From Polaromonas sp. JS666 (lineage in GTDB: Bacteria > Pseudomonadota > Gammaproteobacteria > Burkholderiales > Burkholderiaceae_C), in the NCBI RefSeq assembly GCF_000013865.1, contig NC_007948.1, positions 4,517,001 through 4,581,000 of the forward strand: a DNA stretch of 64,000 nucleotides, read 5' to 3'. A program made the position numbers and the translations under genes. Of the stretch, positions 1 to 64,000 are shown piece after piece. Within the stretch, counting starts at the first letter, position 1; every line of letters starts with the position of its first letter. The notes beneath the pieces are model-generated. The model did no database searches, was not told the origin of the DNA, and saw only the letters and a list, made by a program, of their open reading frames with translations.

Positions 1-221
1 TCCTTGTAGTCGGTGACAGGCTGAACCTTGACCGGCCGCTTGAGCAGTTTGCTCAGGTCTTCCGAAATCTCCCGAAAACGCTCGACGGTGGCGACGGGGT
101 TGACGCGGTAGGTCACGCCCTCGTTCACCGCGAACAGCAGCGGACCGCCCTGGGCCCAAGCCGACCCGGCCACCGCACCCAGCCAGAGAGCCAGCGCACA
201 CAGACACTTACGAATGCTCAT
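1..221 (-). CDS. PhnD-like phosphate/phosphonate-type ABC substrate-binding protein, N-terminal part
   Basis: Only the first ~73 codons are in the window; the gene runs off the left edge. It starts at the ATG whose complement is 219-221. A signal peptide is clear: MSIRK, then a hydrophobic core (LCALALWLGAVAGSAWA) ending in AWA-Q. The mature start reads GGPLLFAVNEGVTYR and continues with VNPVATVERFREISEDLSKL. That order is typical of the COG3221/PhnD-like periplasmic binding proteins (family knowledge). These bind oxyanions or act as sensor proteins, and the name does not fix the ligand. No neighbouring permease is visible. Confidence 0.6.
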   Translation of the reverse strand, partial: MSIRKCLCALALWLGAVAGSAWAQGGPLLFAVNEGVTYRVNPVATVERFREISEDLSKLLKRPVKVQPVTDYK

Positions 222-613
222 GAAATTCTTTCGGATAATAGGAACGTCCGGCGATTATCACGTTACAAATTCTTGCACTCCCTCGGGTTAACCTGCATAC
301 CGCGTTGCCGCCACGCCCGCGCTTGCTCTTGATGCCCTTGCCCGTGAAATAGTGCACAAGTTCATCCAAGCTCAACCCACTGCGCGTTGTTTTTAAACTC
401 AAACCGACTTCGCGCATTGACAACTTAAATCCTTATTCCAACCGCGATCCTTCGTCCCCTTCGTCCCTTTGCGCGGCCGGTGCCGCCGGCATGCAGCCCT
501 CGCCGCGGCCTGGCGCCAACCTTGGGCACGAATCCATCACTTTCATTGTGTGCCGCTACGCCCTGGTTGCCGTACCAGCGCCAGAGCGGTCTAACCAGGA
601 CATTTACCCAGTC
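222..613. other. Intergenic stretch with a dispersed-repeat copy
   Basis: About 390 bases between two outward-facing genes. The left part is AT-richer than its surroundings. Short open frames exist on both strands but none has a ribosome binding site or recognisable protein. Bases 521-559 resemble an inverted copy at 40609-40647 (see the repeat entries). Promoters for the flanking genes are presumably here, but I could not pick a convincing -35/-10. Confidence 0.5.
521..559 (+). repeat. Dispersed repeat, copy A
   Basis: 39 bases beginning CTTGGGCACGAATCCATC. They match the reverse complement of 40609-40647 at 33 of 39 positions by eye. Both copies are in non-coding DNA 40 kb apart. No function known to me. 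Confidence 0.6.
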
Positions 614-1111
614 ATGACGTCAAAGATGCTCCGACTCACGCTCTTGTTCATCGCTGCCTGTACCCATTTTTCCGGGGTCAGCGCCCAAAACACGACGAAA
701 GCCGCATGCCCGCCCGCCCACGCCCTGAAGGCCGAGCAGCTGCACGGCCTGTGGGCTGTGCGCTTCAGCCAGCCGCCTGCCGGCTTGCCGGCCCGCGCCA
801 CCATGCGGCTGGAGCGGCATGCGGAATTCACGGAAAGCCTGGCCGGCACGGTCAGCCGTGAACTGCGCGGAACCAAAGACGCGCCTAAGGCTGCCGGCCA
901 CGCCGCGAAAGCCGCGCTGGCAGGCGATCTGGAGGATGGCCTGCTGCTGCTGGATGAGTCGTCCGACAACATCAGCATCACCGGCACCTGGAATGGTGAA
1001 GCGGTGGAAGGCTCCTGCGGCCGGATGTTCCGGGGCACCTGGAAAGACACCAGCAGCAGCGCACCGGCCAACGCGCCCGACGTGCCCTTCACCCTGACCC
1101 GATTACCTTGA
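614..1111 (+). CDS. Small secreted protein of unknown function
   Basis: 165 residues if started at ATG 614 (MTSKMLRLTLLFIAACTHFSGVSAQ, a signal peptide cleaved near SAQ); ATG 626 is an alternative. Upstream codons in frame do not look like protein and are excluded. The mature part has two cysteines (AACPPAHAL and EGSCGRMFRG) that could form a disulfide. It contains HGLWAVRFSQP and SITGTWNG, which look like beta strands of a small barrel. It ends just before pldA and may be co-transcribed with it, suggesting an envelope role. I do not recognise a named family. Confidence 0.7.
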   Translation: MTSKMLRLTLLFIAACTHFSGVSAQNTTKAACPPAHALKAEQLHGLWAVRFSQPPAGLPARATMRLERHAEFTESLAGTVSRELRGTKDAPKAAGHAAKAALAGDLEDGLLLLDESSDNISITGTWNGEAVEGSCGRMFRGTWKDTSSSAPANAPDVPFTLTRLP

Positions 1112-1128
1112 GGATTTCACCCGCCGTG

Positions 1129-2388
1129 ATGACTGACGCCATGTCCCTCCCCCTGCCTCTCCAACGATTCACTCCGGCCCGCCGCCTGCCCTGCGCCCTT
1201 ATGCTCGCCGGCCTGCTGACCGGCGCGGCGCAGGCCCAAGCCGTGCCGGCGGCCGGTGTGCCGCTCCAGCGTCCGGCCAGCGAGGGCTGGCAGGCTTGCC
1301 AGGCCCTGAAAAACGATCCCGCGGCGCAGCTGACGTGTTTTCAGCAATGGGCGGACTCGCAATCGCCCGCCGCAGCGCCTGCGGGCACGGCAGCCGGCAA
1401 GCCGGCACCCACGCTGACCACCGCACCGGCCAACCCGGACACGGGCCAGCCGGCCATGCCGGTGCTGGTGCTGCCCGCCATGAACAGCGATGCACCGGAC
1501 GGCAAACCGCTCGGCTGCAAAAACGACCAGTACGGCGTGCTCTCCAGGTTCTGGGAACTGCAGCGCGGCACCGACTGCGATACCTTTTCCCTGCGCGGCT
1601 ACCGGCCCACCTCGCTGGCCGTCTCGGCCTCCGACAGCGTGAACACCCAGCCGTCATCGACGGCCGCCGGCCACACGGCCCTGACGGCGCAGGCCTATGG
1701 CCGCACCGAGAACAAAATCCAGCTGTCGGTCCGCACCAAGATCGCCAAGGGCCTGCTCAAAAGCGGCCCTGCGGACCAGGACGACCACGACTCGCTGTGG
1801 TTTGGCTACACCCAGCAAAGTTACTGGCAGCTGTTCAACGGCGGACTGTCACGCCCGTTTCGCAATACCGACCATGAACCCGAGCTGATCTATATCTACC
1901 CGCACCAGATTCCGCTGGCCGGTGGCTGGAACTACCGGCTCTCCGGGCTGGGGCTGGTGCACCAGTCCAACGGGCAGTCGCTGCCGCTGTCACGCAGCTG
2001 GAACCGCGTCTACCTGATGGGTGCGGCCGAGAAAACACTGGCCGGCGACTCCAGCCTGACACTGCAGGGCCGGGTCTGGGACCGGCTGCGCGAGTCGTCC
2101 GGCAATGACGACAACCCCGGCATCGAAAACTACGTGGGCCGCGCAGAACTGACCGGCGCCTGGCAGATCAACAAGGCCCACAGCCTGGGCCTCACGATGC
2201 GGCATTCGCTGCGCAAGGAGGCCCGTGGCTCGGCCCGCCTGGACTGGATGGTGGGGCCCGCGTCCTCATCCAGCTACACCGGCCTGCGCTACCACGTGCA
2301 GTTGTTCAGCGGCTATGGCGACAGCCTGCTGGACTTCAACAGAAAGCGCACTGTGTTGAGCCTGGGCCTGAGCGTGGTGGATTGGTAG
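1129..2388 (+). CDS. pldA: Outer-membrane phospholipase A (OMPLA)
   Basis: A beta-barrel outer-membrane enzyme that hydrolyses phospholipids displaced into the outer leaflet and acts as a calcium-dependent dimer (family knowledge). With start ATG 1129, the catalytic residues are visible as GLVHQSNGQS and SRSWNR: His278, Ser280 and Asn292. Their spacing is identical to the E. coli triad H142/S144/N156. A signal peptide (CALMLAGLLTGAAQAQA) is followed by an unusually long Pro/Ala-rich linker of ~90 residues before the barrel. ATG 1141 is an alternative start. A TTG in frame at 1108 would overlap the upstream gene but has no ribosome site. Confidence 0.93.
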   Translation: MTDAMSLPLPLQRFTPARRLPCALMLAGLLTGAAQAQAVPAAGVPLQRPASEGWQACQALKNDPAAQLTCFQQWADSQSPAAAPAGTAAGKPAPTLTTAPANPDTGQPAMPVLVLPAMNSDAPDGKPLGCKNDQYGVLSRFWELQRGTDCDTFSLRGYRPTSLAVSASDSVNTQPSSTAAGHTALTAQAYGRTENKIQLSVRTKIAKGLLKSGPADQDDHDSLWFGYTQQSYWQLFNGGLSRPFRNTDHEPELIYIYPHQIPLAGGWNYRLSGLGLVHQSNGQSLPLSRSWNRVYLMGAAEKTLAGDSSLTLQGRVWDRLRESSGNDDNPGIENYVGRAELTGAWQINKAHSLGLTMRHSLRKEARGSARLDWMVGPASSSSYTGLRYHVQLFSGYGDSLLDFNRKRTVLSLGLSVVDW

Positions 2389-2406
2389 TCCTCCTTCGCT
2401 GCAGCT

Positions 2407-3345
2407 TCAGGGCGCCCCGATCTTGCCGTGCGCCCGCACCAGGCAATCGTGAAAGGCCTGTACCACGCGCGACGGCTGGGGGGAACGCCTGAGCAGGCTC
2501 ACAAAAGTGCAGGGGTAGCGGAACACGGCGGGCTGCACCGCCCGCATCTGGCCGCGTCGCTCAAACCCCTCGGCGTAATGGTCTGGCAGGAAGCCGAGAA
2601 ATTTCCCCGAGAGAATCAGGGTGGCAATGGCCTCCTGGTCAAACCCCGTGGCCTTGCGCGACAGGCCGGCGCTGTGGCTTAAGGCCATGTTGGGCGAGTG
2701 ATAGCCCAGCCCCGCGAAATGATAGGCCTGCAGCCCGTCCCAGGTCAGCGAAGACCCCGGGTCGGCGCCAAACAGCGGATGCTGCGCGCCGCAGTACAGC
2801 AGCATGGTCTCGCTGAACAGCTCGGCATACAGCAGACTGTGAGAAGTGCGGTGGGCCGGAATGATGCCCACCTGGTAGCTGCCATCCATCACGCCACGCT
2901 CGATGGCGTTGATTGAAGCCACATGCAGTTGCAGGTGCACGTCGGGCGCCTGTTCGGTGAATTCGGCAATCGCCTCACCAATGTGGGCCCGCGGATTGCT
3001 GGCGGTCTTGTCGAACACTGCGACCGCCAGCGCTCCCCCCATGCGTGAGTGGATATCGTCGATGCTGTTGCGGAAACCCTCCACCGAAGCCAGCAAGCGC
3101 AAAGTCTCTTCGTAGACCCGTTGCCCCTCGGGCGTGAGGGCAAAACCGGCCCGGCCACGGCGGCACAGCACCAGGCCCAGCCGGGTCTCCAGGTCCTTCA
3201 CATGGCGGCTCACCGTGGACGTGCCGATGTTGAGCTCCAGCTCAGCCGCGGCCATGCCACCGCAATCCACCACGCTCTTGAACACCTGCAGCAGCCGCAG
3301 GTCCATGTCGCTCAACTGCCCCAGCACGGCGCGCTTCACTTGCAT
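2407..3345 (-). CDS. LysR-family transcriptional regulator
   Basis: 312 residues. The N-terminal winged helix-turn-helix covers about residues 14-75 (DLRLLQVFKSVVDCGGMAAA, then STVSRHVKDLETRLG), followed by a periplasmic-binding-like effector domain. It is divergent from the omega-aminotransferase, with 155 bases between the starts. This is the usual layout in which a LysR protein controls its divergent neighbour (inference). Start ATG 3345 is preceded by GAGG. The effector is not identifiable from sequence; a beta-alanine or amine-derived compound would fit. Confidence 0.88.
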   Translation of the reverse strand: MQVKRAVLGQLSDMDLRLLQVFKSVVDCGGMAAAELELNIGTSTVSRHVKDLETRLGLVLCRRGRAGFALTPEGQRVYEETLRLLASVEGFRNSIDDIHSRMGGALAVAVFDKTASNPRAHIGEAIAEFTEQAPDVHLQLHVASINAIERGVMDGSYQVGIIPAHRTSHSLLYAELFSETMLLYCGAQHPLFGADPGSSLTWDGLQAYHFAGLGYHSPNMALSHSAGLSRKATGFDQEAIATLILSGKFLGFLPDHYAEGFERRGQMRAVQPAVFRYPCTFVSLLRRSPQPSRVVQAFHDCLVRAHGKIGAP

Positions 3346-3500
3346 AAAACCTCAAGTAAACATTGATATTGCATGCTTTTAGAGGTTAACAGAACACTCC
3401 AGAATGTCCTCATCGCCTCGCCAAAGGGCTCGCGGGCTCTCGGGCTCTCGCGAGAGGCCGCTCCCCACCATTTCCTGACCCTAAACACCGGAGAAAGCAC

Positions 3501-4859
3501 ATGCGCTTCACTGACCTTGAGCAACCGACAACGGCCGCCGGCCCCCGCATGGATGCCGCCTGGCTCGACGCCCACTGGATGCCCTACACCGCCAACCGCA
3601 GCTTCAAGGCCAACCCGCGCATGGTGGTGGAGGCCAGTGGGGCCTACCTGACGGATGCCGGGGGACGCAAGATTTTTGACGGCCTTTCGGGCCTCTGGTG
3701 CTCGGGCTTGGGCCACTGCCGGCGCGAAATCACCGAGGCCGTGAGCCGCCAGGTCAGCAAGCTCGACTACGCACCGGCCTTCCAGTTCGGCCACCCGCTG
3801 GCCTTCGAGCTGGCCAACAAGATCAAGGAACTGACGCCCCAAGGGCTGGACTACGTGTTCTTCACCGGCTCGGGCTCCGAGGCGGCCGACACCTCGCTCA
3901 AGATGGCGCGGGCTTACTGGCGCGCCAAGGGCCAGGCCGGCAAAACGCGCCTGATCGGCCGCGAGAAGGGCTACCACGGCGTCAACTTCGGCGGCATTTC
4001 GGTCGGCGGCATCGCGGCCAACCGCAAGCTGTTTGGCCAAGGGGTCGAGGCCGACCACCTGCCGCACACCCAGCCGCCGACCGGCTCCTTTCACCGCGGT
4101 ATGCCGCCCACCGGCGCCGAGCTGGCCGACCGCCTGCTCGACGTGATCGCGCTGCACGACGCGTCCAACATCGCCGCCGTGATCGTCGAACCCTTCTCCG
4201 GTTCGGCCGGCGTGGTGATTCCGCCGCAGGGCTATTTGCAGCGCCTGCGCGAGATCTGCACCGCGCACAACATCCTGCTGATTTTTGACGAGGTCATCAC
4301 CGGCTTTGGCCGCTGCGGCGCCTGGACCGGCGCCGAGGCCTTTGGCGTGGTGCCCGACATCATGAACATCGCCAAGCAGGTGACCAATGGCGCGCAGCCG
4401 CTGGGCGCCGTGGTCGCGACAAAAGACATCTACGACACCTTCATGGACGCGGGCGGCCCGGAGTACATGATCGAGTTCCCGCACGGCTACACCTACTCGG
4501 CCCACCCAGTGGCCTGCGCCGCCGGCGTGGCCGCGCTCGATGTGCTGCAGAAGGAAGACATGATCGGCCGCGTCAAGGCGCTGGCGCCGCATTTCGAGAA
4601 CGCCGTGCACAGCCTCAAAGGCAGCAAGCATGTGGCCGACATCCGCAACTACGGCCTGGCCGCCGGCTTCACGATTGCCGCGCTGCCGGGCGAGCCGGCA
4701 CGCCGCCCCTACGAGATTGCGATGAACTGCTGGAAGAAGGGCTTCTACGTGCGCTACGGCGGCGACACCATCCAGCTGGCCCCGCCCTTCATCAGCGAAA
4801 AGGCCGAGATCGACCGGCTGATCAACGCGCTGGGCGATGCGCTGGCCGAAACGGCATAA
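3501..4859 (+). CDS. Omega-amino acid:pyruvate aminotransferase (class III, PLP)
   Basis: 452 residues, the normal length of beta-alanine:pyruvate transaminases. The enzyme transfers an amino group from beta-alanine or other omega-amines to pyruvate, giving malonate semialdehyde and alanine. The class III signature is present: LLIFDEVITGFGRCG, then NIAKQVTNGAQPLGAV with the PLP lysine at residue 292. FFTGSGSEAADTSLKMAR binds the cofactor phosphate. Start ATG 3501 has GGAGA eight bases upstream. No methylmalonate-semialdehyde dehydrogenase, a frequent partner, is adjacent. Confidence 0.9.
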   Translation: MRFTDLEQPTTAAGPRMDAAWLDAHWMPYTANRSFKANPRMVVEASGAYLTDAGGRKIFDGLSGLWCSGLGHCRREITEAVSRQVSKLDYAPAFQFGHPLAFELANKIKELTPQGLDYVFFTGSGSEAADTSLKMARAYWRAKGQAGKTRLIGREKGYHGVNFGGISVGGIAANRKLFGQGVEADHLPHTQPPTGSFHRGMPPTGAELADRLLDVIALHDASNIAAVIVEPFSGSAGVVIPPQGYLQRLREICTAHNILLIFDEVITGFGRCGAWTGAEAFGVVPDIMNIAKQVTNGAQPLGAVVATKDIYDTFMDAGGPEYMIEFPHGYTYSAHPVACAAGVAALDVLQKEDMIGRVKALAPHFENAVHSLKGSKHVADIRNYGLAAGFTIAALPGEPARRPYEIAMNCWKKGFYVRYGGDTIQLAPPFISEKAEIDRLINALGDALAETA

Positions 4860-5037
4860 GCAGCCCCTCACACTGCACACATACTGCACGCGCACTGCAC
4901 GCGCAGCGTTCGCTGCGGTAATTCGCTATTGTTTTTAGCATCTCCTTCGCATACCCTGATCAGGCGGGCTTCGCCGGACGCTGTTGTTGCACAAAGCGCC
5001 GGTCGTGCCTGCCCAACCTGGTGCGCAAGGAGACGTC

Positions 5038-7152
<2,115 letters not shown>

Positions 7153-7290
7153 GCAGGGTCGCCGCGGCGGGCGCCGCTGTGGGTGCAGGCCTGGCTGAAC
7201 CACAAACGGGTTTGCTTTAAGCTGTGCCAATGACCAACACAGCATTTTTCGCAGGCAGGCGACGGCAGAACCCGGCCCCACCATCCCGCC

Positions 7291-8637
7291 ATGCTTGAGC
7301 CGGCCGATTTCACCCTGGGCTGCATCATCGTCGGCGCGCTGCTGATCGTGATGACCCTGAGCGGCTCCTTCATTGCACGCCTGCCGCTGAGCGCGGCGAT
7401 GCTCTACCTCGGTGTGGGCGTGGCCATCGGGCCGATGGGTCTGGGCCTGCTCAAGCTTGACGCGCTGAAGAACGTGGCGCTGCTGGAACGGCTCACCGAG
7501 GTGGCCGTGCTGATATCGCTGTTCACCGCGGGCATGAAGCTGAAACTGCCGCTGACAGACCCGCGCTGGCGCATCCCGGTGCAGCTGGCCACGGTGTCGA
7601 TGTTGGCCACGGTGGGCGCCATCACGGCACTCGGCGTGTGGGGACTGGGCTTGCCGCTGGGGGCGGCCGTGCTGCTTGGCGCGATTCTGGCCCCCACCGA
7701 CCCGGTGCTGGCGTCTGACGTGCAGGTGGCCAATGTGGGGGACCGGGATCGCCTGCGCTTTGGCCTGACCGGCGAAGGCGGCCTCAACGACGGCTCGGCC
7801 TTCCCCTTCGTCATGCTGGGGCTGGGCCTGCTGGGCCTGCACGAACTGGGCGACGGCGGCTGGCGCTGGTGGACCGTCGACGTGCTGTGGGCGGTGGCCG
7901 GCGGCCTCGGCCTGGGCTACCTGATGGGCACGCTGATCGGCCGCGTCATCCTCTACCTGCGCATGCGCCATCGCGAGGCGCTGGGCTCTGACGAATTCAT
8001 TGCCCTGGGGCTGATCGCCCTGACCTACGGCCTGGCCCTGGTCAGCCAGACCTACGGCTTTCTTGCCGTGTTCGCGGCCGGGCTGGCGCTCCGGCGCATT
8101 GACGAGTTGCCGCAAGTGCCGGTCGCCCCGCCTGCGCCCGAGCTGAGCGCCGCAGAACAGCATGCCTCTGGCGCCGAAGCTCCCGCCCACATGATGAACG
8201 AGGTGCAGCGCTTCAACAGCCAGCTGGAAAGCTTTGTCGAGGTGGCCATGGTGCTGACCGTGGGGGTGCTGGTTGCCACGGTACGCTTTCACAGCGAAGT
8301 GCTGTGGTTCATCCCGGTGCTGTTCCTGGTGATTCGCCCGCTGGCCGTGTACCTTGGCCTGCTGGGCACGCCCGTGAAGGGCGCGCAGCGCCGCCTGATG
8401 GGCTGGTTCGGCATTCGCGGCATTGGTTCGCTGTATTACCTGCTCTACGCGATCAGCCACGACATTGAAACAGCACTGGCGCAGCGCCTGCTGTCCATCA
8501 CGCTGGCCGTGGTCATTGCCTCGGTCATTGCGCACGGCATTTCGGTCACGCCGCTGATGAAGCGCTATGAGGCGCGCAAGACATCGCGCCGGGGCCCGGA
8601 CGCCGACCGGCCGGCGTCCGGCACGTCACCTGAGTAA
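7291..8637 (+). CDS. Cation:proton antiporter (CPA1/NhaP type)
   Basis: 448 residues, inner-membrane protein with about 11-12 hydrophobic segments. ILAPTDPVLASDV and FGLTGEGGLNDGSAFPF are the conserved TDP and GEG-LND ion-binding motifs of the Na+/H+ exchanger domain. An acidic/Ala-rich cytoplasmic loop lies around residues 270-305. The family exchanges Na+, K+ or Li+ for protons and helps keep pH and salt balance; the ion here cannot be assigned. The gene stands alone 138 bases after EF-G. No strong ribosome site precedes ATG 7291, so the start is moderately certain. Confidence 0.87.
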   Translation: MLEPADFTLGCIIVGALLIVMTLSGSFIARLPLSAAMLYLGVGVAIGPMGLGLLKLDALKNVALLERLTEVAVLISLFTAGMKLKLPLTDPRWRIPVQLATVSMLATVGAITALGVWGLGLPLGAAVLLGAILAPTDPVLASDVQVANVGDRDRLRFGLTGEGGLNDGSAFPFVMLGLGLLGLHELGDGGWRWWTVDVLWAVAGGLGLGYLMGTLIGRVILYLRMRHREALGSDEFIALGLIALTYGLALVSQTYGFLAVFAAGLALRRIDELPQVPVAPPAPELSAAEQHASGAEAPAHMMNEVQRFNSQLESFVEVAMVLTVGVLVATVRFHSEVLWFIPVLFLVIRPLAVYLGLLGTPVKGAQRRLMGWFGIRGIGSLYYLLYAISHDIETALAQRLLSITLAVVIASVIAHGISVTPLMKRYEARKTSRRGPDADRPASGTSPE

Positions 8638-8939
8638 CAGCCGCAGCGCTCCGCACAGGGGGCCGCTGCAACGTGTATCAAGTTATTCGTAACCAACCCC
8701 CGACTCCCCGACTGCTGAAGCAAGAGGGCGCAAGCAGCCATTGTTTTGCAGCAACTGCCACGCAGTCCCCGACCGTACCTGAGCGATTTTTGCAAGGGCC
8801 TGGACGATCTCTGCGCACCCACCACATACAAAGAAAAAGGCCCCGGAACCTGTTACGGCGCCGGAGCCTTTGCGTGAGTACACCGTACACCGGGGGTGCC
8901 AGCCTGGAGCGGGCACCTGCCGTGTCTCACTGGCGTCGC
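8638..8939. other. Intergenic region between convergent genes
   Basis: About 300 bases between the convergent antiporter and DUF4148 genes. Apart from the terminator hairpin at 8835-8872 I see nothing coding on either strand. Confidence 0.6.
8835..8872 (-). terminator. Intrinsic terminator of the DUF4148 gene
   Basis: Read on the minus strand, CAAAGGCTCCGG pairs with CCGGGGCCTTTT across a 14-base loop (one mismatch). It is followed by a T-rich run (TTTTTCTTTG). It lies 68 bases past the stop of the minus-strand DUF4148 gene. Confidence 0.75.
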
Positions 8940-9230
8940 TTATTGCTGGACGGACTTCACGACGCCGACAGCACCTTGGGGCGCAGTGCCAGACGTGTCG
9001 CCACTGGACGCGCCCGGGTTTTGCTGGGTCGTTGCACCGTTGGAGCTGGAACTGGCCGTGGCCCCTCCACGCTGCCCCTGCAGCACTTCGGCCTGGACTT
9101 CGGCACGCGTGCGGGTCGACGGCGCTTTCATCTGATCCCACAGATAGGAATTGAAGGTTTCAGCCGATGCGGCTACGGAAGTCAGGGCGGCGACAGCAAG
9201 CACAGCGCTGGCGATCAATTTCGATTTCAT
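8940..9230 (-). CDS. DUF4148-type small secreted protein
   Basis: 96 residues. A signal peptide (MKSKLIASAVLAVAALTSVAASAE) is followed by the DUF4148 hallmark STRTRAEVQAEVLQGQRGG. The low-complexity tail is rich in Ser, Thr, Gln and Gly. DUF4148 proteins are abundant in Burkholderiales, are exported, and have no established function. The N-terminus closely resembles that of the second copy at 10775-11116 (MKSNLVSAATLAIAALATF), so the two are paralogues. They lie on opposite sides of a LysR gene, about 1.5 kb apart. It has its own terminator downstream. Confidence 0.85.
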   Translation of the reverse strand: MKSKLIASAVLAVAALTSVAASAETFNSYLWDQMKAPSTRTRAEVQAEVLQGQRGGATASSSSNGATTQQNPGASSGDTSGTAPQGAVGVVKSVQQ

Positions 9231-9390
9231 GATGAAGTCCTCTCAGAGTTTTTTTGACGTTTCCGGGCATGGCGGGCTCATCCATCCCGTCTGTCCAGCC
9301 TCGGTGAGTCGCCTTACAGGGGGGCTCCGGCTCATCGATGGACGAACTTTATTCCACTCAAGCAAATCAAAAAACAGCAAAATTAACAAT

Positions 9391-9414
9391 TTATTGCTGC
9401 TAAAACAGCAATAA
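9391..9414. promoter_or_regulatory. Perfect 9-bp inverted repeat before the LysR gene
   Basis: TTATTGCTG, six bases, CAGCAATAA. It lies 24 bases upstream of the LysR start at 9439 in an AT-rich stretch shared with the divergent DUF4148 gene. The inner part fits a T-N11-A LysR-type box, so autoregulation is plausible (inference). A small mRNA leader hairpin is the alternative. Confidence 0.5.
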
Positions 9415-9438
9415 TGAAGCGAAAAGCAAGGGTATTCC

Positions 9439-10365
9439 ATGGACCGGCTTCAATCAATGCGCGTGTTTCAACAGGTGGTGGACGACGGCAGCTTTGCCGC
9501 TGCCGCCCGTAAATTCGACCTGTCGTCGGCCGTGGTGACCCGGCTGGTCAGCGACCTGGAAGACCATCTGGGCGTGCGGCTGCTGCATCGCACCACCCGG
9601 CGCATGGCACTGACGGATGCAGGTGTTGCCTACCTGGCTCGCGTGCGCCACATCCTGAGCGACATCGACGAGGCCCACGCGGCGGCGCAGGCGCATGCCC
9701 AGGAGATGTCCGGCGTGATCCGCATCCTGACGCCGCCCATCTTCGGTGTGCATGTGCTGGGGCCGCTGGTGGCCGAGTTCGGGCGACGCTATCCCAAGGT
9801 CGTGCTCGATATTTACGTCGACTCGCCGCTCGTGCCGCCGGTGGAAGACTACGACCTGACGCTGCTGGGCGCGACCGATACCTTTGACGCCAACATCATT
9901 GCGCGGCCGATTGCCTCGTCGGACGGCATCCTGTGCGCCTCACCCGACTACCTGCGCCGCAATGGCATTCCGCAGCAGCCCGAAGACCTCGCCCGGCACC
10001 GCTGCCTGCGGATCAAGGCACCGGCGAACCGGCACCGCGTCTGGCGCCTCATCAATCCCGACGAGAATAGGCGCGAACTGGAAGTGCCGATCGAGCCCGC
10101 CATGCTGGTCAACCATTCCGACACGCTGATACGCGCCGGTGTCGACGGAGCCGGCATCATCAGCCAGTCGATCGACCTGGTGGCCAACCACCTCCACAGC
10201 GGCGCGCTGAAACGAATCCTGTCGCCCTGGATCACGGGCACCAACACCCTGTACGCGGCGCTGCCCAGCCGCAAATTCATTCCGGCAAGAACCAGCGTGT
10301 TTCTGGAATTCATGACCGAGTACACGCGAACTGTGATCAAGAAAATGGACGCGCGGCACGACTGA
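9439..10365 (+). CDS. LysR-family transcriptional regulator
   Basis: 308 residues of the CrgA/DsdC-like short-effector group. The N-terminal helix-turn-helix MDRLQSMRVFQQVVDDGSFA is followed by SSAVVTRLVSDLEDHLGVRL and the typical LHRTTRRMALTDAG. The effector domain follows from about residue 90. It is divergent from the DUF4148 gene, with an AT-rich 208-base gap carrying a perfect inverted repeat. Regulation of one or both flanking DUF4148 genes is a reasonable guess, but nothing proves it. Confidence 0.88.
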   Translation: MDRLQSMRVFQQVVDDGSFAAAARKFDLSSAVVTRLVSDLEDHLGVRLLHRTTRRMALTDAGVAYLARVRHILSDIDEAHAAAQAHAQEMSGVIRILTPPIFGVHVLGPLVAEFGRRYPKVVLDIYVDSPLVPPVEDYDLTLLGATDTFDANIIARPIASSDGILCASPDYLRRNGIPQQPEDLARHRCLRIKAPANRHRVWRLINPDENRRELEVPIEPAMLVNHSDTLIRAGVDGAGIISQSIDLVANHLHSGALKRILSPWITGTNTLYAALPSRKFIPARTSVFLEFMTEYTRTVIKKMDARHD

Positions 10366-10774
10366 GCTGAGCCTTTACCGCGCACACAAGGCCATCGCCC
10401 CGCGGCCGCGGCCGGTATGGAAGACCGGCCATCAGTCCCCATATGGCATGAGGGACTGGCACGTCCTTTCTGCAGAGAATCCGGCATCGACCGATTTCGC
10501 GATGTGCAATCAACGTCGCTGCAACGTAGCTGCGCTTGATGAGGCAGCGACGCAGAACTTTTAGCGCGTCAAAAAGTTCCAGCATCTCGCGCTTTCATTG
10601 TTCCAGTTTTGACAACGGAATGTTCTGCCAAAGCACACTTGTCTATCGACGATGCGGAACAAGGTTCAGTACATCGATGAGCCACCAACCTAACAGCGAC
10701 TCAGCGACGAAGGCCTCTCGGGCAGACAGCCCGTCCGACCGGATATTTCAAAAACATTCTCAAGGAAATTCATC
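10366..10774. other. Intergenic region, no gene seen
   Basis: About 410 bases. A hairpin with CAGTCCC at 10433-10439 and GGGACTG further right may end the LysR transcript, but no T-run follows. The rest is AT-richer than its neighbours and presumably holds the promoter of the DUF4148 gene at 10775. I see no credible reading frame. Confidence 0.5.
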
Positions 10775-11116
10775 ATGAAATCGAATCTTGTCTCTGCCGC
10801 CACTCTTGCCATCGCCGCGCTTGCCACGTTTGGATCAGCCAGCAGCTTTGCTGAAGGCCGCGACCCCTATCCGCTGGATCGCCTGGAGCAGGTAAGCGCC
10901 GCCAGCACCAAAACACGTGCTGACGTTCAGGCCGAGTTGCTGCAGGCACAGCGCGCAGGCTACAGCGTGAACATCGCCCGCACCTTCCAGGACCCGACCT
11001 TCGACAGCAAGCCTGACAGCGCCAGGACCCGTGCAGAGGTCAAGGCCGAAGCGGTGTCAACGGGATCCGCCGTATCGGTCAGCGCCCTTGAGCATGCCTA
11101 TCCTGCTGCTCAATAA
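10775..11116 (+). CDS. DUF4148-type small secreted protein
   Basis: 113 residues. The signal peptide (MKSNLVSAATLAIAALATFGSASSFAE) is cleaved near SFA-E. The family motif occurs twice: STKTRADVQAELLQAQRAGY and SARTRAEVKAEAV, i.e. a duplicated T-R-A-x-V-x-A-E element. Start ATG 10775 has AAGGAAA upstream. It is a paralogue of the gene at 8940-9230. Function is unknown in the family; export to the periplasm is expected. Confidence 0.85.
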   Translation: MKSNLVSAATLAIAALATFGSASSFAEGRDPYPLDRLEQVSAASTKTRADVQAELLQAQRAGYSVNIARTFQDPTFDSKPDSARTRAEVKAEAVSTGSAVSVSALEHAYPAAQ

Positions 11117-11165
11117 ACAAGCACCCTGAGCACCCGGCTTCGGCCATTGGCGGTGCGACAGCCAC

Positions 11166-11197
11166 GCACCCCGCTGCGCAAAAGCGCAGCGGGGTGC
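11166..11197. terminator. Strong hairpin between convergent genes
   Basis: A perfect 14-bp stem (GCACCCCGCTGCGC and its complement) closed by an AAAA loop. It lies between the stops of the DUF4148 gene and the desaturase, so it can serve both strands. No long T-run follows on either side. Confidence 0.7.
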
Positions 11198-11229
11198 ACT
11201 CATTGGGGTGCCTGCATTGCGCGGTTGTC

Positions 11230-12279
11230 CTAACTCGTTCGCCTTCCGGCAAAGTCTGTCCAGCATTGCCGCTCGAAATCGTAGAGCTTGCAGCGCCGGG
11301 CCGTCTGGAAATACCATGCCCATGAAAACGGCTGGATCACGATCCGGCCCGGCAGTTTTTTCTCGAGCAGCGCCTGCGCTTTCTTGAGGCGATACAGCGG
11401 CAGGCTCATGTCGACATGATGCGCCGTGTGTTCCATGATGTGATGCAGCGCGGTGCCGATGCCTGCACCGAATGTCAGGTGCACCGTGGTCGAAACAAAA
11501 GGGCTGGCCGCCGACCAGTCGTTTTTTTGCTCGTACCAGGCAACGCTGGTATGCGTGTGATGGACATAGACGACAAAGCCCATCAAGGCGTTCCACACAA
11601 TCAGCGGCAGCAAGAACGCGACACCGAGCAGCCACGCCACCGATTGACCGGTAGCGGATGCCGCATAGACAAGCGCGGCAAGCCAGGCGGCCGCCACCGC
11701 CGTGACCAACAGACAGTCGGCCGTGAAAATGCCGCGGCGTGTGGGCATCACCGCCCTGGACGGGAAGTACATCCGCTTCCACCAGATTTCAACGCCGTAG
11801 TAAAGCCACGGTGCCCAGCCGCTTCGGTACATGCGCTCGCACATCCTGCGCCAGGCGGGCATGCGCCGGTAGGCTTCGATCGAATACGGTTGCCACACAA
11901 AGTCGAAGTCCTTGAGGTTGGTGTAGCCATGATGGACCACGTTGTGGCCGACGTCCCAGAGGCTGTAAGGCGTGAGGGACGGCATGAACACCAGACGCCC
12001 CAGCCACCGGTTGAGCCTGCGGTGCGGGGTCAGGCTCTGGTGGCAGGCGTCGTGGCCCAGGATGAAAAGACGCCCGATGACCAGGCCGCTCAGAATGGCC
12101 GCCAGCACCTGCAGCACTGGCTGGTCCAACAGCACGGTGGCCGTGATCGCCAGCGCGAACAGGACGAGATCCGACACCACCAGGAACAGGGCATACGCGG
12201 TGTTTTTGGTGGCAATGGGTGCAAGCCAGGAACGGATGATTTTTCGGTGCGGGATAACTTCGGTGAGATCAGCAGGCAT
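11230..12279 (-). CDS. Membrane fatty acid desaturase
   Basis: 349 residues, integral membrane di-iron enzyme. The three histidine boxes are visible: HDACH, HNVVHH and HHIMEHTAHH. Four or more hydrophobic segments surround them. The family uses O2 and reduced ferredoxin or cytochrome to introduce a double bond in acyl lipids (family knowledge). The substrate position cannot be read from sequence. A perfect FNR box lies 220 bases upstream, which would link this O2-consuming enzyme to oxygen status. Start ATG 12279 is plausible, with no close alternative. Confidence 0.87.
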   Translation of the reverse strand: MPADLTEVIPHRKIIRSWLAPIATKNTAYALFLVVSDLVLFALAITATVLLDQPVLQVLAAILSGLVIGRLFILGHDACHQSLTPHRRLNRWLGRLVFMPSLTPYSLWDVGHNVVHHGYTNLKDFDFVWQPYSIEAYRRMPAWRRMCERMYRSGWAPWLYYGVEIWWKRMYFPSRAVMPTRRGIFTADCLLVTAVAAAWLAALVYAASATGQSVAWLLGVAFLLPLIVWNALMGFVVYVHHTHTSVAWYEQKNDWSAASPFVSTTVHLTFGAGIGTALHHIMEHTAHHVDMSLPLYRLKKAQALLEKKLPGRIVIQPFSWAWYFQTARRCKLYDFERQCWTDFAGRRTS

Positions 12280-12498
12280 GAAATTTCGGCAGGTTGTGGT
12301 TGATGCGGAAAAAGTGCAGGACAGCAGGACGTACAGGAGATATCGGCCAGATTCAGACGTCCGGTCCGCCCGGCGCCGGCGACGGCTGCATTGACGCAGA
12401 AGGGATGAGTGGACGGTCAGGCAGGCACCCGCCCATCAGGCCGCGGCAGGGTCGTGGGTCAAAGCGTGTCAGCTTAGCGGGCCTGCCCCGGCGGCGCT

Positions 12499-12512
12499 TT
12501 GATTCACATCAA
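12499..12512. promoter_or_regulatory. FNR box upstream of the desaturase gene
   Basis: TTGAT-TCAC-ATCAA, a perfect match to the FNR/Anr consensus TTGAT-N4-ATCAA. It lies between the end of fnr and the desaturase start (220 bases from its ATG). The nearest downstream gene on the minus strand is the desaturase. Confidence 0.75.
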
Positions 12513-12542
12513 CCGCCCGCGCTTCAATGACCTGCGAAGCAC

Positions 12543-13331
12543 TCAATGCACATGCATCTCGAACGACCGCGTCAGACCGTCCGGATCGGTAATGCGGATG
12601 TGGCGCTTGTCGACCTCCAGCAGGCGTTTCTGCTGAAAAGCCGAAAAGGTCCGGCTCACGGTCTCCAGCTTCATGCCCAGGTAGCTGCCGATTTCGGCCC
12701 GGGACATCCTCAGGTGGAACTCGTTGGCCGCGTAGCCGCGGGCCCTCAGCCGCTGCGACAGGTTCAGCAGGAAGGCCGCCAGGCGCTCCTCGGCATTCAT
12801 GCTGCCCAGCAGCATCATGAGGCTGTGCTCGCGCACGATTTCACGGCTCATCAGCCGGCTGACCAGATTCTGCGTGCCCGCATTGCCCGCCGCCAGCTCG
12901 GTGAGATGCGCATAGGGAATGGCGCAGATTTCGGTGTCCTCCAGCGCCGTGGCGCTGCTCGCGTGTGTGCCGTGGGCCACCCCATCCAGACCCATCAGTT
13001 CACCCGCCATGTGGAAGGCGCTGACCTGCTCGCGGCCATCCGCCAGCGTGAGGCTGGACTTGAACGTGCCGCTGCGCACAGCGTAAATGAACTGGAAACG
13101 GTCACCCTCGCGGTAGAGGGCCTCCCCAGTCCTGACCTTGCGCCGGCCGAACATCAAACTGTCCAGGCGGGCCACATCGATGCCCGTCATTCCGCAGGGC
13201 AGGCACAAGTCACGCAGATGGCAACTGGAGCAAAGAACTTTCAGCGGTGCGACAGCCCCGGACCGGGCGGAAGGCTGCCGGGATACAAAGCGGATCGGGG
13301 AAACGGGAGTTTCAAGGGTCAGGCCTGACAT
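12543..13331 (-). CDS. fnr: FNR-type oxygen-sensing regulator
   Basis: 262 residues from ATG 13331, chosen for the AGGAG seven bases upstream. An in-frame ATG at 13361 overlaps the preceding stop (ATGA) and is possible. The iron-sulfur ligands are Cys34, Cys37, Cys43 (CSSCHLRDLC) and Cys136 (TEICAIPY). The spacing 2-5-92 matches E. coli FNR C20/C23/C29/C122 exactly. The C-terminal helix-turn-helix has LGMKLETVSRTFSAFQ, with the E-x-x-S-R bases that read TTGAT. When O2 is low, the [4Fe-4S] dimer should act on the four perfect FNR boxes in this window. Confidence 0.93.
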   Translation of the reverse strand: MSGLTLETPVSPIRFVSRQPSARSGAVAPLKVLCSSCHLRDLCLPCGMTGIDVARLDSLMFGRRKVRTGEALYREGDRFQFIYAVRSGTFKSSLTLADGREQVSAFHMAGELMGLDGVAHGTHASSATALEDTEICAIPYAHLTELAAGNAGTQNLVSRLMSREIVREHSLMMLLGSMNAEERLAAFLLNLSQRLRARGYAANEFHLRMSRAEIGSYLGMKLETVSRTFSAFQQKRLLEVDKRHIRITDPDGLTRSFEMHVH

Positions 13332-13357
13332 GCATTTCTCCTGCGGGTCGGTTGGTT

Positions 13358-13750
13358 TCATTGCACAGCCCTCTCAGACGCGGACGCCACGGTCTGCGCG
13401 AGCTGGTCGAATTCGGTGCTCTTGTCGAGGAAACGGTAGGCGCCCTCGTCGAGATAGCGCTTGCGGTAGGCCAGGGCCGAGTTGTTGCTGAACACGACGA
13501 AGGCAATGCCGGGAGCCGCCAGGCGAACGGCCCGCATGACCTGCATGCCGGAGCCGCCCTCGAGCTGCACATCCAGCACCACCACATCGGGCCACGCGGA
13601 AAGAATCCCGTCGATCGACGCCTGCGGCGTGGCGGCCTCACCCACCACGGTAATGGCGGCCGCGCCCAGCAAAACGGCAATCCGCTCGCGGATCATGGCG
13701 GAGTCCTCGGCGAGGAAGACTTTGATGGCGGAAGCGGGGCGCTGAAGCAT
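13358..13750 (-). CDS. Single-domain response regulator (receiver only)
   Basis: 130 residues from ATG 13750. The receiver fold has the acidic pair in FLAEDSAM, the phospho-acceptor Asp60 in VVVLDVQLEGG, and Lys in RFLDKS. There is no output domain, so it works as a CheY/Spo0F-like relay or a phosphate sink (inference). It lies directly upstream of fnr (26 bases to its chosen start) and 121 bases after the NarL-type regulator. It is probably in the same transcription unit as fnr and may tune the neighbouring histidine kinase. Confidence 0.82.
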   Translation of the reverse strand: MLQRPASAIKVFLAEDSAMIRERIAVLLGAAAITVVGEAATPQASIDGILSAWPDVVVLDVQLEGGSGMQVMRAVRLAAPGIAFVVFSNNSALAYRKRYLDEGAYRFLDKSTEFDQLAQTVASASERAVQ

Positions 13751-13871
13751 GCCTCTACTGTGCCCGCGGCACGAATGCCAGACCATCGGCGCCGGTGGAA
13801 AATGCCCCTCGGCGCGTCCCTAAAATCGCCTCGGCCGGCGCCTCAGTGCGCCTAGGAATTTTCCGAGCGGG

Positions 13872-14516
13872 CTAGGGCTCGAACTGGTCGGTCAGGCCGT
13901 GCCGCATCGCGTAGCGGATCAACTCGCTTTGGTTATGCAGGCCCATCTTGTGCATCAGGTTGGCCTTGTGCGTGCTGACGGTCTTGACCGACAGGTTGAG
14001 CCGACCCGCAATCTCGGTCACCGACACCCCCGCGACCAGCAGGCGGAACACTTCGAATTCACGGTCCGACAGGCTTCCGTGCGCGGCGACCTCGCTGCCC
14101 GGCATGGCACCCAGGGCCAGCTGCTCGGCGACTTCGGCACTGATGAAAGCACCGCCGGCGGCGATCTTGCGGATGGCCTGCTCCAGCTGCGCCGGCGCGC
14201 TCTCCTTGGTCAGGTAGCCACTGGCGCCGGACTTGATGGCGCGCACGGCGTACTGCAGCTCCTGGTGCATGCTCAGCACCAGGATGCGCAGCTTGGGCTT
14301 CTCAGCACGGACCAGCTTGATCAACTCCATGCCGCTGCGCCCCGGCATGGACAGGTCCAGCATCAGTACGTCGAAGGCCAGTTCGCGCACGCGCTGCATG
14401 GCCTCGGCGCCATTGGCGGCTTCGCCCGCCACCTCCATGTCGTCGGCCGAGGAAATGATGCGTTTGAGACCTTCCCGCACAATGGCGTGGTCATCCACAA
14501 TGACGATCCTGATCAA
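13872..14516 (-). CDS. NarL/FixJ-type response regulator
   Basis: 214 residues. The receiver domain has acidic residues in IVDDHA, phospho-acceptor Asp54 (LMLDLSMPG) and Lys in GYLTKESAPA. A LuxR-type helix-turn-helix follows: LSDREFEVFRLLVAGVSV, then LSVKTVSTHKANLMHKMG. The start overlaps the stop of the histidine kinase gene by four bases (ATGA), so the two are translationally coupled and form a cognate pair. The position next to fnr and the cbb3 cluster suggests a redox or respiratory signal, but targets cannot be read from the sequence. Confidence 0.92.
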   Translation of the reverse strand: MIRIVIVDDHAIVREGLKRIISSADDMEVAGEAANGAEAMQRVRELAFDVLMLDLSMPGRSGMELIKLVRAEKPKLRILVLSMHQELQYAVRAIKSGASGYLTKESAPAQLEQAIRKIAAGGAFISAEVAEQLALGAMPGSEVAAHGSLSDREFEVFRLLVAGVSVTEIAGRLNLSVKTVSTHKANLMHKMGLHNQSELIRYAMRHGLTDQFEP

Positions 14517-15706
14517 TCCGCAGCTCCCACTTCCCGTATCGGGATCCGCACATCAATACGGGTTCCCTGCCCCGGCTGGCTGTCAATGGTGACCGCCCCC
14601 TTGAGCAACTGTGCGCGCTCGCGCAAGCCCAGAAGTCCCAGGGAGTTGGGGTTGCGCGGTGCGGCCAGCGAAAAACCCCGGCCGTTATCGGCGACACGCA
14701 GGGTGACCGCCTCCACCGTCCGCTCGATTTTTACTTCGACACGCGAGGCTTCGGCATGCTTGGCCACATTGGCCAGCGACTCCTGCACGATGCGGAACAC
14801 CGCGGTGGCATAAGGCTCGTGCAGTTCCACCTCGTCATCCACCGAGAGCGTGCAGGCCACGCCGGAGCGCTGGCTGAAATTTTGAGCCAGCCATTCGATA
14901 GCCGGCCCCAGGCCCAGGTCGTCCAGCAACAGCGGGCGCAGGTCCGAGGCGATGCGGCGGGTGGCGGCGACCGTGGTGTCCAGCATAGCCAGCATGTCAC
15001 CGAGCTTGGCTGCGGCCGCCTGCGCTCCCTCTGGCAGCTGGTCGCGCACCCAGATCGCGTCCATCTTGAGGGCTGTGAGCGACTGGGCCAGCTCGTCGTG
15101 CAGTTCCCGCGCAATGCGGGTCTTCTCGCCTTCGCGAATGGTGTGGGCCGCAGCGGCGAAGGCGCTCAGTTCTTCCTGGGCGCGCACCCGTTCGCTGACA
15201 TCGCGCAGGATCACGGTGAACAGCTTGCCGTCCGCCGTGTCCAGTTGGGAGATGGAGGCCTCCATCGGGAATTCTTCACCGTTGGCGCGCTGCCCGTAAA
15301 GCACGGTGCCGTCGCCCATGCGCCTCGACGTGATGCCCGTGGCGGTAAAACGGCGGATATGCCCGGCATGGCTGGTGCGAAAGCGCTCCGGCATCAGCTT
15401 TTCCAGGTGTTCCCCCATCGCCTGTGCGCTCGGCCAGCCGAAGATTCTCTCAGCCGCACGGTTGTACAGCACGATGCGCTGTTCTTCGTCCACCGTAATG
15501 ATGGCGTCCATGGCCGAGTCGAGCAGGCCCGCCAGCCGGGCGGCGGTGGCGTCCATTGCACTTGCACCTGCGGGACGCTGGACAGCTCCGCCGCCGGCAC
15601 GGGCCAACTCGGGCGCGGCGGCCACCGACGGCAGGGACACGGTGGCGTCACCGACCCGCTCACGGCTGGTTGAGCTTGCTTTTCCCGGCGTTGTTTGGTT
15701 GAACAC
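14513..15706 (-). CDS. PAS-containing sensor histidine kinase (HisKA_3 type)
   Basis: 397 residues with no membrane segment, so cytoplasmic. A PAS domain spans about residues 55-175 (MDAIITVDEEQRIVLYNRAA), followed by a PAC segment (KLFTVILRDVSERVRAQEE). A HisKA_3 dimerisation domain has phospho-acceptor His203 in RIARELHDELAQSL. The ATPase has N box QESLANVAKHA and G boxes VADNGRGF and LGLLGLRERA. It is coupled to the NarL-type regulator by a four-base overlap. There are no heme- or flavin-type cysteine motifs. It is divergent from a universal stress gene across a 214-base gap holding an FNR box. Confidence 0.92.
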   Translation of the reverse strand: MFNQTTPGKASSTSRERVGDATVSLPSVAAAPELARAGGGAVQRPAGASAMDATAARLAGLLDSAMDAIITVDEEQRIVLYNRAAERIFGWPSAQAMGEHLEKLMPERFRTSHAGHIRRFTATGITSRRMGDGTVLYGQRANGEEFPMEASISQLDTADGKLFTVILRDVSERVRAQEELSAFAAAAHTIREGEKTRIARELHDELAQSLTALKMDAIWVRDQLPEGAQAAAAKLGDMLAMLDTTVAATRRIASDLRPLLLDDLGLGPAIEWLAQNFSQRSGVACTLSVDDEVELHEPYATAVFRIVQESLANVAKHAEASRVEVKIERTVEAVTLRVADNGRGFSLAAPRNPNSLGLLGLRERAQLLKGAVTIDSQPGQGTRIDVRIPIREVGAAD

Positions 15707-15841
15707 ACGGTGATCTTACAACTCATGTCCGCCGAGCCTCCTGCCGCCGGGCTGTCGTCAGGAGGAAAAGAGGATGCTGAACGCATGCACAGTACCCCGC
15801 AGCCTCCCGGCGGCGATCCGGCCAACAAAGTATTTCCCCGC

Positions 15842-15855
15842 TTGATCGACATCAA
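15842..15855. promoter_or_regulatory. FNR box upstream of the universal stress gene
   Basis: TTGAT-CGAC-ATCAA, perfect consensus, 65 bases before the usp ATG at 15921. This distance fits a class II FNR-activated promoter with a short leader. The divergent histidine kinase start is 136 bases away. Confidence 0.8.
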
Positions 15856-15920
15856 CCCGGCCCGACGGCAAGCGCTCCACACTGCAGGCATCAGGCCATC
15901 ACCAGCAAAGGAGCCCCACC

Positions 15921-16388
15921 ATGTACAAACGCATTCTCGTGCCCGTCGACGGTAGCGAAACCTCCAACAAGGCCCTGGTCACCGCATTGCAGTTCGCCAG
16001 GGACTTCGGCGGCCGGGTGCGGCTGGTCCATGTGGTGGAAGATCTGACCTACGTCACCGGCAACGACCCCTCTGGCTACTCGGGGGAACTGGCCACCGTC
16101 ATGCGCGAAGCCGGCGAAAAGATCCTGGCCGGCGCCCTGGCCATTGCCCAATCGGCCGGCGTGGAAGCCGACTCCATGCTGTTCGACAAACCCGGCGAGC
16201 GGCTGGCGGAGACCGTGGCCGATGCGGCCAAGCGCTGGAACGCAGACCTGATCGTCGCAGGCACCCACGGCCGGCGCGGCCTGGGCCGCGTGCTCATGGG
16301 CAGCGGCGCGGAGCAGATTGTCCGCCTGGCACCGGTGCCCGTGCTGGTGGTGCGGCTACCTGAGAGCAGCCCGCCGTCACCCGCCTGA
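15921..16388 (+). CDS. Universal stress protein (UspA family)
   Basis: 155 residues, Rossmann-like fold. The start MYKRILVPVDGSETSNKA and the ATP-binding signature GTHGRRGLGRVLMGSGAEQI (G-x2-G-x9-GS) place it in the nucleotide-binding group. A perfect FNR box 65 bases upstream suggests induction under low oxygen, as known for usp genes in FNR/Anr regulons. Start ATG 15921 has AAGGAG upstream. It is the first of three usp genes that bracket the cbb3 oxidase cluster. Confidence 0.92.
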   Translation: MYKRILVPVDGSETSNKALVTALQFARDFGGRVRLVHVVEDLTYVTGNDPSGYSGELATVMREAGEKILAGALAIAQSAGVEADSMLFDKPGERLAETVADAAKRWNADLIVAGTHGRRGLGRVLMGSGAEQIVRLAPVPVLVVRLPESSPPSPA

Positions 16389-16463
16389 ACCCCGTGACCC
16401 GGTGAATATCACGGCTCCTCAGCGACAGGGCAGCACGCCCTGCCTGCCGACCTGCTACTGCAG

Positions 16464-16745
16464 CTACTGCTGGGGGCAGCCGTCGGGCCGCTCGCCCGAC
16501 GCCAGCGGGCAGCAGTTGACCTCGGCGGGCGGCATGCCCAGCAGCGCCGTCAGGGCACACGATGCGGCCCCCACTGCCCAGAAAACGAAGAAGCTCGCCG
16601 TATAGACGCCGGTGCGCGACCAGCCCAGCGCCGCCCCGGCCCAGCGCAGCTCGAACGGATCCACCACCGCGAAGACCAGCAGCTCCAGAATGCAGGCCGA
16701 CAGGAAAGCGGGCCAGGCGACCCGCATGAGTTTCTGACTCCACAT
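16464..16745 (-). CDS. Small membrane protein at the end of the cco cluster
   Basis: 93 residues with two predicted membrane segments (WPAFLSACILELLVFAVVDP and the hydrophobic run around VYTASFFVFWAVGAASCALT). The cytosolic Cys-rich tail is VNCCPLASGERPDGCPQQ. Start ATG 16745 has AGGAG seven bases upstream. It lies 23 bases downstream of the FixH-like gene in the same direction, so it is probably the last gene of the cco assembly operon. Not a family I can name; a role around oxidase biogenesis is suggested only by context. Confidence 0.72.
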   Translation of the reverse strand: MWSQKLMRVAWPAFLSACILELLVFAVVDPFELRWAGAALGWSRTGVYTASFFVFWAVGAASCALTALLGMPPAEVNCCPLASGERPDGCPQQ

Positions 16746-16768
16746 GGCATGTCTCCTTTTATTCCGGT

Positions 16769-17032
16769 CTATCGCGGTGCCGGGGCCGGCGGCGTGGCCG
16801 CATGGTTGCGCCCCTGCAGGGCCGGCATCAGGGCCTTGTCCCTGGCGAGGGTCTTGTTGATCTCCACGCCGCGCCGGTAGTAGTCCTCTGCGACGACCGG
16901 GTCAGGGCTGCGCACCGCGATCCACACCGTGACCAGGCCGGCAACGACCACCGCCACGGGGCCGGCGATCACCAGCCAGACAAGGCCGTGCCTCCACCAG
17001 GGAGGAGGAATGGCTTGGGGCAGGTCGTTCAT
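16769..17032 (-). CDS. ccoH: FixH/CcoH-like cbb3 oxidase assembly protein
   Basis: 87 residues from ATG 17032 (AGGAG upstream). One membrane helix (GLVWLVIAGPVAVVVAGLVT) is followed by VAEDYYRRGVEINKTLARD, the short conserved stretch of FixH proteins. It is much shorter than classical FixH (~150 residues), lacking the periplasmic beta domain. This is typical of the compact betaproteobacterial form. It follows ccoG by 10 bases, in the usual ccoG-ccoH order. Role: stabilising CcoN/CcoP during assembly (family knowledge). Confidence 0.8.
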   Translation of the reverse strand: MNDLPQAIPPPWWRHGLVWLVIAGPVAVVVAGLVTVWIAVRSPDPVVAEDYYRRGVEINKTLARDKALMPALQGRNHAATPPAPAPR

Positions 17033-17042
17033 GAAATATCTC

Positions 17043-18473
17043 CTAGCGGGGCACAAGGAACACGGACTTCTCGCTCACATGGGCATCACCCGCGATGTCG
17101 CCGATGCTGAACTGGATGGGGTGCGAGCCGGGGGTGGCCGAGCCGTAGGGGATTTGCAGCCGCACGGCGACCCAGCGGGATTCTGCCGGGCCGACCACGA
17201 CCTCGGCATCCGAGGCCAGCGCCAGGCCGTCAAGTCCGTCGGCGGCAATGCGGTAGTGCTGCGGCTGCTCGGTGGCGTTCATGATCTGCAGCCGGTACAC
17301 GTTCTCCAGCTTGCCGCCAGCCACGATGCGTGACAGCGCCGCGCGGTCGCGCACCACGTCGACCTTGAGCGGCATGCGGGCGACCAGGCTCCACAGCAGG
17401 CCCACGCACAGGGCCAGCAGGATGGCGCCGTAGACGAGCACGCGCGGACGCAGGACCTGCCGCCACATCTGCAGCCGGTTCCAGTGTTGGGCCAGCGCGT
17501 TCTGGGTGGTGAAGCGAATCAGGCCGCGCGGGTAGTTCATCTTGTCCATCACGCCATCGCAGGCGTCGATGCAGGCGGCGCAACCGATGCACTCGTACTG
17601 CAGGCCGTTGCGGATGTCGATGCCGGTCGGGCAGACCTGCACGCACAGGGTGCAGTCCACGCAGGCACCCAGCGACAGGGCGGCGAGGTCGGCCGTGCGG
17701 GAACGCGCACCGCGCGGTTCACCCCGGCCGCCGTCATAGCTGACGATCAGGGTGTCGCGGTCGAACATGGCGCTCTGAAAGCGCGCATAGGGACACATGT
17801 ACTTGCACACCTGCTCGCGCAGGAATCCGGCATTGCCGTAAGTGGCCAGGCCATAGAAGCACACCCAGAACACCTCCCAGCCGCTCATGCGGGTTTGCAG
17901 GAACTGCATTCCGAGCTCGCGGACCGGCACGAAATAACCGACGAAGGTGAAACCGGTCCACATCGCCAGCCCCAGCCACAGGATGTGCTTGAACCACTTC
18001 TTGACCAGTTTTTCCAGCGACATCGGCGAGCCGTCCAGCCGCATCCGCAGGGTGCGGTCGCCCTCGACCTTGCGCTCTATCCACAGGAAGATTTCGGTGT
18101 ACACGGTCTGGGGGCAGGCGAAGCCGCACCACAGGCGTCCGGCGACGGCGGTGAACAGGAACAGCGTGAGTGCGCTGACCACCAGCAGCCCGGTGAGGTA
18201 GATGAAATCCTGCGGGTACAGGACGTAGCCGAAGATGTAGAAGCGCCGCGCGCCCAGGTCAAACAGCACCGCCTGCCGCTGGCCCCACTCCAGCCAGGGC
18301 AGGCCGTAGAACACCAGCTGGGTCAGGATGACGCAAGCCACGCGCCAGCGAGCGAACAGGCCCGTGACCGAGCGCGGATAGACCTTCTTCTGCGCCTCGT
18401 ACAGCGACTCCGTCTGCCCATGCGCCGCTTCGGGCACGATGGGTATGACTTTGCGACGTGTGGAAGATTGCAA
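17043..18473 (-). CDS. ccoG: Cytochrome c oxidase accessory protein CcoG (RdxA/FixG)
   Basis: 476 residues. About five membrane segments are followed by a polyferredoxin part with CVDCTLCVQVCPTG and CIGCAACIDACDGVM, two 4Fe-4S clusters. CGFACPQTVYTE and CKYMCPYARF are further conserved cysteine motifs. A C-terminal Ig-like domain follows (about residue 370 on). CcoG reduces Cu(II) for delivery to the CcoN active site (reported role in the family). The start appears to be TTG 18473 (GAGAAAG upstream); no ATG lies near. It sits between ccoP and ccoH. Confidence 0.93.
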   Translation of the reverse strand: MQSSTRRKVIPIVPEAAHGQTESLYEAQKKVYPRSVTGLFARWRVACVILTQLVFYGLPWLEWGQRQAVLFDLGARRFYIFGYVLYPQDFIYLTGLLVVSALTLFLFTAVAGRLWCGFACPQTVYTEIFLWIERKVEGDRTLRMRLDGSPMSLEKLVKKWFKHILWLGLAMWTGFTFVGYFVPVRELGMQFLQTRMSGWEVFWVCFYGLATYGNAGFLREQVCKYMCPYARFQSAMFDRDTLIVSYDGGRGEPRGARSRTADLAALSLGACVDCTLCVQVCPTGIDIRNGLQYECIGCAACIDACDGVMDKMNYPRGLIRFTTQNALAQHWNRLQMWRQVLRPRVLVYGAILLALCVGLLWSLVARMPLKVDVVRDRAALSRIVAGGKLENVYRLQIMNATEQPQHYRIAADGLDGLALASDAEVVVGPAESRWVAVRLQIPYGSATPGSHPIQFSIGDIAGDAHVSEKSVFLVPR

Positions 18474-18509
18474 GCGAAACTTTCTCTTCAGGATCTTTTC
18501 AGGGTCTCT

Positions 18510-19427
18510 TCAGGGTTTGGCCGGAAGGGGCTTGTTGGACATGCCCCAGATGTAAGCCGTCAGCACATGAAGCTGCGCTTCAGTCAGCTTGCCGAGCTGG
18601 GCCGGCATCTCGCTGGTCTTGCCCTTGTTGATCATGTTGATGATGGCCTGCTCGCCCCATCCGTGCAGCCAGACGTCATCGGCGAGGTTGGGCGCGCCCA
18701 GGGCCGGGTTGCCCTTGCCATCCACGCCGTGGCACGCGGCGCAGGCGCCGAACTTGCTCTTGCCCAGGGCCCCGCGCACGGAGTCGTGCGGGCTGCCCGA
18801 CAGGCTCAACACATAGTTGGCGAGATTCTTCACATCGTCGGGCGTGCCCACCGCTGCCGCCATCGGCGGCATCTGGCCCTGCCGGCCGCGCGTCAGCGTT
18901 TCGGTGATCTTGTCCGGCGTACCGCCATGCAGCCAGTCGGCGTCGGTCAGATTGGGAAAGCCCTTGCTGCCGCGTGCGTCGGAGCCGTGGCACTGGGCAC
19001 AGTTGTTCATAAAGAGGCGCTCGCCCACCGCCATGGCATTGGCATCACCGGCCAGTTCCTCGGTGGGCTTGGCGGTGAACTGAGAATACAGGGGGCCAAG
19101 CTCCTTGTTGGCGCGCTCTACTTCGACGGCGTACTCGCCCCGGGTGCTCCAGCCGAGCTGACCCTGATAAGCGCCCAGGCCGGGATAGGCCACCAGGTAC
19201 GCCAGGGAAAACACAATGGTCAGCACGAACAGCCACACCCACCAGCGCGGCATGGGGTTGTTCATTTCGCGCAAATCGCCGTCCCACACATGGCCGGTGG
19301 TGTTGTCGGCGCTGGAGACAATCCGCTTGCGCGCAGTCACCCACAGCAGGACCAGGCAGGCCACGATACCCAACAGGGTCAGCGCCGCCACATACAGCGA
19401 CCAGAAATTGCCGGTGAAATCACTCAT
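18510..19427 (-). CDS. ccoP: cbb3-type cytochrome c oxidase subunit III (diheme c)
   Basis: 305 residues. The N-terminal part has two hydrophobic segments (YVAALTLLGIVACLVLLWVT and VWLFVLTIVFSLAYLVAYPG). Two c-type heme sites follow, NNCAQCHG and GACAACHG, with distal methionines available in MPPMAAAVG and SEMPAQLG. It passes electrons from soluble cytochromes to CcoO. ATG 19427 has GGGAG upstream. It follows ccoQ by 16 bases in an intact ccoNOQP operon. Confidence 0.95.
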   Translation of the reverse strand: MSDFTGNFWSLYVAALTLLGIVACLVLLWVTARKRIVSSADNTTGHVWDGDLREMNNPMPRWWVWLFVLTIVFSLAYLVAYPGLGAYQGQLGWSTRGEYAVEVERANKELGPLYSQFTAKPTEELAGDANAMAVGERLFMNNCAQCHGSDARGSKGFPNLTDADWLHGGTPDKITETLTRGRQGQMPPMAAAVGTPDDVKNLANYVLSLSGSPHDSVRGALGKSKFGACAACHGVDGKGNPALGAPNLADDVWLHGWGEQAIINMINKGKTSEMPAQLGKLTEAQLHVLTAYIWGMSNKPLPAKP

Positions 19428-19443
19428 CTAAAAACTCCCGGAG

Positions 19444-19581
19444 TCAGTCTTGTTCAAATGGCAGGCGCGCCGCTTCGTCGAAACGCTCGCGGTTGCCCCG
19501 TGAATACGCCCACCAGACAATGCCCAGGAAGGTGACGAGCGAGGCCAGGGTGGCCACGATGCGCAGGCTGTTGACGTCCAT
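19444..19581 (-). CDS. ccoQ: cbb3-type oxidase subunit CcoQ
   Basis: 45 residues; too short for most gene finders. It reads MDVNSLRIVATLASLVTFLG, then IVWWAYSRGNRERFDEAARL and PFEQD. This is one membrane helix followed by the conserved W-x-Y-S-x-x-x-x-x-x-F-x-E-A-A tail of CcoQ/FixQ. GGAG precedes ATG 19581. It lies between ccoO (12 bases) and ccoP (16 bases). CcoQ stabilises the core complex when oxygen is present (family knowledge). Confidence 0.93.
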   Translation of the reverse strand: MDVNSLRIVATLASLVTFLGIVWWAYSRGNRERFDEAARLPFEQD

Positions 19582-19593
19582 TTGTATTGCTCC

Positions 19594-20241
19594 TTATTTC
19601 AGGGCCAGGCCCAGCACCTGCAGATAGGCGACCAGGGCATCCATTTCGGTCTTGTCCCTGACGTCCTGCGCCGCCTCGGCGATCTGCGCATCGGCGTAGG
19701 GAACACCCACGCTGCGCAGGGCCCGCATCCGCGGCGCCATACCGGCGGCGTCCACCGTATTCCGTTCCAGCCAGGGGTAGGCCGGCATGTTGGACTCCGG
19801 CACCAGGTCGCGCGGGTTGTTCAGGTGAATGCGATGCCATTCGTCGCTGTACTTGCCGCCCACGCGGTGCAGGTCCGGCCCGGTGCGCTTGCTGCCCCAC
19901 TGGAAGGGATGGTCATAGACAAACTCGCCGGCCACCGAATAGTGGCCATAGCGCAGGGTCTCGGCGCGAAACGGCCGGATCATCTGGGAGTGGCAGTTGT
20001 AGCAGCCCTCGCGCAGGTAGACGTCGCGCCCTGCCAGCTGCAGCGCCGTATAGGGTTTGACGCCCGTCACCGGCGCGGTGGTGGAGGTCTGGAAGAACAG
20101 CGGGACGATCTCCACCAGCCCGCCGACGGCGATGACCAGCAGGATCAGGACGATCATCAGGAAATTGTTGGTCTCGACCTTCTCGTGCGAGAAGCCGGCA
20201 GAGGCAGGGGCGGAAGCGGAAGAAGAGTGGTTATCGCTCAT
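19594..20241 (-). CDS. ccoO: cbb3-type oxidase subunit II (monoheme c)
   Basis: 215 residues. One N-terminal membrane anchor ([20 protein letters not shown]) precedes a single heme c site in [23 protein letters not shown] carries the axial methionine. Preceded by GGAG before ATG 20241. Second gene of the ccoNOQP operon, 13 bases after ccoN. It transfers electrons from CcoP to the catalytic subunit. Confidence 0.95.
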
Positions 20242-20254
20242 GTTGTGGGCTCCA

Positions 20255-21688
20255 TCAGGCGGCTTGAGGCAGGGGGACGGCGGTGCGGACCGATTGCCCC
20301 TGCGCCACGGTCATCCAGGTATTCCATGCCATCACCAGCATGCCGCCCAGGTAAAGCAGTCCGCCCATGAAGCGAATGACGTAGAAGGGATAGGTGGCCT
20401 TCACCGACTCGACAAAGGTGTAGGTCAGGCTGCCGTCGGCATTGAGGGCGCGCCACATCAGGCCCTGCATCACGCCGGCGATCCACATGGCGGCGATGTA
20501 CAGCACGATGCCGATGGTGGAGCCCCAGAAATGCACCTCGATCGCCGGGACGGAGTACATCTTCTTCTGGCCGAACAGGCGCGGAATCATGTAGTAGAGC
20601 GTGCCCATCGTGATCAGGCCCACCCAGCCCAGCGCGCCGGCGTGCACATGGCCCACCGTCCAGTCGGTGTAGTGCGACAGGGCGTTGACGGTCTTGATGG
20701 ACATCAGCGGCCCCTCGAACGTGGCCATGCCATAAAACGACAGGGCGACGATCAGGAAGCGCAGGACCGGGTCGTCGCGCAGCTTGTGCCAGGCGCCGGA
20801 CAGCGTCATGATGCCGTTGATCATGCCGCCCCAGCTGGGCGCCAGCAGGATCAGCGAGAACACCATGCCGACCGACTGCGTCCAGTCTGGCAGCGCCGTG
20901 TAGTGCAGGTGATGCGGGCCGGCCCACATGTAGGTGAAGATCAGCGCCCAGAAGTGGACGATGGACAGGCGGTAGCTGTACACCGGCCGCTCGGCCTGCT
21001 TCGGAACGAAGTAGTACATCATTCCCAGGAAGCCGGCGGTGAGAAAGAAGCCCACCGCGTTGTGGCCATACCACCACTGGATCATGGCGTCCTGCACACC
21101 GGCATAGGCCGAGTAGGACTTCATCCAGCCGGCGGGCACGGCCGCGCTGTTGACGAGGTGCAGAACGGCCACCGCCAGAATGAAGGAGCCGTAAAACCAG
21201 TTGGCCACATAGATGTGGCGAACCTTGCGCATACCGATGGTGCCGAAGAAAACGATGGCATAGGACACCCAGACCAGCGTGATCAGGATGTCGATGGGCC
21301 ACTCCAGCTCGGCGTATTCCTTGCCCGAGGTATAGCCCAAGGGCAGGCTGACGGCGGCCGCGACGATGACGGCCTGCCAGCCCCAGAACGTGAACGCGGC
21401 CAGCTTGCCGGCGAACAGCGGGACATGGCAGGTGCGCTGCACCACGTAGTAACTGCTGCCGATCAGCGCACAACCGCCGAAGGCAAAGATCACGGCATTG
21501 GTGTGCAGCGGCCTGAGCCGGCCGTAGCTGAGCCAGGGAATGCCGAAGTTGAGTTCAGGCCAGGCCAGCTGGGCGGCAATGAACACGCCTACCAGCATGC
21601 CCACCACCCCCCAGACCACGGCCATCAGCGAGAACTGCCGCACGACCGTGTCGTTGTACTGGGCAGCGGAAGTTGGTTGATCGTTCAT
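20255..21688 (-). CDS. ccoN: cbb3-type oxidase catalytic subunit I
   Basis: 477 residues, twelve membrane segments. The heme-copper ligands are visible: [13 protein letters not shown] (Cu-B His), [13 protein letters not shown]-like segment [17 protein letters not shown] (two more Cu-B His), and [14 protein letters not shown] (heme ligands). This is the high-affinity terminal oxidase reducing O2 at micromolar levels while pumping protons. A perfect FNR box lies 54 bases upstream of ATG 21688. It is the first gene of ccoNOQP-G-H. Confidence 0.96.
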
Positions 21689-21741
21689 GGAGCACCTTTT
21701 TCTGGACGCTCCAAGTGTCCCCGCCGGGGGTGAAGGCCGAA

Positions 21742-21755
21742 TTGATGAAAATCAA
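21742..21755. promoter_or_regulatory. FNR box of the ccoNOQP operon, overlapping the ccoS stop
   Basis: TTGAT-GAAA-ATCAA, perfect consensus, 54 bases before ccoN. Its right half covers the ccoS stop codon (21752-21754), so ccoN has its own oxygen-controlled promoter inside the end of ccoS. Confidence 0.85.
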
Positions 21756-21889
21756 TCCGATCGCAAAATGCGCTCGGCCTCCTGGTCGAGCGCCTCGAAC
21801 TGGCCACGCCAGACAGCCCAGCCCAGCGCGCCGAGTATGAGCAACGCCAGCACGACCGACAGCGGAATCAGCAGGAAGAGGATGTCCAT
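21752..21889 (-). CDS. ccoS: cbb3 oxidase maturation protein CcoS
   Basis: 45 residues. MDILFLLIPLSVVLALLILG is a membrane helix, followed by ALGWAVWRGQFEALDQEAER and ILRSD. The G-x-x-x-W-x-x-x-x-G-Q-F-x-x-L-D-x-E pattern is the hallmark of CcoS. It starts directly after the ccoI stop (TGA-ATG). Needed for cofactor insertion into CcoN (family knowledge). Confidence 0.94.
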   Translation of the reverse strand: MDILFLLIPLSVVLALLILGALGWAVWRGQFEALDQEAERILRSD

Positions 21890-24172
21890 TCAAGCGGCTC
21901 CGGGAATACGCGCCAGCCGTGCCGAATTCAGCACCACCAGCAATGAACTGGCCGCCATGCCCAACCCGGCCAGCCAGGGTGGCATGAATCCGAGCACGGC
22001 CAGCGGCACGCAGACCGCGTTGTAGACGGCGGCCCACAGCAGGTTTTGCCGCACGACGGTCCGCGTGCGGCGCGCCTGCAGCAGCAAGGCAGGCACATCG
22101 GACAGCCGGCTGCCCAGCACCACGAAGTCGGACTTCGCCTGTGCCAGCGGCACGGCGTGCCCCATGGCCACCGACAGGTCTGCGCAGGCCAGCACCGGCC
22201 CGTCGTTCATGCCGTCGCCCACCATCGCAACGCGCCGGCCGCGCAGTTGCAGGGAGCGCACATGCGCCAGCTTGTCCTCCGGTGTGCGCTGACCGTAGGC
22301 CTCATCGATACCAGCGCGGGCGGCCAGCCGCAACACGGCACCACCCTGGTCGCCCGAGAGAAGCAGCACCCGCAGGCCCATCGCCTGCAGCCTGCCGACC
22401 GCAGGCCTGGCATCGGGCCGCAACGCCTCCTCAAATTCGAAGCTGGCCAGCCAGCCCCGCTCGTCGGCCAGGTGCACCTGCGGGCCATGGGCCGGCGTAT
22501 CCTGCAGCGGCGCGCCGCAAAATGCGGCCGAACCCAGCCGCAACACGCGCCCTGCCGCACCCCCGGCGATCTGGCCCTGCAGTCCATGGCCGGCTATCTC
22601 CGTGATGTTCTCCGCGCCTGGTACTGCGCCAGCAACGGCCTGCACAATCGCGCGAGACACCGGGTGGTGCGAATGCTGCGCCAGCGCGGCCGCAAGATGC
22701 AGGGCCTGTGTCGGGTCTGTGCCCGGGCGGACCCGGCGCATGAGCACCGCCATACGGTCCTCGGTCAGCGTGCCGGTCTTGTCGAACACCACCGTGTCCA
22801 CCGATGCGCCGGACTCCAGCGCCTGCAGGCGGCGCACCAGCACGCCGCGGCGCGCCAGCGCGCCTGCCGCGGCCAGCGTGGCGGCCGGCGTGGCCAGCGA
22901 CAGCGCGCAGGGGCAGGTGACGATGAGGACGGCAACCGCCACGCTGATGGCATGCGCCGGATCCACCGGCCACCACCACAACGCCGCAGCGGCGCTGGCC
23001 AGCAGCACCCCCAGCAGGAAGGGGTTGGCAATGCGATCGGCAACCTGGGCCAGCCGCGGCTTTTGCACCGAGGCCTGCTCCATCAGCGCCACGATGCTGG
23101 CATACCGCGTCTCAGCACCCACGCGCTCCACCCGCACCAGCAGCAGGCCCGAGAGGTTGTGGCTGCCGGCGATCACCGCGCCACCGGCGCACCGCTGCAG
23201 CGGCGTGGATTCACCCGTCAGCAGGGCTTCGTCCACCCGGCTGTCGCCCGCAGTCACCGTGCCGTCGGCGGGAATGACTTCGCCCGGCAGCACACGGATC
23301 AGATCGCCCACGACGAGGCGCCGCAGGGCCACGCGCTCATACTGGCCGTCGGCCCCTTGCCGCTCCACACTGTCGGGCAGCCTGCGCATCAGCGCCTCCA
23401 GCGAGCCGGCCGTGCGGTCACGCAGGCGCTGCTCCAGCAGGCGGCCGGACAACAGGAAGAACACGAACATGGTCAACGAGTCGTACCAGACCTCGGCACC
23501 CCACGGCCCGGAAGCATCGAAGGTGGCGGCCGTGCTGGCACCAAAGGTGATGAGGATGCCCAGCGCCACCGGCACATCCATGCCGATGCGCCGGCCGCGC
23601 AGGTCACGCAGCGCCGTGGCAAAGAACGGCCAGCAGGAAAACAGCACGACCGGCAACGTCAGCACCCAGGAGGCCCAGCGCAGCAGCGCCTGCACATCCG
23701 GCGTGATCTCGCCGGGGCCGGCCACGTAGGCGGGCACGGCATACATCATCACCTGCATCATGCAAAAGCCCGCGACCAGCCAGCGCCAGAGCATCAGGCG
23801 CTGGGCCTGCAGCCGCGGCGCGGCCAGCAGCATGTCGCCCGCCGGCAGCGCCGTGTAGCCGGCCCGCTGCAGCGCGGCCATCCAGGCCGAGGGGCGGGTG
23901 CGCCCGGGCCGCCACACGAGGCGCGCCATCGCGGTCGCCCCATTGACCTGTACGCCGTCGACGTCCGGCAACTGGCCGAGTGCTTCCTCCACCGTGAGCG
24001 AGCAGGCAGCGCAGTGCATGCCGTCAATCGCGAGGTACGTCTCCCACCAGCCATCGCGCCCGGCCACGGGCCGGCTGAAGCCCTCCCATTCGGCGCGCTC
24101 GTCCAGCGCAGCCCAGGCGGCATTGATCGGGGCAACAGGCTCTGTGCCCAGGGCAAGGGTGGCAGTTTGCAT
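21890..24172 (-). CDS. ccoI: Copper-translocating P-type ATPase for cbb3 assembly
   Basis: 760 residues. The N-terminal heavy-metal domain has CxxC in IDGMHCAACSLTVEE. Eight membrane segments include the CPC metal motif (LIVTCPCALSLATP). The catalytic Asp is in VFDKTGTLTEDR. The ATP-binding HP and hinge GDGMND motifs (HSHHPVSRA, VGDGMNDGPVL) are present. It belongs to the CcoI/FixI/CopA2 group that exports copper to the periplasm for oxidase assembly, not for resistance. It is followed without a gap by ccoS. The start ATG 24172 shares a 107-base divergent gap with a usp gene, holding an FNR box. Confidence 0.94.
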   Translation of the reverse strand: MQTATLALGTEPVAPINAAWAALDERAEWEGFSRPVAGRDGWWETYLAIDGMHCAACSLTVEEALGQLPDVDGVQVNGATAMARLVWRPGRTRPSAWMAALQRAGYTALPAGDMLLAAPRLQAQRLMLWRWLVAGFCMMQVMMYAVPAYVAGPGEITPDVQALLRWASWVLTLPVVLFSCWPFFATALRDLRGRRIGMDVPVALGILITFGASTAATFDASGPWGAEVWYDSLTMFVFFLLSGRLLEQRLRDRTAGSLEALMRRLPDSVERQGADGQYERVALRRLVVGDLIRVLPGEVIPADGTVTAGDSRVDEALLTGESTPLQRCAGGAVIAGSHNLSGLLLVRVERVGAETRYASIVALMEQASVQKPRLAQVADRIANPFLLGVLLASAAAALWWWPVDPAHAISVAVAVLIVTCPCALSLATPAATLAAAGALARRGVLVRRLQALESGASVDTVVFDKTGTLTEDRMAVLMRRVRPGTDPTQALHLAAALAQHSHHPVSRAIVQAVAGAVPGAENITEIAGHGLQGQIAGGAAGRVLRLGSAAFCGAPLQDTPAHGPQVHLADERGWLASFEFEEALRPDARPAVGRLQAMGLRVLLLSGDQGGAVLRLAARAGIDEAYGQRTPEDKLAHVRSLQLRGRRVAMVGDGMNDGPVLACADLSVAMGHAVPLAQAKSDFVVLGSRLSDVPALLLQARRTRTVVRQNLLWAAVYNAVCVPLAVLGFMPPWLAGLGMAASSLLVVLNSARLARIPGAA

Positions 24173-24206
24173 GGGGCAAGGTTAACCAGCGCATCGAACC
24201 GTCCCG

Positions 24207-24220
24207 TTGATCTGGATCAA
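24207..24220. promoter_or_regulatory. FNR box in the ccoI/usp divergent promoter region
   Basis: TTGAT-CTGG-ATCAA, perfect consensus. It lies 34 bases from the ccoI start and 59 bases from the usp start at 24280. The distance fits activation of the usp gene best; a direct effect on ccoI may be activation from overlapping sites or repression. Confidence 0.8.
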
Positions 24221-24279
24221 TCCGGAACCGGACCCGTGCGCCTAAGCTGAAGGCGCTACCCAAAAAAAAGGAGAAGAAC

Positions 24280-24723
24280 ATGTACCAACGCATTCTTGTC
24301 GCAACCGATGGTTCCCCCCTCTCGAAAAAGGCCGTCCGCAGCGCGATCGGGCTGGCCACCGCGCTTGACGCCGAGCTCGTGGCGCTCAATGTCGTGCCAC
24401 GCTATCCCATGAGCTATTTCGAGGGCAACGTGTCGATCTCGCTCCAGGAGGTCGGCCGCATCGAGAAGCAATGGGCCACCGAGGGCCAGGCCATGGTTGA
24501 TGCGGTGCAGCAGGCCGCGCAGGCCGAAGGGCTCCGGGCCAAGGCCGTCGTCACGCGCTCCAACCTGGTGGCCGAGGCCATCATGGCCGCCGCCAGAAAA
24601 CACAAGTGCGACCTGATCGTCATGGCCTCGCACGGCCGCAAGGGCATCAAGCGCGTGCTGCTGGGCAGCGAAACGCAGCATGTACTGGCGCACAGCACCA
24701 CGCCCGTGTTAGTGTTGCGTTGA
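24280..24723 (+). CDS. Universal stress protein
   Basis: 147 residues. MYQRILVATDGSPLSKKAVR opens the fold, and ASHGRKGIKRVLLGSETQHV is the G-x2-G-x9-GS nucleotide signature. A very strong ribosome site (AAGGAG) precedes ATG 24280. It is first of a tandem usp pair, 27 bases from the second, probably transcribed from the FNR-controlled promoter upstream. UspA proteins support survival during growth arrest or low oxygen. Confidence 0.92.
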   Translation: MYQRILVATDGSPLSKKAVRSAIGLATALDAELVALNVVPRYPMSYFEGNVSISLQEVGRIEKQWATEGQAMVDAVQQAAQAEGLRAKAVVTRSNLVAEAIMAAARKHKCDLIVMASHGRKGIKRVLLGSETQHVLAHSTTPVLVLR

Positions 24724-24750
24724 ATTTGGTCCACCTGGAGGAGAAAAAAA

Positions 24751-25173
24751 ATGAAAGTCCTGTTCGCCGCTGATGGCAGCAAATACACCAAGAAGGCCCT
24801 GGCCTTCCTCGTTACCCATGAAAGCCTGACCGGCCCCTCCGACGAGGTGGTCGTGCTCAATGTGCAGGCGCCGGTGCCGGGCCGCGTCAAGACCATGGTC
24901 GGCGCGGCCACGGTCAGCGCCTACCACAAGGACGAAGCGCTGAAGGTGCTGGATCCGATCGAGCGCTTCCTCAAGCGCCACAAGCTGCAGTACCGTGTGA
25001 CCTGGACCATCGGATCGCCGGCGGCCGAAGTGGTACGCGCAGCGCAGCGCGAGAAGGCACACATGATCGTCATGGGCACCCACGGCCACGGCCTGATCGG
25101 CCGCGCCGTCATGGGCAGCGTGGCCCAGCGCGTGGTCACCGAAGCCGACATACCGGTGCTGCTGGTCAAGTAG
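24751..25173 (+). CDS. Universal stress protein
   Basis: 140 residues. MKVLFAADGSKYTKKALAFL opens the fold, and GTHGHGLIGRAVMGSVAQRV is the nucleotide signature. GGAGGAG lies just upstream. Second gene of a tandem usp pair and probably co-transcribed with the first. It differs enough from the neighbour to suggest an old paralogue rather than a recent duplication. A hairpin at 25180-25210 follows the stop. Confidence 0.92.
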   Translation: MKVLFAADGSKYTKKALAFLVTHESLTGPSDEVVVLNVQAPVPGRVKTMVGAATVSAYHKDEALKVLDPIERFLKRHKLQYRVTWTIGSPAAEVVRAAQREKAHMIVMGTHGHGLIGRAVMGSVAQRVVTEADIPVLLVK

Positions 25174-25179
25174 ACCGTT

Positions 25180-25210
25180 CAGCAATTGCCGCGATGCCGG
25201 CGGCTTGCTG
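25180..25210 (+). terminator. Hairpin after the usp pair
   Basis: CAGCAA..GCCG pairs with CGGC..TTGCTG around a six-base loop, starting six bases past the usp stop. Only a weak T-rich tail follows (ATCTTG), so termination is likely but not certain. The ~145 bases between it and the next gene hold nothing I can name. Confidence 0.5.
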
Positions 25211-25354
25211 ATCTTGCCGATTCGTTTGAAGGGTCACCCTGCAGCAAAACAACGCTCGAAGTTCATTCGCGTGTTGAAGCGTTGCGGTGACGCCGTAGCG
25301 GGAATCCAGGATATCTTCAAGGGTCAAACGTGAAAGAGTTTCGCCTCTTCGCCC

Positions 25355-26455
25355 TCAAGCCCTAAGCGGTTGATCCGCCTGAGCCCAATCAAAGACTTGG
25401 GCTCCAACCTGCAGCCAGTCGTCCCAGTGTGCAGATGTCTTCATGCGCTCAATCTGTTTTGGAATACTGATGATGTCGCAATAGTCGAGAAACCGTTGAA
25501 GAACTAATGGGCCGATGCCTGGAACGATTCTGCAATCGCAAGGATGACTTGCACACTCATCGCCGCAGACCCTATCTTCAACGTCGCACTCGTTAACAAC
25601 CTTGGACCAGAAACTTCTACGCTCTAAATTTGACTCGCGCGGTGAAGCTATCGAACCTGAAGTTCCTTGCTTCATGTCCATGTATTTCAAGATGTCTGGC
25701 CGCTTCGCTGCTGCAGAGGCAATTTCACCCAGCGGTTCAAACAAGCTAGCGTTCTCATTCGATGCCATGATCGAGTCGTACACCAGGTTGAACGGAAGCA
25801 GATTTTCCATTTCCCTAGAGGGCAGATCGAAGTGCATGCAAATCCAAGTTGCAGCGGCGGATTCGGCTGCGCATTCCCGACTTATGTGGCCGGGGCCCGC
25901 AGTGGGATGATCTCTGTCAGAGTCGGTAACCGCACAAGTGAATTTCTCGCGGGCGCTCAAAGTTTCTTGAAAGCAGTTCAATATTTCCGAGCCGCCTCCG
26001 TTGTGCGACATCAATGCCACTTCAAACGCGGAAAAATCGTTGGTCTTTCTATAGTGCAGCGCTGCATACTTCAACGCCGCGACATCTCTCGTGTTCTCAG
26101 CGAGAACCTCTGCCCGGAGCATCGGAACACCAGTCATGCGTTGAATTGGAGCGTGCCAGTTACCTTGATCGTCTCTGAACACTTGACTGCCTGAAGCTTC
26201 AATGATCAGCTTGGTACGAACAGATTGACGAACAGAACCTTTCACTGCGGAGTTAGAGCGAGCTCGTCTAACGGCTGCCTTTGCAGGCCCACTTAAATCT
26301 TGCTTAAGAAGCCAGGACAAAGTCCCGTTTGAGCCGTAAAGCACATGCCGTCCGTGAAACGACGCATCGGCAACCGCCTGCAACACAGAGCATGTAAGCA
26401 AATCAGGCTGAGGAAATGCCTCTGGTAACGAGTCAGAAAGTTCAATCCACATCAC
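25355..26455 (-). CDS. TOPRIM-like partner protein of an ATPase (candidate defence effector)
   Basis: 366 residues, no family I can name with certainty. In the middle it carries a motif set resembling a TOPRIM nuclease fold. Glu120 lies in RAEVLAENTRDVAALKYA, a glycine turn in SHNGGGSEILNCFQE (about 153-155), and an acidic cluster Asp178/180/182 in CAVTDSDRDHP. This order matches the E...G...D-x-D of OLD/DUF4435-type TOPRIM domains (inference). A cysteine group, CGDECASHPCDC (297-308), may bind zinc, followed by a helix-hairpin-like VPGIGPLVLQRF. The start overlaps the ATPase stop by four bases, so the two are coupled. GC content is visibly below the surrounding genome. Confidence 0.65.
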   Translation of the reverse strand: MMWIELSDSLPEAFPQPDLLTCSVLQAVADASFHGRHVLYGSNGTLSWLLKQDLSGPAKAAVRRARSNSAVKGSVRQSVRTKLIIEASGSQVFRDDQGNWHAPIQRMTGVPMLRAEVLAENTRDVAALKYAALHYRKTNDFSAFEVALMSHNGGGSEILNCFQETLSAREKFTCAVTDSDRDHPTAGPGHISRECAAESAAATWICMHFDLPSREMENLLPFNLVYDSIMASNENASLFEPLGEIASAAAKRPDILKYMDMKQGTSGSIASPRESNLERRSFWSKVVNECDVEDRVCGDECASHPCDCRIVPGIGPLVLQRFLDYCDIISIPKQIERMKTSAHWDDWLQVGAQVFDWAQADQPLRA

Positions 26456-27996
26456 TCGATCTCCGGTTCAAAAAAACCGTAGGGCCAGTTTTGTAGCACC
26501 CCCTCAGCTGAAAAACTTGAGATTCTGACTTTGGTTGACGGTGAAGGTCCGCCGCTGGACTCGAAAAGAATGATTGAAACATCCTCTGCAGCTAGCCGCC
26601 CACTCTCCACAAGTTGACCAAGCCTGTTGACCAAGTGTTGACTGTGCGTTTCAACCAGGATCGATGGGGTTCTTGGTGATCGTGGGTTGGTTGCGCCGAT
26701 AGTGCCCGCAAATACGTCGGCCAGTCTGGCCTGCGAATCAGGGTGTAGGTGCAGTTCAGGCTGCTCAAGAACAACCATCGAGGTCAACTGAGTCCAGCTC
26801 CCAGGCCGGGTTGTAGCCCAAAGCTGAGCGGCTATGGGCAGTACCTGAGAAATACCGAAACCCATGTCCGCAATATTGAATGGCTTGGGATCATTTTTCC
26901 CTTGGGCCATCACCATAACTTGATCACCTTGACGCTTAGGGAAGGCATCAACGTCGAGAAAAATTCTCACCCAGCTCCGAAAGTTCTTCAAGTCCGCTTC
27001 GCTAAGACTGTCGAGGAACATGGGAAGATTGCTGCCGTCCGCTTCGATCTCCGAGACGGAAAGGTCCAGCTTGCGGTAGTAGCGCTCGGCTGTCGCCCGC
27101 AATGGCTTTAGGTACCGAACTCCTTGAAAATAAGATCGCAGCGCGGCGTCTACTTGCCGGAATATTTCATCTGTGTGAGATACCAACAACGCGTGATGTA
27201 GCTGTGCAGCAATACTTTTTGTATTGCCTGACTGTGCAACCGCTCTCCAGCTGGGCGGCCCCGGAATTTCTACTAAAGCCTTTTCAATTTCCTCAACTGT
27301 ACCCACTGGCACACGATTAGCGATTTTTCTGCATGTCACAGCGCTCGTATTCGAATGCACATGACGTCGGATGACTTGGGTAGGAAGGTCTTCCCAATGG
27401 TTTGCGGACTGTACCCAAGAGGCTGTACCCTTTGGGTCTTTTTGGTACAAATAAAAATAAATGAGAGGAAGAATGTCGCCTTGGAAAGTGACGGTGCCAT
27501 GATCCTTTGTGATTGGGTCATACCTCTTACCGTTCACGAAAAACGGCGTGTTCATTGAGACTTCCTTACTCGGATCGATCGAGATTTCACCACCAAGCAA
27601 CTTCACAGTCACATTCTTCGCGTGGCCGGTCTGCTGGGTGTCCTCCACCAGGGTGATCGATACCTCTGCCAAGGTCTTTCCGCGGCGTTGATGCCAAGGC
27701 ACCGTGCCTTTTTTGGTCGGTCGCTCCACGTCAATGTGAAAAGTAAACCCGATCTCTTTTTCACCCTCGGTAACTGAGCGCTCCAAGGACCCGAAGTCCA
27801 CTAGGTCGCCGAACCATAGAACGGGGGACTTTTTCTTCCGCTCAGAACTCTGGCGGAACAATGGAAAGATTCTGGCGAAGGTGCTTTTGCCAACACTGTT
27901 CCGTCCTAGCAGCACTGTGATCGGTGCAATACGCACTGCGGGCACGCAGCGCAGGCTTCGCAGATTCTTAACGCCTAAATGGCTTAACCCTCCCAT
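26452..27996 (-). CDS. OLD/SMC-like AAA ATPase (AAA_15/AAA_21)
   Basis: 514 residues, cytoplasmic. Walker A is near residue 32 (TVLLGRNSVGKSTFARIF), directly after the typical GVKNLRSLRCV start. An ABC-like signature region is MGFGISQVLPIAAQLW. Walker B is MVVLEQPELHLHPDSQARL, and the switch is ILVETHSQHLVNRL. This combination defines OLD/RecF-like ATPases used as sensors in PARIS (AriA), OLD, Gabija and retron systems. There is no TOPRIM domain here; it is supplied by the next gene. A four-base overlap joins the two genes. Base composition suggests transfer. No helicase, reverse transcriptase or toxin is adjacent. Confidence 0.85.
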   Translation of the reverse strand: MGGLSHLGVKNLRSLRCVPAVRIAPITVLLGRNSVGKSTFARIFPLFRQSSERKKKSPVLWFGDLVDFGSLERSVTEGEKEIGFTFHIDVERPTKKGTVPWHQRRGKTLAEVSITLVEDTQQTGHAKNVTVKLLGGEISIDPSKEVSMNTPFFVNGKRYDPITKDHGTVTFQGDILPLIYFYLYQKDPKGTASWVQSANHWEDLPTQVIRRHVHSNTSAVTCRKIANRVPVGTVEEIEKALVEIPGPPSWRAVAQSGNTKSIAAQLHHALLVSHTDEIFRQVDAALRSYFQGVRYLKPLRATAERYYRKLDLSVSEIEADGSNLPMFLDSLSEADLKNFRSWVRIFLDVDAFPKRQGDQVMVMAQGKNDPKPFNIADMGFGISQVLPIAAQLWATTRPGSWTQLTSMVVLEQPELHLHPDSQARLADVFAGTIGATNPRSPRTPSILVETHSQHLVNRLGQLVESGRLAAEDVSIILFESSGGPSPSTKVRISSFSAEGVLQNWPYGFFEPEIE

Positions 27997-28254
27997 ACGA
28001 TTCCCCTTTTTTCGCCATGTTACAGGATGTCACCGGGAAATATTGATGCGTGGATCCACTAGGTTGGTGCCAAATTCAAGGGCGCCACTGGCGGGGCGAT
28101 GAATGAAGGCTGCGTGTGTGCAATCGGTTGTGACGGTTAGTGGGAGGGGTAAAAGCTCGCTACGACACTCCGCCCACTGGACTTACCCCCCACGTCTACC
28201 CCCACAAGATGCGAGCTTTGAAGACGCTATACCAATCCGCGTGAGACACAAAAA

Positions 28255-28283
28255 AGCCCCAAGTCATTGCTGGACTTGAGGCT
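28255..28283 (-). terminator. Intrinsic terminator-like hairpin
   Basis: AGCCCCAAGTC and GACTTGAGGCT form an 11-bp stem with one mismatch and a 7-base loop. On the minus strand it is followed by a run of Ts (complement of 28249-28255). No intact gene ends here, so it may be left over from a lost gene. Confidence 0.6.
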
Positions 28284-28572
28284 CTGAATCACAGGAAAAC
28301 GTCCTGAGACATTTGAGCGATGGCTGGGGCTGGATCGAAAACCACCTCGGAGGCCGCACCACCGCTAGTTCTCTCCCGCCGTCCGCCTCTAGGGGTACAC
28401 CAAACTAGCGATTTCGCGGCATCAATGCGGCCGCAGCGTGATTCTGCCAGTGGCTGCAGATTTGAACAGCTCCAGATATTGCTCGCATTGACTGCGTTAC
28501 GCCCAATTTTCTCTCTGCGGCTGGGACGCATCAACGGTGCTCTACCGGGAGGAACTGATAGTGCCGAAGCCG

Positions 28573-28599
28573 ATGTCCGCTTCCGACCCAAGCAGACAT
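28573..28599. repeat. Imperfect palindrome resembling a common intergenic element
   Basis: ATGTCCGCTT, seven bases, AAGCAGACAT: arms match at 9 of 10 positions. Elements of this style (ATGTCCGCTT-N-AAGCGGACAT) are frequent between genes in many proteobacteria, which is from memory. It lies in non-coding DNA. Confidence 0.45.
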
Positions 28600-28808
28600 C
28601 CTGAGCTAGCCGCTGGTAAGCACTGTGTCCCCGGCGGATGTGGAAATGCTCGCACGAACGTGAGGTGTCGAGGCCGGGGCGGAATCGCTGCTGGATCCAT
28701 TGCTGCGGGCCCAAGAGACTGGCGCCCCCTCATTCCTAACTCGGAATGATGCTGATTTGCTATCGGCCTATGCTGAGAATGTCTGCTCACATACCGCATC
28801 GGCGAAGC

Positions 28809-28931
28809 TCACCACACGCCAAGTGGGTCTTTGCCGGGTCCACGGAAATGTGCAAAGTCCTTCACCAACAGGTCCACAAGGGCGTGGATCTTCGCCGGCA
28901 GTTGATTCATCGTCTGAACGACGACGTAGAT
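28809..28931 (-). pseudogene. LysR-family C-terminal remnant
   Basis: Reading on the minus strand gives IYVVVQTMNQLPAKIHALVD followed by LLVKDFAHFRGPGKDPLGVW and a stop. LPAKIHALVDLLV is the standard last helix of a LysR effector domain. Nothing upstream continues it: at 28930 the sequence switches to part of a hydroxyacid dehydrogenase on the other strand. It is therefore a 5'-truncated remnant of about 40 codons. Confidence 0.7.
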
Positions 28932-29145
28932 GTCTGCCGAGGGTGATGTCGAGGCGCTGCGCGCGCGGCGTATCGCGGGGGCCTACCTGGATGCTTTCGC
29001 GCACGAGCGCCTGGCGGAAGATTCGCCGCTGTGGGCGCTTTCGAATGTGATCGTCACACCCCACAGCGCCGGCTTTTCCGACGGCAACGAGGAGCGCGCG
29101 GAGCCCTTGGTGAATCTGGCAGGCGGTGCCGTGGCGCGGCCCTGA
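28930..29145 (+). pseudogene. D-2-hydroxyacid dehydrogenase C-terminal remnant
   Basis: 71 codons open from an ATG at 28930. RIAGAYLDAFAHERLAEDSP, then LWALSNVIVTPHSAGFSDGN is the end of an NAD-dependent hydroxyacid dehydrogenase, including the catalytic-site His in TPHSAGFS. The N-terminal three quarters (catalytic Arg/Glu and the NAD fold) are absent, so it cannot be active. The break coincides with the end of the LysR remnant on the opposite strand, marking a rearrangement junction. Confidence 0.75.
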
Positions 29146-29153
29146 GCTCGCGG

Positions 29154-29990
29154 CTACCGTGCGGGCGGCACTGTGCCGCGCTGCCCCGCGCGCATGGCCG
29201 CGCGTTCGAGTTCGCCGTTGCCGCGGACTTGCTCCGTAAAGGCCCGCAGGTAAGGCATGCCGGCGTCGCGGCCCTTGGGGATGGCCGGCGCGAGATGCTC
29301 CGTGCCCCAGCGGCCCTCCAGCACGCGCGCACCTGGCACCCGCTCCGCCAGCTCGAACAGAATGCCCTTGTTGGTCGCGTACGCATCGACCTCTTGGGCC
29401 TGAAGCGCCGCACGCGCGGCATCCAGCGTCGGGAAGCTACGCAGCCTGGCCTGCGTCAGGCGGGCGCCGAGCACCCGCTCGGAGGAGCTGCCCTGGCTGA
29501 CGCCGACTGTGACACCTGGCTGGTCCAGCCGCTCGACCGCCGTGACGCGCGACGTGGACGGCACCAGCACGCCGAGTTCGAGGTCCACGAGTGTCGGCGC
29601 GAAATCCACCATGCGCGCACGTTCAGCCGTGGCGTTGGTGATCGTGAAATCCGCATCGCCGCGCTGCAGCGCAGCCAAAGCCTCCGCCAGGCGCGGGTAG
29701 ACGGCGATTTGCACGGGCACGCCGAGCCTGACTGCCAGCGAGCGGCCGAGATCGACGCTGACACCCCGCATGCTCGCTGGCGGCGCCTGTTCGACCAGGG
29801 ACGTGGGACTGCCCGGATAAACCGCAACACGCAGCGTACCGGTGGGCGCAAGCGCTGCGCGCGCCGCCGCCGTGGGCTCGGTCGGCGCTGGCACTGCTGC
29901 GCAGCCGCTGAGGGACACTGCAACGGCGAGCACAGCTGCCAGCAGGCGCCGACGGGAGGGATCCTCGCGGCGCTTCGAGAAAGAAGGCAT
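29154..29990 (-). CDS. Amino-acid-type ABC substrate-binding lipoprotein (SBP_bac_3)
   Basis: 278 residues from ATG 29990 (GGAG upstream). A twin-arginine-like RRRLL region is followed by a hydrophobic stretch and a lipobox (VSLSGCAAV), so a lipoprotein. The family-3 fold shows in GTLRVAVYPGSPTSLVEQ, VSVDLGRSLAVRLGVPVQIA and ALQRGDADFTITNATAERAR. It would deliver an amino acid or other small anion, but no permease or ATPase gene is adjacent. It follows a Bug-type gene by 18 bases and may share its transcript. Confidence 0.82.
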   Translation of the reverse strand: MPSFSKRREDPSRRRLLAAVLAVAVSLSGCAAVPAPTEPTAAARAALAPTGTLRVAVYPGSPTSLVEQAPPASMRGVSVDLGRSLAVRLGVPVQIAVYPRLAEALAALQRGDADFTITNATAERARMVDFAPTLVDLELGVLVPSTSRVTAVERLDQPGVTVGVSQGSSSERVLGARLTQARLRSFPTLDAARAALQAQEVDAYATNKGILFELAERVPGARVLEGRWGTEHLAPAIPKGRDAGMPYLRAFTEQVRGNGELERAAMRAGQRGTVPPAR

Positions 29991-30008
29991 GGTGAAACTC
30001 CGCATCGC

Positions 30009-30977
30009 TCAGTCCGGCTTGATCTGCGCTTCGCGGATCAGCCTGGCGTAGCGCGCGCTTTCGTCCTGCAACAGCTTCGTGAACTGCGCCGGCGAACCGG
30101 GCAGCACTTCACCGCCCGCTGAAGAGAGCCGCTGGCGGACGTCATCGGAGGCGAGCGCCTTCTGGACTTCCGCATGCAGCCGCGTGGCAATCGGCTGTGG
30201 CAGGCCGGCGGGTGCGATGACGCCGTACCAGACCGAAGCTTCGAAGCCCGGAAAGCCGGATTCCGCCACCGTCGGCACCTCCGGGAAAATGCCAGCGCGT
30301 TGCGGCGTCATGACGGCCAGCACGCGCAGCTTGCCGCTGCGCACATGCGGCTGCACCTCCAGCGCGTTGACTGCGACGGCCTGCACATGGCCGCCCAGCA
30401 CGTCAGTAATCGCCTGCGAGCCGCCCTTGTAGGGCACGTGCGTGAACTTGATGCCCGCGACCCGCTCGAACAGTTCGATCGCCAGGTGCGGCGTCGAGCC
30501 GTTGCCGGGGGAGCCGTAACTGACCGGCGGATTGGCTTTGGCGGCCGCAATGAACTGCTGCAGGTTGCCGACCGGGGAAGTCGCTGCTACCGCCAGAACG
30601 ACGGGGACACGCCCCACCAAGGCGATCGGCGTGACGTCCCTGGACAAGTTGTAGGGCGCCGGTTGGTAGAGCGTGACATTGGCCGCCAATGCGTTGGCGG
30701 CAAGCATCAAGGTGTGGCCGTCGGCCGGGCCCTCGATCAGGGCACGCACGGCCACATTGGTGCCGGCGCCGGGGCGGTTCTCCACCATCACCGGCTGCCC
30801 GAGGCTTGGCTGCAGCTGCTGCGCGATGGAGCGTGCAATCAGGTCGACCGCGCCGCCGGCGGTGTAGCCAACGATCATGCGAAGCGGCCTGGAGGGAAAC
30901 GCGGGCTGGGCCGTCACGCCAGCAACCCCAAGGGGTCCGGCAAGAAGGGTCGCCAGGGCTTGTCGTCTATTCAACAT
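30009..30977 (-). CDS. Bug/TctC-family tripartite tricarboxylate binding protein
   Basis: 322 residues. The signal peptide (LATLLAGPLGVAGVTAQ) is followed by FPSRPLRMIVGYTAGGAVDL, the phosphate-loop-like start typical of Bug proteins. VENRPGAGTNVAVRAL and YGSPGNGSTPHLAIELF are conserved ligand-loop segments. Bug receptors bind carboxylates and often have no dedicated TctAB membrane partner nearby, as here. An upstream porin gene reads in the same direction, with an intrinsic terminator between them. Confidence 0.9.
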   Translation of the reverse strand: MLNRRQALATLLAGPLGVAGVTAQPAFPSRPLRMIVGYTAGGAVDLIARSIAQQLQPSLGQPVMVENRPGAGTNVAVRALIEGPADGHTLMLAANALAANVTLYQPAPYNLSRDVTPIALVGRVPVVLAVAATSPVGNLQQFIAAAKANPPVSYGSPGNGSTPHLAIELFERVAGIKFTHVPYKGGSQAITDVLGGHVQAVAVNALEVQPHVRSGKLRVLAVMTPQRAGIFPEVPTVAESGFPGFEASVWYGVIAPAGLPQPIATRLHAEVQKALASDDVRQRLSSAGGEVLPGSPAQFTKLLQDESARYARLIREAQIKPD

Positions 30978-30993
30978 GCAAGTGCCTTCTAAA

Positions 30994-31033
30994 GAAAAAA
31001 ATGAAGCCTGGTTGCTTGTGCAAGAGGCTTCAA
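30994..31033 (-). terminator. Intrinsic terminator of the porin gene
   Basis: TGAAGCCT (31002-31009) pairs perfectly with AGGCTTCA (31025-31032). An inner CTTG/CAAG pairing extends the stem. Read on the minus strand it is followed by seven Ts (complement of 30995-31001). It lies 25 bases past the porin stop. Confidence 0.82.
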
Positions 31034-31057
31034 AACTGGAGAGCCTGGGGAGTACAG

Positions 31058-32131
31058 TTAGAACGCGTGCGTAATGCCCAGACTGACGCCATTGGACGTC
31101 GACTTGTTACCCGCCCCCAGGTAATTGCCCTTCCAGCGCGTTGTATCCAGCTCCAGGTACACCTTGCTGCGTCGCGAGAGCTTGTACTCGACGAAGGCGA
31201 GCAAGCGCTTGAAGCCGTCGTCGGGCTGCGCAGTGCGGCGGCGATCCACCTTGTAGTACCCGGCCAGGAGATCGATGGCGGGTGCAATGGAATAGTTGAC
31301 GCCGCCGGCAACGATGCGGTTGGTAGCCTCGGCGGTCGCTGAGGTGAAGCCGCGGTTGTAACCCATGTTCGCCATGACGCGCAGCGACGGAAGTGCGAGC
31401 CAGCTGGCGCCCACGTTCGCGGCCGTCAACCGCCGGTCGTTGGCATCCTTGAAGCGGGTGTACGCCGTCGTGATCTTCAGCTCTTCCGTCAGGTAGTCGA
31501 CTCCCAGTCCTGAAGTGCTTTTCCTGGAGGACGACTGCGCCACTTCGCCAAAGCTGTGCATCGCGCGAGCCACCACGGGGCCGATCGGAACCGAGTACTT
31601 GATCGAGTTGTTCTGCCGGTTCGACGCAGTACTGGAGCCCGTGGTGCCGTACTCGACACCGAGCTGATGGCCCGTGAGACTGACGTTCTGAATGTTCGGG
31701 TTCAGACCCGCGAACCTGAGCCCGATCGGGTCGGCAACGCCAGCGGAGTCAGCGAGCAATGTGTTCTGACGACCCACTGTCGTCGTACCCCACGCTCCGG
31801 CGAGTCCGACGGTCGAGGCGCGGTCAAAGTAGGTGACCGCATTGGCCTGAGTGCCCGTATCGACGTTGATTCCAGATTCCAGATTGAACGTCGCGCGCAG
31901 CCCGCCGCCAAGATCCTCGGTTCCGCGAAGGCCCCAGCGGCTCGTGGGGCCCACGCCGCTCGCAACAACGGTGGTGTCAACCGGCGATCGCCCGTAGGTA
32001 CTCGTCAGGCCAGTCTGGGAGCGGACAGCCACATTGAGGATCCCGTACAGGGTCACCGAGGAAGCGGTTTGCGCCATGACTGGCATGGCAAGGGATACCG
32101 CTGCAGCGGCCAGAATTTGTCTCTTCGTCAT
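31058..32131 (-). CDS. Gram-negative porin (OmpC-like, porin_4)
   Basis: 357 residues from ATG 32131, preceded by GGAGAAGG. Signal peptide MTKRQILAAAAVSLAMPVMA, then QTASSVTLYGILNVAV, the classical first strand. SRWGLRGTEDLGGGLRATFN is the conserved porin segment. It ends in GVSLGITHAF, a C-terminal phenylalanine needed for barrel assembly. It probably forms the trimeric outer-membrane channel for the carboxylates handled by the neighbouring Bug proteins (inference). A long in-frame upstream extension has no signal peptide character and is excluded. Confidence 0.92.
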   Translation of the reverse strand: MTKRQILAAAAVSLAMPVMAQTASSVTLYGILNVAVRSQTGLTSTYGRSPVDTTVVASGVGPTSRWGLRGTEDLGGGLRATFNLESGINVDTGTQANAVTYFDRASTVGLAGAWGTTTVGRQNTLLADSAGVADPIGLRFAGLNPNIQNVSLTGHQLGVEYGTTGSSTASNRQNNSIKYSVPIGPVVARAMHSFGEVAQSSSRKSTSGLGVDYLTEELKITTAYTRFKDANDRRLTAANVGASWLALPSLRVMANMGYNRGFTSATAEATNRIVAGGVNYSIAPAIDLLAGYYKVDRRRTAQPDDGFKRLLAFVEYKLSRRSKVYLELDTTRWKGNYLGAGNKSTSNGVSLGITHAF

Positions 32132-32258
32132 CTTTCTTTTCCTTCTCCAAGTGGTTGTTGGGTTCTTCTGCAACGGTGATCGCTGCAGCCCGCCACACGC
32201 GGCACGGGCAGCTATGTCTGATGGGTTTGGTTGGCGCGGGTGTGCGTTGGGCGCAACA

Positions 32259-33284
32259 CTACTGGCGCGGCACGTTGGCACGCGCAATCACCGCCGACCA
32301 CCTCCGGATTTCGGAGGCGAGCAGGTCCGCCAACTGTTCCGGCGTTCCGCCTGCAGGCGTGACATTCAATTCGGCGAGTTGCTTTCGCAGATCCGGATTG
32401 GCAAGCGCCTTTCCCAGTTCGCGATTGAGCAAGGCAATGACCTGCGGCGGCGTGCGAGCGGGGGCGGCCAAAGCGTTCCAGGAAGCAACGTCGAATCCGC
32501 GAACGCCGCTTTCCGCCACCGTCGGGACCGCCGGCAACGCAAGCGCGCGCCTGGCGCCCATGACAGCCAGAGGCCGAACCGCTTTCGAAGCGATCTGCCC
32601 CATCATCGGCCCCAGGATTTCCACAGCCACGTCCACCTGCGCGCCACGCAAAGCGGTTAGAACGGCCGGTGAACCATTGAACGGGATGACCTGAACGTCG
32701 ACCCCGGCACTGGTCTTGAGCAGCTCGGCCGCCAGGTGTTGCGTACTGCCGATATTGATCGTCGCCACATTCAGCTTGCCAGGGTTGGCCTTCGCGTACG
32801 CGAGAAGCTCTTGCATTGAACTGAACCGCCCGTTGGCCGCTGTGAGGATCGCGAGGTCGAAATAGCCCAGAGTACTTACGGGCGCGAAGTCCTTTTGGGG
32901 ATCGAACGGCAGCGACTTGAACAAGCCTGCACTCACTGCCGTGCCGTTGCTCATGAGGAGCAGCGTGTGGCCGTCCGGTTCCGCCCTCGCCACCGTTTCA
33001 CCGGCAACGATGCCTCCGGCGCCCGGCTTGTTCTCGACAATGACGCTCTGGCGCAGGCCTTCTCCCAGTTTCTGGGCCACAGCGCGCGCCGTGAGGTCCG
33101 CGATTCCCCCCGCGCCGAACGGCACGACGATTCTGATCGGCTTGGACGGGAATGTCTGTGCTGCGCTCAGCCTGGGAAGCACCGCACCCAGAGCTCCGGC
33201 CGCAAGCAGGTGTCTCCTGTCAATCATGTGCGCGCTCGAATGTTCGCGCCCGATGTCGTACGGCGAGCTGTTCGCTAGCTTCAT
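32259..33284 (-). CDS. Bug/TctC-family tripartite tricarboxylate binding protein
   Basis: 341 residues from ATG 33284, which has a perfect AAAGGAGA site. The signal peptide then has an unusually long n-region before DRRHLLAAGALGAVLPRLSA. ATG 33227 would give a more normal export signal. The mature protein opens QTFPSKPIRIVVPFGAGGIA and carries VENKPGAGGIVAGETVARA and TINIGSTQHLAAELL. Ligand unknown, probably an aromatic or aliphatic carboxylate given the nearby ligIJK genes. No TctAB permease is present in the window. Confidence 0.9.
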   Translation of the reverse strand: MKLANSSPYDIGREHSSAHMIDRRHLLAAGALGAVLPRLSAAQTFPSKPIRIVVPFGAGGIADLTARAVAQKLGEGLRQSVIVENKPGAGGIVAGETVARAEPDGHTLLLMSNGTAVSAGLFKSLPFDPQKDFAPVSTLGYFDLAILTAANGRFSSMQELLAYAKANPGKLNVATINIGSTQHLAAELLKTSAGVDVQVIPFNGSPAVLTALRGAQVDVAVEILGPMMGQIASKAVRPLAVMGARRALALPAVPTVAESGVRGFDVASWNALAAPARTPPQVIALLNRELGKALANPDLRKQLAELNVTPAGGTPEQLADLLASEIRRWSAVIARANVPRQ

Positions 33285-33441
33285 CCAAGTCTCCTTTGAT
33301 CTAATGCTGCGAGCGTCTCCTATCGGGCAACATAGAGCAATCCGGCTACTTCACTAGCTGATAGATGAAAAAGGCATAGCTCATCCTGATCGCCTCGGTC
33401 AGCGGTCAGCGGTCAGCGCAGTGCACTATTTGCAGGATTGA

Positions 33442-33861
33442 CTTGATGCGCCGCTCTACACCTCGGTAGCCAATGGCGAGCTATCGTTCGCACTGGGCTC
33501 CAGCGGAAGCACCGGCTCGCTGTACCGCGCCGGCAAACTCGGCTACCTGGCCGTGGCCGCGCCCAAGCGGCTCGCGGCCTTCCCGGATGTTCCGACCTTC
33601 GGCGAGGCGGGCGGCCCGCCAAACTTCGAGGTCAGCGGCTGGACCACGCTGGCGGCCCCTCCCAATCTTCCTCGCGCGGTGACAGACAAAATTCGCCGCG
33701 ACATCGAAAAGGCCTTGTCCGAACCCAGCGTGCTGGAGAAGTTCGCCAGCTTCGGCTACGAGCCGTTTCCCACCACGCGCGATGGCTTTGCCCGCTACAT
33801 CAAGGATGAATCAGCCGCGATGGCTGACGTGATCCGCGCCACCAGGTCATCGCTTGATTGA
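33442..33861 (+). pseudogene. Truncated Bug/TctC binding protein gene
   Basis: An open stretch from the in-frame TGA at 33439 to the stop at 33861 reads PLYTSVANGELSFALGSSGS, then TGSLYRAGKLGYLAVAAPKR, LAAFPDVPTFGEAG and the Bug C-terminal helices ending DVIRATRSSLD. This is the last third of a Bug protein. The signal peptide and N-lobe are missing and I find no start with a ribosome site. It is probably a remnant left by rearrangement between Bug paralogues. Confidence 0.78.
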
Positions 33862-33920
33862 GGTAACTCTTCCTCGAGCTTCGCTTGTACCAACCCTTGA
33901 GATTGGCGGCCGGGCGGCAC

Positions 33921-34829
33921 TCATTGGGCCAGCAGCTTCAGAGCCATTTTCTGGATCAGTTCCAGCATCGCCTTTTGCGTGAGTGTCGCCGGGCGCCGCG
34001 AGCTCATCGCCATCACCAGCTTGGTACGCAGGCTGGGCGCGCTGATCGGCCGTGTCACGAAAGCCTGCGGTCGCGCGGCGGTGGCGACGGCATTGCGTGG
34101 CAAGATGGCACTGCCCGCGCCGTCCTCGACCAGATCGAGAATCGCTGCAACGCCATCGATCTCCAGAGCCACCTGCGGCCGGCAACCCAGGTGGGCCATC
34201 TCGGTTTCCACGAGCATCCTGATCGCATTGGGGCGGCTCGGAATCACCAGCGGCAGGCTGGCTACTTCGCGCAGCGATATCGCCCTCGCCTTCGCCGCGG
34301 GCAGTGCCTTGCCGGTCCTGCGCTGTACCACGAATAGTTGCTCTTCGAGCAAGGGGGTAAGTTCCACGTCGGGCGTCTGGACGGCGTTGTACAGCAATGC
34401 GATATCTAGCCGACCGTTGATGAGCGACTCATGCATCGCCACCGATAGGCCCTCCGTGACGGACAGTGCGGCTTCCGGCATGCGCTTTCGAACTTCGCGA
34501 AGAAGCGGAACAGTGAGCGCCTTGGCCACACTGGGCGGCAGGCCGATTGCAACCCGGCCGGCGAGAGCGCCGCGTACGCGGCCCAGTTCCTCGCGTGCAC
34601 GCTCGACCTGATGCAAAATGCCGCGTCCGTGCTCCAGCAGAAGCCTGCCGGCATCGGTAGGCACGGCACCCCTGCCGTTGCGGGTCAGCAGACTCTGGCG
34701 CAATTCCACTTCGAGCAGCCGAACCTGACGGCTGAGCGCTGGCTGCGCAATATCCAGTGCGAGCGCGGCCCGCGTAAAGCTGCCCAGCTCGGCGACACGA
34801 ACAAAGTACTCCAGCTGCCGAAGGTCCAT
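33921..34829 (-). CDS. LysR-family regulator (likely of the lig genes)
   Basis: 302 residues. The N-terminal helix-turn-helix is MDLRQLEYFVRVAELGSFTR, then LALDIAQPALSRQVRLLEVE. Effector domain from about residue 90. It is divergent from the modA-like/ligJKI genes, with 108 bases between starts, so control of that operon is the simplest reading (inference). In PCA 4,5-cleavage clusters a LysR protein responding to protocatechuate or a pyrone/oxo-acid intermediate is usual (family knowledge). Confidence 0.88.
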   Translation of the reverse strand: MDLRQLEYFVRVAELGSFTRAALALDIAQPALSRQVRLLEVELRQSLLTRNGRGAVPTDAGRLLLEHGRGILHQVERAREELGRVRGALAGRVAIGLPPSVAKALTVPLLREVRKRMPEAALSVTEGLSVAMHESLINGRLDIALLYNAVQTPDVELTPLLEEQLFVVQRRTGKALPAAKARAISLREVASLPLVIPSRPNAIRMLVETEMAHLGCRPQVALEIDGVAAILDLVEDGAGSAILPRNAVATAARPQAFVTRPISAPSLRTKLVMAMSSRRPATLTQKAMLELIQKMALKLLAQ

Positions 34830-34937
34830 GAATCACAGTTTAGCGACAAAGCGGGCGGTCAGGTATAACCGATTGTTCTAGCTGATAGTGCGGCTGATGG
34901 CTTCCATGTGAGATGCGGTGCGAAGCAAAATTGCCGC

Positions 34938-35624
34938 ATGGCATCGATCAAGGGAATTTCGTCCATGGCCACCCGCCTGGTGCTTGGCGAATTGGCTGCG
35001 GCATATACGCATCGTTCAGGCGACGCCGTCGACATTGAATCTGTCGGCGGCCTCGACGCGGCTCGCCGGGTCGAAGCCGGGGAGCCATTCGACGTCGTCT
35101 TTCTGGCGTCCAGCGCGATCGACAAACTCGTCGCATCGGGCTGTGTGGTCGAGGGCAGCCAGATCGACCTGGTCCATTCGGATGTCGCCGTCGCTGTGCG
35201 TGCCGGCTCACCAAGGCCGGACATCGCCACCGAGGGCGCCGTGCGTCGCGCGGTGCAAGAGGCCGAGACGATCGGCTACTCCACGGGCCCAAGCGGCGTG
35301 GCGCTGACACAACTCTTTGAGCGCTGGGGGATCGCCTCCGAGATCCAGCCACGCATCGTGCATGCGCCGCCTGGCGTTCCGGTCGGCGAATTGGTCGCGC
35401 GCGGCGAGGTGGCTCTGGGCTTTCAGCAGCTGAGCGAACTGATGCACCTCGAGGGCATCGACGTGGTCGGCCGATTGCCCCCCGCCATCCAGATCACCAC
35501 CACCTTCTCCGCGGGCCTTTGCTGTGCATCGACGCACGGCCAGGAAGTGCGCCGCATGCTCGACTTCATGGGTTCACGTGCCGCTGCCGAAGCGAAGCGC
35601 CGTCACGGCATGGAACCCGCCTGA
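34938..35624 (+). CDS. ModA-like substrate-binding-fold protein without export signal
   Basis: 228 residues from ATG 34938. It has the molybdate-binding-like fold: KGISSMATRLVLGELAAAY, then EAGEPFDVVFLASSAIDKL and a C-terminal HGQEVRRMLDFMGSRAAAE. Unlike true ModA it has no signal peptide in any plausible start, so it would stay in the cytoplasm. It opens the operon leading to ligJ, whose start is 17 bases after its stop. Similar ModA-like genes accompany aromatic-acid clusters, but the role is not established. It may sense or buffer a pathway intermediate rather than transport molybdate. Confidence 0.7.
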   Translation: MASIKGISSMATRLVLGELAAAYTHRSGDAVDIESVGGLDAARRVEAGEPFDVVFLASSAIDKLVASGCVVEGSQIDLVHSDVAVAVRAGSPRPDIATEGAVRRAVQEAETIGYSTGPSGVALTQLFERWGIASEIQPRIVHAPPGVPVGELVARGEVALGFQQLSELMHLEGIDVVGRLPPAIQITTTFSAGLCCASTHGQEVRRMLDFMGSRAAAEAKRRHGMEPA

Positions 35625-35641
35625 ATCACAAGGAAAACACA

Positions 35642-36670
35642 ATGATCATCGATTGCCACGGCCACTACACCACCGCGCCCAAGGCGCTGGAGGAATGGCG
35701 CAACAGGCAGATTGCGGGCATCAAGGATCCGTCAATGATGCCGAAGGCGTCGGACCTGAAAATCAGCGACGACGAACTGCGCGAGTCCATCGAGAGCAAC
35801 CAGCTGCGCCTGATGAAAGAGCGCGGCAGCGACATCACCTTGTTCTCGCCGCGCGCGAGCTTCATGGCCCATCACATCGGTGACTTCAATGTGTCGTCGA
35901 CCTGGGCGGCGATTTGCAACGAACTCTGCTTTCGCGTCAGCAGGCTGTTCCCGGACCACTTCGTGCCGGTCGCCATGCTGCCGCAGTCGCCCGGCGTGGA
36001 CCCCAAGACGTGCATTGCGGAACTGGAGAAATGCGTCAAGGAATACGGCAGCGTCGGCATCAACCTGAACCCCGATCCTTCTGGCGGCCACTGGAATTCT
36101 CCGCCGCTTTCGGACAAGCACTGGTACCCCATCTACGAGAAGATGGTCGAGTACGACCTGCCGGCGATGATTCACGTCAGCACCAGCTGCAACGCGTGCT
36201 TTCACACCACCGGCGCGCACTACCTGAACGCGGATACGACGGCCTTCATGCAGTGCCTGACCTCCGACCTGTTCAAGGACTTCCCGACACTTCGCTTTCT
36301 GATTCCACATGGCGGCGGCGCAGTACCCTACCACTGGGGGCGCTTTCGCGGCCTCGCCCAGGAGCTGAAGAAGCCGCTGCTGTCCGAACACCTGCTGAAC
36401 AACATCTTCTTCGACACCTGCGTGTACCACCAGCCGGGCATCGACCTACTCAACACCGTGATCCCGGTGAAGAACGTCTTGTTCGCGTCCGAAATGATCG
36501 GCGCCGTCCGTGGCATCGATCCGCAGACCGGCCACTACTACGACGACACCCAACGCTACATCCAGGCCTCGAAGATCCTGAGCGATGAAGACAGACACCA
36601 GATTTACGAAGGCAATTCGCGGCGAGTCTTCCCGCGGCTCGATGCGCTGTTGAAAGCGAAAGGACTCTGA
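35642..36670 (+). CDS. ligJ: 4-Oxalomesaconate hydratase
   Basis: 342 residues, amidohydrolase superfamily. It hydrates 4-oxalomesaconate to 4-carboxy-4-hydroxy-2-oxoadipate in the protocatechuate 4,5-cleavage/gallate pathway. [10 protein letters not shown] gives the N-terminal metal-binding H-x-H, and [11 protein letters not shown] and [18 protein letters not shown] carry further active-site His residues. The start ATG 35642 has AAGGAAAA upstream; the preceding in-frame codons belong to the end of the ModA-like gene in another frame. It is two bases before ligK. Confidence 0.9.
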
Positions 36671-36672
36671 CC

Positions 36673-37356
36673 ATGACGACACTCGGAATCGTCAAACGCA
36701 ACATCGTTCGCGCAGACCGCGGCGCCATTGAAACGCTGGGCCGCGTCGGCTCGGCCACATCGCACGAAGCCATGGGCCGGGTCGGCCTGATGAAACCCTA
36801 TATGCGGCCCATCTATCCCGGCGCGCAGGTCGCAGGCCCGGCTGTGACGGTACTGCTGCATCCGGGCGACAACTGGATGATGCATGTGGTTGCCGAACAG
36901 ATCCAGCCCGGCGATGTCGTCGTGGCCGCCATCACGGCCGAATGCACCGACGGCTATTTCGGTGACCTGCTCGCTACCTCGTTCATGGCGCGTGGCGCAG
37001 TCGCGCTGGTCATCGACGCGGGCTGCCGCGACATCAAAACGCTGAAAGAGATGGGCTTCCCGGTCTGGAGCAAGGCGATCAGCGCCAAGGGCACCATCAA
37101 GGCCACGCTCGGCTCCGTGAACATCCCCGTCGTTTGCGCGAGCGCGCTGGTCAATCCCGGTGACGTGATCGTTGCGGATGACGACGGCGTCACCGTGGTT
37201 CCCGCGGATTGGGCCGTGAAGACCGCTGAAGCCGCCGCGACCCGCGAAGCCCTGGAAGGGGAAAAACGGGCCAAGCTCGCCGCAGGTGTGCTGGGCCTGG
37301 ACATGTACAGGATGCGCGAGCCGCTTGAGAAGGCCGGCCTGAAGTACATCGATTGA
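36673..37356 (+). CDS. ligK: 4-Carboxy-4-hydroxy-2-oxoadipate aldolase
   Basis: 227 residues, RraA-like class II aldolase. It splits 4-carboxy-4-hydroxy-2-oxoadipate to pyruvate and oxaloacetate using a divalent metal. [14 protein letters not shown] is the substrate loop. [20 protein letters not shown] has the G-D/R-D pattern, with metal-site Asp in VIDAGCRDI. The length is typical. It begins two bases after ligJ and ends seven before ligI, so the three are one operon. Confidence 0.9.
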
Positions 37357-37363
37357 GCCCTGC

Positions 37364-38272
37364 ATGAAATTTGAAAAAACACCCGGTTGGCTGGATTGGT
37401 ACGCCGGCCCCAGCCAACCGCAATTCAAGCTGCCACCCGGTAGCGTCGATGCGCACTGCCACGTCTTCGGGCCGGGCGCGCAGTTCCCCTTCGCACCCGA
37501 GCGCAAGTACACGCCATGCGACGCCAGCAAACAGCAGCTGTTCGCCTTGCGGGACCACCTTGGCTTCGACAAGAACGTGATCGTGCAGGCGACGTGCCAC
37601 GGCGCCGACAACAGCGCACTGCTGGACGCGCTGGCGCATTCCGCAGGCCGCGCGCGCGGCGTGGTGACGGTCAAGCGCAGTGTCACCGACGATGAGCTGC
37701 ATGCGATGAACGCGGCCGGTGTGCGTGGCGTGCGCTTCAACTTCGTCAAGCGTCTGGTCGATTTCACGCCCAAGGATGAGCTGAAGGAAATTGCCGAGCA
37801 AATCGCGCCGCTGGGCTGGCATGTGGTGATTTACTTCGAAGCGGTCGATCTGCCGGAGCTGTGGGACTTCTTCACTGCGCTGCCGACGACTGTGGTCGTG
37901 GACCACATGGGCCGGCCGGATGTGAGCAAACCCATCGATGGCCCGGAGTTCGCGCTGTTCGTGAGATTCATGCGCGAGCACCCGAACGTCTGGTCGAAGG
38001 TGAGCTGCCCGGAGCGACTCAGCGTCGCCGGCCCCCCGGCACGCCATGGCGAGCGGGACGCCTATCGCGACGTCGTGCCATTCGCACGGCGCATCGTCGA
38101 GACTTTTCCCGATCGCGTCCTTTGGGGTACCGACTGGCCGCATCCCAATTTGAAGGACCACATGCCCGACGACGGGCTGCTGGTCGACTTCATCCCGCAC
38201 ATCGCGACGACCGCAGAGCTGCAGCGCAAGCTGCTGGTGGACAACCCGACGCGCCTGTACTGGGGAAATTGA
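37364..38272 (+). CDS. ligI: 2-Pyrone-4,6-dicarboxylate lactonase
   Basis: 302 residues, amidohydrolase fold, metal-independent in characterised LigI. It opens the 2-pyrone-4,6-dicarboxylate ring to 4-oxalomesaconate. SVDAHCHVFGPGAQFPFAP gives the H-x-H, and VLWGTDWPHPNLKDHMPDD carries the catalytic Asp (of TDWPH). Third gene of ligJ-ligK-ligI. No ring-cleavage dioxygenase (LigAB or GalA) or CHMS dehydrogenase (LigC) lies in the window. The upstream steps must be encoded elsewhere, or the cell imports the pyrone itself. Confidence 0.92.
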   Translation: MKFEKTPGWLDWYAGPSQPQFKLPPGSVDAHCHVFGPGAQFPFAPERKYTPCDASKQQLFALRDHLGFDKNVIVQATCHGADNSALLDALAHSAGRARGVVTVKRSVTDDELHAMNAAGVRGVRFNFVKRLVDFTPKDELKEIAEQIAPLGWHVVIYFEAVDLPELWDFFTALPTTVVVDHMGRPDVSKPIDGPEFALFVRFMREHPNVWSKVSCPERLSVAGPPARHGERDAYRDVVPFARRIVETFPDRVLWGTDWPHPNLKDHMPDDGLLVDFIPHIATTAELQRKLLVDNPTRLYWGN

Positions 38273-38336
38273 TACGCCGTTCCTGATCTTCGCGGGCATG
38301 CATTCATATCCAGTCACTTTTTTACACAACATCTCC

Positions 38337-39332
38337 ATGACCATCAACCCCCATCGACGTAGCGCCGTTGCCCGCATTGCCGCGGGACTACTGGCCATCC
38401 CGGGCTTCCAGGTCCTCGCGCAGGCATTCCCGGCCAAGCCCATTCGAATCATCGTCCCGTTCACGCCCGGCGGCTCGAGCGACGTCCTGGCGCGTGCTAT
38501 CGGTGTGGAGCTTGGGCGGCTCCTCAATCAAGCCGTCGTGGTGGAGAACGTGCCGGGCGCGGGCGGCTCGCTCGGCGCAGAAAAGGCCGCGCGATCAACC
38601 GCCGACGGCTACACACTGCTCATGGGGCATATCGGCACGCTGGCGATCAACCCCTCGCTGTATCCCAAGCTGGGGTACGACCCGGTGCGGAGCTTCGCGC
38701 CCGTGGCCTGGATTGCGCGCGTGCCGAATCTGCTGGTGGTGCATGACTCTCTGCCGGCGCGCAGCCTGAAAGAATTGGTTGCGCTGGCGAAGACCAGGCC
38801 CGGGCAGCTTGCCTATGGCTCCGGCGGCAATGGCAGTGCGGCGCACACCACGATGGAGTACTTCAAGATGCAGACGGGCACCTCCTTCCTGCACATCCCC
38901 TATCGTGGCACCGCACCTTCCGTGACCGACTTGCTGGCGGGGCAGGTGCAAATGCTCTTCACCGGCGTCCCGGCGCTTCTGCCGCACATCAAGGCCGGCA
39001 AGATCCGCGCGCTGGCCGTCTCCAGTTCGAAGCGCCTGGCGCTGTTGCCTGACGTGCCGACCGTTGCCGAGAGCGGCGTGGCAGGAACGAAGGGCTTCGA
39101 GGCCGACCAATGGTACGGGCTCGTGGCGCCAGCAGGCACGCCCCCGGACATCGTGGCGCTACTCAACCAGAGCGTCAACAAGGCGCTGGCGAGCGAAGAG
39201 GTTCGGACACGCCTGGCCGCCGAAGGCGCTGAAGCAACACCTCCCTCGCCACAGGTCTTCAGCCAACTGATCGGCAAAGAGATTCCGCGCTGGGAGAAGG
39301 TGATCAAAAGCGCCCAGATCAAGCTCGACTGA
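38337..39332 (+). CDS. Bug/TctC-family binding protein of the lig operon
   Basis: 331 residues from ATG 38337. RRSAVARIAAGLLAIPGFQV is the export signal. The mature start reads AFPAKPIRIIVPFTPGGSSD, with VENVPGAGGSLGAEKAARS and YGSGGNGSAAHTTMEYFKM as ligand loops. It follows ligI by 64 bases in the same direction, so uptake of the pathway substrate (pyrone dicarboxylate, gallate or protocatechuate) is likely (inference). Third intact Bug gene within 9 kb. Confidence 0.9.
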   Translation: MTINPHRRSAVARIAAGLLAIPGFQVLAQAFPAKPIRIIVPFTPGGSSDVLARAIGVELGRLLNQAVVVENVPGAGGSLGAEKAARSTADGYTLLMGHIGTLAINPSLYPKLGYDPVRSFAPVAWIARVPNLLVVHDSLPARSLKELVALAKTRPGQLAYGSGGNGSAAHTTMEYFKMQTGTSFLHIPYRGTAPSVTDLLAGQVQMLFTGVPALLPHIKAGKIRALAVSSSKRLALLPDVPTVAESGVAGTKGFEADQWYGLVAPAGTPPDIVALLNQSVNKALASEEVRTRLAAEGAEATPPSPQVFSQLIGKEIPRWEKVIKSAQIKLD

Positions 39333-39354
39333 TTTCAAAAAGAGAGTGCAACCG

Positions 39355-40176
39355 ATGAGGAAACTGCTCCGTGTACTTCTTGCCTGTCTCGCGGCGCCGC
39401 TCTTGCACTGCGCGTGGGCGCAACCGGCAACGGGCAAGACCGAGGTGCTGTGGCTGGGGCAATCCGCCTTTCGCATCAGCACACCGGGCGGCAAGGTCAT
39501 CGTCACCGACCCCTGGCTGAAACTGAACCCGCTGACGCCCGCCGAGTACAAGAACCTGCAGGCCTTGGGCAAGGTCGACGTCATCCTCGTGACGCACGGC
39601 CACTGGGACCATTTTGCCGACGCGCCGGAGCTCGCCTTACTCAATCAGGTTCCGATGCATGCACCGGGCGACATGAACCAGACCGTGGGTCTTCTGGGCA
39701 TTCTTCCGCCCAACCTGGTGCCGCGTTTCAACAAGAGCGGCACCATCACGCCGGCGCCAGGCATCAAGGTAACGGCAGTCAAGGCAGAGCACTCCTCCGT
39801 CATTGTCTGGAAAAATCCTTCCACGGGTAAAGACGAATCACACCCTGGCGGAGAACCGGTCGGTTTTATCATTGAGCTGGAGAACGGGTTTCGCATCTAC
39901 CACATGGGTGACACTGGCCTTTTCAGCGACATGCGTTTCATCGCCGAGTATTACAAACCGGACCTCGTACTGATGCCGATCGGCGGCCACTTCACCATGG
40001 GCCCCGCCGACGCCGCCTACGCCACCCGCGAATGGCTCAAGCCCAAGACCGTGATTCCAATGCACTATGGCGCCAATCCGCTGGGCCGGGGAACACCGAC
40101 GGAATACATGCGCGCACTGGGCGATTCCGGAACGCGCGTGCTTCCACTCAAGCCTGGCGAAAAGGCGGAGTTCTGA
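39355..40176 (+). CDS. Exported metallo-beta-lactamase-fold hydrolase (UPF0173-like)
   Basis: 273 residues. Signal peptide LLRVLLACLAAPLLHCAWA-Q; ATG 39355 chosen (GTG nine bases earlier is possible). The metal site HxHxDH is VTHGHWDHFADAPEL. GDTGLFSDM and VIPMHYGANP supply the remaining ligands. The domain resembles UPF0173 hydrolases, which are normally cytoplasmic, so the export signal is unusual. It is the last gene of the lig/Bug string; a lactone or ester of the pathway is a possible substrate, unproven. Confidence 0.82.
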   Translation: MRKLLRVLLACLAAPLLHCAWAQPATGKTEVLWLGQSAFRISTPGGKVIVTDPWLKLNPLTPAEYKNLQALGKVDVILVTHGHWDHFADAPELALLNQVPMHAPGDMNQTVGLLGILPPNLVPRFNKSGTITPAPGIKVTAVKAEHSSVIVWKNPSTGKDESHPGGEPVGFIIELENGFRIYHMGDTGLFSDMRFIAEYYKPDLVLMPIGGHFTMGPADAAYATREWLKPKTVIPMHYGANPLGRGTPTEYMRALGDSGTRVLPLKPGEKAEF

Positions 40177-41012
40177 AGCACTCCGCTGCAAGCAGTCTTT
40201 CAAAGCTTTCCGTGTTGTCGTCAACCAATTAATGCCTGCTTTTGCTGATTTCCGGCTGCGGAAAAAACCGACACATCCAGCGGACCGCCGGTTTGAAAGG
40301 CGCATGTCCCAGTGCGGGACATTCAGGAGTTCAGCGGGTACGCCGCGTCCTGAATGGCAGAACGTCGGCGCCGCGCCTCAGGCTGTCCGGGTAGTCCGCC
40401 CACGCCTGCGCCATGTGACGGCGCTCGGCCTGGAACTCTGTGCGGCTGGACACATCGCACCCGGTTAGCATCCGCAAGCTCCGCTGTTCACATGTTGCTG
40501 TTGCAAGTCAATTGCCGACAAATGCCTATACATTGCAACATACTCAAGCGATGAAGCTGCCTTCCGATCCGACCTGCGAGCAAGCCACTCTAGCACTTCG
40601 ACACAGAGGTATCGGAACACAATGAAGGCGATGGATTCGGGCCCAGGCCTAGGCGCAAACCGCAGACATAGCCGTAGCTATGGCGAGGATTTGCAACGAC
40701 GGCATGGGGTCGAAGGCGCGCTTTCATGTTTCGATATTTCTGGGTCGGAGTACTAGCGCTGGCCAGGCAGCGCCCGCCTGAAACAGCGCGCAGACACAGC
40801 AAAGCCGGACTTCAACCTGACGTTCACGCATTAGGGTCTGGCGCGGCTGCTGTGCCGGCTGCCCATCTCCGCCCACGCCCAGCTTCCTGCTCAAGCGCGC
40901 GCTGCTGTTTTCGCTCTGGCAGGTGACGACGATGAAATCGAGGACGTCACGTCCTTTCCGGGAACGCTGAGCGACGGCAGGCGGCGCCCGTCAGATCACC
41001 CCATCCACGGCG
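40177..41012. other. Long intergenic region with a repeat copy
   Basis: About 840 bases without a credible gene. It contains the dispersed-repeat copy at 40609-40647. Beyond it is a short palindrome, ATAGC-CGTA-GCTAT (40666-40679). Several short frames on both strands read as low-complexity protein with no ribosome site. I read it as non-coding and possibly a scar. Confidence 0.5.
40609..40647 (-). repeat. Dispersed repeat, copy B
   Basis: The minus strand begins CCTGGGCCCGAATCCATC. It matches 521-559 at 33 of 39 positions by eye. The similarity weakens on both sides, though a GCGCC just upstream is also shared. Confidence 0.6.
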
Positions 41013-43322
41013 CTACGGGCGGGGTCCCCGTTCTTCTTCAGCCCGCCGGCGTTGCTCCTCAGCTCTTTTCGCCTCGCTCGCCGCCTCTCGCCTGTCGGCT
41101 GCCCTGCCCACTTCGGGACGTTGCCGCCGGCCAGGCGTATCCCCAACAGCGGCTGGTTGTGACGGGGGCGCAGCGACCGGGCCGCTCGCCCGAGGGGCTG
41201 GCGGGACGGGCACGGGCTCGGGTTTCAGTTCTGCGGGCCTTTGTACGGGCGCGGGCACATTGCGAGGCGCGATCGCAGGCGGTCGCGAGGGCCTTGCTTC
41301 TTCCGCGGGCTTGGTGGCGTCAGGGACTGGTGCTACAGGGACTGGTGCTGCAGGCGCGGCCGCCGGCGGGGATCCAGGCCGGGGCACTTCGGGTCGCTGT
41401 GGGAATCCGGGCTGGCGCGCGCGCTCCTCTTGCGCCGACGGGCCTGCGGGCACATTGCGGGGCCCGATCGCAGGCGGACGCGAGGGCTTTGCTTCTTCCG
41501 CGGGCTTGGTGGCGTCAGGGACTGGTGCTGCGGGGACTGGTGCTGCAGGCGCGGCGGCCGGCGGGGATCCAGGCCGGGGCAGTTCGGGTCGCGGTGGGGA
41601 TCCGGGCTGGCGCGACCGCTCCTCTTGCGCCGACGGCTTGCGCTCGGCACTGCCGGCTCCGGGTGGCACAGACGGCACTGGCGTTCCCGGCATGGGCGCT
41701 TGAGCCGCACCCGGCCGCGTTCTCTCTGGCGCGGCGGCACCAGGCGCCCTGGGCGTGGGCGGAGGCGGAGGCGGCAACGCTGCTGACTGGGGCGGCGTCA
41801 CAATCGTTACCGTAGTTGCCGGGGGCGCCGCGGCGGGTCTCAGGGCACTCACGGCTGCCGCGTCAAGCGGCTTCCCGGGATTGGCCGCGAGGGCACTCTG
41901 CCGGCTTGCAAACGACGGTGGTGCCGGCGGCGGGGCGGTCTTGGCCACCACGGGTCGAGCTGTCGCCGGCTCCGGTGGCTTCGCACTGGGCGCAGCCGCG
42001 CCCAGGACACTGGTGCGCACAGGCGCCAGCGGCGCAACCGCCATCACAGGCGAAGTGGCCACCATGTCCTGCGTCACACGCACCGCCTCGCGCGCGACTG
42101 GCCTGGATTGCACGAAGGCCGTGGTGGGAACGGCCACCACGGCTCCGGGCACCTGCTGGTTGACGTAGACCACGTTGGTCACGTTGGTGTTGTTGTACAC
42201 ATTCGTGATGTTCGTCGTGTTGATGATGGTGTTGCTGGTGTTGACGCTGGTGAAATACTCGCGGCTGACCGGATAGGATGGCCGGTAGACGTCGCGCGGC
42301 CCGAGCGGAAACCACGCAACCGCGCCCCCGCCGCCAAGGTTGAGCGAGATGCTGAAGTTGCTGCCGCCGACAAAGACTACCAGTGCCGGCGCGTAGACAG
42401 GCCGGGCCGCGACCGGCCCGGGCACCCAGGCCCATGCACCGCCGATGTTGGCCCAGCGGCCGTAGTGCGACGGCGCGAATCCCCAGGGTGCGTCATCCAC
42501 CCAGGTCCAGCCCCAGGGTTCGACCCAGGCCCAGTGCCCGTCGCGATAAGGTGCCCAACCGACGGCGACACGCGCGGGTGTCCACACGTGACCGTAGCCC
42601 GCCACCTCCCGCCACGTTCCATATTCATCCAGGTCCTCGTAGCCGATCAGGTCGCGCGAAACGTAGCGCGCGGATGCCGAGTTCTCCCAGCGCAGGTCAC
42701 GCGCGCTGGACCAGCGGTCGAAGTCATCGGCAGGAGCCAGCGCGAAACTGTCGTAGTCGCGCAGGCCGGTGCCGAAAAACTCAAAGCCCTGGCCGGCCCT
42801 GATGACAAAGGCCCGCCCCTCGCCGTAAACCTCGGCCTGGCCGGCCCGGACCATCACGACGGTCGAATCACCGTTGGGATCGACGTGAATGCGATAGCTG
42901 CCGGGGCTGCGGATGGAATAGGCGAGATTCGGAGTGTTTATTTCGAAGGCGTGATTGCGGTCGAATCGCCAGATGCGGATGTTCAGGGTGCCCTGCGTCA
43001 ACTGGACTTGCGCAATGCGGTCATCGACGTTCAGCAAGGTCACGCTGGTGTGGGAGCCCATGCGGATCGCGGCGCCGCCCAGTTGCAGTTCGCTGCGCGA
43101 ACCGGCATCGGCCCACAACCTGTCGCCCGTGATCAACGGCCGATTGACGGTCGCTCGGACCCAGTCGTTTTCGCCACCGGGCGAAAAGCTCACGGCGCCA
43201 CTGACATAGGCCAGCCGCGCCACACGCGATGGCGGGTCGGCATACGCCCATCCACTCAGCGCGAAGGCGCAGAGGCCCAGAAAAAAAATTCCGAAGAGTT
43301 TGCGCAGCGATGGCCTGTCCAT
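41013..43322 (-). CDS. FecR/DUF6600-type exported protein with Pro-rich repeats
   Basis: 769 residues. Signal peptide FFLGLCAFALSGWAYA-D. A FecR-like beta domain covers about residues 30-190 (VSGAVSFSPGGENDWVRATV, MGSHTSVTLLNVD). A Trp/Tyr-rich DUF6600 segment follows (YGTWREVAGYGHVWTPARVA, then WVEPWGWTWVDDAPWGFAPS). Next is an Asn/Thr run (NTIINTTNITNVYNNTNVTN) and a 350-residue Pro/Ala-rich tail. The tail holds two ~65-residue near-copies, each with QEER(S/A)RQPG and DATKPAEEA. Such proteins are envelope-exposed with unknown function. The tail ends in a Glu/Arg-rich stretch (EAKRAEEQRRRAEEERG). Confidence 0.85.
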   Translation of the reverse strand: MDRPSLRKLFGIFFLGLCAFALSGWAYADPPSRVARLAYVSGAVSFSPGGENDWVRATVNRPLITGDRLWADAGSRSELQLGGAAIRMGSHTSVTLLNVDDRIAQVQLTQGTLNIRIWRFDRNHAFEINTPNLAYSIRSPGSYRIHVDPNGDSTVVMVRAGQAEVYGEGRAFVIRAGQGFEFFGTGLRDYDSFALAPADDFDRWSSARDLRWENSASARYVSRDLIGYEDLDEYGTWREVAGYGHVWTPARVAVGWAPYRDGHWAWVEPWGWTWVDDAPWGFAPSHYGRWANIGGAWAWVPGPVAARPVYAPALVVFVGGSNFSISLNLGGGGAVAWFPLGPRDVYRPSYPVSREYFTSVNTSNTIINTTNITNVYNNTNVTNVVYVNQQVPGAVVAVPTTAFVQSRPVAREAVRVTQDMVATSPVMAVAPLAPVRTSVLGAAAPSAKPPEPATARPVVAKTAPPPAPPSFASRQSALAANPGKPLDAAAVSALRPAAAPPATTVTIVTPPQSAALPPPPPPTPRAPGAAAPERTRPGAAQAPMPGTPVPSVPPGAGSAERKPSAQEERSRQPGSPPRPELPRPGSPPAAAPAAPVPAAPVPDATKPAEEAKPSRPPAIGPRNVPAGPSAQEERARQPGFPQRPEVPRPGSPPAAAPAAPVPVAPVPDATKPAEEARPSRPPAIAPRNVPAPVQRPAELKPEPVPVPPAPRASGPVAAPPSQPAAVGDTPGRRQRPEVGRAADRREAASEAKRAEEQRRRAEEERGPRP
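41246..41638. repeat. Tandem repeat, two ~195-bp units
   Basis: Two adjacent near-identical units inside the DUF6600 gene, together encoding 2 x ~65 residues. The unit consensus runs from PSAQEER to PRNVPA. They differ by a handful of substitutions, so the duplication is fairly recent or kept similar by conversion. Copy number may vary between strains. Confidence 0.8.
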
Positions 43323-44082
43323 GATGAATCCCTGTTGGAGGCTTTGCGTTCGACTGAAATGCGCCCTGCGATCGCGGTAGCACTGAGGAAGTGTCCTTGG
43401 TTGGACCAGGGCCTGTTCACATAATGCGAAGTCAATGCTGCTGAGGTAGATGGTGAGGGTCTCACGGCCGGGCCACTGTAGGACGGTGCCGGATTATGGG
43501 GAAGGCCTTGGAGCCAATCCAGCGGTTGTAGTTGGAGAGTTCGGTGCAACCGCTGGCCGGCAGGAATCTCAGCCGGCTGGGCCAAAGCCGTGCCCGTCAG
43601 TCCCAGTCGCGGCCGCGCGATTGGGGGGATTGGTACTGATCCCAATCATGGTGGCTCCTCCAGTGCCGATGACGCCATTCAGCCCGTCTGCGGGCGCGCT
43701 CATCTTCGTAGCCGTACTCGTAGGCTGGCGTACAAGCCGGACCCGGGTACTGGTGATCTGGCTCATTCGCAAACGCTGCCAGGACACAAAAATCGAGCAA
43801 TGACGGAACACTATGTTCGTAGCCATACACCAGACCTCGAGAACATATTTTGGCGGCGCTTTCTAGTCATGGATGCTACGCCGGGAATCTATCCCGGCGC
43901 AGTTCCGGTCAGTTTGGTGCACGCAGGGCAAGGCGTTTCTGCCTGAAGTCGTGCCGACTCCTGGAATTTGCGCTGCTTCAGTTAAGGACGGCGCGGAAAA
44001 GTTGACTCAAAAAACCCGCTGCCCCTGGCAAGTGCTGACACCGACGTGGGGGCTGCGTGCTCGCAGATGCGCTCGACCCATG
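43323..44082. other. Mosaic intergenic region
   Basis: About 760 bases. It includes a 5'-truncated integrase tail on the plus strand (43758-43850). On the minus strand, a 77-codon frame at 43597-43830 ends in an Arg/His-rich stretch (RRAEWRHRHWRSHHDWDQY). That frame resembles the tail of small exported proteins but has no signal peptide or ribosome site. I do not call it a gene. Confidence 0.45.
43758..43850 (+). pseudogene. Tyrosine recombinase (integrase) C-terminal remnant
   Basis: The plus frame reads LAHSQTLPGHKNRAMTEHYV, then RSHTPDLENIF. The L-x-GH-x-x-x-x-M-T-x-x-Y-V-R pattern is the box II end of phage-type integrases, with the HxxR-region His and the catalytic Tyr of HYV. The remaining ~300 residues are absent. 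It lies 1.1 kb from the 3' end of the tRNA-Gly gene, the usual side for integrase genes, so a lost tRNA-associated element is likely (inference). Confidence 0.6.
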
Positions 44083-44580
44083 CTAATTGCGGTACGGATC
44101 GTCCGGGAGGCGGTCGTAGCGGTTGCGAACGCCGTCACCGTCACGATCGCGGTCGTCCTGGTTCATGATGCCGTCGCGGTCGAGATCACCGTAAGGGCCG
44201 TAAAGGCGTGCATGGCGCCGCTGGTTGCGCGGGCTATCCGGATCGTAGACGTTGGCGATGCCATCGCGGTCGTGGTCGCCGTAAGGGCCGCGGCGTTCCC
44301 AGTTCTGCCTGTCATAGCGCCCATAGTGGCCCGGCGCGGGCGTGTAGACCGGCTGGGGCTCCACGTACACGGGGCGAGGTGCCGCGTAAACAGCCCGGGG
44401 CTGGACGTAGACCGGCTGGGGCTGCACATACACAGGCGCCGGCTGCACGTAGACTCCCGGTGACTGCACGCCGACAGAAAAATACACGTCGCTACGGGCG
44501 TGCGCCGCAGAAGCCGCCGCGAAAGCGCCCAGTGCGACCGCAACTGCTGCGAGCGATTTGGTGGAAATGAGAGGTTTCAT
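44083..44580 (-). CDS. Exported protein with VYVQP repeats and Asp-rich calcium-type repeats
   Basis: 165 residues from ATG 44580 (AAGGAG upstream). Signal peptide SLAAVAVALGAFAAASAAHA. Residues ~35-80 are a run of V-Y-x-x-P repeats (PAPVYVQPQPVYVQP and similar). The C-terminal half contains DHDRDGIANVYD, DLDRDGIMNQDDRDRDGDGV, i.e. thrombospondin-3/calcium-binding-like D-x-D-x-D-G loops. Likely an envelope or surface protein binding divalent metal. Relatives are annotated as hypothetical. No operon partner. Confidence 0.8.
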   Translation of the reverse strand: MKPLISTKSLAAVAVALGAFAAASAAHARSDVYFSVGVQSPGVYVQPAPVYVQPQPVYVQPRAVYAAPRPVYVEPQPVYTPAPGHYGRYDRQNWERRGPYGDHDRDGIANVYDPDSPRNQRRHARLYGPYGDLDRDGIMNQDDRDRDGDGVRNRYDRLPDDPYRN

Positions 44581-44987
44581 GAAAGCTCCTTGGGTTGGCA
44601 TGGATCACATCTTGCGCGTCCGTGTATGAACGCAAGCTGAACCGATTCAAGAAAGATTCTGAGCAGGCTGGCAGTCAAGCGGCCGGCAGGACAATGTCCA
44701 CCTGCGCCCCACCCTGCTAGTTTTGAAAGCAGGGAGAAATTAGGAGTGATATCCGATCGGTGTTCCTGGCGGCTATGTGGTCAATAACAACGAAGTGGCT
44801 TGCGAAGCTGCGTGCGCCGGTATTGGTTTGGTCCAATTGCCGGGCTATATCGCAGTACCCGAGATTCGCCGCGGACGGTTTTCAATGACGTGCCGCCTGA
44901 TGCGATTGCGCCTGTGTGAATTCGCGGTGAACTCGCCAAGTTCAGAGCCTATCGCAATGGACAGATCTACAGGCAATTTGGAAAATA
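44581..44987. other. Intergenic region with a LysR remnant
   Basis: About 400 bases between the exported Asp-rich protein and the tRNA. Its only recognisable content is the LysR fragment at 44762-44870. Confidence 0.5.
44762..44870 (+). pseudogene. LysR effector-domain remnant
   Basis: VPGGYVVNNNEVACEAACAG, then IGLVQLPGYIAVPEI is the standard C-terminal part of a LysR effector domain (N-x-x-E-A-x-x-x-A-A-x-x-G-x-G-L-x-Q-L-P). Both ends are missing: no helix-turn-helix upstream, and after VPEI the sequence loses family resemblance. It is a second LysR remnant in the window, unrelated in position to the one at 28.8 kb. Confidence 0.72.
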
Positions 44988-45063
44988 TGGAGCGGGAAAA
45001 GAGTCTCGAACTCTCGACCTCAACCTTGGCAAGGTTGCGCTCTACCAACTGAGCTATTCCCGC
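44988..45063 (-). tRNA. tRNA-Gly (GCC)
   Basis: 76 nt. The 5' end is GCGGGAA and the 3' end TTCCCGC-T-CCA, pairing perfectly, with the CCA encoded. D-arm AGCTCAGTTGGTAGAGC, anticodon loop CTTGCCAAG with GCC, and T-loop GTTCGAGAC are all present. It reads on the minus strand, so its 3' end faces the integrase remnant on its left. That side is where elements using tRNA 3' ends insert. Confidence 0.96.
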
Positions 45064-45230
45064 GCATGACCGCTGCTGCGATCAAAGAAAAACCCATCTG
45101 CCGGGCAAACCATATTTTCGACATCATTCTAGCCATAAGTCCGCACAAATCAGGCGACTCACGTCGGTTACATGGCTAAAAAATGGACCAAAGACAGGCT
45201 TGAGAAGGTCCGGGCCTTAGCTGCATATGC

Positions 45231-45273
45231 ATAAGTTTGCACAATCGCGAGTTTTTGAACAATAAGTTTGCAC
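45231..45273 (+). repeat. Two 12-bp direct repeats
   Basis: ATAAGTTTGCAC at 45231-45242 and 45262-45273, 31 bases apart (three helical turns). Both are flanked by AT. This could be a binding site pair or the end of a lost mobile element. Confidence 0.5.
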
Positions 45274-45453
45274 TATCTCATGGGCAAAAAAAATACGCTC
45301 AAAGCCGCGAGAGGCAAGCGCAGCGCGAAGACTATCCAAGCAGCCCGCCCGTGCGGCCAGTGCTGAATTCGGCCCGTCCCCCAATGCGGCACTAAGTTTT
45401 TTCTCAGGTCACTCTTCGACTATGAAATTGATCTGGACAATTCAAAAAGAGCG

Positions 45454-45732
45454 GTGTCTACTGAAGTTAGCGCAATGGTGAGCGCAAAAATGCTGCAGAG
45501 CGAAAGACAAGGCAGCCCATCATCGTTTCGTTGGTATCTGGAAATCCCCAAAGGCGTTTCAGCAATGTTGCATCCGATAAAACCCAAAATCTATCTTGCT
45601 TCCCAAGAAGATAGCTTGCCTCATGTCGCTCCGACTTCTTCAGTCAAGCGCTCGGTGCTCGCCATGAGCATGCGCTTCACCTATCACGCCAATCCGCCCT
45701 CATTTGCGCAGAATGGTCCGGCGCGGAATTAG
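45454..45732 (+). CDS. Doubtful small open frame
   Basis: 92 codons from GTG 45454. It has no ribosome site, no signal peptide and no recognised domain. The content (SFRWYLEIPKGVSAMLHPIK) looks protein-like only in part. It may be a remnant. Listed because no other feature explains this stretch. Confidence 0.2.
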   Translation: MSTEVSAMVSAKMLQSERQGSPSSFRWYLEIPKGVSAMLHPIKPKIYLASQEDSLPHVAPTSSVKRSVLAMSMRFTYHANPPSFAQNGPARN

Positions 45733-45844
45733 ATCCAGCATCATGAATTCCCAGTCTGTCCAAACCTGCAAAGCCAGCTTCCTCTTTAAATCAGAGGGGT
45801 TCGGGCATATAGAGCTTGCGGATGACTAGTTAAGGCAAGTGGCT

Positions 45845-45873
45845 CGGACTCCTCCCCCATCAGCAGGAGTCCG
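45845..45873 (+). promoter_or_regulatory. Hairpin that buries the ribosome site of the AAA+ gene
   Basis: CGGACTCCT (45845-45853) pairs perfectly with AGGAGTCCG (45865-45873). The AGGAG of the 3' arm is the Shine-Dalgarno of the ATG at 45876, six bases away. The stem would block initiation until melted or remodelled, i.e. a candidate translational switch or thermosensor. Confidence 0.6.
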
Positions 45874-45875
45874 AA

Positions 45876-47195
45876 ATGAGTGACGATGACATGGATGAGA
45901 AGCCGTCAGGCTTCGAGAAGATACGAAGAACCGTTCGCGGTGAAAGCCTTGACAGCCAAAGTTGCAGCATTGAGATTTTTCTTCCCCAGCACCTGGTGGA
46001 TCATTTCAATGACGAGGCAAGAATGCTGGATGAGGCAAAACGTAAAGTAGCCAGGGAAGGCCGGGAAAGGCAGGCCTCCCGGTATGAAATGGCCGATCGC
46101 GCGAGCGAAGAGAAAGCGGCGGCCGCGCCGGCCTTGGCTGCGGCGCCGGTTCCGGCAAAAACCGCTCCCCCTGAATCGCTTGTGCCCGGCATCGATTTCG
46201 ACCCCCAGCTCAAACATCTGGTCTACGCCACAACGGAGCCCGAGGCGGTGGTTCTCCGGACCAAGCTGATGGCCGATGAGGAGATCAGGGTGCGAGACCT
46301 GGAGATCGTGGATCGACTGAAGGCCAAGGGGCCCTTGCGCAGGATCATCAATCCCTTCCAGTGCGATCCCAGCCTGGCGCCTTTCGACAGGCTGGCGGGC
46401 CGGCATCCCCATTTTGGGCCGGTGATTGATTTCGTCAAAATCCAGGTCGTCCGATGCCGGGCGAATGCAAAACCCCTGCGGATACCCCCTATCCTGCTGT
46501 TCGGCGGACCGGGGCTGGGCAAGTCACATTTCACACGCGACCTGGCGGCCGCCCTGGGCACCGTCTGCCGCCGCTGCGCCTGGGATGGCGCGGTCTCCAA
46601 TGCCACCCTACTGGGCTCGGACAGAAAGTGGTCGAACTCGGCCATAGGCGTTTTGTTCGATCTCCTGTGTCTGGGCGACTGCGCCAACCCGGTGGTGCTG
46701 CTCGATGAGCTGGACAAGGTGGGTCGGGACACCAAAGACGATCCCCTGGCGCCCTTACACAGCCTGCTGGAACCCAGCACGGCCACGCAGGTTCGCGATG
46801 CCTCCCTGGATTTCGTCTTCGACGCCAGTCTGGTGACCTGGATTGGCACCGCGAACAGCGTGATGCTCATCCCCTCCTCGCTGCGGTCGCGGTTTAGGGA
46901 GTTTCACATCGGCCACCCCACGGCCGAGCAGGCCCTCACACTGGCGTTCTCGGTGGCGGCTAACGCGATTGAGAAAACGGCATCCCCGGACTTTGCACCG
47001 CCCAAACGGGAGGTGGTACTGCGGATTGCCCACCTGACCCCCAGGGAAATCTACCAGGTCGTCGAGGAGGCGGTGGGAAGAGCCGCGCTCAATGTGCGTA
47101 CATGGCTCGAGGTGAATGATCTGCCTGCGGAGCTGATCCCGCTTGATGGGGACTCACGGCTGGAATGTGAAGGTGGCGTGAGGTATTTGCATTAA
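45876..47195 (+). CDS. Lon-like AAA+ ATPase without protease domain
   Basis: 439 residues, cytoplasmic. The N-terminal ~75 residues are charged and helical, followed by an Ala/Pro linker (AAAAPALAAAPVPAKTAPPE). The AAA+ core has Walker A LLFGGPGLGKSHFTRDL, Walker B VVLLDELDKVGRD, sensor 1 TWIGTANSVM and arginine finger SSLRSRFREFHI. The DELDK and sensor residues are Lon-like, but the Ser-Lys S16 peptidase domain is absent. It is not truncated: the stop is followed by a normally spaced next gene. The role is unknown; remodelling of a specific partner is likely. HAD gene downstream by 53 bases. Confidence 0.85.
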   Translation: MSDDDMDEKPSGFEKIRRTVRGESLDSQSCSIEIFLPQHLVDHFNDEARMLDEAKRKVAREGRERQASRYEMADRASEEKAAAAPALAAAPVPAKTAPPESLVPGIDFDPQLKHLVYATTEPEAVVLRTKLMADEEIRVRDLEIVDRLKAKGPLRRIINPFQCDPSLAPFDRLAGRHPHFGPVIDFVKIQVVRCRANAKPLRIPPILLFGGPGLGKSHFTRDLAAALGTVCRRCAWDGAVSNATLLGSDRKWSNSAIGVLFDLLCLGDCANPVVLLDELDKVGRDTKDDPLAPLHSLLEPSTATQVRDASLDFVFDASLVTWIGTANSVMLIPSSLRSRFREFHIGHPTAEQALTLAFSVAANAIEKTASPDFAPPKREVVLRIAHLTPREIYQVVEEAVGRAALNVRTWLEVNDLPAELIPLDGDSRLECEGGVRYLH

Positions 47196-47248
47196 CGGAC
47201 GGTCCGTTGTGTACTGCCCAGAACGTTCAGTCCAAGGAGCTTTTAGCA

Positions 47249-47854
47249 ATGGACCCAAGACCTCTTATTGCGCTTGACGGTGATGGGGTCCTGCTGGACT
47301 ACAACCTGGCCTACGCCAAGGCCTGGGAGAGAGCGACTGGCAGATATCCCGCAGAACTAGACATCCAGGCTTACTGGGCAATAGATCGATGGGATGTCGA
47401 AAGGCTTAGCGGAGAAAAGCTGGAGCAGTTCCGGGCTTGCTTCGATGTCGATTTCTGGAGCACGATTCCTCCACTGGCTTCTGCTGTCGAAGCCTGCCAT
47501 CGCTTACGCGATCAGGGTTACGACCTGGTCTGCGTGACGGCATTAGCAGAAGATCTTGCGGATGCTCGGCTCCGGAATTTACGCCAGCACGATTTCCCGA
47601 TTGAGAAGGTGTTTGCCACCGCACATTCCCTGGAAGGGCGCAGCCCGAAAGCCGACGTTCTGGAGCAGCTGAAGCCAGTTGCCTTTGTAGATGACTATCT
47701 CCCCTACATGGTGGGTGTGGATGGAAGCATTCACAAGGCGCTGGTTCTCCGGGAGCCCAAAGGTAGCCCGAACATCGGACAGCACTTGAGTGCTGTCGAT
47801 TCCACGCATGCCGACTTATCGGATTTCGTCCGGTGGTGGCTAAGCAGGCATTAA
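47249..47854 (+). CDS. HAD-family phosphatase-like hydrolase
   Basis: 201 residues from ATG 47249, chosen for AAGGAG 11 bases upstream. The HAD motif I is LIALDGDGVLLDYN, motif II is CVTALAE and motif IV is VAFVDDYLPYMVG. A helical cap lies between residues 20 and 85. Likely a small-molecule phosphatase; the substrate cannot be read. It follows the Lon-like ATPase in the same direction and probably shares its transcript. The pair is found between a tRNA-linked scar and a rearranged SIR2 gene, so acquisition with a mobile element is possible. Confidence 0.8.
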   Translation: MDPRPLIALDGDGVLLDYNLAYAKAWERATGRYPAELDIQAYWAIDRWDVERLSGEKLEQFRACFDVDFWSTIPPLASAVEACHRLRDQGYDLVCVTALAEDLADARLRNLRQHDFPIEKVFATAHSLEGRSPKADVLEQLKPVAFVDDYLPYMVGVDGSIHKALVLREPKGSPNIGQHLSAVDSTHADLSDFVRWWLSRH

Positions 47855-47886
47855 AACGGGCGTCTACGTAACTCGACGGGAAAACC

Positions 47887-48039
47887 TTATGACACTAGCC
47901 ATACATTCCGATTAACTAGACGCGCCCAGTGTTCGGCATCAATGTCGTCCCTAAACATCTCGCGCGGCGGCCCAATAAGAATGGCCGTTTCCAGCTCATC
48001 GAGCGACTCCCGAGCTAGCACTGGCGCTAGAGCAACGAC
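47887..48039 (-). pseudogene. SIR2-type gene, 3' piece (outside the inversion)
   Basis: 50 sense codons plus TAA on the minus strand: VVALAPVLARESLDELETAI, then LIGPPREMFRDDIDAEHWAR and LVNRNVWLVS. It has no start of its own. It joins in frame to the plus-strand piece ending ...REAMRL at 49607, giving REAMRL-VVALAP. This is the C-terminal end of the interrupted SIR2 gene. In the DUF4020-type families I recall, the chain continues beyond this point, so the gene may also be shortened at its end. Confidence 0.78.
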
Positions 48040-49607
48040 TAACGGAACGCTGGGCGGCGCGCTTCGTAAGTGAGTTGTTTCGCGGCTATACGGTTTGCTT
48101 TGTCGGTTACAGCATCAACGATCCGGTTCTGCGGTACATGATGGATGCGCTGGCGGCGGACCGGTTGCTGGGAGAGTCGCCACCGGAAATGTTCGCGTTT
48201 GGCAGCTATACGAACGGAAAAGAGGTAGATAGAGCCAACGAGTGGAATGCAAAGAACGTTACCCCGATTCTGTATCGGGAGCGAAAGGGACACGACCATT
48301 CCTATTTGCACAGCACGCTTCGCGCGTGGGCTGAGACGTATCGGGACGGGGTTCGCGGCAAAGAACGAATTGTTGTGGAATGTGCGATAGGGCGCCCCCT
48401 CGCGGCCACGAAACAAGATGACTTTGTCGGTCGCATGTTATGGGCGCTGAGCGATCCGCGTGGCTTGCCCGCCAAGCGATTTGCGGAACTGGACCCGGTT
48501 CCGTCACTTGACTGGCTAGAGCCGCTGAGTCAGGACTTCTATCGTCATGAGGACTTGGGACGTTTTGGCGTGCCGGCATTGGCTGACGCCGACAAAAAGC
48601 TCGAATTCAGTTTTACCCGACGCCCTGCACCTTACACAAAGGCGCCGTGGATGGTGCTATCTGATAGCGGGAACCGGACCAGCGAATGGGATGCGCCAAT
48701 GCATCATCTCGCGTGCTGGCTAGTGCGGCACCTGGACGATCCGAAGCTGCTATTGTGGCTCGTAAAACGCGGCGGCAGGTTGCACCACCAGTTGACATGG
48801 CTCGTAGAGCGGCGCCTCGATGAGTTGGCCAAACTTGAACGCACGGGTGATGCGAAGGCGCTTGCGCGTATTCGCGACAACTCTCCCAGAGCGATTCCGC
48901 GAGCCGCAATGCGCACGCTGTGGCGCCTGTTGCTGAATGGGCGGGTGAGAGCCGGGGCGCGCAACTTCGATCTCTACAGATGGAGGGAACAATTTAAACG
49001 GGATGGGCTGACCGCGAGCGTGCGATTGGCGTTAAAGGACGCCTTGGCGCCCTGTGTTGCGCTGCGCGAGCCGTTCCACTGGTCCGACGAGACGGTAGTG
49101 AGCGACGAAACAGATCGAGTCAAGGCTATTGTTGATTGGGAGCTAGAGCTGGCATCGGATCATGTGCATTCTGGAATGGGCGACATCCGTGAGGATCGGC
49201 GTTGGCTGGATGCTCTCCCTCATTTACTACTCGACTTCAACGTGCTTCTGCACGATGCACTTGATTTGATGCAGGAGTTGGGCGACGCGGATGGACGGGG
49301 GGATCATAGCTACGCTCACCAACCCTCTATATCCAAGCATCCGCAAAACAGGAACTTTCATGACTGGACTGCTCTGATCGAGTTGGCTCGTGATGCTTGG
49401 GTTGCGACTTCGTCTCGAGCACCTGAGCAGGCTCGAGCTGTTGCTGAGGCATGGGCGTACGGGCCTTATCCTGTTTTCCGCAGATTGTCATTTTTCACTG
49501 GTACGCACATCGATGTCATCCCACCGACGACAGCTTTGCGCTTCCTCCTCGATGGTGAGAACTGGTGGCTGTGGTCGGTGGAGACTCAGCGTGAAGCCAT
49601 GCGCTTA
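48040..49607 (+). pseudogene. SIR2-type gene, central 1568 bp in inverted orientation
   Basis: Plus-strand frame without its own start. It begins TERWAARFVSELFRGYTVCF, then VGYSINDPVLRYMMDALAAD, which is the second half of a SIR2 Rossmann fold. A long helical region resembling DUF4020-type tails follows (HHLACWLVRHLDDPKLLLWL). It ends ENWWLWSVETQREAMRL at 49607 and then runs into unrelated codons to a stop at 49634. The 5' and 3' pieces of the same gene flank it on the opposite strand. Confidence 0.8.
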
Positions 49608-50181
49608 AGTACGCTAAACCGAAGTCCCCGCTAGAAATCACCAAGCGGTCCAACTCTGCGGGCTTTGGCGCGGCTGATAACAGGCCATGCAGGTAGACCA
49701 AGCCGTCCCACCTTGCTTTGGGCACCGGAAGCAGTGGGGCTTGATAGGTTTGCAGCGAGAGCGACTGGGAGTCGATCAAGTGCTCAAAAAGACGGTCGAA
49801 GTTTGTTGTGATGAGCCGCGTCCGGCCACTCCGGTTCTGGCTCAACGTTAGCAACGCTTCATGCGTAGCGGTGGCGTTCGGCGCTGCAAAATCTGGCTTA
49901 AGTACTGAAGCCATTGCACGGCGCACCGTCTCTCGCCCGCCCATCACCCCGGCCTCTAACAGCCCAACAGCCGTGTCGAACTGCCCCACCTTTATCGCCG
50001 CCAACTGCACGGCATTTGGGATGACGGATAGCTCCCCATACAGCATGTCCACCAATCCACCGAAGTCTGGGAGCCGCGCCGGGTAAGAGATTCCAGCGCC
50101 ACAAAAAAATACTACTCGCCCATCCTCATGCAACTGCAGTAGGCGTTCAGGAATATCAGGCCCGTAGCGTACGAATTTCAT
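49608..50181 (-). pseudogene. SIR2-type gene, 5' piece (NADase half)
   Basis: 191 codons from ATG 50181. It has the SIR2 motifs GRVVFFCGAGISYPARLPDF (GAGxS), RLITTNFDRLFEHL (TTNxD) and LVYLHGLLS (catalytic His). It reads to SSGDFGLAYL, where the family continues with T-E-R-W, found instead at the start of the inverted piece. Past the breakpoint the frame runs 92 bases into reversed sequence and stops at 49516. SIR2 domains in bacterial defence (Thoeris, DSR, SIR2-HerA) hydrolyse NAD+. The reassembled gene is 2295 bp, exactly 765 codons. Confidence 0.85.
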
Positions 50182-50520
50182 TCACTGACCCCCTATTTGT
50201 TGTCTGTTGTTGACTCGCTGACTCAGTTCGCTTTCAGGGGCATTTAATCACGGGGGACGGCCTTGATGCCTGGCTACGGTGATCAAGCGTATGCGTGCCA
50301 GGCAGTTAGTTCTGCGGCCGATCAACATGGTTCGACGAGATGCGGGATTTTCAGCTAGCTATCGATAACTACATATTGTCGATAGTCAGCAAACCGAAAT
50401 ACGACTCAACCATCCATAGCTGAAGGCGGCCTAGGCGAGAGCTTCTCGCCTATTCACCACAACGCCCCATTACGATGAACCAAATCCTACGAACTGGCCC
50501 GATGCCGGCTTCGCAGCGGT
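50182..50520. other. Intergenic region upstream of the SIR2 gene
   Basis: About 340 bases, AT-richer than average, holding the inverted repeat at 50354-50390. No gene seen. Confidence 0.5.
50354..50390. repeat. 12-bp inverted repeat with 13-bp spacer
   Basis: GCTAGCTATCGA (50354-50365) and TCGATAGTCAGC (50379-50390) pair at 10 of 12 positions, with the inner seven perfect. It is about 175 bases upstream of the SIR2 start. The shape fits an operator or a tyrosine-recombinase core site. Confidence 0.5.
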
Positions 50521-51660
50521 CTATAAAGTATGCACAACCTCGTTCTTTGATGCATTTGCAGAAGACTTGACGCCAAGGCCCTTGTAGTAGTGTCCCACCT
50601 CGGTAGAGAGAAACTCTTCAAGAGGTGCCTGCTCCTGGCCGACGAAACCGGCAAGCGGAAGCTTGCCCTGCTGCAGCAACTCGAATACGCCGACCACGCC
50701 GGCAGCGGTCGTGAGTTCAATAGCCGTACGATCTTTGCCGCGCAAGGGAGCGCCAAACACGCGGCCAACACGCGTCTCCTGTTCGAACCTACCGTCCCGA
50801 AGGCCCGATGCGGAGGCAAACAGGATCACAACGTCTTCACGGCTGTGTGGAACTGCATGCTCAAGCACTTGACGCAGCAGGTCGCGACGCTCGATCAGGC
50901 GCAAATCGTGCAGAAGAAAATCCATCGCGTCGCGGTGGCCGGGATAACGAATAGTCTTGTAGTCGAGATTGCGAACCTTCCCCTTCAGGGTCTCGCACAG
51001 CGTGCCCAGGCCGCCCGATGTGTTGAAAGCTTCAAAGGCTTCTGCGTCGAGCGTAAAGGTTTCGTGCCCTTCCATTGGCTGAACCGATAAGAGTTGGCCG
51101 TTGACGATAGCATCACATGGGTTGCAGTATTCGTTAATAACGCCGTCGATGCTCCACGTGAAGTTGTACCGAAGGCTGTTCGTTGCGTTGCGGGTGAGTG
51201 CACCAACGCGAAGGCGCAGGTCGTACAGCTCGTCGAATCGACCCGCCAGATAGCCGCCAAGCATGCCAATTACGCCTGGTGCGAGCCCGCTCTGTGGCAT
51301 GAGCACAGAGGTAGCCGTCTTCGAAATGTCCCTGATCGCCTTCGTCGCGGCCACGTCCTCGGTGAGATCGAAATAGTGGACGCCGCATTTCGCAGCTTGG
51401 GTCGCAACGCGCGCAGCGAGGTAGAAAGGAAGAGCGTTAATGACAACCGAATGTGCGGAGAGCGCCACATTCAAATCTTCCGCGCTCTCCACGTTAAGAG
51501 ATACTCTGCGGACCAGCGCATCGCTCTCATCGCCGCGACCTGGTTTCAAATCCGCAAGGGTGACGGGCAAGCCATGGTACTCCGCGACCATGTCCGCCAC
51601 GGTGCTGCCGACCTTGCCAGCACCAAGAACTAGAACATTTTTGAACTTCAACTTCGTCAT
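50521..51660 (-). CDS. Saccharopine-dehydrogenase-family oxidoreductase
   Basis: 379 residues. Rossmann start VLVLGAGKVGSTVADMVAEY, then DALVRRVSLNVESAEDLNVA and VVINALPFYLAARVATQAAK. The C-terminal domain has CGVHYFDLTEDVAATKAI and MPQSGLAPGVIGMLGGYLAG. The fold oxidises or forms secondary amines of lysine or similar amino acids (saccharopine, lysine-6-dehydrogenase and related). Together with the opine-oxidase-type genes at 61-64 kb, an N-substituted lysine or arginine substrate is plausible (inference). ATG 51660 with GGAG upstream. It lies 860 bases from ornithine cyclodeaminase debris and is preceded by an Lrp regulator gene. Confidence 0.85.
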   Translation of the reverse strand: MTKLKFKNVLVLGAGKVGSTVADMVAEYHGLPVTLADLKPGRGDESDALVRRVSLNVESAEDLNVALSAHSVVINALPFYLAARVATQAAKCGVHYFDLTEDVAATKAIRDISKTATSVLMPQSGLAPGVIGMLGGYLAGRFDELYDLRLRVGALTRNATNSLRYNFTWSIDGVINEYCNPCDAIVNGQLLSVQPMEGHETFTLDAEAFEAFNTSGGLGTLCETLKGKVRNLDYKTIRYPGHRDAMDFLLHDLRLIERRDLLRQVLEHAVPHSREDVVILFASASGLRDGRFEQETRVGRVFGAPLRGKDRTAIELTTAAGVVGVFELLQQGKLPLAGFVGQEQAPLEEFLSTEVGHYYKGLGVKSSANASKNEVVHTL

Positions 51661-51944
51661 TTGATTTCTCCTGTGAGCACAATTGCCCGCTGGAAGAACT
51701 ATAGAAGTGAGTGTTGGCAGATGGTAGAGAGCAGATCGCTGAAAAAACGCCTCACTTCGTCAGACTAACGAAGGTATTCGTCACGTTGATGTCGACGCAG
51801 GTCGTCGAGGCGAAATGGTTGCGCTTTCTTGGCTGGTACCTCGATTGCTCCACGTGCCCTTCGAAGCTCGGCCATGGTCAAGCTTGGTGAAAGAGTATGA
51901 AATAGAAATGCGGGGGACAGCAGTAGTGACTTCCAAGGAAACTG

Positions 51945-52445
51945 TCAGAAGTTAAGGCCATTTTTTGGTAAGAATGGCTGATCACTGTTCGAGGCTGTGC
52001 TACGGCGATCAATTTTTCGGCTAAGCACCATGGAGGTTTGTGTGTGATTGACGCCGTCGATCTGTCCTAACTGATCAAGGATCATGTCCAATTTTTCAGG
52101 CGTGTCGCATCGCAGGAGGACCATGTAGTCGATCTGGCCGCTGACTGCCCAAACCTCCTCCACCTCGGGCCGACGCTCTAGCGCCTTCATGACCGCAGAC
52201 GCACCCTTGGCGTTGACGCTGAGGCCGCAGAATGCTCGCACTGCGGCTTGTTCGAGCTGTCGTCCGAGACGAACGCCATACCCCGAAACAATGCCCGTGC
52301 GCTCCAGTCGCGCAATTCGTGCGACAACCGTGGTTCTGGCGACCTTCAACTTGCGCGCCAGGTTGGCCGCCGGCTCTCGGGCATTGGCTTGCAGCAAGCT
52401 CAGTAGATGACGATCGAGGTCATCAAGTCGTGAGTCCATGTCCAC
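51945..52445 (-). CDS. Lrp/AsnC-family transcriptional regulator
   Basis: 166 residues. Start MDMDSRLDDLDRHLLSLLQA with a helix-turn-helix (NLARKLKVARTTVVARIARL), then an RAM effector domain (VRAFCGLSVNAKGASAVMKA and a GQIDYMVLLRCDTPEKLDMI stretch). The RAM domain binds amino acids. It lies between the saccharopine-DH-like gene and the arginase/OCD genes, all on the minus strand, so it probably responds to arginine, ornithine or lysine and controls these catabolic genes (inference). Confidence 0.9.
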   Translation of the reverse strand: MDMDSRLDDLDRHLLSLLQANAREPAANLARKLKVARTTVVARIARLERTGIVSGYGVRLGRQLEQAAVRAFCGLSVNAKGASAVMKALERRPEVEEVWAVSGQIDYMVLLRCDTPEKLDMILDQLGQIDGVNHTQTSMVLSRKIDRRSTASNSDQPFLPKNGLNF

Positions 52446-52499
52446 CTTCTAGCAATATTTCAATGGATTGACAATGTGCCGGCAAGAGCCATGGCCTCA

Positions 52500-52651
52500 T
52501 CAAGGCGTTTTACCAAATAGGCTCTCCATCAAATCCACCGCCACCTCGGCCGTGCCGCTACGACATTAACTGCCGGGTTGAGTTCCATCACGTCGGGTGA
52601 GCCCGGTAGGAAGGTGTCGGCAATCATTTCCATGCACAGCTGTGCTTCGCG
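52500..52651 (-). pseudogene. rocF: Arginase C-terminal remnant with frameshift
   Basis: The minus strand reads REAQLCMEMIADTFLPGSPD, then VMELNPAVN. After a frame change it continues as GTAEVAVDLMESLFGKTP and a stop. This is the end of arginase: V-x-E-x-N-P-x-x-D ... T-A-E-x-A-V-D-L. The metal-binding N-terminal 250 residues are gone. It lies 24 bases past the stop of ornithine cyclodeaminase. Arginase followed by ornithine cyclodeaminase is the route arginine to ornithine to proline; here the first step has been lost from this locus. Confidence 0.78.
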
Positions 52652-52674
52652 GGGAAGGCGGGCTGCAGATTTCA

Positions 52675-53796
52675 TCACCGCGCCATTTCGAGAGGTGTTC
52701 CGGTGATCGTATCTTGCGGAGTTTTGGCCACTGATTTGCTACCGCCTACAGCCAGCAAGCCAAAAAGGTCTTTCGGGTTGTCAAGGTGTGGGATCAGATC
52801 AATTTGCAGGCGGCCTTTGGCATCAGTTTGTAGTTTTTGCAGGTAGCAAAGGGCTGAGTAATCTTCAAGTGCGAAACCTACCGAGTCAAAAATCGTGACC
52901 TCGAGCGGCGTGGCGCGTGCAATTGCCGTGCCGTTCAACACATCTGCAAATTCGTTTACCTTGAAATCTTCGGACAGTTGCTGGATTTCGCCTTCAATAC
53001 GCGACTGAGGCTCGTATTCAACGATCACACGCGCATCGCTTCTGAGCAAAATGTCAGCGTGCAGCTCGGTCTTGCCAGGGCAGTCACCGCCAACGGCATT
53101 AATGTGCATACCGGGCTCAATCATTTCGGGCGTCAGGATGATGGCATTGCATTTGTCGGCGGTGACCGTGGTCACAATGTCGGCGCCTTTTACGGCCTCA
53201 AGCGCCGAGTTGCAGATCACTACCTTCAGGCCTTCCAGGCTCATGCCGGCAAGGTTACGGGCCAGCTTCTCGCTGGCCTTGACGTCAATGTCAAACAAAC
53301 GAACTTCGCGAATTCCGACCATACGGTGAAAACCAATCGCCTGGAACTCGCTTTGCGCCCCATTACCAATCAACGCCATCACGCGACTGTCGGGTCTGGC
53401 CATCCACTTGGCGGCCAACGCTGACATAGCGGCGGTGCGCAGTGCGGTGGTAATCGTCAGCTCTGACAGCAGCAACGGGTAGCCGGTATCCACGTCAGCG
53501 AGCACGCCAAAAGCTGTCACGGTCAGCAAGCCGACTTCGGTGTTTTTGGGGTGGCCGTTAACGTATTTGAAGGAATACATGCGCCCGTCGCTGGTCGGCA
53601 TTAGCTCGATCACACCGACGGGCGAATGAATTGCGTGACGCGCTGACTTGTCAAACTCTTTCCAGCGGCGGTAATCAGACTCGATCTCGTGTGCAAGGCC
53701 CTCGATGAAGGCAGCAGGGCCCGATCTGGCCACAATTTTCTGAATACTTTCAATACCAATGTAATCAACCACGATGGGCTCCTTTTTTTTTGCCAT
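52675..53796 (-). CDS. ocd: Ornithine cyclodeaminase
   Basis: 373 residues from ATG 53796; GTG 53772 (AGGAG eight bases upstream) may be the true start, giving MVDYIGIESIQKIV. The enzyme converts ornithine to proline and ammonia with bound NAD. Conserved parts: MYSFKYVNGHPKNTEVGLLT, MALIGNGAQSEFQAIGFHRM (NAD-binding G-x-G-x-Q), and HINAVGGDCPGKTELHADIL with the catalytic Asp of GGDCPGKTE. Length is normal. An IS30 element lies 24 bases upstream of the ATG and cuts it off from the transporter/oxidase operon. Downstream lies an arginase remnant. Confidence 0.92.
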   Translation of the reverse strand: MAKKKEPIVVDYIGIESIQKIVARSGPAAFIEGLAHEIESDYRRWKEFDKSARHAIHSPVGVIELMPTSDGRMYSFKYVNGHPKNTEVGLLTVTAFGVLADVDTGYPLLLSELTITTALRTAAMSALAAKWMARPDSRVMALIGNGAQSEFQAIGFHRMVGIREVRLFDIDVKASEKLARNLAGMSLEGLKVVICNSALEAVKGADIVTTVTADKCNAIILTPEMIEPGMHINAVGGDCPGKTELHADILLRSDARVIVEYEPQSRIEGEIQQLSEDFKVNEFADVLNGTAIARATPLEVTIFDSVGFALEDYSALCYLQKLQTDAKGRLQIDLIPHLDNPKDLFGLLAVGGSKSVAKTPQDTITGTPLEMAR

Positions 53797-53819
53797 GAAG
53801 GCGTGAAAGCCTGCTATAT

Positions 53820-55052
53820 GCCTTGGATTCAACCGGTCGATGCAACACATTAAATACTGCGTGAGCAGTAGGAGTGTTGCAGATGAAGTACAGAACAAGG
53901 ATTTACTATTCAGAGAGCCAGAAGGCTCTGATGTGGGAACGCTGGAAGAAGGGCGAATCCCTTCAACAGATTGCCCAGTTGTTTGATCGAAACCACTCAT
54001 CTGTCAGTCGCATCCTGGCTGAGACTGGTGGCATACGCCCGGCACAACGCTGTCGTTCCCAATTTGCTTTGAGCTTGGCCGAACGGGAAGAGATATCACG
54101 CGCATTGGTGGCGGGACAGTCGATCCGGTCAATTGCTTCCCAACTTGGGCGAGCTCCGTCAACCGTCAGCCGTGAGATCAAGCGCAACGGTGGCCAAGGC
54201 AGCTACCGTGCGACCCAGGCCGACCAGGCTGCATGGGATAGAGCACATCGTCCCAAACGCTGCAAGCTGGCTCAGAACCGAATCTTGGCGCGCGTCGTGG
54301 CAGGCAAGCTCCAACGTCAGTGGGCTCCCCAGCAAATTGCAGGATGGCTCAAGCATACTTACCCGTGCGACGAGGACTACCACGTGTCACACGAAACCAT
54401 CTACCGCAGTCTGTTCATTCAAGCCCGAGGCGCATTGAAGAAGGAACTACTGCAACATTTGAGACGCACCAGGGCCATGCGCCGTTCGCGCCACCACACC
54501 CAGAAGACAGACAACCACGGCAAGATCACCAACGCCGTGTCCATCAGCGAGCGTCCAGCCTCGGTGGAGGATCGGGCCGTACCAGGCCACTGGGAAGGCG
54601 ACTTGCTGTTTGGTAACCTTAACACCCAGATTGCGACACTGGTTGAGCGGCAGACGCGTTACGTGATGCTGGTGAAGGTTGCAAGTAAAGATACCCAGAC
54701 GGTCATCAATGCACTTATCAAAAACGCTCGCAAGTTGCCCCAGGAACTCTACAAGTCGTTGACTTGGGATCGGGGCAAAGAAATGGCTGACCACAAACGT
54801 TTCACATTGGCCACCGACATCAGCGTTTACTTCTGTGATCCCCAGAGTCCTTGGCAGCGTGGGAGCAATGAAAATACGAATGGACTATTGCGGCAGTATT
54901 TCCCCAAGGGAATCGATATCTCGAATTACTCACAGGCACAGTTAAATGCAATTGCGAGAAAACTGAACGAACGCCCAAGGAAAACTCTAAACTACGAAAC
55001 GCCCGCTGAACGATTCAGCCAACTTGTTGCATCGACCGGTTGAATCCAAGGC
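53820..55052. mobile_element. IS30-family insertion sequence
   Basis: About 1233 bp with terminal inverted repeats of 28 bp: the left end begins GCCTTGGATTCAACCGGTCG (53820-53847) and the right end is its complement (55025-55052). One transposase gene fills the element. IS30 elements normally duplicate 2-3 bases of target; the flanks (TAT left, CCA right) show no match. That suggests recombination or deletion next to the element after insertion, or that the two ends come from different copies. Confidence 0.9.
53883..55043 (+). CDS. IS30-family transposase
   Basis: 386 residues from ATG 53883 with AGGAG eight bases upstream. Two N-terminal helix-turn-helix regions (ESLQQIAQLFDRNHSSVSRI and SIRSIASQLGRAPSTVSREI) bind the terminal repeats. 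The DDE catalytic core is VPGHWEGDLLFG (D), LTWDRGKEMADH (D), and SPWQRGSNENTNGLLRQYFP (E). It appears complete and may be active. Read opposite to the genes it interrupts. Confidence 0.95.
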   Translation: MKYRTRIYYSESQKALMWERWKKGESLQQIAQLFDRNHSSVSRILAETGGIRPAQRCRSQFALSLAEREEISRALVAGQSIRSIASQLGRAPSTVSREIKRNGGQGSYRATQADQAAWDRAHRPKRCKLAQNRILARVVAGKLQRQWAPQQIAGWLKHTYPCDEDYHVSHETIYRSLFIQARGALKKELLQHLRRTRAMRRSRHHTQKTDNHGKITNAVSISERPASVEDRAVPGHWEGDLLFGNLNTQIATLVERQTRYVMLVKVASKDTQTVINALIKNARKLPQELYKSLTWDRGKEMADHKRFTLATDISVYFCDPQSPWQRGSNENTNGLLRQYFPKGIDISNYSQAQLNAIARKLNERPRKTLNYETPAERFSQLVASTG

Positions 55053-55240
55053 CCACAACAGACACAACAGATAATTGGGGCAAGAGCCAAGCCAAATAAA
55101 AATCAGCAGATTGCGTTTTACTTATATTCAGTTCGGCAACCCACTGATCACGCGGCCGAGTAGTACGCAACTGAAGCCGTCGACCCCGCAACCGATTACG
55201 GCGAGATCGCAGTTCACCACTCAGGTACTGCTCGTAGCGA

Positions 55241-56821
55241 TCATTTCTTCAGTGTCGATTTTTCGTTGATCGGCGGAAAGAGGTTCATTGCGCCCTCAAG
55301 AGGCACTCCATAGTCGAGCGCACCGCGACGGGCCCAGACCTGCTGCAGATCAAATAGCGGGATGGCGCAGAGATCTGCGTTGATCTTCACCTGTGCCACG
55401 CGCCAAAGCGAGCTTCGCGCAGCCGCATTTGGGGTTGCGCGCGCCGCATCAATTTCCTTGTCGGCTGCATTGCAGTGGGAGAAATTGGTAACCTGAGTAG
55501 GTGCGCCGATCTCGGAGCGGGAGTGATAGAACTCTGTGAGGTAGGAATCGGCCACCGGGAATCGAGCAGCGCCGTAGAAGACGATTGCACTCACGTCCTT
55601 GCGGATCTGCGCGTGATAAGCGGCGTGCTCGACCACGTCCATGGTTAAGTTGATGCCCGCGCGCTTGAGCTGTTTCTGCACCACATCCATAACCGACAGT
55701 TGCGAGGCGGTACTGGACACTACCGCCCTTAGGGTGATGCCGTTGGCGTAGCCGGCTTCCGTCAGCAAAGCTTTTGACTTGCCGACGTTATAAGGAAACT
55801 TTGGCCCAACGTCTACCTCACCTGCGTAGCCTGGCGGAATGACAGATCTGCCAGGCTTGACGATATCCGCGCCGACGAAGTGAACTAGTTCCTGCACATC
55901 CACGGCGCGTGCTACGGCTTCCCGAACACGCGGGTCGTCCAGCGGCTTGATGCGCCGATTGAGCATCAGGGTACGAAATTCACCTGGTCCGAAGACATCG
56001 ACTTTGACGGACGATTGGTCCTTAGGCGGCGCCCAGAGCCGGGCCCGCTGCACCCAGCGCTGATCGCGCTGGCCGGCGACCAGGTCAAGCTCGCCAGTAG
56101 CGAACGCTAGCCCCCGGACGGCCTCGGAGGGGATGAATCGGTAAACGATGCGCTCTATCTTCGGCTTCCCACGGAAATACTTGTCGTGCGCCTTCAGCAC
56201 CACCTCGCGCTGTTTCTGATGTTCAACGAACTCGAAGGGCCCAAAGCCAACTGGCTTCAATTTGAACGCGTCTTTCAGATCCTGGTCGGCCTTGCGGCTT
56301 ACGACCATTCCGCCGTGGTAGTTGGCAACCAGTCCCAGCAGACTGGGTACTGGCGCCTTGAGCTGTATGCGCACCGTATGCGAATCGAGCGCGCTCACTT
56401 CCTTCACCGGCTCAAAGGTAGACGAAAACGAGGACCGCTTTGGATCGGCTGCGCGCATTAGGCTATAAACCACATCCTCCGCATTCACCTCGCCATAGTT
56501 GCGGTGGAACTGCACACCGTGACGCAGCTTGAATGTCCAGGTCAGTCCATCAGCAGAAGCCTGCCAGCTCTCGGCCAAATCACCTTCTATTTTCTCGGGG
56601 TCAGCGGAACCGGGTGGAAATCTCACCAAGCCACCGAAGATCATGCTAATCAAGCCCTTTTCTTCCGACACCGCCGTGCGGTGCGGATCCAGAGTAGTGA
56701 TGTCAATCGCATCACTTCCGATGCGGAGGATGGACTCCTGAGCAAATACCGGCCCGACAAGGCCAATACATGCGGCGATGAGGAGCGCTCGACACGCGAT
56801 CACATAGTCGACCGCCTTCAT
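55241..56821 (-). CDS. Dpp/Opp-type ABC substrate-binding protein (SBP_bac_5)
   Basis: 526 residues. Signal peptide CRALLIAACIGLVGPVFA-Q. The mature start ILRIGSDAIDITTLDPHRTA and the segment TWTFKLRHGVQFHRNYGEVN are typical of family-5 periplasmic receptors for peptides, nickel, opines and glycosides. It starts directly after the ridA stop. It is the receptor for the dppB/C/D/F genes upstream; because it sits last, the order is unusual but the orientation matches. Mannopine/opine-type receptors fall in this family, which fits the oxidase genes. Confidence 0.9.
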   Translation of the reverse strand: MKAVDYVIACRALLIAACIGLVGPVFAQESILRIGSDAIDITTLDPHRTAVSEEKGLISMIFGGLVRFPPGSADPEKIEGDLAESWQASADGLTWTFKLRHGVQFHRNYGEVNAEDVVYSLMRAADPKRSSFSSTFEPVKEVSALDSHTVRIQLKAPVPSLLGLVANYHGGMVVSRKADQDLKDAFKLKPVGFGPFEFVEHQKQREVVLKAHDKYFRGKPKIERIVYRFIPSEAVRGLAFATGELDLVAGQRDQRWVQRARLWAPPKDQSSVKVDVFGPGEFRTLMLNRRIKPLDDPRVREAVARAVDVQELVHFVGADIVKPGRSVIPPGYAGEVDVGPKFPYNVGKSKALLTEAGYANGITLRAVVSSTASQLSVMDVVQKQLKRAGINLTMDVVEHAAYHAQIRKDVSAIVFYGAARFPVADSYLTEFYHSRSEIGAPTQVTNFSHCNAADKEIDAARATPNAAARSSLWRVAQVKINADLCAIPLFDLQQVWARRGALDYGVPLEGAMNLFPPINEKSTLKK

Positions 56822-57193
56822 TTATGCTACTTCCTTTTTTGCGATGGCCGCAGTGACGATCATCTCTATAAGAACGTCGGGTGCTCCCATCTCGCACTGG
56901 GCAGTGGCACGGGTGGACGTCGCGCCAGGCGGAGTCCATGCATCCCAGATCTCATTCATGCCCACGAAGTCATTCTTGATATCTTTGAGCCAGATCTGCG
57001 TGGTGAGCAAGCGGCTCTTGTCGGTACCAGCCTCGGCGAGAAACTTGTCTATCTTTTCCAGGGTCTGCCGGGTCTGGCCGCGGATGTCCTGGCTTCGGTC
57101 ATCGGCGGTTTGCCCGCCTACGAAGACGATGCCGTTGTAGACCACGACGCTGCTGCGGCGCTTGGTGGTAGCGATACGAGTGATGTCGTTCAT
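56822..57193 (-). CDS. RidA-family enamine/imine deaminase
   Basis: 123 residues from ATG 57193 (AAGGAAAG upstream; a longer in-frame extension is not protein-like). It has VYNGIVFVGGQTADDRSQDI, QIWLKDIKNDFVGMNEIWDA and RATAQCEMGAPDVLIEMIVT, the conserved R-A-x-x-x-x-x-L-x-x-P/D region of RidA. The family hydrolyses 2-aminoacrylate and related imines released by PLP enzymes or amine oxidases. Its place between the ABC transporter and the binding protein makes it likely to clear imines formed by the neighbouring flavin oxidase. Confidence 0.9.
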   Translation of the reverse strand: MNDITRIATTKRRSSVVVYNGIVFVGGQTADDRSQDIRGQTRQTLEKIDKFLAEAGTDKSRLLTTQIWLKDIKNDFVGMNEIWDAWTPPGATSTRATAQCEMGAPDVLIEMIVTAAIAKKEVA

Positions 57194-57309
57194 CTGACTT
57201 TCCTTTTTTTGAGTGAAGAAATTCCCGCACATGGCCAGTTCATGGCTGTGCTCGCCTCGAAGAGGTGCTCTTATGCTGGGGTGGCCGCGCGAATCAAGCG
57301 GTAGCGGCG

Positions 57310-58308
57310 CTACGGAGTTATTAATCGACCTGCAGGATCCTTTACCAACGGATAAAAGCAAGCCACTGCACGTCCTGGCCCGATACCCTCCATAGTCGGC
57401 ACTCGCGACTCGCAATCCGGGCGTGCCCGGGCACAGCGTGGATGGAAAGTGCAGCCAGAAGGCAGATTCGTCGGCGCCGGAATTTCGCCCATGATCTTCG
57501 ACAGGCGTACCCGCGCCGCTGGATCTGGCACCGGAGAGGAATCGCGCAACACGCGGCTGTAGGGATGCAGCGGACTATCCAGCACCTGTGCAGTCGGGCC
57601 TTGTTCGATGATGCGGCCCAGATACATCACACAAACCGATTCACAGAAGTGGCGAACTACCCCCAGGTCGTGCGAGACAAACACGAACGACAGACCGCGG
57701 TCGCGCTTCAGGCGTTCCAGTAGTTGCAGGATTTGCGCCTGCACGGACACGTCGAGCGCGGAAACAGGTTCGTCTGCCACGATCAGCTCCGGGTCCAGCA
57801 CCAAAGCGCGAGCGATACCGATACGCTGGCGCTGCCCGCCCGAGAACTCGTGTGGATAGCGGTCCAGTGCAGTTCGCGGCAAGCCCACTTCGTCGATGGT
57901 CTGCTCCACCTTCGCGGAAATCTGTTCAGCGTTGCCCAGTTTGTGAACGAAAAGAGGCTCGCTCAGCGCCTGCCGAACGGTGCGGCGCGGATTGAGCGAG
58001 GCGTACGGATCCTGGAACACAATCTGAATACGACGGCGCAGCGCGCGCATATCAGACACGCTGGCTTGGCGTATGTCCTGGCCATCAAAGAAAATGTTGC
58101 CTTCGTCAGGTTCGATCAGACGCAGCAGGGTCCGCGCTACGGTGGATTTGCCGCAGCCGGACTCGCCCACCAATCCCAGCGACTGGCCGCGGCCCACACT
58201 GAATGACACGTCGTTCACCGCCCGCACGACTTGCTTGGCTCCACCCAGCCAGCCGCCGCCGCTTTCAAAGCGCTTGACCAGATTTCGCACTTGCAGAAGA
58301 TCGCTCAT
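57310..58308 (-). CDS. Dpp/Opp-type ABC ATP-binding protein (F subunit)
   Basis: 332 residues. Walker A is [17 protein letters not shown], the signature is [17 protein letters not shown] and Walker B is [14 protein letters not shown]. The C-terminal oligopeptide-family extension has [16 protein letters not shown], a four-Cys motif typical of DppD/DppF. Start overlaps the D subunit stop by four bases. It powers the importer formed by the two permeases upstream. Confidence 0.94.
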
Positions 58309-59309
58309 GCCATGTCTCCATATTGTTCAACGCGAACCACGCAGCGTACTTGGTGCGAAGTACCAATGCGCATCAAATTTGGCCGTTCGGCCTCGCAGCG
58401 CGCTTCTTTTAGGCGACAGCGCGGTGCAAATGCGCAACCTTTGGGTAGTGCGTTGATGGCTGGCACACCGCCTGGAATGGATTCAAGCACTGCGCTCGCG
58501 TCCACCCTTGGCATGGCGCGCAAGAGCGCTTCCGTGTAGGGATGCATGGGCCGGGCGAACAAGGTCTGAACGTCGGCAGTCTCTACAACTTCGCCGGCAT
58601 ACATCACGGCCACCCGGTCGGCGATCTGCGCCACAACTCCCAGGTTGTGGGTGATGAACACCACGCCCATGCCGTGTGCGGTCTTCAATTCGGACAAGAG
58701 GCTGAGGATCTGCGCCTGAATAGTCACATCGAGCGCGGTGGTCGGCTCGTCGGCCAGCAGAACGCGGGGCTTGCAAGCCAACGCCATCGCGATCATCACA
58801 CGCTGGCGCATTCCACCGGAGAACTGGTGTGGATAGTCGTCAAAGCGCTTGGCGGCAGCGGGGATCTTCACTTCTTCCAGCACCTCTAATGCAAGCCGGC
58901 GTGCCTCTTTCCTGGACAGGTGGCGATGCTGCTGGATAGCTTCGGAAATTTGGTCGCCCACAGTCATAGTGGGATTCAGTGAGGTCATTGGCTCCTGAAA
59001 GATCATGGCAATCGCTTCACCGCGCAGCTTTGTCATCTGCTTCTCGGACAACATGGTCAGATCAACGCCGTCCAACAGAATCTGCCCGCCACCATGGCGT
59101 GCAGCGGACTCGGGCAAAAGTCGCAGCACCGACAGCGCCGTCACACTCTTGCCGCTGCCTGACTCGCCGACCACGGCAAGCGTCTCATTAGCCGATACTT
59201 GCAGCGACACTTCGCGTACTGCGGCATGCCATGCGCCGCCCACGCGAAACTCCGTGCGCAGGTCACGAAGCTCCAGGACCGGAGGTTGGGAAACAGGAGA
59301 GGGATTCAT
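58305..59309 (-). CDS. Dpp/Opp-type ABC ATP-binding protein (D subunit)
   Basis: 334 residues from ATG 59309, which overlaps the permease stop (ATGA). Walker A is [17 protein letters not shown], the signature is [17 protein letters not shown] and Walker B is [14 protein letters not shown]. The C-terminal Cys cluster is in [18 protein letters not shown]. Second ATPase of a DppBCDF-type transporter. Confidence 0.94.
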
Positions 59310-60187
59310 GCACGCTCCGAACGAAGTTTTGGGTCTATGGCGTCGCGTAAAGCATCGCCTAGTAAATTGAGTGCCAGAACTGTTAACAAGATGGCCAAGC
59401 TGGGAAACACTGTCAGCCACCAGGCGTCCAGGATGTGCTCGAACCCTTCGCGGATCATGCTGCCCCAGGTTGCGACCGGCGGCGGCACGCCGAGCCCGAC
59501 GAAGCTGAGTGAAGCCTCGGTGCGGATCGCGGAAGCCATCCACAACGATCCGAGTACCACCACGTCTGACACCATATTGGGCAGTATGTGCACGCCCATT
59601 AAGCGAATCGGCCCAAAGCCCAGCGCTCTACCCGCCTCCACGAAGTCGCGTTGCTTCAGCGCGATGGTTGGAGCCCGTGCCACTCGAATAAAAGGCGCTA
59701 TCTCTGTGATCGCAATGGCGATGATTAGGTTTTCCAGACTGGCGCCCAGCATGGCGGCCACCATGATTCCCAACAACAAGGTAGGAAATGAGAGCATGAC
59801 GTCAACCAAACCCATGACAACCTGATCGACGATCCCGCCCAAGTATCCTGCCAGGATGCCTAGCGCCGAGCCGATGCACATGGCAATTAGGATTGCGACA
59901 AACCCGACCAACAACGACACGCGCGAGCCGTAGATAAGGCGCGACAGCACGTCTCGGCCATAACTGTCAGTGCCCAGCCAGAACTCCGCAGACGGCGGTT
60001 CAAGTCGGTAGGCAATGTTCTGCTGGAACGGATCGTATGGAGCAAGCCAAGGCGCGAACACCGCAGCAACCACGATCAACATCAACAGTCCTATGCCTAT
60101 CCAGGACATCCGGTTCTTGCGCAAGGCTTGCCACACGGAGTTCGGCTTAACGACTGCAGAGGCAGCAACGATACTAACGGTACTCAT
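59306..60187 (-). CDS. Dpp/Opp-type ABC permease (C subunit)
   Basis: 293 residues from ATG 60187, overlapping the B subunit stop by four bases. N-terminal helix SWIGIGLLMLIVVAAVFAPW and five more segments. The EAA loop contacting the ATPases is DFVEAGRALGFGPIRLMGVH. The periplasmic PPSAEFWLGTDSYGRDVLSR is the signature of the C subunit. Imports small peptides or opine-like compounds with its partner. Confidence 0.93.
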   Translation of the reverse strand: MSTVSIVAASAVVKPNSVWQALRKNRMSWIGIGLLMLIVVAAVFAPWLAPYDPFQQNIAYRLEPPSAEFWLGTDSYGRDVLSRLIYGSRVSLLVGFVAILIAMCIGSALGILAGYLGGIVDQVVMGLVDVMLSFPTLLLGIMVAAMLGASLENLIIAIAITEIAPFIRVARAPTIALKQRDFVEAGRALGFGPIRLMGVHILPNMVSDVVVLGSLWMASAIRTEASLSFVGLGVPPPVATWGSMIREGFEHILDAWWLTVFPSLAILLTVLALNLLGDALRDAIDPKLRSERA

Positions 60188-61125
60188 TTGTATTTCACCC
60201 TTGGATCGACCAAACCATAAACCAGGTCTGTCAGAAGATTGACCACGATCACGCATGACGCGAACACCACCATCAGCCCTTGCAGCAAGGTGTAGTCCCG
60301 CGAGTTCAGCGCGCCGAGGATGAGCTTGCCGAGGCCCGGTCGGTTAAAGACAATCTCCGTCAGCACCGAGTTGCCGATCAACGTGCCAAAGTACAGGCCT
60401 ACCACCGTCACGATGGGGATCAACGCGTTGCGGAGACCGTGCCGCAGGATCAGCCGCATCGGCCGAACGCCCTTGGCACGCGCGGTGCGGATATAGTCCT
60501 CGCCCATCACACCCAGCATCGACGACCGCGTGACCCGCATGACATAAGCCGTCATGATCAGTCCCAAGTTAAAGGCGGGCAACGCCAGGTTGTGCAGTTG
60601 CTGCGTAAAGGTGCGCGCTCCCGTGTTGCCGATGACCGGGAACCAGCGCAACTCGACGGCAAAGACCAGCAACATCAGGATGGCGGACACAAAAGCGGGA
60701 AACGACAGTCCAATAAGGGAAAGCACGCGACCAAGGTAGTCAGGCCATGCGTTGCGGCGCAGCGCAGCCCATATTCCCAGCGGCAGGCCGAAGACCGCGC
60801 CGATCAAGAGGGAGGCGGCGGTCAATTGCAACGTCCAGGGCAACACCAGCGACACTTCGTGCAGAACGGTTCTTCCACTGGTCATGGACACCCCAAAATT
60901 TCCCGACAGCATGTCGCGCAGGAAACTCAGGTACTGAAGGTGAACAGGCAAATCCAGGCCCAGTTGCTTGCGCAAGGCCTCGAGCGCTTCCGCGCTGGCC
61001 TGGTCGCCCAACATAACTGCGGCTGGATCTCCCGGCACCAAACGCACCAGGATGAAAACTGCGGTCAACATGGCCAGAAGTGTGGGGATGGCCAATAGCA
61101 GGCGCTTGATGGCATATCGCATCAT
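60184..61125 (-). CDS. Dpp/Opp-type ABC permease (B subunit)
   Basis: 313 residues from ATG 61125 (GGAG eight bases upstream), overlapping the flavoprotein stop by four bases. MRYAIKRLLLAIPTLLAMLT is the B-subunit start, LGLDLPVHLQYLSFLRDMLS the periplasmic loop, and EDYIRTARAKGVRPMRLIL the EAA motif. Six membrane segments. First transporter gene after the oxidase genes; all overlaps indicate one tightly coupled operon. Confidence 0.93.
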   Translation of the reverse strand: MMRYAIKRLLLAIPTLLAMLTAVFILVRLVPGDPAAVMLGDQASAEALEALRKQLGLDLPVHLQYLSFLRDMLSGNFGVSMTSGRTVLHEVSLVLPWTLQLTAASLLIGAVFGLPLGIWAALRRNAWPDYLGRVLSLIGLSFPAFVSAILMLLVFAVELRWFPVIGNTGARTFTQQLHNLALPAFNLGLIMTAYVMRVTRSSMLGVMGEDYIRTARAKGVRPMRLILRHGLRNALIPIVTVVGLYFGTLIGNSVLTEIVFNRPGLGKLILGALNSRDYTLLQGLMVVFASCVIVVNLLTDLVYGLVDPRVKYK

Positions 61126-62513
61126 GATGGTTGCTCCAGGGATGCCAACTCTCCGAGCGTCAGCGGTTTGAGTGGCGGGCGAATGCGGTAGAAGCCCACC
61201 TCCGCAACTTGACGGTTCTGTATGGCCGCGATGATGTGCGCGACCGTATAGCCGCATTGACGGCCTTGGCACGGACCCATGCCGGCGCGGGTGAATGCTT
61301 TAATCTGATTGGGTCCTGGCTGGCCGATCGCGGCCGCCTTGCGAATTTCGCCCGCTGTCAGCTCTTCGCAGCGGCAAACGATTGTTTCATCAGGCGGAGA
61401 AAAGATGCTGGCCCGAGGTGGATATAGGGCGTCCAACATGGGGCGCAGGCGCAACAGCCCACTCAGCTTCCGCCGAAGCGGCGCGGCATGTGCGGCGGCT
61501 ACTTCCGGTGAGAGACGCCCAGCGCGCTTGGCGATGCCAAGCGCGACCAGTTCGCCGCGTACACACGCCGCTTTCGCGCCGCCAATATTCGCGCCGTCAC
61601 CTGCCACATACACGCCTGGCTTGCTGGTCTGTCCCCAGTCATCCAGGTCTGGCATGAGGCACACCTGCTGCGCGTTCCAGCTGTGCTCGCACCCAAGTGC
61701 TTGCGTCATGTGGATGGACGGCAAAACGCCTTCATGCGACAACAGCACACTGGCCGGCGCGCGCACTGTTCTTCCATCGGCCTGCGTGTATTCCACTTCT
61801 TGTAAATGGCCATCGCCCAGCGCCCGCACAGCGGTAACGCCGCGCACGTGTTTAACTCCCGCTGCCCTGATCTCGAGCAGCCAAGCCAGGCCCTTGCTGA
61901 TCTCGCCCCAGCCCGCCAGAGCGGCGCCCGCCCAAGGCAAAGCGCGACGCCAGCCGCCTGGCGGCGACGTGTCCAGCCAGCCTGCGATCTTGCCGCCCGC
62001 GCGCAGCAACTGTGCCATGTACAAAAGCGGCAGAGGCCCGCTGCCCGCTACCCACACGGGCTCTGATGGCACCTCGCGCGAGGTCTTCAACAGGATCTGG
62101 CCCGCGCCAACAGTCAACACGCCCGGCAGGGTCCAGCCCGGGAACGGTGTCGGCCGTTCCTGCGCACCTAACGCCAGCACGACGTGATTGGCGCGCACCA
62201 CTTCGGCCCGCCCGTCGCGTGTCATGTAGACATGCCAGCCCGGCTCGATCTGCCAGACCTGTGTTTGCGGTTCATAAACGGCACCACAACCGCGGAAGCG
62301 GCCGGCTAGACCGGCGCCAGCGCGGTACTCGTCACCCAGCAGCCTGCCTGTGGGAGTGGGCGCTACAGCCTCTACCGCGCGCCAGATCTGGCCACCAGGC
62401 GCAGGCTGCTCGTCCACTACCAGCACGGAGAGTCCCTGACCCCTGAGGCCGATAGCCGCGCTCATGCCAGCTGGCCCCGCTCCGATCACTACTACATCGA
62501 ATTCGCGCGTCAT
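61122..62513 (-). CDS. Opine-oxidase-type FAD/BFD subunit (OoxA/HcnB-like)
   Basis: 463 residues from ATG 62513. FAD site VVVIGAGPAGMSAAIGLRGQ; second Rossmann motif near VWVAGSGPLPLLYMAQLL; ATG-like PGVYVAGDGANIGGAKAACV. The C-terminal BFD-like [2Fe-2S] domain has ETIVCRCEELTAGEI and GMGPCQGRQCGYTVAHII, i.e. four Cys. This architecture is shared by octopine/nopaline oxidase subunit A, HcnB and hetero-oligomeric proline-type dehydrogenases. It couples oxidation of a secondary amine to the electron-transfer chain. Four-base overlaps join it to both neighbours. Confidence 0.9.
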   Translation of the reverse strand: MTREFDVVVIGAGPAGMSAAIGLRGQGLSVLVVDEQPAPGGQIWRAVEAVAPTPTGRLLGDEYRAGAGLAGRFRGCGAVYEPQTQVWQIEPGWHVYMTRDGRAEVVRANHVVLALGAQERPTPFPGWTLPGVLTVGAGQILLKTSREVPSEPVWVAGSGPLPLLYMAQLLRAGGKIAGWLDTSPPGGWRRALPWAGAALAGWGEISKGLAWLLEIRAAGVKHVRGVTAVRALGDGHLQEVEYTQADGRTVRAPASVLLSHEGVLPSIHMTQALGCEHSWNAQQVCLMPDLDDWGQTSKPGVYVAGDGANIGGAKAACVRGELVALGIAKRAGRLSPEVAAAHAAPLRRKLSGLLRLRPMLDALYPPRASIFSPPDETIVCRCEELTAGEIRKAAAIGQPGPNQIKAFTRAGMGPCQGRQCGYTVAHIIAAIQNRQVAEVGFYRIRPPLKPLTLGELASLEQPS

Positions 62514-62806
62514 GGCGTCACACTCCGGCGGCCGAACTGACGTTCCACGCGCATGCCTTCGCGCACCGTGACCAGACAAGACTGCGTGGACGCCACGCCG
62601 TCGATGATGGCCAGGCAATCGAAGCACACGCCCATCATGCAGTACGGTGCTCGCGGGCTTTCATGCACGGGTGTGGTCCGACAGACTGGCGTCTGCTGGC
62701 GCAATAGCACGGCGGCCACGGTTTCGCCGCTTTCAGCGGCGACGGCGTGGCCGTCTATATAGAAAGTCAGCGCGCAAGCGCCGGACTCATGCAGCTTTTT
62801 GAACAT
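62510..62806 (-). CDS. Small [2Fe-2S] subunit of the oxidase (HcnA-like)
   Basis: 98 residues from ATG 62806; ATG 62818 or 62830 would add 4-8 residues, and none has a good ribosome site, as expected for a gene overlapping its predecessor. FYIDGHAVAAESGETVAAVL then PYCMMGVCFDCLAIIDGVAS and TQSCLVTVREGMRVER carry the four Cys of a Fer2_4 domain. It supplies the electron relay between the two flavoproteins. Overlaps both neighbours. Confidence 0.88.
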   Translation of the reverse strand: MFKKLHESGACALTFYIDGHAVAAESGETVAAVLLRQQTPVCRTTPVHESPRAPYCMMGVCFDCLAIIDGVASTQSCLVTVREGMRVERQFGRRSVTP

Positions 62807-63914
62807 TGAAACGCTCATGGTGAAAAACATTCAGGGTGTCGGGCAGCGAGCCGCCAGCCAGCGCACGGGCATAGGTGCCCGCGTGGAACGAGGCCAGCGT
62901 CACGCCCGAATGGCACAGCGCGATATCCGCACCGGGGTAGAAAGGGGAGCTTGCATACACGGGACTGCCATCCGGCGTCATGATCCGTAGGCTGGACCAC
63001 TGACGCACCAATCGGGCTCCGGCCAAATCCGGCAAGATGCGCAAGGCCCTTTGTGTCATGCGCACCGCAGCCTGGGATGTTGTGCCCACGTCGTAGCCCA
63101 CTTCTTCCTGGGTCACGCCGATCATGACGGTGCCTTCGGCTGTCTGACGAAGGCCACTGGCCGGTAGGGGCAACAAGGGAGCTAAGCGCTCAGTCACAAG
63201 GAGTTGGCCACGTTGTGGCCGCAATGGCACATCCAGTCCGACCATTGCGCCAAGCGCAGATGAACCCAAACCAGCGGCGATGACCACGCGTTGGGCACGC
63301 GCCTGGTACTCACCGGCTCTGACCTCAAAGCCACCGCCTGGCAGCGCGTTGATGGCGGTCACCGTATGGCCGCTGCGTAACTGTCCGCCCCGCCGCAAGA
63401 AAGCCGTGTGCAATGCGACCAGCAAGCGCAGCGGATTGACTTGACCGTCCAACTCTCCCAAGCTAGCACCAGCCACCTCCTCGCCCAGACGCATGGTAGG
63501 AAAGAAGCGTTGCAGCTCGCTGCGGTTCAAGATGCAAGTTGAAGGCGCGAATTCCGGTGTTTGGGCGTGCCATGCATCAAGGCTTGCGGCACGGGCAGAC
63601 AGTTCATCGTCACTCATGCAAAAATGCAAACCGCCTTTGCACTCGTAGGCGAGCGCTACGCCGCTGTCTGCTTCTAGCCGCTCCGCAAATTCGGGCCAAG
63701 CCTTGACAGCCAAGAGCGTCAAGCGCTGGTACTCCGGCTGGGCATGCCCTTTGCCTTGCACCCAGACCAGGCCGAAGTTGGCCTTCGCGGCGCGGAAGTC
63801 CGTGTCTGCACCATCCAGCATCAGCACGCGGCGGTTCTGTCCAGCCAGCCCATACCCTATGGCGGCGCCAACCATGCCGGCTCCCGCCACAATCACGTCA
63901 TACTCATGAGACAT
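62787..63914 (-). CDS. DadA/OoxB-like FAD oxidoreductase (oxidase catalytic subunit)
   Basis: 375 residues from ATG 63914. Dinucleotide-binding EYDVIVAGAGMVGAAIGYGL; substrate-domain segments LGELDGQVNPLRLLVALHTA; C-terminal FYPGADIALCHSGVTLASFH, the FAD/substrate pocket of DAO-type enzymes. With the small Fe-S and BFD-flavoprotein genes it makes a three-part opine-oxidase or D-amino-acid-dehydrogenase complex (OoxAB/HcnABC class). The reaction is oxidative cleavage of a C-N bond giving an oxo acid and an amino acid. The ribosome site is weak, so the start is less certain. Confidence 0.9.
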   Translation of the reverse strand: MSHEYDVIVAGAGMVGAAIGYGLAGQNRRVLMLDGADTDFRAAKANFGLVWVQGKGHAQPEYQRLTLLAVKAWPEFAERLEADSGVALAYECKGGLHFCMSDDELSARAASLDAWHAQTPEFAPSTCILNRSELQRFFPTMRLGEEVAGASLGELDGQVNPLRLLVALHTAFLRRGGQLRSGHTVTAINALPGGGFEVRAGEYQARAQRVVIAAGLGSSALGAMVGLDVPLRPQRGQLLVTERLAPLLPLPASGLRQTAEGTVMIGVTQEEVGYDVGTTSQAAVRMTQRALRILPDLAGARLVRQWSSLRIMTPDGSPVYASSPFYPGADIALCHSGVTLASFHAGTYARALAGGSLPDTLNVFHHERFNVQKAA

Positions 63915-64000
63915 GGTGAAGCCCGGCCTTTCGCATGCATTGCACGCCACCACTCCGACCACAATCTTTCGAATTGCGGTTCATAGGGCTGCCGCTCTGG
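63898..64000 (-). CDS. Possible C-terminus of an upstream gene
   Basis: The minus strand is open from the window edge to a TGA at 63898. It reads PERQPYEPQFERLWSEWWRA, then MHAKGRASPCLMSMT, and overlaps the next start by 17 bases. The Trp-rich helix looks protein-like, but 33 codons are too few to identify, and chance openness is possible. Confidence 0.3.

Follow-up and report, generated by a model that had tools for sequence, protein, structure and literature searches.

A dsr1 anti-phage gene with an internal inversion and a missing 3' end in Polaromonas sp. JS666, very probably a recent pseudogene

Defence-associated sirtuins and inversion switches

Among the known families of phage defence is Dsr1 (anti-phage defence-associated sirtuin 1). 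In a passage of a review, DSR1 is described as blocking phage without cell death (PMC10952713). DSR2 of Bacillus subtilis, a SIR2 NADase activated by the tail tube protein of phage, has a similar build, with an N-terminal SIR2 domain and a long C-terminal region, but is a separate family, and its C-terminal region is said, in the excerpts drawn on here, to have limited homology to DSR1 (PMC10973363). According to the same excerpts, the SIR2 part of DSR2 has no activity by itself, and NAD+ cleavage by the full protein required the tail tube protein. Switching by DNA inversion is described for invertons, whose end repeats are given in part of one report as 10–40 nt (PMC11892184), and for PinQ, a phage-related inversion switch in E. 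coli, for which part of another report gives 16-bp repeats (PMC12529663).

The locus analysed here lies at 47887–50181 of a 64,000-nucleotide stretch of Polaromonas sp. JS666 DNA (contig NC_007948.1, positions 4,517,001 to 4,581,000), which we call the window. Like Dsr1 (NF041818), its pieces match family residues 1–762 in order; unlike Dsr1, the middle is inverted, the SIR2 domain is cut and the residues from about 763 are absent. DSR2 is intact, whereas the window gene is broken. The locus resembles invertons and serine-recombinase switches (PinQ/e14 P segment) in having an inverted segment, comparable in length to the 1797 bp of e14 (excerpts of PMC12529663), with ends within genes. It differs from them, as far as these excerpts describe them, in having no end repeats of 10–40 nt, no serine or tyrosine recombinase match (the two families covered) within 500 kb and no complete gene in either orientation. 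We consider it very probable that a copy of the known anti-phage gene dsr1 has here recently become a pseudogene, through loss of the 3' end and an inversion with ends of microhomology size.

Three pieces of one dsr1 gene

The arrangement of the locus, from its upstream side, is as follows.

50182..50240, minus strand: upstream stretch that keeps homology with the upstream region of the Polaromonas dsr1 (blastn of 49605–50240 against L013 8001–7370)
49609..50181, minus strand: Dsr1 piece 1, codons 1–191, N-terminal part of the SIR2 domain in its original orientation (NF041818 positions 1–192, E = 9.1e-96, 321.8 bits)
48040..49607, plus strand: inverted 1568-bp segment (piece 2), with the remaining SIR2 domain and the middle of Dsr1; breakpoints by blastn against L013
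49605..49607, no strand: right inversion end, TTA, from exact-end comparison
48040..48042, no strand: left inversion end, TAA, matching the right end over 3 bp in inverted orientation
47896..48039, minus strand: Dsr1 piece 3, codons 715 to about 762 in the original orientation, where Dsr1 homology ends
49516..50181, minus strand: present-day ORF of 221 aa, 192 Dsr1 residues and then 29 unrelated ones
48075..49634, plus strand: present-day ORF of 519 aa with a TTG start, 511 Dsr1 codons and then 8 unrelated ones

Taken apart, the three pieces fall one after another along a single family profile, Dsr1 of NCBIfam (NF041818, 1263 positions), and PADLOC gave the same family and the same piece order. 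Piece 2 (codons 193–714 at 48042–49607, plus strand) matches positions 194–714 (E = 4.9e-244, 813 bits) and piece 3, taken as 47890–48039 (minus strand), matches positions 716–762 (E = 2.1e-10, 39 bits). The curated cut-off of 1400 bits is not reached by any piece apart (321.8, 813 and 39 bits); a 1212-residue Dsr1 copy in another genome (G090) scores 1910.7 bits. The Pfam SIR2_2 domain is cut at the first join, with profile positions 2–64 on the minus and 70–141 on the plus strand, and is contiguous (positions 2–141) in both relatives scanned (L013 and L003). Thus the window locus has no contiguous SIR2 domain, and gene finders could report the two ORFs as separate proteins.

An intact orthologue of 1267 residues is present in Polaromonas sp. 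YR568 (L013 7425–11228). It is one relative from a scan of named genomes in which one of eight pattern matches was confirmed; the same-genus genomes listed were of 1.8–5.4 Mb and mostly multi-contig drafts. In blastn against this locus, 48040–49607 (L013 7999–9566) aligned on one strand and 49605–50240 and 47896–48051 on the other, with 80–87% DNA identity and the same breakpoints as by profile. At the codon level the pieces are L013 Dsr1 residues 1–191 (180/191 identical, 94%), 193–714 (473/522, 91%) and 715–761 (38/47, 81%). Because these codons follow on from one another, codon 192 being divided between pieces 1 and 2, neither inversion end has lost a base. The pieces are therefore one dsr1, in which codons 193–714 (and part of 192) have been inverted without loss or gain of bases. 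The original prediction had placed an inversion of 48040–49607 within a SIR2 defence gene, and profiles, blastn and codon alignment show it to be right to the base; the strands, the coordinates of the parts and the codons it read at the joins agree with the ORF list and with the exact-end comparison.

The loci compared contained 57 ORFs of at least 600 aa. Of these, 48 match Dsr1, and 33 distinct rows of the alignment (L013 included) span both joins, corresponding to about 31 genes, with G090 and G147 each present twice. Pieces 1 and 2 are separated by exactly one leucine in 31 of the 33 rows and by two residues (MG) in the other two, both from G147, while pieces 2 and 3 are directly adjacent in every row. 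The uninverted allele expected in relatives is thus found intact in Polaromonas sp. YR568, and the 32 other orthologue rows also continue across both joins without a break. That relatives might carry the parts as separate genes is ruled out by the same 33 continuous rows.

The missing 3' end and its neighbours

Flipping the segment back does give the continuous frame of 2295 bp (765 codons) that had been predicted, but this is not a whole gene. Downstream of piece 3, 28 of the 33 orthologue rows continue for 500–528 residues; the other five have 123–453 residues, ended by the end of the locus or contig or by a stop codon. The window dsr1 ends near residue 762 and profile positions from about 763 to 1263 are absent. 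A C-terminal Dsr1 query (G090 residues 701–1212, 512 residues) found only piece 3 in the genome of JS666 at E ≤ 10, and a search of this genome with the whole family at E ≤ 1e-10, which alone covers the last ~50 family positions there, found pieces 1 and 2 and no C-terminal piece. With the segment flipped back, the gene is still only ~60% of Dsr1, and ~500 residues are missing in either orientation. Judging from DSR2, whose C-terminal region has limited homology to DSR1, a Dsr1 lacking the last 500 residues would probably not function. A PDB sequence search with the intact orthologue gave no match at E ≤ 0.001, and we found no paper on an inverted or pseudogene defence-associated sirtuin in the open-licence literature.

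Three features adjoin the truncated end.

47864..47895, no strand: 32 bp of unassigned sequence at the 3' truncation join, source of the minus-frame stop codon
47207..47854, plus strand: HAD-type hydrolase gene, now abutting the truncated dsr1 (Pfam PF00702, E = 1.4e-4, 22.8 bits, below the cut-off of 26.4)
45876..47195, plus strand: AAA ATPase gene beside the HAD gene (Pfam PF00004, E = 7.4e-9)

The HAD gene is duplicated: window positions 47226–47863 are 93% identical in DNA to a second copy (G000:C1:4673361–4673995, L052 7362–7996). As 47863 is the last position with homology to this copy and 47896 the first with DNA homology to Dsr1, the truncation join lies within 47864–47895, and the minus-frame stop codon falls outside the Dsr1 DNA homology. 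The pattern of 47853–47887, across the join, occurs once in the genome. The frame of the second HAD copy ends early (179 aa); close to this copy are a TniB-like AAA gene and a gene whose rve match falls below the cut-off, a setting that suggests carriage by what we take to be a Tn7/Tn5053-type element. The AAA ATPase beside the window copy contains a Lon-like ATPase stretch, and its best relatives, in three same-genus genomes (G017, G055 and G050), are 42–45% identical. Upstream of it, at 45231–45277, is a pair of 16-nt direct repeats, ATAAGTTTGCAC(A/T)ATC, 31 bp apart from start to start, which may be a candidate binding site or due to chance.

Origin of the inversion and competing explanations

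The inversion ends share 3 bp inside the segment (TAA/TTA) and 0 bp outside, in line with the few shared bases of the original prediction. A match of at least 3 bp was seen in ~6% of 20,000 random site pairs with the same spacing, and the local similarity of the ±60 bp end flanks was reached by 1672 of 2000 random pairs. The match is thus microhomology at most, and may be chance. No inverted repeats of 10–40 nt were found at the ends among repeats of at least 12 nt and at least 16 nt and by comparison of the exact ends; one 24-nt inverted repeat (48937–48960/49921–49944, 88%) lies away from the breakpoints.

These data favour the one-off inactivation that was one of the two outcomes originally proposed, in a gene that is both inverted and lacks its 3' part. 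We suggest that the inversion was a one-time error, by end joining or template switching between the TAA/TTA sites, and that the 3' end of dsr1 may have been lost on joining of the HAD/AAA segment; both could possibly belong to one complex event. A base-perfect inversion is, as a counterpoint, tidy for end joining. No working NADase would be expected from the locus, since each of two convergent ORFs, one per strand, has only part of the SIR2 domain, and the part presumed to act in sensing is missing.

The age of the damage was approached by counting branch substitutions, with G090 as outgroup and without gapped codons or ambiguous sites (20 in piece 1, 68 in piece 2 and 10 in piece 3). Silent and replacing changes number 74/26 on the window branch versus 63/35 on the intact Polaromonas branch (Fisher p = 0.17), and the counts thus give no sign of relaxed selection on the window branch compared with the intact one. 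The dN/dS values against Polaromonas are 0.06, 0.09 and 0.16 for pieces 1–3, the third piece being short and the least conserved. The unrelaxed ratio suggests that the damage is recent and that selection was normal until recently. Rearrangement apart, all dsr1 pieces keep open frames; because of this and of the normal-looking selection, loss of function is argued from structure and is not seen as decay. As a pseudogene, the locus would be a clean recent example of the death of a defence gene, with a base-perfect internal inversion and 3' loss before point decay.

An assembly error, with the segment uninverted on the true chromosome, seems very unlikely. The locus has a single match in its own genome, and hence no repeat invites misassembly; the genome is in 3 contigs with completeness 100 and contamination 0.81, the joins are base-precise with 3 bp in common, and the truncation would stay regardless.

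We give less credence still to a reversible, phase-variable switch, in which a recombinase flips 48040–49607 and turns the defence gene on and off, as the original prediction had also considered. The inversion is lossless and recent and its frames are preserved, phage-related inversion switches such as PinQ exist, at least in the excerpts cited (PMC12529663), and the genome contains candidates for an invertase, with 2 partial serine-recombinase (PF00239) and 25 tyrosine-recombinase (PF00589) profile matches. However, none of these matches, in the two families searched, lies within 500 kb of the locus (the nearest is ~0.52 Mb away), the 3 bp shared by the ends compare with the 16 bp reported in part for PinQ (PMC12529663) and 10–40 nt for invertons (PMC11892184), the gene when flipped back still lacks ~500 residues, and opposite-strand Dsr1 pieces within one locus were seen in 0 of 41 other genomes (see below). 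The in-frame reassembly on flipping is real, but any clean inversion inside a gene rejoins in frame when reversed, and such rejoining should not be taken for a switch unless the ends carry repeats, a recombinase is present and the product is complete. The switch is therefore not supported, having nothing positive in its favour beyond the inversion itself.

It is less probable again that, by some unknown route that uses its 3-bp ends, the segment goes on flipping in living populations and toggles a naturally shortened Dsr1 of ~762 residues between whole and split; such flipping, if true, would make the locus a defence switch that lacks recognisable recombination sites. Equally hard to credit is a functional split form with the 221-aa and 519-aa ORFs as two cooperating proteins, for although both are open and their sequence looks selected, the cut lies within the SIR2 domain, both ORFs have unrelated tails, ~500 residues are missing and the arrangement is seen in none of the 41 other genomes that match Dsr1.

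An inversion mediated by an insertion sequence was also considered and rejected, as no transposase ORF was seen at either end (ORF list and eight ORFs scanned). The only transposase among the eight is at 53874–55043 (HTH_38 and rve), which is presumably IS30-like; it overlaps the start of an opposite-strand ORF (52675–54000) that looks to us like an ornithine cyclodeaminase.

Dsr1 in other genomes

Leaving the genome of JS666 itself aside, Dsr1 matches occur in 4 of 101 relatives (protein query), 10 of 369 genomes at class level, 14 of 399 at order level and 15 of 399 at family level, in total 41 distinct other genomes (G069 and G090 recur). In none of the 41 were pieces on opposite strands within one locus, among the pieces listed; this is a weak negative, because many of the genomes have fragments only and short pieces escaped the search (among them piece 3 of the gene in the window). 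Two genomes (G572 and G866) have two opposite-strand matches, 1.8 Mb apart or on different contigs, each spanning most of the profile. In the plasmid collection, 34 records match piece 2, and in 9 of these a single site covers at least 80% of the piece. No near DNA copy of 45000–50600 was seen on plasmids: in the 15 records listed, the matches were of 51–66 bases at the tRNA-Gly end.

Copies of dsr1 that are apparently broken in other ways, where assembly error is possible, occur in four genomes. The copy in G586 (C1:12266–17246; L084 and L091) has a stop and a gap of ~1.2 kb near profile position 1100, possibly an insertion, those in G1081 and G028 have overlapping frames and that in G430 has an internal stop. 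G147 has two dsr1-like genes on the same strand ~5 kb apart (C1:20503–24093 and 29247–32957); the first contains an internal TAG, and in the second MG replaces the leucine that is conserved at the first join.
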